Of a stretch of DNA of 36,452 bases, positions 1 through 36,452 are shown piece after piece. The stretch comes from Magnetospirillum sp. Lineage in GTDB: Bacteria > Pseudomonadota > Alphaproteobacteria > Rhodospirillales > Magnetospirillaceae. The first letter of the stretch is position 1, and each line of letters starts with the position of its first letter. The translations under genes and the position numbers were made by a program. Location of the stretch: contig JACRFY010000117.1 in the NCBI GenBank assembly GCA_016212565.1, positions 1-36,452 on the forward strand, written 5' to 3'. The notes below the pieces were generated by a model. The model was not told the DNA's origin and did not search any database. It worked only from the letters and a program-made list of their open reading frames with translations.

Positions 1-1
1 C

Positions 2-613
2 CGCGCCCGCATCGCCCACGGTATCGCCGCCAGCTTCGTCGCCGCCATGGTCCAGTCCGCCGTCGCCGTCGCCGCCATCGCCATCCTTGCCGGCGCCCTG
101 GCCCTGGCGCCGGCGGCGGTGATGGACAAGGCGGCGTGGCTGGAGGTCGGCTCGTTCGCCATGATCGCCGCGGTGGGGATGGTCATGACCTGGCGCAGCC
201 TGACCGGCCGCAGCGGCTGCGGGCATGCCCACCATCACCCTGGCGCGGGATGCTGCGCCGATCACCACCACCACCACGACGATCCCCGCGGCCTGATGGC
301 CGCCGCCGCCGCGGTCGGCTTCCGCCCCTGTTCGGGCGCGCTTCTGGTGCTGCTGTTCACCTGGGCCAACGGCATCGCCTGGGTCGGCGTCGCCGCCACC
401 TTCGCCATGGGCATCGGCGTCGGGCTGACGGTGTCGGGGATCGGGCTCGGCGCCCTGGGTCTCAACCGCGCCGTCGAGCGCCTGACCGGCGGCTCGCGCT
501 GGGCCGGGCGGCTGTCCTCGGCCCTCGCCCTGGCCGGCGCTCTGGCGGTGACCGTTCTGGGGTTGGCGATGCTGGCCGGCAGTCTGATCGACGGGCCGGC
601 TTTGACGGGGTGA
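2..613 (+). CDS. NicO/RcnA-type nickel-cobalt transporter, 3' part
   Basis: The reading frame is open from base 2, so the gene enters from the left edge and its 5' end is missing; the ATG at 47 in the ORF track is internal. The visible part has hydrophobic segments, a His-rich hydrophilic loop (HAHHHPGAGCCADHHHHHDD) and the segment GFRPCSGALLVLLF, which is typical of the NicO family of inner-membrane Ni2+/Co2+ permeases and effluxers. The His/Cys loop fits metal binding on the way to the channel. Whether it imports or exports metal cannot be told from this part. It ends just before a minus-strand gene, with the two genes convergent and abutting. Confidence 0.8.
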   Translation, partial: RARIAHGIAASFVAAMVQSAVAVAAIAILAGALALAPAAVMDKAAWLEVGSFAMIAAVGMVMTWRSLTGRSGCGHAHHHPGAGCCADHHHHHDDPRGLMAAAAAVGFRPCSGALLVLLFTWANGIAWVGVAATFAMGIGVGLTVSGIGLGALGLNRAVERLTGGSRWAGRLSSALALAGALAVTVLGLAMLAGSLIDGPALTG

Positions 614-982
614 CTATCCCACCCAGCCATCCCGGCGGGTGAAGACGGCGAGGATGCGCTCGGCGCGGCGCAGCAGGGCCCGGTCCTCGGCGGGGAAGCG
701 GCGCATGAACTCGACCCGGCGTTCCCAGATCTCCAGCATGTCGCGCGGCCGGTCGGGCGCCGCCCGCTCGCCGGTCAGCGCGCCGATGGTGGCGTCGTAG
801 TGAGGATGCAGCTCGCTGGGAAAGCCGGCCATGCGGAACTCGGCCCAGGTCAGGGCGCCGGAGAGATAGAGTTCGTGGACGATCTCGGCAAAGCGCCGCG
901 GCGAGACGGCGCGCAGGTTGTCGCCGGCCGGTGCCGGCAGGGCCAGCACCGGTTCGACGCGGAGCGCCGGCGACACGCCCAT
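614..982 (-). CDS. Conserved hypothetical protein (122 aa)
   Basis: Soluble protein with no signal peptide or membrane segment. Residues about 28-65 (RRFAEIVHELYLSGALTW followed by a FPSELHPHYD segment) form an amphipathic helical motif, followed by a charged helical C-terminus. It resembles small proteins I associate with Rhodospirillales genomes, but I know no function. The gene immediately upstream on the same strand (987-1325) ends 4 bases before this ATG and carries a related motif, so the two probably form a two-gene operon of diverged paralogs. Confidence 0.6.
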   Translation of the reverse strand: MGVSPALRVEPVLALPAPAGDNLRAVSPRRFAEIVHELYLSGALTWAEFRMAGFPSELHPHYDATIGALTGERAAPDRPRDMLEIWERRVEFMRRFPAEDRALLRRAERILAVFTRRDGWVG

Positions 983-986
983 GCGC

Positions 987-1325
987 CTAGCCCGTCCGCG
1001 TCGGCGACACCGGCAGCCGCGGCGCCAGGGGCTCGGCCAGGGCGCGGGCCAGTTCGGGCAGCGTGCCGAAGGCCTGCAATTCCTGCAGGGTCAGCGTGCC
1101 TTCGCAGAACAATTCTCGAACCAGCGCCGCCAGTTCCACTGGCGTCGGGTGAGGAGGGTGAGTCGGCGGCGTCAACGGTGGCACGCGGATCGCGACCGGC
1201 GCGGCGGCGCTGTAGGCGAGGACCGCCGTCTCGGTGTTGGTCCAGTCGGGGGCGAAGTCGAAAGTCACGGCGCCCGTCTCCTGTTCAAGGGGTTCTCCCG
1301 CCCCCATGTCAATGGCAAGCGCCAT
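987..1325 (-). CDS. Hypothetical protein, upstream partner of the 614-982 gene
   Basis: The track ORF starts at 1490, but its first 55 residues are Arg/Cys/Pro-rich and look like non-coding translation. I place the start at the ATG at 1325 (112 aa); an ATG at 1307 is also possible, and neither has a strong ribosome binding site. The C-terminal part (VELAALVRELFCEGTLTLQE) resembles the RFAEIVHELYLSGALTWAEF motif of the next gene, suggesting an old duplication. The middle is Pro/Thr-rich and probably a linker. Function unknown. Confidence 0.5.
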   Translation of the reverse strand: MALAIDMGAGEPLEQETGAVTFDFAPDWTNTETAVLAYSAAAPVAIRVPPLTPPTHPPHPTPVELAALVRELFCEGTLTLQELQAFGTLPELARALAEPLAPRLPVSPTRTG

Positions 1326-1525
1326 GCCAGCCTGCGGGGCCAACGTCGCTGCCGTCCACCGCCGCGCCACCCGGCAAGTTCTGCCGGAGAGGAGGCATAA
1401 TCTGCCGGGCGAGGGGCAACATCGACCGGGGGGGACCCTGCACCTCACGGGGGATGCGGCATTGAACCCCTGGTGGCGCGCCGTGTGCAATGTATAATGG
1501 ATCGCTTTTCCCGTGGAGGACTGGG

Positions 1526-2329
1526 ATGATTCGACGTCTGGGCGCAGCGGCCGCCGGAGCCGTGCTTGGTGTCCTGGTCTTCGGCCCGGTCGCGGCCGCT
1601 CCCGCCGATCTGGCGCCGCACCGGGCGGTCTACGACATGCGTCTGGCGACCACCCGATCCGGCAGCGGCATCGTCGGCGCCACCGGCACCATGTCCTACG
1701 AGTTCACCGACAGCTGCGACGGCTGGACGGTCGAGAACCGCATTGCCATCACCTACGCCTATACCGAGGGCGGCGAGGCGATCTCGACCACCGATTTCCT
1801 GACCTGGGAATCCAAGGACGGTCTCAAGTACCGCTTCCGCCTGCGCAACACCCGCGACGGCCAGGTCACCGAGGAGGTCGAGGGCACCGCCGAGCTGAAG
1901 GGCCGCGGCCAGGGCGGCACCGCCCGCTTCACCCGTCCCGAGGTGGTCTCGGTGGCGCTGCCCAAGGGCACGGTGTTTCCCACCGATCACACGGCGCGGC
2001 TGATCGACGCGGCGCAGACCGGGTCGCGCTCGTTCTTCCGCGTCGTCTTCGACGGTTCGGGCACCGAAGGCCCCTACGAGGTCAACGCCCTGATCGGCCG
2101 TCCGCTGGCGCTGCCGGCCAATGGCGGCAATTCCTTGACCGCCGCCCCGGCGTGGCCGATGCGCCTGGCCTTCTTCCCCGTCGCCAGCAAGGATGCGGCG
2201 CCGGATTTCGAGATGGCGCTCGACTACGTCAACAACGGCATCGCCCGCGACATCGTCCAGTCGTTCAAGAATTTCAGCCTCAAGGGCCGGCTCCAGCACG
2301 TCGAATCCCTGCCGCGGCGCGGCTGTTGA
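1526..2329 (+). CDS. eipB: EipB-like periplasmic cell-envelope integrity protein (DUF1849)
   Basis: A 267-aa secreted protein. I chose the ATG at 1526 because GGAGGA lies 5 bases upstream; the track start at 1490 has no such site. A signal peptide (MIRRLGAAAAGAVLGVLVFG, then PVAAA) is followed by APHRAVYDMRL and by SYEFTDSCDGW, characteristic of the DUF1849/EipB family, a periplasmic beta-spiral protein needed for envelope integrity in alphaproteobacteria. The family has a conserved disulfide between an early Cys and one near the C-terminus. Here those would be the Cys in DSCDGW and the last residue (RRGC), so the protein ends exactly on its partner cysteine. The coding end runs into a 24-bp tandem repeat. 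Confidence 0.75.
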   Translation: MIRRLGAAAAGAVLGVLVFGPVAAAPADLAPHRAVYDMRLATTRSGSGIVGATGTMSYEFTDSCDGWTVENRIAITYAYTEGGEAISTTDFLTWESKDGLKYRFRLRNTRDGQVTEEVEGTAELKGRGQGGTARFTRPEVVSVALPKGTVFPTDHTARLIDAAQTGSRSFFRVVFDGSGTEGPYEVNALIGRPLALPANGGNSLTAAPAWPMRLAFFPVASKDAAPDFEMALDYVNNGIARDIVQSFKNFSLKGRLQHVESLPRRGC

Positions 2330-2395
2330 CGGCGTCGCGGCGCGGCTGTTGACGCGCATCGCGGCGCGGCTGTTGACGCGCATCGCGGCGCGGCG
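2313..2395 (+). repeat. Tandem repeat (23-24 bp, about 3.5 copies) spanning the eipB stop codon
   Basis: The unit CGCGGCGCGGCTGTTGACG plus 4-5 bases recurs at 2313-2335, 2336-2359 and 2360-2383, with a partial copy to 2395. The first copy contains the last codons and stop of eipB (RRGC-stop), so each later copy repeats the end of the gene including a TGA. Copies two and three are identical. This looks like replication slippage that duplicated the gene terminus. Confidence 0.85.
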
Positions 2396-2462
2396 GCCGG
2401 GAACGGGTGGACAACCGTTGCCGGGGCACCGATACTGTGCCCCCACGCCCGAAGGAGCCGTC

Positions 2463-3557
2463 ATGTCCGCTGCCGAGACCACCCCAGAAGCGGAGATCGC
2501 GCGCCTGTCGGCGATCGTAGCCCAATATCGTACCGAGGCTGCCGCCGATCCCGAGTCGCTGTTTCCGGGACTGGCCGATTCGCTGGTGGCGCTGGGCGCC
2601 CGGCTGGCCGATGTCGGCCGCGGCGAGGAGGCGTTGGCCGCGACCCAGGAGGGCGCCGAGCAGTTCCGCGCCCTGAGCGAAAGCGACCCGGCGACCTTCA
2701 CCGTCCATCTCGCCTCGGCGCTCAACAACCTGTCCAACCGCCTGACCGAGGCCAACCGCGACGGCGAAGCCCGCGGTGCCGGCGATGAGGCGGTGCGGCT
2801 GGCCGAGCGTGCGGTGGTCGACCATCCGGCGCAGGCCCGCTTCGTGTGGGTGTCGTCGCTGATGAACCAGGCCGGGCGGTCGTGGCGGGTGCTCGACAGC
2901 GAGCGGGCCTTGGCCGACATGACCGTTGCCGTCGACGTGTTCCGCGAGGGCGGGGCCGATACCACGCCGTTCCTCAACGTGATGATCGAGGCCCTCCACC
3001 GCAACGCGATGGCCTTGACCGAGGCGCAGATGTGGCCGGAGGCGGTGGCCATCCGCCGCCTGACCGGCAGGTGCTTCCCGCCGCCGGTCCCGGCCGCGGT
3101 CCATCACCTCGAAGCCCTGACCCTGGAGCAGGCGGCCTTCGCCGCCAGCCGCGATGGCCGGCCCGGCGATTCGTTGCCCCTGGCCGAGGAGGCGGCGCAG
3201 ATCGCCGCCAGCATCGCCGCCGCCGAGCCCGACGAATACCGCCTGTTCCACGCCCAGACCCTGGGCAGCCTGGCCAGCCGCCAGTACGAAGCGCAGGCGA
3301 TGTCCGAGGCGATGGAATCGGCGATCCAGGCGATCCAGCTTTTCCAGGACGTGGCCCAGACCGACGCCGCGGCGGCGGTGGTGCCGCTGGCGATGACGCT
3401 GGAGACCTTTGCCGCCATCCTCACCGCGCTGGGCCATGGCGAACAGGCCGACGCGGTGCGCACCCAGCGCGACCAGTTGCTGGCCGCGGCCGACGAACTG
3501 GAAAGCGCCCAGGGCGGCAATGGCGGCGGCTGCGGCGGCGGTTGCAGCTGCGGCTGA
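2463..3557 (+). CDS. TPR-like helical repeat protein with Gly/Cys-rich C-terminal tail
   Basis: The ATG at 2463 has AAGGAG about 6 bases upstream; the track start at 2193 lies inside eipB and is not used. The 364-aa product has no signal peptide or membrane segment. It is made almost entirely of Ala/Leu-rich helix pairs with TPR-like spacing (for example SALNNLSNRLTEANRDGEAR), suggesting a cytoplasmic protein-interaction scaffold. The last 14 residues are GGNGGGCGGGCSCG, a flexible tail with three cysteines that could bind metal or be modified. I know no named family with this tail. The gene converges with the ROK kinase, 2 bases apart. Confidence 0.75.
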   Translation: MSAAETTPEAEIARLSAIVAQYRTEAAADPESLFPGLADSLVALGARLADVGRGEEALAATQEGAEQFRALSESDPATFTVHLASALNNLSNRLTEANRDGEARGAGDEAVRLAERAVVDHPAQARFVWVSSLMNQAGRSWRVLDSERALADMTVAVDVFREGGADTTPFLNVMIEALHRNAMALTEAQMWPEAVAIRRLTGRCFPPPVPAAVHHLEALTLEQAAFAASRDGRPGDSLPLAEEAAQIAASIAAAEPDEYRLFHAQTLGSLASRQYEAQAMSEAMESAIQAIQLFQDVAQTDAAAAVVPLAMTLETFAAILTALGHGEQADAVRTQRDQLLAAADELESAQGGNGGGCGGGCSCG

Positions 3558-3559
3558 AC

Positions 3560-4465
3560 CTACGGCCACAGCCACGCCGCACCGCGGACACCCGACGAAT
3601 CGCCGTGGACCGGGGGGACCAGTCGGGTGTCGACGGTGTCGGAGAAGACGTAGCGTCCCCACAGGCGCGGCACCGTCTCGTAGAGCGCCGCGATGCGGCT
3701 CAGTCCGCCGCCCAGCACCACCACCTGCGGGTCGAGGACGTTGAGCACCGTCGCCAGCGCCCGCGCCAGCCGCTCCTGATAGCGTGCCAGGGCGGCCACC
3801 GCCGGCGGATCGCCGGATTCGGCCAGGGCGGCCACTTCGGCACCGCTCAACCCGCCACCGTGGTCGCGGGCCAGGGCCGGGCCGGACAGGAAGGTCTCGA
3901 TGCAGCCGGACTTGCCGCAATAGCAGGGGGGGCCGGGCCGTTCGTCGTCGGTCGGCCCGGGGAGGGGATTGTGGCCCCACTCACCGGCGATGGCGTTGGG
4001 GCCGGCGAGCAGGCGGCCATGGACGACGATACCGCCGCCGACCCCGGTGCCGAGGATGACGCCGAAGAGCGTCGCCGCGCCCGCTCCGGCGCCGTCGCTG
4101 GCCTCGGAGAGGGCGAAGCAGTCGGCGTCGTTGGCCAGCCGCACCGGCCGGCCCAGCGCTTCGGCGAGATCGCGGTCGAACGGCTTGCCGATCAACCAGG
4201 TGGAATTGGCGTTCTTGATCAGGCCGCTGCGGGGACTGACGGTGCCGGGAATGCCGATTCCCACGCTCCCGGCAGCCCCCAGCTCCGCCTCCAGTGCCTC
4301 GACCAGCCCCTTGACGGTGGCCACGGTGCCGTCGTAGCTGCCCCGCGCGGTGGCGACGCGGCGGCGGGCCAGTTCCCGGCCGCCGAGGCGATCCAAGGCG
4401 ATGGCCTCGGTCTTGGTGCCGCCGAGATCGATGCCGAGGCGAAGGGCAAGAGGCGTGGGCGACAT
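3560..4465 (-). CDS. ROK-family sugar kinase (fructokinase-like)
   Basis: A 301-aa cytoplasmic kinase expected to phosphorylate a hexose such as fructose, glucose or N-acetylglucosamine with ATP. The N-terminus has the phosphate-binding motif GIDLGGTKTEAIAL. NDADCFALSEA carries the catalytic Asp. GTGVGGGIVVHGRLLAGPNA and GEWGH are ROK signature segments, and CYCGKSGCIE is the family zinc-binding motif. The ATG at 4465 is preferred over the TTG at 4483 because the family starts just before GIDLGGTK. The closest type in my judgement is the bacterial fructokinase (Mak) branch, but substrate cannot be fixed from sequence alone. Confidence 0.88.
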   Translation of the reverse strand: MSPTPLALRLGIDLGGTKTEAIALDRLGGRELARRRVATARGSYDGTVATVKGLVEALEAELGAAGSVGIGIPGTVSPRSGLIKNANSTWLIGKPFDRDLAEALGRPVRLANDADCFALSEASDGAGAGAATLFGVILGTGVGGGIVVHGRLLAGPNAIAGEWGHNPLPGPTDDERPGPPCYCGKSGCIETFLSGPALARDHGGGLSGAEVAALAESGDPPAVAALARYQERLARALATVLNVLDPQVVVLGGGLSRIAALYETVPRLWGRYVFSDTVDTRLVPPVHGDSSGVRGAAWLWP

Positions 4466-4504
4466 CCGAAACCTGCACTCCAATGCGCACTATTCAACGG
4501 ATAT

Positions 4505-4518
4505 GATACTTCCGTATC
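4505..4518. promoter_or_regulatory. Short palindrome in the divergent gap upstream of the ROK kinase gene
   Basis: GATACTTCCGTATC is a 5-4-5 perfect inverted repeat in the 137-bp divergent gap between the ROK kinase gene (minus) and the small ORF at 4603 (plus). Its position 40 bases ahead of the kinase start is suitable for an operator, but no regulator gene adjoins it and the site may be chance. Confidence 0.25.
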
Positions 4519-4602
4519 TCCGGCCTATGGTGACCTATCGCCTTCCGCAGGGCCGGTCTACCATGATGGTGGGAATGGGTTCGCGTCCGGCGGAGATCGA
4601 CG

Positions 4603-4848
4603 ATGCTGTCATGCCTGACGGTTCTGGGACGAGCGGCAAGCGCATTCCACAACGGCGACGGTGCCGAGGGGCGCCGGATGCTGGGAGCCATCGCCGCCTG
4701 CCCGTTCCGTGAAACCTGCTCGGCCCGTCCGGTCTGCACCACCGCCGCCCGTGGAATCACGCAGGCGTTGCGGGCGGAAATGAAGCGGTTGTCGGCGATG
4801 CCGCCGGTGGTCGACAAGCCGACCGTTCCGGTTCTGCCGGCGGAATAG
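4603..4848 (+). CDS. Small hypothetical protein with several Cys (81 aa)
   Basis: The ATG has GGAG 7 bases upstream (4592-4595). The product contains a central ACPFRETCSARPVC segment with three closely spaced cysteines and a Pro-rich end. The overlapping minus-strand ORF (4494-4904) has the low-complexity look of a shadow. The gene sits alone between the divergent ROK kinase and the convergent purN, 12 bases before the purN stop. Function unknown; a metal-binding role is only a possibility suggested by the cysteines. Confidence 0.45.
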   Translation: MLSCLTVLGRAASAFHNGDGAEGRRMLGAIAACPFRETCSARPVCTTAARGITQALRAEMKRLSAMPPVVDKPTVPVLPAE

Positions 4849-4860
4849 ACCGCGCCGGCG

Positions 4861-5508
4861 TCAGGGCGCCGGGTTGACCAGTGCCCCGGTCGGCCCGGGG
4901 GCATCGACCACCACGCGTTCGCCGTCCATCCGCACCCGGCCTTCGGCCAACAGCCGCAACGCCAGCGGATAGATGCGATGCTCCTGTTCGAGAACGCGGG
5001 CGGCCAGGGTGTCTTCGTCGTCGCCCGGCAGCACCGGAACCGCCGCCTGGACGAGGATCGGGCCGTCGTCGAGTTCGGGCGTCACCAGATGAACGGTGCA
5101 GCCGTGCAGCTTGACCCCTGCCTCCAGGGCTCGGCGATGGGTGTGCAGGCCCTTGAAGGCCGGCAGCAGCGCCGGATGGACGTTGATCAGCCGCCCCGCC
5201 CACTTGGCGGCGAAGGCCGGGGACAGCAGGCGCATGAAGCCGGCCAGGCAGACGATGTCGATGCCGGCATTGGTGAGAATGGCGTCGACGGCCGCGTCGA
5301 AGGCTTCCCGCGAGGGAAAGTCCCGGTGCGGCAGCGACAGCGCCGGCACCCCGGCCTTTTCCGCCCGCTCCAGGGCATAGACCCCGGGAACATTGGAGAG
5401 CACCAGGGCGATTTCCGCCGGGTACGCATGGTCGGCGGCGGCGTCGAGCAGCGCCTGGAGGTTGCTGCCTCGTCCCGACACCAGAACGCAGACGCGCCGT
5501 CTCGTCAT
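4861..5508 (-). CDS. purN: Phosphoribosylglycinamide formyltransferase (GART)
   Basis: A 215-aa enzyme of de novo purine synthesis that transfers the formyl group of 10-formyl-THF to GAR. The protein starts MTRRRVCVLVSGRGSNLQAL at the ATG at 5508, right for the family; the track ORF extends upstream only because the frame stays open through purM. INVHPALLPAFKG contains the catalytic Asn/His region, and PELDDGPI the catalytic Asp region. It follows purM with a 2-base gap on the same strand, so the two are almost certainly co-transcribed and translationally coupled. Confidence 0.95.
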   Translation of the reverse strand: MTRRRVCVLVSGRGSNLQALLDAAADHAYPAEIALVLSNVPGVYALERAEKAGVPALSLPHRDFPSREAFDAAVDAILTNAGIDIVCLAGFMRLLSPAFAAKWAGRLINVHPALLPAFKGLHTHRRALEAGVKLHGCTVHLVTPELDDGPILVQAAVPVLPGDDEDTLAARVLEQEHRIYPLALRLLAEGRVRMDGERVVVDAPGPTGALVNPAP

Positions 5509-5510
5509 CG

Positions 5511-6626
<1,116 letters not shown>

Positions 6627-6683
6627 TTTTCGGTTGGCCGCACCTCCGGGTCGCCGAAGATACTCCAACCTCGACGGTTTGCA

Positions 6684-7766
6684 ATGCCTTCTCTCAGCCG
6701 CATCGTCCTCGCGCTGGCGCTGTTCGCAGCCCTGCTGCTCCCCCCGCCGGCGCGCGCCCAGAGCGCGGTCGACGCCTTCCAGGTCAAGGGCATCGACGTC
6801 GACGTCACCGCCGCCAACGTTTCCGCGGCCAAGGAACAGGCGATCGCCGACGGGCAGCGCCAGGCCTTCCGTATCCTGCTCGAGCGCATCACCGTCGCCT
6901 CGGATCACGGCCGTCTGCCCAAGGTCGACGGCACCCAGTACGTGCGCGACTTCGCCATCGACCAGGAGCGGTCGTCGAGCGTGCGCTACATCGCCGCGCT
7001 GTCGGTGCGTTTCAATGCCGCGGCGGTGAAGAAGCTGCTGCGCGACGCCGGCATTTCCTATGCCGAGGTGCGCGCCCGCACGGTGGTGATGGTCCCGGTG
7101 CTCAAGATCGCCGGCCGCGCCCTGTTGTGGGACGATCCCAACCCGTGGCGTGCGGCATGGACCGCCCAGTCGGGCAACGGGCTGGTGCCGCTGACCGTGC
7201 CTTCCGGCGAGCTGGCCGACGTCCAGGCCATCACCGCCGAGCAGGCGCTGGCCGGCGACAGCCAGCACCTGCAGATGCTGGGGGCCCGTTTCCGCACCGG
7301 CGAGGTGATGGTGGCCACCGGCACCCTGACCAACGAGGGCCGCCGCCTGGAGGTCTCGCTGTCCGCCACCGCCGGGGCGCCGAAGCCGTTTGATTCGGTG
7401 GCTTACGCCGCCACCGAGGGCGAGACCGCCGATGCCCTGATGGCGCGGGCGGTGCGCGACGTCGCCCGCGCCATCGACACCGTCTACAAGCAGCCCAACA
7501 TGCTGCATTTCGACCGCTCGGCGACCCTGTCGGCGCTGGCGCCGCTGTCCGGCCTCGACGACTGGCTGGCGGTGCGCGAGCGCCTGGGCCGGGTTTCCCA
7601 GGTGCGCGGCTACGAGGTGGTGTCGCTGTCCAGGGCCGAGGCCGCCCTGGTGCTGCATGTGGTCGGCGATCCCGAGGAGGTGAGGGCGGCGCTCGGTCGC
7701 GCCGGTCTGGGGCTGGAGTGGAGCGACGGCTATTGGACCATGCGGCCGGCGGCCGCCCAACGGTGA
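6684..7766 (+). CDS. DUF2066-type exported protein
   Basis: A 360-aa protein starting at the ATG at 6684, where a clear signal peptide begins ([20 protein letters not shown], ending PARAQS). The mature part matches my memory of the DUF2066 family, exported proteins of unknown function found upstream of the CDP-alcohol transferase / AI-2E permease / Hda block in alphaproteobacteria. The segment [16 protein letters not shown] near the start is family-like. It is divergent from purM and 4 bases from the next gene, so it heads a plus-strand operon. Confidence 0.75.
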
Positions 7767-7770
7767 GCGA

Positions 7771-8319
7771 TTGCGCCATCTCCCCAACATTCTGACCCTG
7801 TTGCGCCTGGCGGCGGTCCCGGTGACGGTGTGGCTGATGGCGATGGACGAGATGGTGGGAGCCTTCTGGCTGTTCGTCGCCGCCGGCATCACCGATGGGC
7901 TCGACGGCGCCATCGCCCGCCTGTTCGACGCCCGCACCCGCCTCGGCGCGGTGCTCGACCCGCTGGCCGACAAGGTGCTGCTGGTCGGCATCTTCGTGAC
8001 GCTGGGCGTGGGCGGCCAGCTGCCGCTGTGGCTGGTGGTGCTGGTGGTGCTGCGCGACGTGGTGATCGTGCTGTACGCCCTGGTCTACCTGCTGGCCGGC
8101 GGCGCCACCGGCACGCCGCTGCTGATCTCGAAGATCAACACCGCCGCCCAGATCGTCCTGGCGGCCGCGGTGCTGGCGCGGCTGGGGCCGGGCTGGGGCG
8201 GCGAGACGCTGACCGAGGCGCTGGTCACCGTGGTCGCCGCCACCACCATCGCCTCCGCCGCCGCCTATCTGGTCGCCGCCAGCCGCTCGATTCCCGCCAC
8301 CGACGCGGGAGGGAGTTGA
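7771..8319 (+). CDS. CDP-alcohol phosphatidyltransferase family membrane protein
   Basis: A 182-aa inner-membrane enzyme that joins CDP-diacylglycerol to an alcohol in phospholipid synthesis. The signature DG-x2-AR-x8-G-x3-D-x3-D is intact in [27 protein letters not shown]. The N-terminus [20 protein letters not shown] is typical of PgsA-like members. The start appears to be the TTG at 7771, 4 bases after the DUF2066 stop, because no ATG or GTG in frame fits. Product could be phosphatidylglycerophosphate or another phospholipid. The DUF2066 gene is cotranscribed upstream; a REP-like element follows. Confidence 0.85.
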
Positions 8320-8388
8320 CCGCGGCGGGGAATCGTGATCAGTCATGGACTAGGCCCTCGCTTGCGAGGATGCGTGGTCTCCGGGTTT

Positions 8389-8493
8389 CGTCATCCCCGC
8401 GAAGGCGGGGATCCACGGGGCGGCACGGGCGATGGACGATGTCCGGCATCTCCTTTGTCCGCGGCATGGATCCCCGCCTTCGCGGGGATGACG
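8389..8493. repeat. REP-like element: 27-bp perfect inverted repeat
   Basis: Arms at 8389-8415 and 8467-8493 are exact reverse complements, starting CGTCATCCCCGCGAAGG. Each arm also folds on itself (ATCCCCGC / GCGGGGAT). This matches the widespread proteobacterial GTCATCCCCGCGAAGGCGGGGATCC family of dispersed palindromes. It sits in the 227-bp gap between the CDP-alcohol transferase and the AI-2E permease genes and may act as a transcript-stabilising or terminating stem. Confidence 0.9.
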
Positions 8494-8546
8494 GAGACGC
8501 GGTGTCCGGCATCCGCGAGCGGGCTTTTTCGACGGAGACCGTTCGG

Positions 8547-9605
8547 ATGACCTCGGCGCAACGCTTCCGCTTCTGGGCCATCGGATTGGCCGCGTTCCTG
8601 GTCACGCTGTACGTGCTGCGCGGCATGCTGCTGCCGTTCGTCGCCGGCATGGCCATCGCCTACTTCCTCGACCCCCTGGCCGACCGCCTGGAGCGGGTCG
8701 GGCTGTCGCGGATGGCGGCGACGGCGTTGATCACCGGGGTCTTCTTTTCGCTCGGCGTGCTGCTGGTGGTGCTGCTGGTGCCGGTGATCGAGGAGCAGGT
8801 GCTGGCCTTCGTCCACCGCGTGCCCGATTACGTCGATTCGCTGTCCCAGCGCCTGGAGCCCTACATCCGCGACATCAAGCGCCGGCTGTCGCCGCGCGAC
8901 ATCGAGCGCCTGCGTTCGTCGGTGGGCGAGTATGCCGGCACCGCCGCCGCCTGGGTGTTGCAGGTGGCCAAGAGCGTGCTGACCGGCGGCTTCGCCATCG
9001 TCAACGTGGTGATGCTGCTGTTCATCACGCCGGTGGTCACCTTCTACCTGCTGCGCGATTGGGATTGCATGGTGGCCAAGGTCGACCATTGGCTGCCGCG
9101 CGACCATGCCGATACCATCCGCACCCAGTTGAAGGAGATCAACCGCACCCTGTCCGGCTTCATCCGCGGCCAGGCGCTGGTGTGCCTGTTCCTCGCCACC
9201 TTCTACGGCCTGGGGCTGACGCTGGTGGGTATCGACCTCGGCCTGGTGATCGGCCTGGCCTCGGGCGCCCTGTCCTTCGTCCCCTATCTCGGCACCCTGT
9301 CGGGACTGGTGGTGTCGGTGGCGGTGGGCATCGCCCAGGATCCCGACCTGACCCTGCCGGCGCTGGCCGCCGGGGTGTTCGTGGTCGGCAACGTCATCGA
9401 GGGCAATTTCCTCACCCCCAAGCTGGTCGGCGACAAGGTCGGCCTGCACCCGGTCTGGGTGATGTTCGCCCTGCTGGCCGGCGGAGCTCTGTTCGGCTTC
9501 GTCGGCCTGATCGTCGCCGTGCCGGTGGCGGCGGTGATCGGCGTCCTGGCCCGCTTCGCCCTGGTCCGCTATCTCCAGAGCCCCCTCTACCGGGGTCACG
9601 AGTGA
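8547..9605 (+). CDS. AI-2E family transporter / PerM-like permease
   Basis: A 352-aa polytopic inner-membrane protein. The ATG at 8547 has GGAG about 9 bases upstream; the longer track ORF runs back through the REP element and is not credible. The N-terminal membrane segments (LLPFVAGMAIAYFLDPLADR) and the C-terminal FVPYLGTLSG and NFLTPKLVGDKVGLHPVWV are hallmarks of the AI-2E/PerM family. Members differ in substrate (AI-2 export, Na+/H+ exchange), so I assign no substrate. The stop overlaps the GTG start of hda (GAGTGA). Confidence 0.88.
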   Translation: MTSAQRFRFWAIGLAAFLVTLYVLRGMLLPFVAGMAIAYFLDPLADRLERVGLSRMAATALITGVFFSLGVLLVVLLVPVIEEQVLAFVHRVPDYVDSLSQRLEPYIRDIKRRLSPRDIERLRSSVGEYAGTAAAWVLQVAKSVLTGGFAIVNVVMLLFITPVVTFYLLRDWDCMVAKVDHWLPRDHADTIRTQLKEINRTLSGFIRGQALVCLFLATFYGLGLTLVGIDLGLVIGLASGALSFVPYLGTLSGLVVSVAVGIAQDPDLTLPALAAGVFVVGNVIEGNFLTPKLVGDKVGLHPVWVMFALLAGGALFGFVGLIVAVPVAAVIGVLARFALVRYLQSPLYRGHE

Positions 9606-10327
9606 CCCAGCTCCCCCTCAGCCTCGGCCACCGCCCGGCGCTGGCCGACGAGGACTTCCTGGTCGCCCCCGGCAATGCCGAGGCCCATGCCTGGCTGGCG
9701 CGCTGGCCCGACTGGCCGGGACCCGGCCTGGTGCTGTTCGGCCCCCAGGGCTGCGGCAAGAGCCACCTGCTGGCCGCCTTCGCCGCCCGCCGCGGCACGG
9801 CGGTCGTATCCGCGGCGTCGCTGGACACGGCGACGGTGCCGGAGTTGCTCGGCGGCCGGATGGTGGTGGTGATCGACGACCTGAACTCGCTGCGCGACGA
9901 GGCGGCGCTGTTCCACCTCTACAATCTGGTCCGCGAGGCCGGCCGCCACCTGTTGCTGGCTTCGCGCGAGCCGCCGGCGCGCCTGCCGATCCGCCTGCCC
10001 GATCTGCGCTCGCGGCTCAACGCCCTGCCGGCGGTGGGCATCGGCGCTCCCGACGACGCGCTGCTGGCGGCGGTGATGGTGAAGTTGTTCGCCGACCGTC
10101 AGGTGGCGGTGGGCGAGGAGGTGGTGGCCTATCTGCTCGGCCGCATCGAGCGCAGCTTCGCCGCCGTCGGCGAGGCCGTCGACGCCCTCGACCGCGCCGC
10201 CCTGGCCGGCAAGCGGGCGATCACCGTGCCCTTGGCACGCACGATCACCGTGCCCTTGGCCCGTGCGGTGATGGAGGAGGGGGCTACTCGTAGGGCGGAC
10301 AGTGCCAGCCCTTCGGCGACAGGGTGA
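9602..10327 (+). CDS. hda: Hda/DnaA-like AAA+ ATPase, regulatory inactivation of DnaA
   Basis: A 241-aa protein starting at GTG 9602, overlapping the permease stop by 4 bases. It contains a Walker A (GPQGCGKSHLL), a Walker B (VVVIDDLNSL) and DnaA-type lid sequences, but lacks a DnaA DNA-binding domain. Alphaproteobacterial Hda binds the sliding clamp through an N-terminal QLPLSL-like motif, seen here as TQLPLSLGH, and stimulates ATP hydrolysis by DnaA. Near the C-terminus an 8-residue unit is duplicated (ITVPLART then ITVPLARA), and the reading frame continues 44 bases into the convergent map gene, giving an unusual tail. Confidence 0.85.
   Translation: MTQLPLSLGHRPALADEDFLVAPGNAEAHAWLARWPDWPGPGLVLFGPQGCGKSHLLAAFAARRGTAVVSAASLDTATVPELLGGRMVVVIDDLNSLRDEAALFHLYNLVREAGRHLLLASREPPARLPIRLPDLRSRLNALPAVGIGAPDDALLAAVMVKLFADRQVAVGEEVVAYLLGRIERSFAAVGEAVDALDRAALAGKRAITVPLARTITVPLARAVMEEGATRRADSASPSATG
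10218..10265 (+). repeat. In-frame 24-bp tandem duplication inside hda
   Basis: Bases 10218-10241 and 10242-10265 both read CGATCACCGTGCCCTTGGC followed by a diverged CGCA or CGTG end. The result is a repeated ITVPLAR segment near the end of the Hda protein. The unit length equals that of the repeat at the end of eipB, but the sequences are unrelated. Confidence 0.9.
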
Positions 10328-11099
10328 AGATCTCGCAGCCGGTGGCGGTTACGCCGATCGAGTGCTCGAACTGCGCCGACAGGGACTTGTCCTTGGTCAC
10401 CGCCGTCCAGCCGTCGGCGAGGATCTTGGTGTCGGGACGGCCGGCATTGATCATCGGCTCGATGGTGAAGAACATTCCTTCCTTGAGCTCCACGCCGCGG
10501 CCGGGCAGGCCGTAATGCATGACATTGGGCGGCTCGTGGAACACCCGGCCGAGGCCGTGGCCGCAGAAGTCGCGCACCACCGAGAAGCGATGCCGCTCGA
10601 CCAGGGTCTGGATGGCATGGCCGATATCGCCCAGGGTGGCGCCGGGACGGACCAGCTCGATGGCGCGCATCAGCGCTTCGTAGGTCACTTCGACCAGCTT
10701 GCGCGCCTTGATGCCCACCTTGCCGACATAGTACATGCGGCTGGAATCGCCATGCCAGCCGTCGACGATCGGGGTGACGTCGATGTTGACGACGTCGCCG
10801 TCCTCCAGCCGTTTGTCGCTGGGGATGCCGTGGCAGACGACGTGGTTGACCGAGGTGCAGATCGAGCGCGGGAAGCCGCGGTAGTTCAGCGGCGCGCTGA
10901 CGGCACCGCGGGCGGCGACGAACTCGGCGCACAGGCTGTCGATCTCGGCGGTGGTGACGCCGGGTTGGACGAAGGGCGTGATGTAGTCCAAGGTCTCGGC
11001 GGCCAGCCGGCCGGCCTTGCGCATGCCCTCGAAATCCGCCGCGTCATGCACGGCGATGCGGCCGGCTTCCCTGTCTTCGCGTTCCATCCCGTCCTTCAT
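10284..11099 (-). CDS. map: Type I methionine aminopeptidase
   Basis: A 271-aa cytoplasmic metalloenzyme that removes the initiator Met from nascent proteins. Metal and active-site segments are present in order: NHVVCHGIP, VNIDVTPIVDGWHGDSSRM, GHGLGRVFHEPPN, FTIEPMINAG and FEHSIGVT. The ATG at 11099 overlaps the sfsA stop as ATGA, indicating translational coupling, although the ATG at 11087 has a better AAGGA spacing. The 3' end overlaps the hda 3' end by 44 bases in convergent orientation. Confidence 0.95.
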   Translation of the reverse strand: MKDGMEREDREAGRIAVHDAADFEGMRKAGRLAAETLDYITPFVQPGVTTAEIDSLCAEFVAARGAVSAPLNYRGFPRSICTSVNHVVCHGIPSDKRLEDGDVVNIDVTPIVDGWHGDSSRMYYVGKVGIKARKLVEVTYEALMRAIELVRPGATLGDIGHAIQTLVERHRFSVVRDFCGHGLGRVFHEPPNVMHYGLPGRGVELKEGMFFTIEPMINAGRPDTKILADGWTAVTKDKSLSAQFEHSIGVTATGCEIFTLSPKGWHCPPYE

Positions 11100-11794
11100 C
11101 CGGCAAAATCCAGTCTTGAGCCGATGGAAATTCCCTCCAGGCCCATTCGGCAGGTATAGCAGATCGCCTCGACGCCGTCGCCTGTGGCCTGCACCAGTGC
11201 CGCGGCATAGGCCGGGTCGATGTCGGCGGCGATGCGAAAGGCACCGCAATCCTCACGTTGCACCAGATAGAGCATCACCGCCCGCGCCCCCTGGCGGACC
11301 ATGGCCGACAGTTCGGCCAGATGCTTGGCGCCGCGGGCGGTGACGGCATCGGGAAATTCGGCTCGGTTACCGCGTTTGAGGTGGACGTTCTTGATTTCGA
11401 CATAGCATGTAGGGCGGTCGGCCGCCTCCAGCAACAGGTCGATGCGCGAGTTGTGGCCATAGCGCACCTCGCGGCGGATGGCGGCATAGCCGGCCAGCTC
11501 TGGAATCTCGCCCGCGGCGATGGCGGCGGCGGCGATGGCATTGGGATGGGCGGTGTTGACCCCGACCAGGGCCCCGTCGACGCGCACCAGCTCCCAGCTC
11601 CAGCGCAGCTTGCGGGTCGGCGCGGCGGCCGGCGACAGCCACACTTCCATGCCGGGATCGGCGGTTCCCAGCATGGCCCCCGTATTGGCGACATGCGCGG
11701 TCACCTCTTCGCCCGAGTCGAGGCGGACATCGGCGAAGAAGCGCTTGTAGCGACGGATCAGGGTGGCGCGCACCAGCGGCGAGGGGAAGAGCAT
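11096..11794 (-). CDS. sfsA: SfsA family DNA/RNA nuclease-like protein
   Basis: A 232-aa protein of the SfsA family, named for sugar fermentation stimulation in E. coli and later linked to nucleic-acid binding with a nuclease-like fold. Diagnostic segments are FADVRLDSGEEVTAHVANTG, RYGHNSRIDLLLE, YVEIKNVHL and FPDAVTARGAKHLAEL, which hold the Asp/Glu/Lys of a nuclease-type core. I use the ATG at 11794 because the family begins just before LVRATLIRRYKRFFADV; the longer track start adds an atypical leader. It forms an operon with map. Confidence 0.88.
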   Translation of the reverse strand: MLFPSPLVRATLIRRYKRFFADVRLDSGEEVTAHVANTGAMLGTADPGMEVWLSPAAAPTRKLRWSWELVRVDGALVGVNTAHPNAIAAAAIAAGEIPELAGYAAIRREVRYGHNSRIDLLLEAADRPTCYVEIKNVHLKRGNRAEFPDAVTARGAKHLAELSAMVRQGARAVMLYLVQREDCGAFRIAADIDPAYAAALVQATGDGVEAICYTCRMGLEGISIGSRLDFAG

Positions 11795-11871
11795 CGGCGA
11801 TGGGAGCACAAAGGGCGGGGAAGGGCAACCGCCCCCTTGCCCGCGCGCCGCCATGGGGCTATCGATCCTCC

Positions 11872-13065
11872 ATGAGCATGCCTTCTCCCCTTGACGCCGC
11901 GGTGATCGGCGGCGGACCGGCCGGGCTGATGGCCGCCGAGGCGCTGGCCGCTGCCGGCATTGCCGTCGACCTGTTCGATGCCATGCCCTCGGTGGGGCGC
12001 AAGCTGCTGCTGGCCGGCAAGGGCGGACTCAACCTCACCCATTCCGAGTCGTTCGACGCCTTCCTCGCCCGCTATCGCGACGCCGCGGGCGTGCTGGAGC
12101 CCAGCCTGCGTGCCTTCGGTCCGCAACAGGTGCGGTCCTGGGCGCAGGGGTTGGGCGTCGACACCTTCGTCGGCAGTTCGGGGCGGGTGTTTCCGACCGA
12201 TTTCAAGGCGGCCCCGCTGCTGCGCGCCTGGTTGCGGCGGCTGAAGGCGGCCGGGGTGCGCCTGCATGCCCGCCACCGCTGGCAGGGATGGGACGAGTCC
12301 GGCCGTCTGGTCTTCGCCGCCCCGGCCGGACCGCTCGCCGTCGCCGCCCGGCGCACCGTGCTGGCCCTCGGCGGAGCCAGTTGGCCGCAATTGGGCTCGG
12401 ACGGACGATGGATGGGGATCCTCGCCGCCGCCGGCATCGCCACCGCGCCGCTGCGCCCGGCCAATTGCGGCTTCGATGCCGGCTGGAGCGAGGGCTTTGC
12501 CGCCCGGTTCGCCGGCTGTCCGGTCAAGCCGGTGGCCGTGTCCTTCGCCGGGCAGACGGTGCGGGGCGAACTGATGCCGACCGCAACCGGCGTCGAGGGC
12601 GGCGCGGTCTACGCCCTGTCGGCGGCGTTGCGCGACGCCATCGCTGCCGACGGCGCGGCGGTGCTGCGCGTCGACCTCAAGCCGGACTGGACCCTCGACC
12701 GGGTGGCGCAGGCGCTGGCGGCACCGCGGGGCAGCCGCTCGCTGTCGACCCATCTCGCCCGCACCCTGCGGCTGGAGGGAGCGGCGGCGGCGCTGCTGCG
12801 CGAGGGGAAGGTCGGCGTCGATGCCGCCGCGGTCAAGGCCTTGCCGCTGCGTCTGACCGCCCCGCGGCCGCTGGCCGAGGCCATCAGCACCGCCGGCGGG
12901 ATCCGCTTCGCGGCGGTGGATGACGGACTGATGCTGGCAACCAAGCCGGGGGTTTTCGTCTGCGGGGAAATGCTCGACTGGGAGGCGCCTACCGGCGGTT
13001 ATCTGCTCAACGCCTGTCTGGCCTCCGGCCTCTCCGCCGTGGCGGAGGAGGCGCGGTGGCGGTGA
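11872..13065 (+). CDS. FAD-dependent oxidoreductase, HI0933/TIGR03862-like flavoprotein
   Basis: A 397-aa flavoprotein starting MSMPSPLDAAVIGGGPAGLM at the ATG at 11872. The dinucleotide-binding motif GGGPAGLMAAEALAAAG is at the N-terminus; GRKLLLAGKGGLNLTHSE and the C-terminal VFVCGEMLDWEAPTGGYLL are hallmarks of the HI0933-like family. The biochemical role of this family is not settled. It is divergent from sfsA (77-bp gap). Confidence 0.85.
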   Translation: MSMPSPLDAAVIGGGPAGLMAAEALAAAGIAVDLFDAMPSVGRKLLLAGKGGLNLTHSESFDAFLARYRDAAGVLEPSLRAFGPQQVRSWAQGLGVDTFVGSSGRVFPTDFKAAPLLRAWLRRLKAAGVRLHARHRWQGWDESGRLVFAAPAGPLAVAARRTVLALGGASWPQLGSDGRWMGILAAAGIATAPLRPANCGFDAGWSEGFAARFAGCPVKPVAVSFAGQTVRGELMPTATGVEGGAVYALSAALRDAIAADGAAVLRVDLKPDWTLDRVAQALAAPRGSRSLSTHLARTLRLEGAAAALLREGKVGVDAAAVKALPLRLTAPRPLAEAISTAGGIRFAAVDDGLMLATKPGVFVCGEMLDWEAPTGGYLLNACLASGLSAVAEEARWR

Positions 13066-13129
13066 CGACGCGCCTTGCGGCAAACCCGCATCGGGGTAAT
13101 ATTCATTTTGTAGCGATCGGGGGAACGCC

Positions 13130-13759
13130 GTGGGGCTTCGTATTGTAATTGCCGAGGACCAGCAATTGGTCCGACAGGGCTTGGCGGCGCTGCTCAACTC
13201 CGACGACATCGCCATCGTCGGCGAGGCCGAGGATGGCGAGCGGGCGGTGGCGATGACCGTCGAGCTGCGGCCGGACATCGTGCTGATGGACCTGTCGATG
13301 CCGGTTTTCGACGGCGTCGAGGCGACGCGGCGCATCAAGCGGCGGGCGCCGGGGGTGCGGGTGCTGATTCTGACCATCGCCAACGACGAGCGGCGGGTCG
13401 CCGAGGCCCTGGCCGCCGGTGCCGACGGCTATGCGCTGAAGAAATCCGGCCATATCGACCTGATGGCGGCCATCTCGGCGGTGCGGGCCGGCCGGCCCTA
13501 TCTCGGGCCGGGCATCGACGCCACGGTGGTCCAGGAATTCCTCGACGGCGGCGAGGGGGTCGGCAACATGCTGACCGCCCGCGAGACCGAGGTGCTGCGC
13601 CTGATCGCCCATGGGCTGAAGAACCGCGAGATCGCCGATTCGCTGACCATCGCCATCAAGACGGTCGAGACCCACCGCACCAAGATCATGCAGAAGCTCG
13701 ACCTGCACAATTCCGCGGAACTCACCGCCTATGCGCTGCGCCGGGGGTTGATCGAGTAG
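13130..13759 (+). CDS. NarL/LuxR-type response regulator (orphan)
   Basis: A 209-aa two-component response regulator. The receiver domain has the acidic pocket IVIAEDQQ, the phospho-acceptor Asp54 in IVLMDLSMP, a Thr in LILTIAND and the Lys in ALKKSG. The C-terminal LuxR helix-turn-helix runs TARETEVLRLIAHGLKNREI to TVETHRTKIMQKL. The start is GTG at 13130, close to the consensus N-terminus. No histidine kinase gene lies in the window. It is convergent with the unknown paralog pair (5-base gap), so no shared operon is implied. Confidence 0.9.
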   Translation: MGLRIVIAEDQQLVRQGLAALLNSDDIAIVGEAEDGERAVAMTVELRPDIVLMDLSMPVFDGVEATRRIKRRAPGVRVLILTIANDERRVAEALAAGADGYALKKSGHIDLMAAISAVRAGRPYLGPGIDATVVQEFLDGGEGVGNMLTARETEVLRLIAHGLKNREIADSLTIAIKTVETHRTKIMQKLDLHNSAELTAYALRRGLIE

Positions 13760-13764
13760 TCGGG

Positions 13765-14946
13765 CTACCGGCTCTTGTCGACCAGGAAGCTTTCGCGCAC
13801 GAATCCCGCGATATCGGCCAGCGGCGTGGTCTGGGCGATCTTCTTCAGCCGCGCCCGCTGGACCAGCTTGGCCAGATAGTCGGGGCGGCCGGGCAGGCCG
13901 AAGGCGCGCAGGAAGGCCGCCTGGCCGAGGATGTCGTGGGCGGTGACCAGCAGCACCGCCAGTTGCGCCTTGGTCAGCCCCAATTCGCCGACCAGCATCT
14001 TGGCGGTCATGGCGCCAACCCCGGTCAGGACTTCGGTAATCTTGACCGTGGCGCCGGGGTCGAGCAGGGCCCCGCGCACGCTGGGATCGATCAGCTCCAT
14101 GCCGAAGGCGGCGGCCTTGAGCAGCCGGCCGTCGGCGGTGAGGATCTCGTCGAGGCGGGCGCGTTCGTCCCGGGCGGTCGACCCGCTCGCCGGGAAGCGG
14201 GCGGGCGGCAGGGCGGGCAGGGAAAAATTGCCGGGCCCGGTCAGGGCTTGCGGCAGCTTCGGCTTCTGCGCCGGGGCGGGCGGCCACAGCGGCGTCGGTT
14301 CCGGCGCCTCGGTCGGCGGCGGCGGATGGGCGGGGTCGAGCTTGAGGCGGTGGATGTCGGCGGCCAACCGGTAGTCGAGCAGCCGGACGCCCAGGCGCTG
14401 CACCAGGCGGGGCGACAGGGTGGCATACTCGGCCACCAGCGGCACCTGCCAGTCGTGCAGAAGGAGGGCCTTGAAGGCATCGTAGAGGATCTCGCCGCGG
14501 CTGCGCTGCGCCCGCGGGGCGTCGGACAAGGCCAGCAGGGCCAACAGGCGGTCGAGCAGGGTGGTCTTGCCCTTGCGATGGCGCAGGCGTAACGGACGGC
14601 TGCTGTCGTCGAGGCGACGGCGGAAGTGGCGCTTGGCGGCGGTGCGCACGATCATCGCCACCACTTCGTCGAGGCTGCGCCCGCATTCGAGCAGGGCATC
14701 GGCGGTCTCGACCGGAACCCGGTGACGGTCGATCAGCAGGTCGCGGAAGCCGTCGGGATTGGCGCGGAAGGCGGCGAAGCACCGCTCAAGCAGGCCGAGA
14801 TCGTCGAGAATGGCTTCCAGCGCGGCGCGGCGCGGCAAGGCGGCGACGTCGGGGACGATGTCCGCCAGGGCGTCGACCACCGGGCCCTGCAATGTGGCGT
14901 TGATCCGGCGAACCAGGGCGGCTTGCTCGGCGGGGCGAGGCGGCAT
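13765..14946 (-). CDS. Unknown protein, second of two tandem paralogs (A)
   Basis: A 393-aa soluble protein. The start at ATG 14946 has GGAG 8 bases upstream and lines up with the start of its paralog; an ATG at 15003 overlapping the paralog stop (ATGA) is an alternative. The N-terminal domain (RRINATLQGPVVDALADIVP, AMIVRTAAKRHFRRRL) and the C-terminal domain (RARLDEILTADGRLLKAAAF, LGLTKAQLAVLLVTAHDILG) each align by eye with the upstream gene. They are separated by a Pro-rich linker. I recognise no named family, signal peptide or catalytic motif. Confidence 0.7.
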   Translation of the reverse strand: MPPRPAEQAALVRRINATLQGPVVDALADIVPDVAALPRRAALEAILDDLGLLERCFAAFRANPDGFRDLLIDRHRVPVETADALLECGRSLDEVVAMIVRTAAKRHFRRRLDDSSRPLRLRHRKGKTTLLDRLLALLALSDAPRAQRSRGEILYDAFKALLLHDWQVPLVAEYATLSPRLVQRLGVRLLDYRLAADIHRLKLDPAHPPPPTEAPEPTPLWPPAPAQKPKLPQALTGPGNFSLPALPPARFPASGSTARDERARLDEILTADGRLLKAAAFGMELIDPSVRGALLDPGATVKITEVLTGVGAMTAKMLVGELGLTKAQLAVLLVTAHDILGQAAFLRAFGLPGRPDYLAKLVQRARLKKIAQTTPLADIAGFVRESFLVDKSR

Positions 14947-14999
14947 CGTCGACTCCGGCGGTTGCCGCCATGATGGCACGGCGACGGCGGTTCGGTCGA

Positions 15000-16121
15000 T
15001 CATCCGCTTCCATTTCCGGCGCCGCCTTTGGCCCGTGCGAACAGGCGGCGGACGAAGGCGGCGCAATCGGGCAGTTCCGAGGCCTGGCTGATGCCGCATT
15101 CGCGCGCCTTGTCGATCATGCGCATCACCAGATCGGCCTCGCCGGGCTGGCCGAACAGGCGGCCGTAGACCACATCGCCGACGCAGCCGTTGGCGGTCAG
15201 CAGGATCACCGCCAACTGATCGGTGCGCAGGCCCAACTCGGCCACCAACAGCTTGACCGGGAAGCCGCCGGTGGCGCGCAGGATCTCGATCGCCCGCAGC
15301 ATCTGGCCGGGGTCGGCCATGGTGGCCCGCACGTCGGGGCGCAACAGGGTGGCGGTGAAGGATTCGCTGCGCAGCCGCTTGCCGTCGCCGGACAGAATGT
15401 CGCCGAGACGGGCGCGCTCGTCGGCGCGGCCGCTGGTGGTGGGCGGGACCGGGGTCATCGTCGGCCCCTTGGCCGGGCCGTCCTGACCGCCGGAGACCGG
15501 TGTCGCCATGCCGGCGGCCTCGTCGGCCTCGGAGAGAATGCGGCGCAGCCGCTCGGGCTCGCGAATGTCGAGCAGCCGCGGCCCCAGCGCCCGCACCAGA
15601 CCGGGGGTCATGTCGCAATAGGTCGGCACCAGCGGCACCTGCCACTCGTGCAGCAGGTAGTCCTTGATGGCGTCGTAAAGCTCGTCTGCGGCGGTGCGCA
15701 TCTTGGGCTTGGCGGCGGCAGTGGGGGGGGAGACCTGATGCAGGCGCGGGGCCAACGGCTTGACCGCGGTCTCGGGGGACAGGCGGCGGCGGAAATAACG
15801 CTTGGCGCAGGTCCGCACCACCATGGCGATCACCTGCTGCAAGGTCCGCCCGCAGGACAGCGCGGCGGTATCGTCGGCGACCGGGCGGTGGCGCTGGTCG
15901 ACGACGATGAAGCGGAAATTCTCCCGCTCGCGCCGGAAGGTCTGGAAGCAGCGCGACAGCAGGTCGAGGTCGTCGAGGGTGCGCTCGTAGGCTTCCTGGC
16001 GCGGCATGGCGCGAATTTCGGGCACGAGCTGGGCGAGGACGTCGATCACCGGACCCTGGAGGGTGTCGTTGACCCGTCGGATGGCCGTGGCGGCATCGAT
16101 GTCGGCGGTTGCGGTTGCCAT
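15000..16121 (-). CDS. Unknown protein, first of two tandem paralogs (B)
   Basis: A 373-aa protein starting at the ATG at 16121 (MATATADID), with a GGAGGA purine run upstream. Shared blocks with paralog A include RRVNDTLQGPVIDVLAQLVP, LDDLDLLSRCFQTFR, VRTCAKRYFRRRLS, HEWQVPLVPTYCDMTPGLV, DERARLGDILSGDGKRLRSE and LGLRTDQLAVILLTANGCVG. Conserved positions include a Cys in the DLLxRCF block and the HxWQVPLV block. The Pro/Gly-rich linker differs from A. No membrane segment or export signal is seen. The upstream gap is AT-rich relative to the window, so the pair probably has its own promoter there. Confidence 0.72.
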   Translation of the reverse strand: MATATADIDAATAIRRVNDTLQGPVIDVLAQLVPEIRAMPRQEAYERTLDDLDLLSRCFQTFRRERENFRFIVVDQRHRPVADDTAALSCGRTLQQVIAMVVRTCAKRYFRRRLSPETAVKPLAPRLHQVSPPTAAAKPKMRTAADELYDAIKDYLLHEWQVPLVPTYCDMTPGLVRALGPRLLDIREPERLRRILSEADEAAGMATPVSGGQDGPAKGPTMTPVPPTTSGRADERARLGDILSGDGKRLRSESFTATLLRPDVRATMADPGQMLRAIEILRATGGFPVKLLVAELGLRTDQLAVILLTANGCVGDVVYGRLFGQPGEADLVMRMIDKARECGISQASELPDCAAFVRRLFARAKGGAGNGSG

Positions 16122-16419
16122 CTCTTCATCCTCCGTCCCCGGAACGGAAATAGATAAAATTTTATTCAAATAAGTAATAATCGGCACATTCGAAGCGTGC
16201 TTATACTATTTTCCGGTTTGTCGCCCGTGTCAAGTATGGCGTCGTATTAGTGGTGTTGGCAGTAGAGCGCTTAACATTTGGTTAAAATGCATGGCATCTA
16301 TAGTGTTGTGCACAGCCGGCCGGCGGTTGTGAGCGTTTTCGGCCCCGGGGTTGCTGTCACTTGCCCGTTTCGTCGTCCTCGTGGCACTGCTGACGGCGCA
16401 GATGGCCGAGGAGGATGCC
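16122..16419. other. AT-rich divergent intergenic region with TTAAC-N5-GTTAA palindrome
   Basis: This 298-bp gap separates the paralog pair (minus) from the RlpA-like gene (plus) and is much richer in A/T than its surroundings. TTAACATTTGGTTAA at 16271-16285 is a 5-5-5 inverted repeat. TATAGT at 16299 could be a -10 element for the plus strand. On the minus strand, the run around 16155-16175 (TAAAATTTTAT) could hold a -10. No gene or RNA was recognised here. Confidence 0.4.
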
Positions 16420-16968
16420 GTGGATCGCCGGTTGCGCATGGGTGTAATGATGCTGGCGCTGGCCTTGGGGGCCTGTTCGACCGCGTCCGAGACGGTGCGA
16501 TTGCCGCCGCCGCCGCCGCTGTCCCCGCCGCCGAAGGTGAACTGCGAGCGACCCAAGGCGGCGGTCGGGCGCTACAAGGTCGGCGAGCCGTACAAGGTCG
16601 CCGGAATCGTCTATCGGCCGGTCGAATCCTGGGACTACGACGCCCGCGGCCGGGCGTCGTGGTACGGCGCCGGCTTTCATGGCAAGCAGACCGCCAATGG
16701 CGAGGTGTTCGATCAGGACGCCCTCACCGCCGCCCATCAAACGTTGCCGCTGCCCTCGGTGGTGCGGGTCACCAACCTGGAGAACGGACGTTCCCTGGTG
16801 CTGCGGGTCAACGACCGCGGGCCGTTCGTCGCCGGGCGGATCCTCGACGTTTCGCGCAAGGCGGCGCGACTGCTGAAATTCCACGACAAGGGGGTGACCC
16901 AGGTGCGGGTTCAGGTGCTGGAAAAGGAAAGCCGCGCCGCCGCGGCCGAGGCGGGGTGGAAGGGCTGA
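16420..16968 (+). CDS. rlpA: RlpA-like septal/envelope lipoprotein (DPBB domain)
   Basis: A 182-aa lipoprotein. I start at GTG 16420 because AGGAGG lies 6 bases upstream. The result is a short basic n-region, a hydrophobic stretch and the lipobox LGAC (Cys19). The mature region has a Pro-rich linker, then a double-psi beta-barrel: ASWYGAGFHGKQTANGEVFD, LPLPSVVRVTNLENGRSLVL and VNDRGPFVAGRILDVSRKAA. Family members cleave glycan strands without stem peptides or bind them at septa. No C-terminal SPOR domain is present, so it may lack septal targeting. Confidence 0.88.
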   Translation: MDRRLRMGVMMLALALGACSTASETVRLPPPPPLSPPPKVNCERPKAAVGRYKVGEPYKVAGIVYRPVESWDYDARGRASWYGAGFHGKQTANGEVFDQDALTAAHQTLPLPSVVRVTNLENGRSLVLRVNDRGPFVAGRILDVSRKAARLLKFHDKGVTQVRVQVLEKESRAAAAEAGWKG

Positions 16969-17065
16969 CCTGTTGCACAGTGTTACACTTCGGCCGGCGT
17001 CCCGACATCACCCGGTTACAGCAGGGTGGTCAAATAGCCTCATCGAACAACGCGAGGAGGATGCC

Positions 17066-17365
17066 ATGAAGACCCTGATGAAGACCGTTGCCGCCCTGGC
17101 GGGCGTCCTCGTCGTCTCCGGCTGTGCCGCCACGGCACAGGAACCGACGCCGCCGCAGGCCTATGGCCCCGGCTGGCGCCACCAGCAGATGATGGCGGCG
17201 TGGCAGGACGGCAAGGCACCGCCGGCTCCGATGATGATGATGCGCGGTCGCGGCCCGGGGATGATGGCGGTCGGCCCCGACGGCAAGATCGACCTCACCA
17301 AGCTGCCGCCGGGGTGCCCCTATGCCCAAGCGCAGCAGCCCGGGCCGGCGCAGCCGGCCAAGTGA
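17066..17365 (+). CDS. Small predicted lipoprotein, Met/Pro-rich
   Basis: A 99-aa product with ATG 17066 and GAGGAGG 5 bases upstream. The leader MKTLMKTVAALAGVLVVSGC ends in a lipobox, so it is probably lipid-anchored. The mature part is rich in Met, Pro and Gly (PAPMMMMRGRGPGMM) and ends with a PPGCPYAQAQQPGP tail. Met-rich patches can bind copper, but no such claim can be verified here. It lies 97 bases after the RlpA-like gene and is followed by a terminator. Confidence 0.65.
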   Translation: MKTLMKTVAALAGVLVVSGCAATAQEPTPPQAYGPGWRHQQMMAAWQDGKAPPAPMMMMRGRGPGMMAVGPDGKIDLTKLPPGCPYAQAQQPGPAQPAK

Positions 17366-17375
17366 CCGCTTCGCC

Positions 17376-17423
17376 GCGGCCGGGGGAGGGGACGCCGTTC
17401 GTCTCCCCCGGCCGCATTTCTTT
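17376..17423 (+). terminator. Rho-independent terminator after the small lipoprotein gene
   Basis: GCGGCCGGGGGAG at 17376-17388 pairs perfectly with CTCCCCCGGCCGC at 17403-17415 (13 bp). It is followed by ATTTCTTT. It lies 10 bases after the lipoprotein stop and isolates that transcription unit from the downstream ABC transporter genes. Confidence 0.8.
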
Positions 17424-17514
17424 GGTCGGGGGAAGCTCCGGGACGCGGCGCCCGGTTCCCTTGCCTTCGCCGACGCGCTAGGATCGCCGGGCACCATTAT
17501 CGCCGGGGCCGTCC

Positions 17515-19152
17515 ATGCCGTTCTTTCGCCGCCTTGCCGTATTCGCCGCCCTGCTGCTGGCGCCCGGCCTTGCCATGGCCAAGGATGAGCTGGTGATCGG
17601 CATCACCCAGTTCCCGGCCGCCTTTCATCCGTCCATCGAGTCGATGCTGGCCAAGACCTATATCCTTGGCCTGGCGCGGCGCCCGCTGACCGCCTTCGAC
17701 GCCCAGTGGAAGCTGGTGTGCATGCTGTGCACCGAGTTGCCGACGCTGGAGAACGGGCTGGCCAAGCGCGAGGGCAAGGGCATCGCCGTCACCTATACCC
17801 TGCGCCCCGACGCCCGCTGGGGCGATGGCACCCCGGTGAGCAGCGACGACGCCGTCTTCACCTGGCTGGTCGGCCGCCATCCGTTGAGCGGCGTCGCCAG
17901 CCGCGAACTCTATCAGCGCATCACCCGGGTCGAGGTGAAGGGCCCGCGCACCTTCATTCTCCATTTCGACCGCACCACCTTCGACTACAACGCCGTCAAC
18001 GACTTCGCCTTGCTGCCCGCCCATATCGAGCGGCCGCGTTTCGAGAGCGCCCCGGCCGAGTACCGCAACCGTACCGCCTTCGAGCAGGACACCACCAATC
18101 CCGGCCTCTACAACGGCCCGTTCCATATCACCGAGGTGGTGCAGGGCAGTGCCGTGGTCCTGGCGTTCAATCCGCAATGGACCGGCCCGCGGCCGGCCTT
18201 CAACCGCATCGTCGTCAAGACCATCGAGAACACCGCGGCGCTGGAGGCCAACCTGCTGTCCGGCGGCGTCGACATGATTGCGGGCGAACTGGGGCTGCCG
18301 CTCGACCAGGCGCTGGCGTTCGAGAAGCGCCAGGGCAATCGTTTCGTCGTCACCACCAAGCCCAGCCTGGTCTACGAGCACATCGACCTCAACCTGACCA
18401 GCCCGATTCTCGCCGATGTCCGGGTCCGTCGCGCCCTGTTGCTGGCCGCCGACCGCGCCACCCTGACCAAGCAGTTGTTCGCCGGCCGCCAGCCGGTGGC
18501 CCATGCGCTGGTGCCGCAGCTCGACTGGGTGCATGCCGACGACCTGCCGAAGTATCCCTACGACCCGGCCAAGGCGGCGGCCCTGCTCGACGAGGCGGGG
18601 TGGAAGCTCTCCGGCGGCATTCGCCGCAACGCCAAGGGCGACCCGCTGGCGGTCGAACTGGCGACCACCGCCGGCAACCGTTCGCGCGAGTTGGTGGCCC
18701 AGGTGCTGCAGGCGCAGTGGCGCAAGGCGGGCATCGAGGTCCGTCTGGTCGCCCAGCCGCCGCGGGTGTTCTTCGGCGACACGGTGACCAAGCGCCGGTT
18801 CCCCCACCTGGCGATGTTCGCCTGGTATTCGGCGCCCGAGAGCGTGCCGCGCTCGCAGCTGCATTCGTCGATGGTGCCCGAGGCCGACAACAACTGGGCG
18901 GGGCAGAACTACACCGGCTATGCCGACCCGGACATGGACCAGCTGATCGACGCCATCGAGGTCGAACTGGACCGCGTCAAGCGCAAGCGGCTGTGGCGCG
19001 ACTTGCAGGTGAAATACGCCACCGACCTGCCGGCGCTGCCGCTGTATTTCCGCGCCGACGCCCACATTTGGCCCAAGGCGCTGAAAGGCGTGGTGCCCAC
19101 CGGGCACCAGGACCCCAGCACGCTGTGGGTGGAGCAGTGGCGGTGGGAGTAG
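17515..19152 (+). CDS. ABC transporter periplasmic substrate-binding protein (peptide/SBP family 5)
   Basis: A 545-aa solute-binding protein with signal peptide MPFFRRLAVFAALLLAPGLA followed by MAKDE. The fold is family 5 (DppA/OppA type): the segments RPDARWGDGTPVSSDDAVFT, YDPAKAAALLDEAGWKL and LPALPLYFRAD are diagnostic. Ligands in this family include oligopeptides, opines and metal chelates; the sequence does not say which. It is followed after 4 bases by two permease genes, forming one importer operon. Confidence 0.9.
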   Translation: MPFFRRLAVFAALLLAPGLAMAKDELVIGITQFPAAFHPSIESMLAKTYILGLARRPLTAFDAQWKLVCMLCTELPTLENGLAKREGKGIAVTYTLRPDARWGDGTPVSSDDAVFTWLVGRHPLSGVASRELYQRITRVEVKGPRTFILHFDRTTFDYNAVNDFALLPAHIERPRFESAPAEYRNRTAFEQDTTNPGLYNGPFHITEVVQGSAVVLAFNPQWTGPRPAFNRIVVKTIENTAALEANLLSGGVDMIAGELGLPLDQALAFEKRQGNRFVVTTKPSLVYEHIDLNLTSPILADVRVRRALLLAADRATLTKQLFAGRQPVAHALVPQLDWVHADDLPKYPYDPAKAAALLDEAGWKLSGGIRRNAKGDPLAVELATTAGNRSRELVAQVLQAQWRKAGIEVRLVAQPPRVFFGDTVTKRRFPHLAMFAWYSAPESVPRSQLHSSMVPEADNNWAGQNYTGYADPDMDQLIDAIEVELDRVKRKRLWRDLQVKYATDLPALPLYFRADAHIWPKALKGVVPTGHQDPSTLWVEQWRWE

Positions 19153-19156
19153 GGCG

Positions 19157-20101
19157 GTGACCCGCCTTGTCGTCTCGCGGCTGATGCAATCGGTGGTCGT
19201 CCTGCTGGCGATGAGCGTGGTGGTCTACGGCCTGATGGGGCTGATGCCGGGCGATCCCATCGACCTGATGATCGCCTCCGACCCCCACCTGTCGCCGCTG
19301 GAGGCGGCACGGCTGAAGGCGCTCTACGGCCTCGACAAGCCGTGGACCGAGCGTTACCTGCGCTGGCTGGGGCAGGTGATGCAGGGTGAGTTCGGCTATT
19401 CGCGCCTGTATGCCAAGCCGGTCGGGACGGCGATGGCGCCGGCTTTGGCCAACACCGTGCTGCTGATGCTGACCGCGCTGGGCGTGGCGTTGGCGGTGGC
19501 GCTGCCGCTGGGCATTCTCGCGGCGGCGAAGGCCGGGCGGTGGATCGACGGCGCCATCAACCTGTTGGCCTTCGCCTCGGTGTCGGTGCCGACCTTCTGG
19601 CTGGGGCTGATGCTGATCCTGCTGTTCGCCGTCGCGTTGGGCTGGCTGCCGGCCGGCGGCGTCGACAGTCTGAGCGGCGGCGAGCGGCTCCGGCACCTGG
19701 TTCTGCCGGCGGCGACGCTGGCGATGGCCGGACTGGGGCAGTTCGCCCGCCACATGCGCGCCGCCCTGCTCGGCGAAGCGGCGGCCGACTATGTGCGTAC
19801 CGCGCGGGCCAAGGGCTGCGGGCCGCTGCGGGTGCTGCTTCGCCATCAGCTCCGCAATGCCTTGCTGCCGGTGACCACCATCCTTGCCCTCGAATTGGGG
19901 GGATTGTTCTCCGGCGCCCTGATCACCGAGACGGTCTTCGCTTGGCCGGGAATGGGACGGCTGATCTTCGAGGCGGTGATGGGCAACGATTTCAATCTCG
20001 CTTTGTCCGGCTTGCTGCTGGCGACGGCGATGACGCTGGTGGGCTCGATTCTCGCCGACCTCGCCTATGCCGGGCTCGATCCGCGGGTGCGGCTCGGATG
20101 A
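19157..20101 (+). CDS. ABC transporter permease, DppB-type
   Basis: A 314-aa inner-membrane permease starting at GTG 19157 (MTRLVVSRLMQSVVVLLAMS), 4 bases after the binding-protein stop. The N-terminal LMPGDPIDLMIASDPHLS motif and the cytoplasmic EAA loop (YVRTARAKGCGPLRVLLRHQLRNALLP) are typical of DppB/OppB. The next permease starts inside the stop codon (ATGA), so the two are translationally coupled. Confidence 0.93.
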   Translation: MTRLVVSRLMQSVVVLLAMSVVVYGLMGLMPGDPIDLMIASDPHLSPLEAARLKALYGLDKPWTERYLRWLGQVMQGEFGYSRLYAKPVGTAMAPALANTVLLMLTALGVALAVALPLGILAAAKAGRWIDGAINLLAFASVSVPTFWLGLMLILLFAVALGWLPAGGVDSLSGGERLRHLVLPAATLAMAGLGQFARHMRAALLGEAAADYVRTARAKGCGPLRVLLRHQLRNALLPVTTILALELGGLFSGALITETVFAWPGMGRLIFEAVMGNDFNLALSGLLLATAMTLVGSILADLAYAGLDPRVRLG

Positions 20102-20934
20102 GGGCGCTGCCCGCCTTCGGTGCCGTCCTGCTGGCGCTGTTGAGCGCGGTGGCGCTGGCCGGGCCGCTGCTGGGTCTCGACGCCGAGGCGGTCGACCTGA
20201 TGGCCCGCTACGCCCCGCCCTCGTCCGAGCACCCGCTGGGTACCGACGAGCTGGGCCGCGACGTCCTCGCCCGCCTGCTGGCCGGCGGCCGGGTGTCGCT
20301 GGCGGTGGCGGCGGCGACCGCGCTGGTGGCGGCGGCGCTGGGCACCGTCATCGGCCTGGTGGCGGGAGCGGTCGGCGGTCGGGTCGATGCGGTTTTGATG
20401 CGGCTCACCGACGGGGTGATGGCGCTGCCGCTGCTGCCGCTGCTGATCGTGCTGGCGGCGCTGGACTGGACCAAGCTGGGAGTGCCGGTCGAAGCGCTGA
20501 ACTCCGAGGCCTTCGCCGTCGGCCGTCTGGTGGCGATCATCGCCCTGGTCGGCTGGACCACGGTGGCGCGGCTGGTGCGGGCGGCGGCGCTGTCGGTGAA
20601 GGCGCGCGACTACGTGCGGGCGGCGGTGGCGGTGGGCGTGGGGCCGGTGCGGATCATGCGTCGCCATATCCTGCCCAACGTCGCCTCGCCGCTGCTGGTC
20701 GCCACCACCTTGTCGGTGGGCAACATCATCCTGGTCGAGAGCGCGCTGTCGTTCCTCGGCCTGGGGGTACGGGCGCCGCTGGCCAGTTGGGGCAACATGC
20801 TGACCGGAGCGATGGACGTCGCCGTCAGCGCCCCGCAACTGGCGCTGTGGCCGGGGCTGGCGATCTTTCTCACCGTGTTGGCCTTCAATCTGGTCGGCGA
20901 TGGTCTACAGCGGGCCTTGGATCCGCGCGGATAG
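20098..20934 (+). CDS. ABC transporter permease, DppC-type
   Basis: A 278-aa inner-membrane permease starting at ATG 20098, overlapping the previous stop by 4 bases. HPLGTDELGRDVLARLLAGG near the N-terminus and the EAA loop YVRAAVAVGVGPVRIMRRHI are characteristic of DppC/OppC. ESALSFLGLGVRAPLASWGN near the end is also conserved. The ATPase genes (DppD/F type) that normally follow are absent; a methyltransferase gene follows instead. Confidence 0.93.
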   Translation: MRALPAFGAVLLALLSAVALAGPLLGLDAEAVDLMARYAPPSSEHPLGTDELGRDVLARLLAGGRVSLAVAAATALVAAALGTVIGLVAGAVGGRVDAVLMRLTDGVMALPLLPLLIVLAALDWTKLGVPVEALNSEAFAVGRLVAIIALVGWTTVARLVRAAALSVKARDYVRAAVAVGVGPVRIMRRHILPNVASPLLVATTLSVGNIILVESALSFLGLGVRAPLASWGNMLTGAMDVAVSAPQLALWPGLAIFLTVLAFNLVGDGLQRALDPRG

Positions 20935-20943
20935 GAGGCGGCG

Positions 20944-21558
20944 ATGGATCAGCACGATCATTGGCATCGGGTGTGGACGACGCGGGACGCCGAGTCGGTG
21001 AGTTGGCACCAGGACGACCCCGCCCCCTCGCTGCGGATGATCGCCGCCGCCGACCTCGAACCGGACACGGCGGTGGTCGATGTCGGCGGGGGAGCCTCGC
21101 GGCTGGTCGACCGCCTGTTGGCCGAGGGCTACGGCGACCTCACCGTGCTCGACATCGCCGCCCCGGCGCTGGAGCAGGCGCAACGCCGGTTGGGAGCGGC
21201 GGCGGAGCGGGTCGCCTGGGTGGCCGGCGACGTGCTGGCCTGGCAGCCGCAGCGGCGGTACGGGCTGTGGCACGACCGCGCGGTGCTGCATTTCCTGACC
21301 ACGCCGGAGCGGCAGCAGGCCTATCGGGCGGCGATCGAGCGGGCCCTGTCGCCCGGCGGCACGGCGATCATCGCCGCGTTCGCCCTCGACGGACCGGAGA
21401 AATGCTCGGGGCTGACGGTGTGCCGCCACGACGGCGAATCCCTGTCGGCGCTGCTGGGGCCGAGTTTCCGCCTGATGGCCGAGACCAACGAGCACCATCG
21501 CACGCCCGGCGGGGCGGCGCAGTCGTTCTGCTGGTGCCGGTTCGTGCGCAAGGGGTAG
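20944..21558 (+). CDS. Class I SAM-dependent methyltransferase
   Basis: A 204-aa methyltransferase with GGAGG 6 bases before the ATG. Motif I is VVDVGGGASRLVDRLL, followed by LTVLDIA (motif II region), VAGDVLAW (motif III region) and LSPGGTAIIAAF (post-motif). The N-terminus WHRVWTTRDAESVSWHQDDP resembles a small bacterial family of unknown substrate. It lies 9 bases after the permease and may be co-transcribed with the importer. It converges with the CRP/FNR regulator (8-base gap). Confidence 0.8.
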   Translation: MDQHDHWHRVWTTRDAESVSWHQDDPAPSLRMIAAADLEPDTAVVDVGGGASRLVDRLLAEGYGDLTVLDIAAPALEQAQRRLGAAAERVAWVAGDVLAWQPQRRYGLWHDRAVLHFLTTPERQQAYRAAIERALSPGGTAIIAAFALDGPEKCSGLTVCRHDGESLSALLGPSFRLMAETNEHHRTPGGAAQSFCWCRFVRKG

Positions 21559-21566
21559 CGGTTCGA

Positions 21567-22331
21567 CTACGGCAGCGCACACAGCCGCCGCAGCGAGCCG
21601 ACGTCGTCGATGTGCACCGCATTGCCTTCGGTGCGGATGCCGAGGTCGCGCAGGCGGGCGAGCACGCGGCTCAACGATTCGCGGCGGATGCCGACCCGGC
21701 TGGCCAGGACTTCCTTGTTGAACGGCAGCGACACCACCGTTTGCCCGTCGCGGGCATCGGTAAGGGCGAGCAGGAACTCGGCAACCCGCTGCCACGGCGG
21801 CAATTCCTTGAGATGCCAGATCTCGCCGGCCAGGCGCTGGTGCCAGCGGGTCAGCGCTGCCAGCATCGAATAGGCGACATGGTGATCCGAGCGCAGGGTG
21901 GCGACGAAGGCGCGACTGCCGACGCGGATCAGGGTGGCGTCCTCGATCACTTCGGCATGGAGGGGAAAGATGCCGATCGACAGCATCGCCGCTTCGCCGA
22001 ACGACGACAGCGGGGTGAAGACCTCGACGATGCTTTCGCGGCCGTCCGGAGTCAGGGCGAACAGTTTCACCTGGCCTTCGAGGACGATGTAGAAGCAGTC
22101 GGCCGGGGTGCCGGCGTCGAACAGGACGGTGCGGCGGTCGCAGGCCAGGGCGGTGGAATCGGCCAGCAGGCGGCCGACCACCTCGCTGTCCAGTCCGTCG
22201 AACAGCGGCAATCCCATCACCAGGGGGGCGAGGCTGGGACCGGAGGTTCGGTGGCGGGGCAGCGGTCCGCGCGGGCGGGTGCAACCGACTTTGGGAACCA
22301 GACACAGCGGGCGGCAGGGACAGTCGGCCAT
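21567..22331 (-). CDS. CRP/FNR-family regulator with an N-terminal Cys cluster
   Basis: A 254-aa transcription factor. After an N-terminal extension, a cyclic-nucleotide-type beta barrel (PLFDGLDSEVVGRLLADSTA, VLEGQVKLFALTPDGRESIV) leads to a winged helix-turn-helix: FNKEVLASRVGIRRESLSRVLARLRD, whose ESLSR matches the E..SR pattern that reads TTGA-type half sites. Four Cys occur in the first 17 residues (C4, C6, C10, C17: CPCRPLCLVPKVGC), a spacing unlike the FNR cluster. The gene lies next to a second regulator and near nirS, which suggests a role in denitrification control. Confidence 0.85.
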   Translation of the reverse strand: MADCPCRPLCLVPKVGCTRPRGPLPRHRTSGPSLAPLVMGLPLFDGLDSEVVGRLLADSTALACDRRTVLFDAGTPADCFYIVLEGQVKLFALTPDGRESIVEVFTPLSSFGEAAMLSIGIFPLHAEVIEDATLIRVGSRAFVATLRSDHHVAYSMLAALTRWHQRLAGEIWHLKELPPWQRVAEFLLALTDARDGQTVVSLPFNKEVLASRVGIRRESLSRVLARLRDLGIRTEGNAVHIDDVGSLRRLCALP

Positions 22332-22350
22332 GGTCAGACCCTCGCTCTCT

Positions 22351-23043
22351 TCACGCCACCATCTCGGCGGCATCGCCCAACCGACGCAGGGCGGCGACGT
22401 CGGCAATCACCACCCGGTCGCCGCGGCCGGATTCGACTCCGGCGTCGCGCAATTTGGCGAAGGCCCGCGACAGCGTCGCCGGCTCCATCCCCAGGCGGTC
22501 GGCCAGCAGGCGCTTTTCGCACGGCAGGCGCACCGCCGCGCGGCCGCAATCGGTGCCGGCCAGTTCGCACAGGTAGCTGGCGAGGCGCTCGGTGGTCGAT
22601 TGCAGCTTCAGTTCGGTGATTTCCTTGATCTGCCCGCGCAGCGACCCGGCCATGGCGGCGATCATCGCCAGCGCGGTGTCGAAGCGGCGGTCGAGATAGG
22701 CGAGCAGACGCTCGGAGGAAATCGCCACCACCGCGGTCGGCACGGCGGCCGAGGCGGCGGCGGCGTGACGGCCGCCGGCCACCAGGGCCTCGGCGCCCAC
22801 CGTCTCGCCGGCGCCGAGGCGGGCCAGCAGTTCGGGGGGGCAATAGTCGCGGGTCAGCGTCAACTCGACGGTGCCGTCGAGGATCAGGAACAGGCGCCGG
22901 GCCGGCGCGCCCTGGGCGAACCACAGCTCTCCCTCGGCAATGTCGAGGACCATCGGGTCGTCGAGAATTGTCGGCAGATCGCAGCGCGGCACCATGGTGA
23001 ACAGGGGGGCTCGCGCCAAAACCGCCAAGGCTTCGGTACTCAT
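22351..23043 (-). CDS. CRP/FNR-family regulator, Dnr/NnrR-like
   Basis: A 230-aa regulator with an N-terminal sensor barrel (LFLILDGTVELTLTRDY) and a C-terminal winged helix (CEKRLLADRLGMEPATLSRAFAKLRDAGV). The recognition segment EPATLSRAF is typical of Dnr/NnrR proteins, which activate nir, nor and nos genes in response to NO. It lacks an FNR-type Cys cluster. An FNR/Dnr-like box (23098-23111) lies about 55 bases upstream. It lies 19 bases upstream of the other CRP/FNR gene on the same strand, so they may be co-transcribed. Confidence 0.85.
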   Translation of the reverse strand: MSTEALAVLARAPLFTMVPRCDLPTILDDPMVLDIAEGELWFAQGAPARRLFLILDGTVELTLTRDYCPPELLARLGAGETVGAEALVAGGRHAAAASAAVPTAVVAISSERLLAYLDRRFDTALAMIAAMAGSLRGQIKEITELKLQSTTERLASYLCELAGTDCGRAAVRLPCEKRLLADRLGMEPATLSRAFAKLRDAGVESGRGDRVVIADVAALRRLGDAAEMVA

Positions 23044-23097
23044 GATCTTTCCCCCGTCATCGCGCTGTCACCATCGCGCGGCAAGGGGATATCAACT

Positions 23098-23111
23098 TTG
23101 ACTTTGGTTAA
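23098..23111. promoter_or_regulatory. FNR/Dnr-like box upstream of the Dnr-like regulator
   Basis: TTGACTTTGGTTAA has the form TTGAC-N4-GTTAA, a 14-bp imperfect match to the TTGAT-N4-ATCAA FNR/Dnr consensus. It is centred about 61 bases before the regulator ATG. The same TTGAC-N4-GTTAA pattern occurs on the minus strand ahead of nirS, which supports a shared regulator. No strong -10 could be identified. Confidence 0.5.
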
Positions 23112-23190
23112 GGATGGGCTATGCCCCGGCCCCCGCCCCGCAGGCAGCGCCGAGTTGCCGCGACGACCTTATACGTCGGTCGTAGACGGG

Positions 23191-23225
23191 AAAAGACCCG
23201 CCCCGGGGATCGTCCCGGGGCGGGT
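23191..23225 (-). terminator. Rho-independent terminator of nirS
   Basis: ACCCGCCCCGGG (23196-23207) pairs with CCCGGGGCGGGT (23214-23225). Read on the minus strand, the stem is followed by CTTTTCCC, a short T run. It lies 15 bases past the nirS stop, so nirS is probably transcribed alone. Confidence 0.75.
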
Positions 23226-23239
23226 GAGGGGCAACGACG

Positions 23240-24973
<1,734 letters not shown>

Positions 24974-24987
24974 TTAACACTCGTCAA
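24974..24987. promoter_or_regulatory. FNR/Dnr-like box upstream of nirS
   Basis: On the minus strand this reads TTGACGAGTGTTAA (TTGAC-N4-GTTAA), centred 100 bases ahead of the nirS ATG. If activation is class II (box at -41.5) transcription would start near 24939, leaving a leader of about 60 bases. The -10 region there is weak. Confidence 0.5.
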
Positions 24988-25017
24988 ATGCAAGGCGGAA
25001 AAGTCGGTGGCGGCGAT

Positions 25018-25031
25018 TTGATCAAGGTCAC
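25018..25031. promoter_or_regulatory. Second FNR-like box in the nirS-nirT gap
   Basis: TTGATCAAGGTCAC matches TTGAT-N4-ATCAA at 8 of 10 positions. It lies about 145 bases from either divergent start and may serve one or both genes, or have no function. Confidence 0.35.
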
Positions 25032-25091
25032 AAGTGAGCCGATACGCTCGCGTTACGTTGCGCCTCGCGTCGCGGCCACCCGATGCCGCGG

Positions 25092-25131
25092 TTGCCCAAC
25101 GTCAAGTTCGGCCACCGCGCGACATGATAAC
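25092..25131 (+). promoter_or_regulatory. Possible FNR-type promoter of the nirT operon
   Basis: TTGCCCAACGTCAA (25092-25105) keeps TTG and TCAA of the FNR/Dnr consensus. TGATAA/GATAAC at 25125-25131 is a fair -10. Box centre and -10 are spaced within 2-3 bases of the class II geometry. A transcript would start near 25138, about 43 bases before the nirT ATG. Confidence 0.4.
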
Positions 25132-25180
25132 GATTACAGGGTGGCTCGAGGATCCTTGGTGGAGACTGTGGGGTAGCGCC

Positions 25181-25774
25181 ATGTCAACAGATGTATCTTT
25201 GGCGAGAAAAGCACTGCGGATAAAGATTCTTGGCGCTTCTCTCAGCGGAGCAGCCATTCTCTTCGTCAGCGGCATCATATTTTGGGGCGGTTTCAACACC
25301 GCGATGGAAGCCACCAACACGCTTGATTTCTGTATCTCGTGCCACGAGATGGAAGACAATGTTTTTCAAGAGTACAAAAAGACCATTCATTATACCAATC
25401 GTAGTGGCGTCCGCGCCGCCTGTTCCGACTGCCATGTGCCCAAGGACTGGGTGCACAAGCTGATCCGCAAGGTCCAGGCCTCCAACGAGATCTACCACAA
25501 GATCATGGGCACGGTTTCGACGCCCGAGAAGTTCGACGCTCACCGCTTCGAACTGGCCAAGCGGGTCTGGGCGACGATGAAGTCGACCGACTCGCGGGAG
25601 TGCCGCAACTGCCACGCCTTCGACCAGATGAACCCGGAAATGCAGAAGCCCCGCGCCCGCAAGCAGCATGAGAACGCGGTCGAGGACGTCATGACCTGCA
25701 TCGATTGCCACCAGGGGATCGCGCACAAGCCGGTGCACGACCAGCTCAAGACCGAAGCCGCAGGGGAGAAGTGA
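25181..25774 (+). CDS. nirT: NapC/NirT-family membrane-anchored tetraheme cytochrome c
   Basis: A 197-aa periplasmic protein held by an N-terminal membrane helix (ILGASLSGAAILFVSGIIFW). Four CXXCH heme motifs are visible: CISCH, CSDCH, CRNCH and CIDCH. Members of this family oxidise quinol and pass electrons to periplasmic reductases such as NirS. The ATG at 25181 gives the family-typical N-terminus. The first 75 or so codons use many A/T-ending codons (for example AGA AAA GCA, ATA AAG ATT CTT), unlike the rest of the gene and its neighbours. The stop is 2 bases from the next gene. Confidence 0.93.
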   Translation: MSTDVSLARKALRIKILGASLSGAAILFVSGIIFWGGFNTAMEATNTLDFCISCHEMEDNVFQEYKKTIHYTNRSGVRAACSDCHVPKDWVHKLIRKVQASNEIYHKIMGTVSTPEKFDAHRFELAKRVWATMKSTDSRECRNCHAFDQMNPEMQKPRARKQHENAVEDVMTCIDCHQGIAHKPVHDQLKTEAAGEK

Positions 25775-25776
25775 CG

Positions 25777-26796
25777 ATGACGCACACGTTCGCGAAAAAG
25801 TTGGGGATTGCCACCGCGGCCATCGCCCTGTTTGCCACCGGGTCCGCCGTGGCGGCGCCCAAGGTCGACTGGTCGAAGGTCCCCGAGGCCCAGACGACGC
25901 TGTTCTACCCCGGCCAGACCTCGTTCGAGTGGGTGCAGACCGGCACCGACCACGGCGGCGCCCGCTCCTTCGTCAAGAAGGGCGACCGCTGCGCCGAGTG
26001 TCATGGCGGCGAGCAGAAGGACATGGGCGAGAAGATGGTCACCGGGACCAAGGCCGAGAAGTCGGTCATCCCCGGCAAGCGCGGCTCGATCCCGATGAAG
26101 ATCAAGGCCACCTTCGACGCCACCAATCTCTACATGCGCTTCGAATTCCCGGCCGGCGCCCACACCGCGGCGCCGTTCGCGCCCGGCGGCAAGATGGATG
26201 CCGAGAACGAGATCAAGCTGGCGATGATGGTCGATCCGGGCAAGAACGACCTGCAGACCCGCTCGGGCTGCTGGGCGACCTGCCACGACGACAACCGCGA
26301 CATGCCCAGCGCGCCGGCCAAGGACAAGCTGGCGGCGGCCAAGGGCATCGACGTTTCGGGCGGCTACGTCACCAAGTACCTGGCCGACTCGCGCACCGCA
26401 GTGGAACTGAGCGGCGCGGCGCGCGGCGGCTGGGACAAGGTCAAGCCGGCGGCCGAGGTCGAGGCGGCGGTCAAGGGCGGCGCCTTCATGGACCTGCTGC
26501 GCTGGAAGCAGGGCAAGAACGTCTCCGAGGACGGCTACATCGCTGCCGAGCGGGTGATGAAGGGCGGCGAGGGCGTGCAGTTCGAGGGCAAGAAGGAAGG
26601 CGCCAACTGGGTGGTGACCATGACCCGCAAGCTGGGCTCGGCCCAGCCCGGCGACGTCGCCCTGGAAGCCGGCAAGACCTATACCGTCGGCTTTGCCGTC
26701 CATGACGACTACACCGCGGGCCGTTTCCACCATGTGTCGGTGGACATGCGTCTCGGCCTGGGCGCCGACGGCGACATCAAGGCGGTCAAGCAGTAG
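25777..26796 (+). CDS. Periplasmic c-type cytochrome with ethylbenzene-dehydrogenase-like heme domain
   Basis: A 339-aa exported protein (MTHTFAKKLGIATAAIALFA, then TGSAVAA). It has a classical CAECH (Cys72-His76) and a second motif CWATCH (Cys165-His170) with three residues between the cysteines. The second half resembles EB_dh domains, which bind heme b in type II DMSO-reductase-like enzymes (MKIKATFDATNLYMRFEF, DVSGGYVTKYLADSRTA, YTVGFAVHDDYTAGRFHHVS). It lies between nirT and the cupredoxin gene, with GGGGAGAAG just before the ATG, and probably carries electrons between NirT and NirS. I do not recognise a characterised homolog. Confidence 0.8.
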   Translation: MTHTFAKKLGIATAAIALFATGSAVAAPKVDWSKVPEAQTTLFYPGQTSFEWVQTGTDHGGARSFVKKGDRCAECHGGEQKDMGEKMVTGTKAEKSVIPGKRGSIPMKIKATFDATNLYMRFEFPAGAHTAAPFAPGGKMDAENEIKLAMMVDPGKNDLQTRSGCWATCHDDNRDMPSAPAKDKLAAAKGIDVSGGYVTKYLADSRTAVELSGAARGGWDKVKPAAEVEAAVKGGAFMDLLRWKQGKNVSEDGYIAAERVMKGGEGVQFEGKKEGANWVVTMTRKLGSAQPGDVALEAGKTYTVGFAVHDDYTAGRFHHVSVDMRLGLGADGDIKAVKQ

Positions 26797-26823
26797 GCCG
26801 AAGGCGAGGGGGAGGAGGCGACG

Positions 26824-27153
26824 ATGGGCGGAACGGCGACTGGTCCGGCGCTTTTCGCTCTCTTCCTCCTTCTTGCCGGTCAGGCGGCGGCCGAGACGGT
26901 GGCTCACGTGGCCATCAACCGCAACCTGTTCGACCCCGCCCGCATCACGGTGTCGCCGGGGACGGTGGTCGAGTGGCTCAACGGCGAGAAACGCACCAGC
27001 CACTCGGTGCTGTTCGAAAAGGAAGGCTTGGCCGAATCCGAGCGCATGCTCCCCGGCGACAGCTGGCAGCGCACGTTCGACAAGCCGGGGATCTACGAGT
27101 ACCGCTGCGGCCCTCATCCCGAGATGAGGGGCGTGGTCGAGGTGGTGCCCTGA
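26824..27153 (+). CDS. Cupredoxin (type I copper protein)
   Basis: A 109-aa secreted protein with signal peptide (MGGTATGPALFALFLLLAGQ). It has the type I copper ligands in plastocyanin/amicyanin order: His60 (RTSHSV), Cys95, His98 and Met101 (YRCGPHPEM). WLNGEKRTSHSV and PGIYEYRCGPHPEMRG are typical. It is short, like an amicyanin or a truncated pseudoazurin. GGAGGAGG precedes the ATG. It sits inside the nir operon and probably shuttles electrons to NirS, since no nirM-type cytochrome c551 is present in the cluster. Confidence 0.9.
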   Translation: MGGTATGPALFALFLLLAGQAAAETVAHVAINRNLFDPARITVSPGTVVEWLNGEKRTSHSVLFEKEGLAESERMLPGDSWQRTFDKPGIYEYRCGPHPEMRGVVEVVP

Positions 27154-27170
27154 GGGTGAGGGAGACGGGG

Positions 27171-27944
27171 ATGCGCAACCGCGGCAAGGTGTGGCTGGTC
27201 GGCGCCGGTCCGGGCGATCCCGATCTGTTGACTCTGAAGGCGGCGCGCCTGATCGCCGCCGCCCGGGTGGCGGTGGTCGACCGTCTGGTCGGCGCCGGCA
27301 TCCTCGCCCTGTTGCCGTCCGATTGCCGGGTGATCGATGTCGGCAAGGAAACCGGCCACCATTCCCTGCCGCAGCCCGAAATCAATGCCTTGCTGGTGCG
27401 CCTCGCCAGCGATGGCGCCGACGTGGTGCGTCTCAAGGGCGGCGATCCGTTCATTTTCGGCCGTGGCGGCGAAGAGGTTCTCGAACTGGCCGCCGCCGGC
27501 ATTCCTTTCGCGGTCGTCCCCGGCATCACCGCCGCTGCCGGCTGCGCCGCCGCCGCCGGCATCCCGCTCACCCATCGCGGTATCGCCGAGGGCGTGCGGC
27601 TGGTCACCGGGCATCTGCAACAGGATCATGCCCTCGACCTCGACTGGACCCGTCTCGCCGATCCGCGCTGCACCCTGGTGGTCTATATGGGAGTCGGCAG
27701 CGTCGCCCCGCTGAGCGGCGGGCTGATGGCCGCCGGGCTGAATGCCGCCACCCCGGTGGCGGTCATCGAGCGCGGCACCACCGCCGCCCAGCGCACCCTG
27801 TTCTCGACCGTCGGGACGCTGGTCGACGACGTCGCCCGCTGGCAGCCGCAGCCGCCCGCCCTGCTGGTGATCGGCGAGGTGGTCCGCCTGGCGCAAGACC
27901 GTCCGCTGGCCGCGGTGGCGACCGGCGAGGTGTGCTGTGGGTAG
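27171..27944 (+). CDS. nirE: Uroporphyrinogen-III C-methyltransferase for heme d1 synthesis
   Basis: A 257-aa SAM-dependent enzyme that methylates uroporphyrinogen III at C2 and C7 to precorrin-2, the entry point to heme d1. Diagnostic motifs: VWLVGAGPGDPDLLTLKA, VVDRLVGAGI, VVRLKGGDPFIFGRGGEE, PGITAAAGCAAAAGIPLTHR and LVVYMGVG. The ATG at 27171 has GGAG upstream. It is the stand-alone SUMT type without CysG domains. The CobA name is equally fitting; the position in the nir operon argues for NirE. It overlaps nirC by 8 bases. Confidence 0.94.
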   Translation: MRNRGKVWLVGAGPGDPDLLTLKAARLIAAARVAVVDRLVGAGILALLPSDCRVIDVGKETGHHSLPQPEINALLVRLASDGADVVRLKGGDPFIFGRGGEEVLELAAAGIPFAVVPGITAAAGCAAAAGIPLTHRGIAEGVRLVTGHLQQDHALDLDWTRLADPRCTLVVYMGVGSVAPLSGGLMAAGLNAATPVAVIERGTTAAQRTLFSTVGTLVDDVARWQPQPPALLVIGEVVRLAQDRPLAAVATGEVCCG

Positions 27945-28296
27945 GCGCGCCGCCAAGCCCCTCTCCCGCGAGTGGGCGAAGGGCTTCGGGGCGGTCCTTC
28001 TCGTCCTTTTCCTCTCCGTCCCCGCTTTCGCCGACCCGGGGCCGGCGCGGCGTAGCGAGCTGACCGAACTGGTGGCCCAGGATTGCGGCTCGTGCCACGG
28101 CCTCACCCGGGCCGGTGGCCTGGGCGCCCCGCTGACCGCCGCCGCCCTCGCCGATCTCAGCGAGGAAGCGGTCGCCTACACCATCCTCGAAGGCCGCCCC
28201 GGCACGCCGATGCCGCCGTGGAAGTCGATGCTGTCGGAACCCGAGGCGGTGTGGATCGCCCGTCTGCTCAAGGAAGGACACGCCGGTGCGCGCTAG
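27937..28296 (+). CDS. nirC: Monoheme cytochrome c (NirC)
   Basis: A 119-aa exported cytochrome c starting at GTG 27937. After a long basic n-region (MGRRAAKPLSREWAKG) a hydrophobic stretch leads to AFADPGPARR. Heme c binds at CGSCH (Cys50-His54), and Met in GTPMPPW is the axial ligand. NirC is a small class I cytochrome in nir operons that can donate electrons to NirS or assist heme d1 maturation. The n-region contains an inverted repeat (AAGCCC ... GGGCTT, 27955-27986). It overlaps nirE by 8 and nirF by 11 bases. Confidence 0.9.
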   Translation: MGRRAAKPLSREWAKGFGAVLLVLFLSVPAFADPGPARRSELTELVAQDCGSCHGLTRAGGLGAPLTAAALADLSEEAVAYTILEGRPGTPMPPWKSMLSEPEAVWIARLLKEGHAGAR

Positions 28297-29449
28297 CATC
28301 CTCCTCGCCGTCACCCTGCTGCTGTCGGCCTGCGCCGCGGCGCCGCGCGCCACCGGCGATCTCGGCGTGGTCGTCGAGCGCGCCGACGGGCGACTGCTGG
28401 TGGTCGAGCACAGCGGCAACACCCGGCTGGCCTCGGTCGAGGGGCTGGGCGACCTGTCCCACGCCTCGGTGGTGTTCTCCCGCGACGAGCGCTTCGCCTT
28501 CGTCTTCGGCCGCGACGGCGGCCTGACCAAGGTCGATCTGCTCGAAGGCCGCATCGCCGGCCGGGTGATGCAGTCGGGCAACTCCATCGGCGGCGCCATC
28601 TCCCAGGACGGCCGGCTGGTGGCGGTGGCCAACTACACCCCCGGCGGGGTCAAGGTCTTCGACACCGCCACCCTGGAACTGGTCGCCGACATCCCGGCGA
28701 TCGGTGCCGACGGCAAGCGCTCGAAGGTGGTGGGGTTGGAGGACGCGCCCGGCAACCGCTTCGCCTTCTCGCTCTACGAGGCCGGCGAGATCTGGCTGGC
28801 CGATCTCAAGCAGCCCCAGGCGCCGAAGATCACCCGCTTCCCCGGCATCGGCAAGCTGCCCTACGACGCCCTGGTCACCCCCGACGGCCGCTTCTACCTC
28901 GCCGGCCTGTTCGGCGAGGACGGGATCGCCCTGCTCGACCTGTGGGCCCCGGAAAAGGGCGTGCGCCGGGTGCTCGACGCCTATGGCAAGGGCGAGCAGG
29001 CCCTGCCGGTGTTCAAGATGCCGCATCTGGAGGGCTGGGCCCAGGCCGGCAACGAGGCCTTCCTGCCCGCCATCGGCCGTCACGAGGTGCTGGGCATCGA
29101 CATGGGACGCTGGACCGAGAGTGCCCGCATCCCGGTGCTCGGCCAGCCGGTGTTCGTCATGGCCCGCCCCGACGGCCGCCAGTTGTGGGTCAATTTCGCC
29201 CTGCCACATAACGACAAGGTGCAGGTGATCGACGTCCCCAGCCGCACGGTCATTGCCACCCTGCTGCCGGGGAAGGCGATCCTGCATCTGGAATTCACCC
29301 CCCGCGGCGAGCGGGTGTGGCTGAGTGCGCGCGATTCGGACAAGCTGGTGGTCTATGACACCGAGACCCTGGAGGTGGTGGCCGAGCTGCCGGCGGTGAA
29401 GCCGTCGGGAATCTTCTTCACCGCCCGCGCCCACACGACCGGCCTGTAG
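28286..29449 (+). CDS. nirF: Heme d1 biosynthesis protein NirF, lipoprotein form
   Basis: A 387-aa periplasmic protein required for heme d1 synthesis, with a beta-propeller related to NirS but without the cytochrome c domain. The start is GTG 28286 with AAGGAAG upstream. The leader MRASILLAVTLLLSAC ends in a lipobox, so it is probably anchored in the membrane. Segments such as DERFAFVFGRDGGLTKVDLL, AVANYTPGGVKVFDT, KLPYDALVTPDGRFYLAGL and ALPHNDKVQVIDV are NirF-like. It overlaps nirC by 11 bases and is 4 bases from nirD. Confidence 0.94.
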   Translation: MRASILLAVTLLLSACAAAPRATGDLGVVVERADGRLLVVEHSGNTRLASVEGLGDLSHASVVFSRDERFAFVFGRDGGLTKVDLLEGRIAGRVMQSGNSIGGAISQDGRLVAVANYTPGGVKVFDTATLELVADIPAIGADGKRSKVVGLEDAPGNRFAFSLYEAGEIWLADLKQPQAPKITRFPGIGKLPYDALVTPDGRFYLAGLFGEDGIALLDLWAPEKGVRRVLDAYGKGEQALPVFKMPHLEGWAQAGNEAFLPAIGRHEVLGIDMGRWTESARIPVLGQPVFVMARPDGRQLWVNFALPHNDKVQVIDVPSRTVIATLLPGKAILHLEFTPRGERVWLSARDSDKLVVYDTETLEVVAELPAVKPSGIFFTARAHTTGL

Positions 29450-29453
29450 GGCG

Positions 29454-29912
29454 ATGCTGGTCCTCGACGATATCGACCGCCGCCTGCTCGATCTCTACCA
29501 GCGCGACCTGCCGCTGGTGGCGCGGCCCTTCGCCGCCATGGCTGAGGCGGTGGGCGTCGGCGAGGACATCGTGCTCGCCCGTCTCGCCCGCCTGTCCGAG
29601 GCCGGGGTGATCAGCCGGATCGGCGCCGTGTTCCGTCCCCACCGCTGCGGGCATTCGACCCTGGCGGCGATGGCGGTGCCCGCCGAGCGCCTGGAGGAGG
29701 TGGCGGCGGTGGTCAGCGCCTATCCCCAGGTCAACCACAATTACCAGCGCGACCACACCTTGAACCTGTGGTTCGTGATCGCCGCCGCCGACGCCGCCGA
29801 GGTCGCCGCGGTCATGACCGAAATCAAAGACCGGACCGGCATCGCCGTGCTCGACTTGCCGCTGATCGAGGATTTCCACATCGACCTGGGGTTCGACATC
29901 CGATGGAGCTGA
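29454..29912 (+). CDS. nirD: Siroheme decarboxylase subunit NirD
   Basis: A 152-aa cytoplasmic AsnC/Lrp-like protein that, with NirL, NirG and NirH, decarboxylates siroheme to didecarboxysiroheme. The N-terminal helix-turn-helix-like part (DDIDRRLLDLYQRDLPLVAR) and the ferredoxin-like half with YPQVNHNYQRDHTLNLWFVI are characteristic of the NirD/NirG branch. In this family the HTH no longer serves DNA binding. Starts at ATG 29454, 4 bases after nirF, and overlaps nirL by 10 bases. Confidence 0.94.
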   Translation: MLVLDDIDRRLLDLYQRDLPLVARPFAAMAEAVGVGEDIVLARLARLSEAGVISRIGAVFRPHRCGHSTLAAMAVPAERLEEVAAVVSAYPQVNHNYQRDHTLNLWFVIAAADAAEVAAVMTEIKDRTGIAVLDLPLIEDFHIDLGFDIRWS

Positions 29913-30397
29913 GCGACCGCGATCTCGACTTGGTGTCCGTGCTCTGCGACGGCCTGCCGCTGGCGCCGCGGCCGTTCCAGGCCGTCGGCGTCGCCATCGG
30001 CATGGGCGAGGACGAGGTGCTCGGCCGTCTCCAGGCCTTGCAGCAGGGTGGGGTGATCCGCCGCTTCGGCGTCATCGTCCGCCACCACGAACTCGGCTAT
30101 CGCGCCAACGCCATGGTGGTGTGGGAGGTGCCGGCCGACGCTCTGTCGGCGGTGGGCCGCCGCCTCGGCGCCTGCCCCGAAGTCACCCTGTGCTATTCCC
30201 GTCCGCCGCGGCCGCCGGCCTGGCCCTACAGCCTGTTCACCATGGTCCACGGCAAGAGTCGCGGCACCGTCGAAGAGGCGGTGGCGGTGCTGGCCGAGCG
30301 CGAGGGCGTGGCCCATTACCGTCACGAGCTGCTGTTCAGCACCCGCCGCTTCAAGCAATGCGGCGCCCGCTATCAGCGGCGGATGGCGGCGGAATGA
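29903..30397 (+). CDS. nirL: Siroheme decarboxylase subunit NirL
   Basis: A 164-aa member of the NirL/NirH branch. RRFGVIVRHHELGYRANAMVVWEVP, then CYSRPPRPPAWPYSLFTMVHGKSR, are characteristic. It pairs with NirD in the decarboxylase complex. The ATG at 29903 overlaps the nirD end, showing coupling. It overlaps nirG by 4 bases (ATGA). Confidence 0.93.
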   Translation: MELSDRDLDLVSVLCDGLPLAPRPFQAVGVAIGMGEDEVLGRLQALQQGGVIRRFGVIVRHHELGYRANAMVVWEVPADALSAVGRRLGACPEVTLCYSRPPRPPAWPYSLFTMVHGKSRGTVEEAVAVLAEREGVAHYRHELLFSTRRFKQCGARYQRRMAAE

Positions 30398-30855
30398 GGG
30401 ACGCCGCTTCCCTCTCGCCCCTCGACCGCCGCATCGTCAACGCCCTGCAAGCCGGCTTCCCGATCTGCGAGCGCCCCTTCGCCGCCGCCGCCGAGTCGCT
30501 GGGCATCGACGAGGACACCCTGATCGCCCGCCTTCAGGCCCTGCGCGAGGCCAACGTGCTGACCCGCTTCGGCCCCCTCTACGACGCCAATCGCTTCGGC
30601 GGCCACGTCACCTTGGCGGCGTTGGCCGTGCCGGCCGAGCGCTTCGATGCCGTCGCCGAAATCGTCAATGCCTTCCCCGAGGTCGCCCACAATTACGCCC
30701 GCGAGCACCGCCTCAACATGTGGTTCGTGGTCGCCGCCGAATCGGTTGAGGCGGTTGCCCGGGTCTTGACCGAAGTCGAGGCGCGGACCGGTCTGACCGT
30801 CTACGACATGCCCAAGACCCGCGAATTCTTCGTGGGCTTGAGACTGGAAGCATGA
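30394..30855 (+). CDS. nirG: Siroheme decarboxylase subunit NirG
   Basis: A 153-aa protein of the NirD/NirG branch. FGPLYDANRFGGHVTLAALAVP and FPEVAHNYAREHRLNMWFVV repeat the NirD pattern with clear differences. It begins at ATG 30394 within the nirL stop. It completes the second decarboxylase pair with NirH, and its stop overlaps the nirH start (ATGA). Confidence 0.93.
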   Translation: MRDAASLSPLDRRIVNALQAGFPICERPFAAAAESLGIDEDTLIARLQALREANVLTRFGPLYDANRFGGHVTLAALAVPAERFDAVAEIVNAFPEVAHNYAREHRLNMWFVVAAESVEAVARVLTEVEARTGLTVYDMPKTREFFVGLRLEA

Positions 30856-31331
30856 TCGATTTCGACGCCGTCGACCGCGCCCTGATCGTTGCCACCCAGG
30901 AGGGCCTGCCGCTGGTGCCGCAGCCCTATGCCGCAGTGGCCGAGGCCATCGGCATTTCCGCCGCCGAGGCGATGGCGCGGCTGCGTCGCATGCAGGACTC
31001 CGGTGCCATCCGCCGCATCGCCGCGGTGCCCAACCATTACGCGCTCGGCTACCGCTTCAACGGCATGACCTGCTGGGACGTCGCCGACGGCGATATCGCG
31101 GCCGCCGGCACCGCGGTGGCGGCGCTGCCCTTCGTCAGCCACTGCTACCAGCGCCCGCGCCATCTGCCCGACTGGCCCTATTCGCTGTTCGCCATGATCC
31201 ATGCCAAGGACGCGGAATCCGCCGAAGGCCTGGTGGCCGAGGTGGCGGCGGCGTTGGGCGATCTGTCGCGCGGCCATGTGGTGCTGTTCTCGACCCGCAT
31301 CCTCAAGAAAACCGGCCTGCGCCTGTCCTAG
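30852..31331 (+). CDS. nirH: Siroheme decarboxylase subunit NirH
   Basis: A 159-aa member of the NirL/NirH branch. RRIAAVPNHYALGYRFNGMTCWDV and CYQRPRHLPDWPYSLFAMIH are diagnostic, and the order D-L-G-H matches Pseudomonas nir operons, where each gene is distinct rather than fused as NirDL. Starts within the nirG stop; nirJ follows after 10 bases with its own GGAGAG site. Confidence 0.93.
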   Translation: MIDFDAVDRALIVATQEGLPLVPQPYAAVAEAIGISAAEAMARLRRMQDSGAIRRIAAVPNHYALGYRFNGMTCWDVADGDIAAAGTAVAALPFVSHCYQRPRHLPDWPYSLFAMIHAKDAESAEGLVAEVAAALGDLSRGHVVLFSTRILKKTGLRLS

Positions 31332-31341
31332 GAGAGCCCGC

Positions 31342-32481
31342 ATGTTCCGCCTGTCCCAGTTCATGCGCGAGCTGACCGCTCCCACCCCCGCCGGTCCGCG
31401 CCGCCTGCCGCCAGGGCCGGTGGTGATCTGGAATCTGGTGCGCCGTTGCAACCTCACCTGCCGGCATTGCTATTCGATTTCCGCCGACAAGGACTTTGCC
31501 GGCGAGTTGTCGACCGACGAGGTGTCGTCGGTGCTCGACGACCTCAAGGCCTTTCGCGTGCCGGCCCTGATTCTGTCGGGCGGCGAGCCGCTGCTGCGTT
31601 CGGATATCTTTGCCATCGCCGCCCGCGCCAAGGGGCTGGGGTTCTACACCGCCCTGTCCACCAACGGCACCCTGATCGACGAGCGGGCCGCCGACCGGAT
31701 CGCTGCCATCGGCATCGATTACCTGGGCATCAGCATCGACGGCATCGGCGAGGTCCATGACCACTTTCGCGGCAAGGAGGGCGCCTTCGCCCACGCCTTG
31801 GCCGGATTGCGCCACTGCCGGGACCGCGGCGTCAAGGTGGGACTGCGCTTCACCATGACCCGCGACAACGAAGCGACCCTGCCGGCGGTGCTCGACCTGG
31901 CGGAGGGGGAGGGGATCGCCAAGTTCTACCTTTCGCACCTTAACTACGCCGGCCGCGGCAACAAGAACCGCGGCGAGGATTCGGCCTTCGCCGCCACCCG
32001 CGCGGCGATGGACGCGCTGTTCGAGCGGGTGTGGGCCAAGACCGGGCGCGGCGAGGAGTCCGAATTCGTCACCGGCAACAACGATGCCGACGGCGCCTTC
32101 TTCCATGGTTGGGTGGCGCGGCGCTTTCCCGCCCATGCCGAGCATATCCGCGCCAAGCTGGAGCAATGGGGCGGCAATGCCTCGGGGGTGGCGGTCGCCA
32201 ACATCGACAACCTCGGCAACGTCCATCCCGACACCATGTGGGGCCATGTCACCCTGGGCAACGTGCGTGCGCGGCGCTTCGGCGACATCTGGAGCGACGT
32301 TTCGCATCCGTTGATGGCCGGGCTGAAGGCGTTCCCGCGCCGTCTGGGCGGGCGCTGCGGCGACTGCCGCTGGCTGGGGATGTGCAACGGCAACAGCCGC
32401 GTCCGCGCCGAGCGCATCCACGGCGAGGTGTGGGCCGAGGACCCGGGATGCTACCTGACGGACGAGGAGGTGAGGGGATGA
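31342..32481 (+). CDS. nirJ: Radical SAM heme d1 biosynthesis protein NirJ
   Basis: A 379-aa radical SAM enzyme that removes propionate side chains from didecarboxysiroheme to install the keto groups of heme d1. The [4Fe-4S] cysteines are in RRCNLTCRHCYS (Cys36, Cys40, Cys43), followed by ILSGGEPLLR and TALSTNGTLID. C-terminal cysteines for an auxiliary cluster are in CGDCRWLGMCNGNSRVRAE and DPGCY. The ATG at 31342 has GGAGAG upstream. The stop overlaps the nirN start (ATGA). Confidence 0.95.
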   Translation: MFRLSQFMRELTAPTPAGPRRLPPGPVVIWNLVRRCNLTCRHCYSISADKDFAGELSTDEVSSVLDDLKAFRVPALILSGGEPLLRSDIFAIAARAKGLGFYTALSTNGTLIDERAADRIAAIGIDYLGISIDGIGEVHDHFRGKEGAFAHALAGLRHCRDRGVKVGLRFTMTRDNEATLPAVLDLAEGEGIAKFYLSHLNYAGRGNKNRGEDSAFAATRAAMDALFERVWAKTGRGEESEFVTGNNDADGAFFHGWVARRFPAHAEHIRAKLEQWGGNASGVAVANIDNLGNVHPDTMWGHVTLGNVRARRFGDIWSDVSHPLMAGLKAFPRRLGGRCGDCRWLGMCNGNSRVRAERIHGEVWAEDPGCYLTDEEVRG

Positions 32482-34082
32482 TGCGGTCGAGCTTCTGCAA
32501 AAGTCCCGTCAAGCCCGGGCATGACGCGTTTGGACGGGCGAGGGGATTGCTTGCCGTTCTTCTCCTCGTCCTCTCCACCCCCGCTCTCGCCGATCCCGAC
32601 CCGGCCCGCCTGTTTGCCGAGCATTGTGCCGCCTGCCACGGCGCCGACCGTCTCGGCGCCATCGGCCCGGCGTTGCTGTCGGAGAATCTCGGCCGCCTCA
32701 AGCCCGCCGAGGCCGAACAGGTGATCGCCAACGGTCGCCCGGCCACCCAGATGGAGGGGCTCAAGGAGGTCCTGAGCCCGGCCGAGATCAAGGCCCTGGC
32801 CGCCTATGTCTTCACCCCGCTGCCGGCGGTGCCGCGCTGGGGCATGGCCGAGATCGCCGCCAGCCGGCTGGTTCATGTCGACCAGGCCACGCTGCCGGCC
32901 AAGCCGCCCTTCGCCGCCGATCCGCTCAATCTGTTTACCGTGGTCGAGACCGGCGACCACGCCATCACCATCCTCGACGGCGACGCGATGGCGCCGCTCT
33001 ACCGCTTGCCGACCCGCTTCGCCCTGCATGGCGGCGCCAAGTATTCGCCCGACGGCCGCTTCGTCTACCTCGCCTCGCGCGACGGCTGGGTGCAGAAGAT
33101 CGACATGTGGACCGGCACCCTGCTGGCCGAGGTGCGGGTCGGCATCAACACCCGCAACGTCGCCGTCTCCCACGACGGCCGCTTCCTGATGGTCGGCAAC
33201 GTGTTGCCCCACACCCTGGTGGCGCTGGATGCCGACGATCTCAAGCCGTTGCAGGTGATCCCGGTCCAGGGCGACGGCAAGAGCTCGCGCGTCTCGGCGG
33301 TCTATACCGCGCCGCCGCGGTCCTCGTTCGTGGTGGCGCTGAAGGACATCCAGGAGCTGTGGGAGATCCCCTACGCCGACGATGCCGGCCCGGTGCTCAA
33401 CGGCCTGGTGCATTCCTACGAGAAGGGGCTGGAGGAGGGCGACAGCACCGGCGGCCGCTTCCAGGCCCTGCGCATCCGTACCGAGGACTTCCTCGACGAC
33501 TTCTTCTTCGATCCCGGCTACGAGCGGGCGATGGGCGCCTCGCGCGACGGCAAGCGCGGCATCGTCGTCGACCTCGACATCAAGCGCACCTGGGCGCGGC
33601 TCGACCTGCCGGGCATGCCCCATCTCGGCTCGGGGATCGTTTTTCGCAAGGACGGTCGGCTGATGATGGCGACGCCGCACCTCAAGGAGGCGGTGGTCAG
33701 CGTCATCGACATGGAGAGCTGGCAGACGGTCAAGCGCATCCCCACCCTGGGGCCGGGCTTCTTCATGCGCGGCCACGAGAAGTCCCCCTATGCCTGGGTG
33801 GATGTCTCGCTGGGCAAGGACAAGGATGCCATGCAGGTGATCGACACCCGCACCCTGGAGATCGTCGCCACCCTGCGCCCGGCGCCGGGCAAGACCACCC
33901 GGCATGTGGAATTCGACCGCACCGGGACCAAGGTGCTGCTGTCGGTGTCGGAGAAGGACGGCGAATTGCTGGTCCTCGACGCCGCGAGCTTTGCGGTGCT
34001 GAAGCGGCTGCCGATGAAGCTCCCGGTCGGGAAGTACAATGTCTACAACAAGATCACCTACTCGGCGGGGACCAGCCACTGA
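32478..34082 (+). CDS. nirN: Dihydro-heme d1 dehydrogenase NirN
   Basis: A 534-aa periplasmic NirS-like protein that carries out the last step of heme d1 synthesis, introducing the acrylate double bond. A cytochrome c domain (CAACH, Cys50-His54; Met in ATQMEGL) precedes an eight-bladed propeller. RGHEKSPYAWVDVSLGKDKD holds the conserved distal His. It ends VGKYNVYNKITYS, similar to the end of NirS. The n-region before the signal helix is longer than usual and contains a REP-like palindrome in DNA. Last gene of the operon, 13 bases from a convergent gene. Confidence 0.94.
   Translation: MMRSSFCKSPVKPGHDAFGRARGLLAVLLLVLSTPALADPDPARLFAEHCAACHGADRLGAIGPALLSENLGRLKPAEAEQVIANGRPATQMEGLKEVLSPAEIKALAAYVFTPLPAVPRWGMAEIAASRLVHVDQATLPAKPPFAADPLNLFTVVETGDHAITILDGDAMAPLYRLPTRFALHGGAKYSPDGRFVYLASRDGWVQKIDMWTGTLLAEVRVGINTRNVAVSHDGRFLMVGNVLPHTLVALDADDLKPLQVIPVQGDGKSSRVSAVYTAPPRSSFVVALKDIQELWEIPYADDAGPVLNGLVHSYEKGLEEGDSTGGRFQALRIRTEDFLDDFFFDPGYERAMGASRDGKRGIVVDLDIKRTWARLDLPGMPHLGSGIVFRKDGRLMMATPHLKEAVVSVIDMESWQTVKRIPTLGPGFFMRGHEKSPYAWVDVSLGKDKDAMQVIDTRTLEIVATLRPAPGKTTRHVEFDRTGTKVLLSVSEKDGELLVLDAASFAVLKRLPMKLPVGKYNVYNKITYSAGTSH
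32507..32526. repeat. REP-like near-palindrome inside the nirN leader
   Basis: CGTCAAGCCCGGGCATGACG is almost self-complementary (one mismatched pair) and resembles the CGTCATGCCCGGGCTTGACC core of a common alphaproteobacterial dispersed repeat. It encodes SPVKPGHDA in NirN. Confidence 0.6.
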
Positions 34083-34095
34083 GGGGGGAGGATCG

Positions 34096-34557
34096 CTACG
34101 CCGAGACCGCCGTGTCGCGCTCGCCACCCGCGGCGGCCAGGATGCAGACGCGGACCTTCTTGTCCATCAGGGCCAGCAGCCAGGGGCAAAACCCGTTGCA
34201 GCCGCTTTCCCGGTAGGCCAGACGGACGCGGGTGCGGATGCGGGCGAGGTCGCCGCTCCCGGCCAAGCTCCGGGCCATGCGCCGATTGATCGCCACCAGG
34301 GCGTCGATATCGCCGTCGTCGACGCCGCGGCCCCCGGTCGACGAGAGGTGAATGGCGAATTCGCTGTGGTGGGGAACGATCCATCCCTCCGTCGCCCCGA
34401 GTTCCGTCACCGCCCGCCATAGGCGGTGGTTGGAATCCATGGCCTCCAGGTAACAGGCCATGTCGTGCGCGTCTTCGAGGCCGTCGGCGATTTCCAGCAG
34501 GGCGGTGACGCAGATATCGATCAGGACCAACCGGATCGGGATGACATTCGGACACAT
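34096..34557 (-). CDS. Hypothetical cytosolic protein, weakly FlaF-like
   Basis: A 153-aa protein; the ATG at 34557 has GGAGGAGA about 8 bases upstream, so I prefer it over the GTG at 34587. YLEAMDSNHRLWRAVTELGA and DIDALVAINRRMARSLAGS have the general layout of FlaF-type flagellar regulators (N-x-LW motif followed by a helix), but the similarity is weak. The C-terminal third has three Cys (SGCNGFCPWLLALMDKKVRVC). It is convergent with nirN; its promoter should lie in 34558-34950. Confidence 0.5.
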   Translation of the reverse strand: MCPNVIPIRLVLIDICVTALLEIADGLEDAHDMACYLEAMDSNHRLWRAVTELGATEGWIVPHHSEFAIHLSSTGGRGVDDGDIDALVAINRRMARSLAGSGDLARIRTRVRLAYRESGCNGFCPWLLALMDKKVRVCILAAAGGERDTAVSA

Positions 34558-34948
34558 CGCGACGTCTCCTCCGTCTGCTGCAGCCACGGCAATCCCTTCG
34601 CCAATGGCGATGCGGGGCGGGGTTCACTGATGAGTAGCGTTTGCCAGCTATAGCTGCGATGCGGTCGACCGCGACCTTCCTGCCAAATCAAGGATATCGG
34701 CTCGCAGCGAACAGGCGAAAAGCATGAGCCGGTACTGGACCGAATCATAGTATGGCTTAAGTATGGGGTCGGAGCATCCGCCCCCGTCGTTCGGCCAGGG
34801 CGAGGCCGTGCGCTTGCGCCGCACCGTTCCCTGCCGCATAACCTGTCGGCAACGGTTTGGTCGAACATCGAGGACATCCTGTCATGACGGCACGGGAATA
34901 CGGCGGAGCGGCGCAGGTGCGGCCGTCGCGCATCGGGACCGGACTCCG
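34558..34948. other. Intergenic region without a recognised gene
   Basis: About 390 bases separate the FlaF-like gene (minus) from the small plus-strand gene. CAGCTATAGCTG at 34645-34656 is a perfect 12-bp palindrome. On the minus strand CCTTGATTTGG near 34683-34693 contains an FNR half-site but no second half. I see no tRNA or small-RNA-like structure; both genes probably have promoters here. Confidence 0.4.
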
Positions 34949-35260
34949 GTGAGCCGCGCCGAGAGCGGGGAGAAGGGGCGCCTGCTGCGCATGCTGGCCT
35001 TCCACATCCACAAGAAGCTGCCGGCCGACGAGGCCCTGACCGCCTGTTTCGAGGCCGAAGGCCGGGGTGGGCGCCATCGTCAGTGGCGGCAGGCGGGCTC
35101 GGTGCTGGCCGTCGAGGGGTTCGTGCCGGCGCTGGTGGCGGCGGGCTTGGTCGGCGACGAAGCGGCGCTGGTGCTGAGTGTGCTGCACGCCGCGGGAGAC
35201 CACCGCCTGCTGTCGAAGGCGCTCGAGAATCTGGCGGCCTATCGCGAGGCCGCAGACTAG
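34949..35260 (+). CDS. Small hypothetical protein, weakly T2SF-like
   Basis: A 103-aa product if the GTG at 34949 is used; the track start at 34763 adds an Arg/Cys-rich leader that is unlikely to be coding. LLRMLAFHIHKKLPADEALTACFEAE and LSVLHAAGDHRLLSKALENLAAYRE have the helical pattern of a type II secretion F (GspF/PilC) cytoplasmic domain, but there is no membrane segment, so it may be a remnant or an unrelated fold. The ribosome binding site is weak. Confidence 0.5.
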   Translation: MSRAESGEKGRLLRMLAFHIHKKLPADEALTACFEAEGRGGRHRQWRQAGSVLAVEGFVPALVAAGLVGDEAALVLSVLHAAGDHRLLSKALENLAAYREAAD

Positions 35261-35270
35261 CATTATACCA

Positions 35271-35292
35271 CCGAGCCACTGACGTGACTCGG
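35271..35292 (+). terminator. Stem-loop after the T2SF-like gene
   Basis: CCGAGCCAC and GTGACTCGG pair over 9 bp with one mismatch, 10 bases after the stop. No T run follows, so this is a weak terminator or an mRNA-end stabiliser. Confidence 0.35.
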
Positions 35293-35353
35293 CGGATTGC
35301 CCCTCGCCGGGCGGGCGCGTCCGCGCCCTTGGCCGCGGCCGCAATGGCCGCCG

Positions 35354-35468
35354 AATACCGGCGAACAGGTCATTTCGAGCGTTCGCCGGTATTACCGTTG
35401 CTATTTCCATGGCCTCCGAATCATGGTTCCCCATTGATTCAGACGTTCATGGAAATAGCAACTGTAAT
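35354..35468. repeat. Two adjoining large palindromes (possible MITE/REP-type element)
   Basis: First stem: AATACCGGCGAAC (35354-35366) and GTTCGCCGGTATT (35381-35393), 13 bp perfect. Second stem: ATTAC-C-GTTGCTATTTCCATG (35391-35411) and CATGGAAATAGCAAC-T-GTAAT (35448-35468), 21 bp with one mismatch. Inside its loop, GAATCATGG and CCATTGATTC form a further imperfect stem. The two stems share the bases ATT. Nothing coding is apparent. Confidence 0.75.
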
Positions 35469-35499
35469 GCTAGAGTCGGACTGGCCGTCCTCCGATCAT

Positions 35500-35587
35500 C
35501 GTCATCCCGGCCGGAGCGGAGAGCCGGGATCCATCGTCGTGCACCACCATGGATCCCGGGTCGCGCTGCGCTTGCCCGAGGGTGACG
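35500..35587. repeat. REP/BIME-like composite palindrome
   Basis: Left part CGTCATCCCGGCCGGAGCGG... folds internally (CCCGGC / GCCGGG). CCGGGATCCAT (35524-35534) is inverted as ATGGATCCCGG (35549-35559), and the right end ...GGGTGACG mirrors CGTCATCCC. It belongs to the same general GTCATCCC...GGGATCC class as the element at 8389 but differs in sequence. Confidence 0.75.
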
Positions 35588-35641
35588 CTCGCTTAAGTCG
35601 GCACCTCTGCGCTGGCGCGGGTGGGGGGCCGATCCCGTGTC

Positions 35642-35965
35642 CTACTTGCAGATATTGATGATGTCCTTGGCGGTCACCACCACTTCCTTGGGTGCCTGCT
35701 GACCCGGCTGGGTGGTGCCGACGTTCATGTTGCAGGTGCCGGCCTTCTTGCTGCCGAAATTGACCACCGTCTGGTCGTTCATCTGCTCGTAGCCGGACTT
35801 CTTTTTCTGTCCGCCGTCCATGGTCCAGCGCTTGGCCTTGACGTTGTCGACCTTCGACTGGCCGTGATTGTCGAGGTGCGAGCCGCGGTTGATGTCGCCC
35901 GCCCAGGCTGGCAGGGCAATGGCGGCCGCGATGGCGATCGCACCGGCAAGCATCCACGTCTTCAT
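35642..35965 (-). CDS. Small secreted protein of a tandem family, member 2
   Basis: A 107-aa protein with GGAGG 7 bases upstream of the ATG and a clear signal peptide (MKTWMLAGAIAIAAAIALPAWA). The mature part is Asn/Gln/Lys-rich (DNHGQSKVDNVKAKRWTMDG) and ends VVVTAKDIINICK with a lone Cys at the second last position and another in KAGTCNMNVG. The layout (Cys-N-x-G near the end, then x-C-K/R) matches the two upstream genes. Function unknown. It lies 18 bases after the previous gene in the operon. Confidence 0.7.
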   Translation of the reverse strand: MKTWMLAGAIAIAAAIALPAWAGDINRGSHLDNHGQSKVDNVKAKRWTMDGGQKKKSGYEQMNDQTVVNFGSKKAGTCNMNVGTTQPGQQAPKEVVVTAKDIINICK

Positions 35966-35983
35966 GGTGAGCCTCCGCTGGAA

Positions 35984-36298
35984 TTACTTGCAGTCGGGAT
36001 CGGCGCCGGTGACGCCGATGTTGACGCAGCCCTTGCGCCCGCGTCCGCCGACCACGTTCTGGACGTTCTTCGCATCCACCGAAACAGTGCTGCCGCCGCT
36101 ATGGCTGCTGTTGATGGCGCCGATGTTGGTCTTGGCGACGGTGTTCTGCCCGGTGGCGACGGTGTTGACGTCCTGGGCATTGACGTTGAGGGTGTTGTTG
36201 CCCCTCAGGCTGATGCCGCCCGTCTGCTGGGCCGACGCCGCGCCGACCACACCGACGACCAGCGCCGCGACAAGGAAAGAGGCCGGGAAAAGACGCAT
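35984..36298 (-). CDS. Small secreted protein of a tandem family, member 1
   Basis: A 104-aa protein; the ATG at 36298 has GGGGAG 8 bases upstream, so the track start at 36313 is not used. A signal peptide (MRLFPASFLVAALVVGVVGA) precedes an Asn-rich region of short degenerate repeats (NNTLNVNAQDVNTVATGQNT, TNIGAI, STVSVDAKNVQNVVG), consistent with a beta-strand-rich or fibre-like surface protein. It ends KGCVNIGVTGADPDCK. An extended -10 promoter lies just upstream. Confidence 0.7.
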   Translation of the reverse strand: MRLFPASFLVAALVVGVVGAASAQQTGGISLRGNNTLNVNAQDVNTVATGQNTVAKTNIGAINSSHSGGSTVSVDAKNVQNVVGGRGRKGCVNIGVTGADPDCK

Positions 36299-36328
36299 CG
36301 CCGTACTCCCCACATGGTCCGATCAACG

Positions 36329-36337
36329 ATTATACCA
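36329..36337 (-). promoter_or_regulatory. Extended -10 promoter of the secreted-protein genes
   Basis: The minus strand reads TGGTATAAT: a consensus -10 TATAAT preceded by TG one base away. No good -35 is seen at 17 bases, as expected for an extended -10 promoter. Transcription would start near 36322, about 24 bases before the ATG at 36298. Confidence 0.55.
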
Positions 36338-36363
36338 TAGGCGCGGCGGTCCTCGCCATGTGC

Positions 36364-36452
36364 TCAACGGCAATTGTTGATGACGTAGACGTCCTTGGTC
36401 GCCTTGGATCCCGAGGGGGTTCCGCCCTCGCCGACGCCGCCGATCACCACCG
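36364..36452 (-). CDS. C-terminal end of another member of the secreted-protein family (partial)
   Basis: A minus-strand frame runs in from the right edge and ends GGTPSGSKATKDVYVINNCR-stop. The ending is like VTAKDIINICK in the 35642 gene (Lys-Asp, hydrophobics, Asn, then penultimate Cys and a basic residue). The 5' part lies outside the window. This indicates at least three family genes in a row. Confidence 0.55.
   Translation of the reverse strand, partial: VVIGGVGEGGTPSGSKATKDVYVINNCR

Follow-up and report, generated by a model that had tools for sequence, protein, structure and literature searches.

The nir operon of the window

The stretch of DNA analyzed here (referred to as the window, 36,452 nucleotides, positions 1 to 36,452 on the forward strand of contig JACRFY010000117.1, Magnetospirillum sp. 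assembly GCA_016212565.1) contains a closely spaced run of genes on one strand, nirT-nirB-cupredoxin-nirE-C-F-D-L-G-H-J-N, with nirS in divergent orientation (Table 1). A first-pass annotation, made from the sequence without database searches, had placed a 339-aa cytochrome and a type I copper protein between nirT and nirE, and the coordinates of both open reading frames match exactly. The nirT product has four CxxCH motifs and an N-terminal hydrophobic stretch, as seen by inspection of its sequence, together with the PF03264 match listed in Table 1, and a gap of two bases separates the end of its gene from the ATG of the cytochrome. Within the heme d1 genes, NirJ gave an NCBIfam equivalog match of 588 bits (cut-off, 515). 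Both the cytochrome and the cupredoxin gene are part of the nir operon. The same gene set, with both heme motifs of the cytochrome conserved, recurs in dozens of genomes, so that the pairing is far beyond chance.

Table 1. Genes of the nir locus in the window and NirB-like genes beside MtrAB-type genes at other loci
Feature	Position	Strand	Description and evidence
Two Crp/Fnr-type regulator genes	21567-23043	-	Beside nirS; tblastn synteny; Crp/Fnr assignment by eye
nirS	23240-24880 (start codon picked by us)	-	Cytochrome cd1 nitrite reductase; Pfam Cytochrom_D1 1.3e-148 plus cytochrome c domain
nirT	25181-25774	+	Membrane-anchored tetraheme NapC/NirT quinol dehydrogenase; Pfam Cytochrom_NNT 2.9e-73, NCBIfam napC_nirT 2.2e-80
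nirB orthologue	25777-26796	+	339 aa; periplasmic diheme-type cytochrome, EB_dh family
Cupredoxin gene	26824-27153	+	109 aa; type I copper protein; Pfam Copper-bind/plastocyanin 4.7e-11
nirE	27171-27944	+	Uroporphyrinogen-III methyltransferase, heme d1 synthesis; Pfam TP_methylase 6.6e-46 plus NCBIfam
nirC, nirF, nirD, nirL, nirG, nirH, nirJ, nirN	27937-34082	+	Heme d1 assembly; ORFs and synteny of relatives
NirB-like EB_dh, MtrA-like decaheme	L057 6991-9029		After NirT-type tetraheme; locus cut by contig end
NirB-like EB_dh, MtrA-like decaheme, MtrB/PioB-like porin	L058 1874-5996
NirB-like EB_dh, MtrA-like decaheme, MtrB/PioB-like porin	L060 7842-11802
NirB-like EB_dh, MtrA-like decaheme, MtrB/PioB-like porin	L061 4009-8431
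NirB-like EB_dh, MtrA-like decaheme, MtrB/PioB-like porin	L070 6695-11527		After NirT-type tetraheme

Two other features of the window can be mentioned. The pair of Crp/Fnr-like regulator genes is kept beside nirS in relatives, and they are candidate nir regulators. Toward the end of the window, on the reverse strand (35642-36313), two small proteins that look secreted and have many Asn, Gly, and Val residues are encoded in tandem (ORFs 35642-35965 and 35984-36313).

Identity and distribution of the cytochrome

The CAECH (residues 72 to 76) and CWATCH (residues 165 to 170) motifs reported in the cytochrome are present. However, EB_dh is not a "half" of the protein, as it had been called; the Pfam domain EB_dh (PF09459) spans residues 30 to 321 (E value, 1.7e-35) and includes both heme motifs, leaving no separate cytochrome half. 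A Pseudomonadales genome (L191) carries the order nirS-nirT-X-nirM-nirC-nirF-nirD-nirL-nirG-nirH-nirJ-nirE-nirN, the published nirSTBM order of the P. stutzeri type. Its protein X, at the nirB position, belongs to the EB_dh family, carries CAACH and CWASCH motifs, and has 39% identity to the cytochrome of the window. In P. stutzeri RCH2, the gene between NirS (Psest_0815) and NirF (Psest_0821) that is annotated as "Ethylbenzene dehydrogenase" is Psest_0817 (PMC5554334). Because an EB_dh protein fills the nirB slot in L191 and is found between NirS and NirF in RCH2, the cytochrome of the window is identified as NirB (P. stutzeri cytochrome c-552 family) and not as an alternative to it, and the contrast with P. 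stutzeri NirB drawn in the first-pass annotation does not hold; the comparison with P. stutzeri itself was made through synteny and literature, and that of sequences with the NirB of L191. The two systems share the order nirT-nirB beside nirS, the EB_dh domain, and the combination of one CxxCH with one CX3CH. They differ in that, in the window, nirS is divergent, a cupredoxin takes the place of nirM, and nirE comes next. NirB has been described as the diheme partner of the tetraheme NirT (PMC13086519, PMC8954225).

The first-pass annotation had also allowed for these genes being absent from related nir operons, and the opposite was found. Relatives within the same order have the homologue immediately after nirT, beside nirS and the heme d1 genes, as in the window, and nirS was at the same locus in 100 of the 112 loci. 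A scan of named genomes extended the distribution across the Alpha- and Gammaproteobacteria, with carriers in Magnetospirillum, Paramagnetospirillum, Sedimenticola, Bradyrhizobium metagenome-assembled genomes (MAGs), Motiliproteus, Aliikangiella, and many other MAGs. This wide distribution and the NirB of L191 rule against a lineage-specific cytochrome. An electron route peculiar to this lineage and built on a cytochrome other than NirB, which an operon devoid of nirM but equipped with a cupredoxin could suggest, is thus hardly credible, given that the cytochrome is NirB and widespread in both classes. What stands of the different route that had been proposed is the likely passage of electrons from NirT through the cytochrome toward NirS.

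The CX3CH motif and the fold of NirB

The CX3CH motif had been regarded as an oddity. However, exactly one CxxCH and one CX3CH were found in all 140 NirB domains of nir-type loci inspected, L191 included, a count that is biased for L071 to L150 since GCWx[TS]CH formed part of one of the three search patterns. The CX3CH form in these domains was always C-W-x-[TSA]-C-H. In a pattern-independent set, obtained by whole-genome protein searches, homologues and paralogues down to about 30% identity also carry CX3CH. The motif is, from these sequences, a trait of the family and not a peculiarity of the lineage of the window. An alignment of 33 sequences has among its invariant positions both heme motifs, H309, R316, F317, H318, and S321.

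A search of the PDB with a single NirB sequence gave no match, and a profile of the alignment matched NXR-C (7B04) and EbdC, the gamma subunit of ethylbenzene dehydrogenase (2IVF). The AlphaFold model of the window NirB (mean pLDDT, 84.7) also matched EbdC and NXR-C by Foldseek, with modest TM-scores (0.42 / 0.63 for EbdC), so that sequence profile and predicted structure place the three proteins in one fold family. EbdC and NXR-C work within molybdoenzymes and hold one noncovalent heme b through Met and Lys ligands (Met155 and Lys305 in NXR-C), whereas NirB has two motifs for covalent heme and no molybdoenzyme partner. The last Arg of NXR-C that is matched by the profile (301) aligns with R316 of NirB, and therefore the Lys305 ligand falls beside H318/H319. 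The second heme of NirB probably sits in a pocket equivalent to the heme b site of EbdC and NXR-C. Identification as the gamma subunit of a molybdoenzyme (type II DMSO reductases) was considered separately and rejected, as the adjacent genes are only nir and the score against TIGR03477 was 20 bits (cut-off, 169.85).

We infer that NirB binds two hemes and that, most likely, a heme c is covalently attached at its CX3CH, for which one of the invariant His residues, H309 or H318, would be the distal ligand. Heme c on a CX3CH motif has a precedent by mass spectrometry in MmcA (PMC11024163). The deviation from the canonical heme motif might also mean that CX3CH is free of heme, its cysteines forming a disulfide or serving some other use, and that NirB is monoheme. 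We consider this very improbable, considering the invariance of the His and both Cys in all domains, the MmcA case, and the published description of NirB as diheme.

The cupredoxin

The 109-aa protein has the type I copper ligands that had been read from its sequence, H60, C95, H98, and M101 (a His plus Cys-x2-His-xn-Met), and the Pfam search agreed with the assignment (Table 1). Among the distinct cupredoxins found next to NirB, 84 of 85 keep C-x2-H-x(1-5)-M, a count that concerns this part of the site, the copper His ligand being visible by eye in the sequences. Amicyanin and plastocyanin are among the closest solved relatives in the PDB, and both, like pseudoazurin, have the type I copper ligands and the fold family in common with the cupredoxin of the window. 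None of these names could be assigned, with scores of 35.8 (amicyanin), 27.5 (pseudoazurin), and 38.1 bits (plastocyanin) against NCBIfam cut-offs of 110.2, 109.85, and 87.85, respectively; it likewise scored under the cut-off for halocyanin. Since the function is deduced from ligands and position alone, one could think of a protein handling copper or NO and not carrying electrons to NirS, but the near-universal Cys-His-Met part of the site and the electron carriers among its closest solved relatives make this quite improbable.

The association of the cupredoxin with NirB is frequent. The nearest of the queried genes 3' of the 100 terminal NirB domains with enough flanking sequence for scoring (same strand, up to 2.5 kb away, so that genes other than those queried could intervene) was a cupredoxin in 84, nirE in 7, nirC in 3, and nirM in 1, with none in the remaining 5. 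At 11 loci with another type of NirS (about 60 to 67% identity to the window NirS), no NirTB and no cupredoxin were seen up to about 1.5 kb away; one of these loci gave just a weak (27%) NapC/NirT-like match. Apart from the cupredoxin of the window, its own genome (92% complete) gave no Copper-bind match. No nirM was found in the window operon, and a NirM query of the genome gave only a weak match (35%) elsewhere. On the other hand, the adjacent cupredoxin is missing in several close Magnetospirillum that have NirTB (L031, L033, L035, L072, and L073), which indicates that it is replaceable and not essential to the module.

The system in the window is of a known kind, NirS with NirTB. What truly sets it apart from P. 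stutzeri is the cupredoxin that stands where NirM would be, a common arrangement that is not peculiar to this genome. Copper donors to NirS are ordinary, and the capacity of azurins and pseudoazurins to supply denitrification reductases is established (PMC13086519). We found no account of the NirTB-linked cupredoxin in the open-licence literature.

NirB-like proteins outside nir loci

One branch of NirB-like proteins (about 34 to 39% identity over the full match, CX3CH kept) adjoins an MtrA-like protein with ten hemes and a porin of the MtrB/PioB type (Table 1). A similar gene set, likened here by its description, is the "cytochrome c-552 (2 hemes)"-MtrA-MtrB operon of Telmatospirillum, for which an extracellular role was proposed (PMC6933298). 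Given their kinship with NirB, the MtrAB-linked proteins could possibly take part in extracellular electron transfer as a periplasmic bridge. Further paralogues, with about 39 to 44% identity to the window NirB, were found in genomes of the Magnetospirillum family (L055, L231, L232, L233, and L234); no MtrAB-type genes were present in their fetched flanks, nor any nir genes in that of L055. Longer EB_dh proteins (open frames of 410 to 508 aa, about 30% identity, CX3CH kept) were found at L062 to L067 and L069, some of them near NapC/NirT-like genes, and they are not nir linked.

NirT-NirB fusions and the probable route of electrons to NirS

Most relatives have NirT and NirB in one polypeptide. 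Fusions, as NirT-NirB or NirT-NirB-NirB, account for 107 of 129 distinct domains (17 split, 5 left unassigned), and this is good evidence for direct electron transfer from NirT to NirB. A fused NirTB was already reported in Halomonas sp. 2A (cited in PMC13086519), and the same two modules are found on a plasmid of Azospirillum brasilense Sp7, in Ruegeria sp. THAF33, and in Sedimenticola, in the last three cases followed by a cupredoxin, as in the window. The annotation of the plasmids of A. brasilense Sp7 and Ruegeria gives nirS, a "NapC/NirT family" gene, and a "plastocyanin/azurin" gene consecutively. In contrast to the fused forms, NirT and NirB are separate genes in the window, a minority arrangement shared with a group of Magnetospirillum. 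At another locus (L043, 9746-13313), two tandem nirS-like genes (80 and 61% identity to the window NirS) follow NirTB and the cupredoxin.

Quinol would deliver electrons to NirT at the inner membrane, and NirT would hand these on to NirB and its pair of c hemes, in a direction, with the corresponding potentials, that we infer. NirB may then reduce the cupredoxin, NirS, or both, for the conversion of nitrite to NO or for the reductive activation of NirS. The cupredoxin would be the mobile carrier, with the role of the c551 NirM in P. stutzeri-type operons. A path from NirT through NirB toward NirS is likely from sequence evidence, and the same order is implied in the literature (PMC8954225). 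Taken as a whole, the pair very probably consists of the NirB cytochrome and a small cupredoxin, both belonging to an ordinary nirS denitrification operon, in a chain fed by NirT.

The extent to which NirT and NirB influence NirS activity was called unresolved in work on nitrite accumulation (PMC13086519). Possibly, NirT and NirB serve to activate NirS reductively or hold it active and do not feed its turnover, for which the donor would be the cupredoxin after its reduction by cytochrome bc1, as two parallel branches. In line with this, PMC13086519 cites a NapC-family protein that activates cd1 reductively, as well as azurin, pseudoazurin, and cytochrome donors linked to bc1, and some relatives have NirTB without an adjacent cupredoxin. 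However, the cupredoxin is tightly linked to NirTB and not to the NirS genes devoid of NirTB, suggesting that they act jointly. We can offer just as tentatively a more far-reaching version of the NirT-fed chain, namely, a widespread and undescribed variant in which electrons would go from quinol through NirT-NirB and a dedicated cupredoxin to NirS, bc1 could be bypassed, a CX3CH heme c would replace the b heme of the EB_dh fold, and related bacteria would have put the NirTB module to use again, together with MtrAB-type conduits.

These results correct the idea of an exotic cytochrome in the operon of the window. The CX3CH motif is a signature of the NirB family and a useful marker for genes whose annotation goes no further than "ethylbenzene dehydrogenase" or "NapC/NirT family." The repeated pairing of NirTB with a cupredoxin is a testable candidate for electron delivery to NirS in many environmental denitrifiers.
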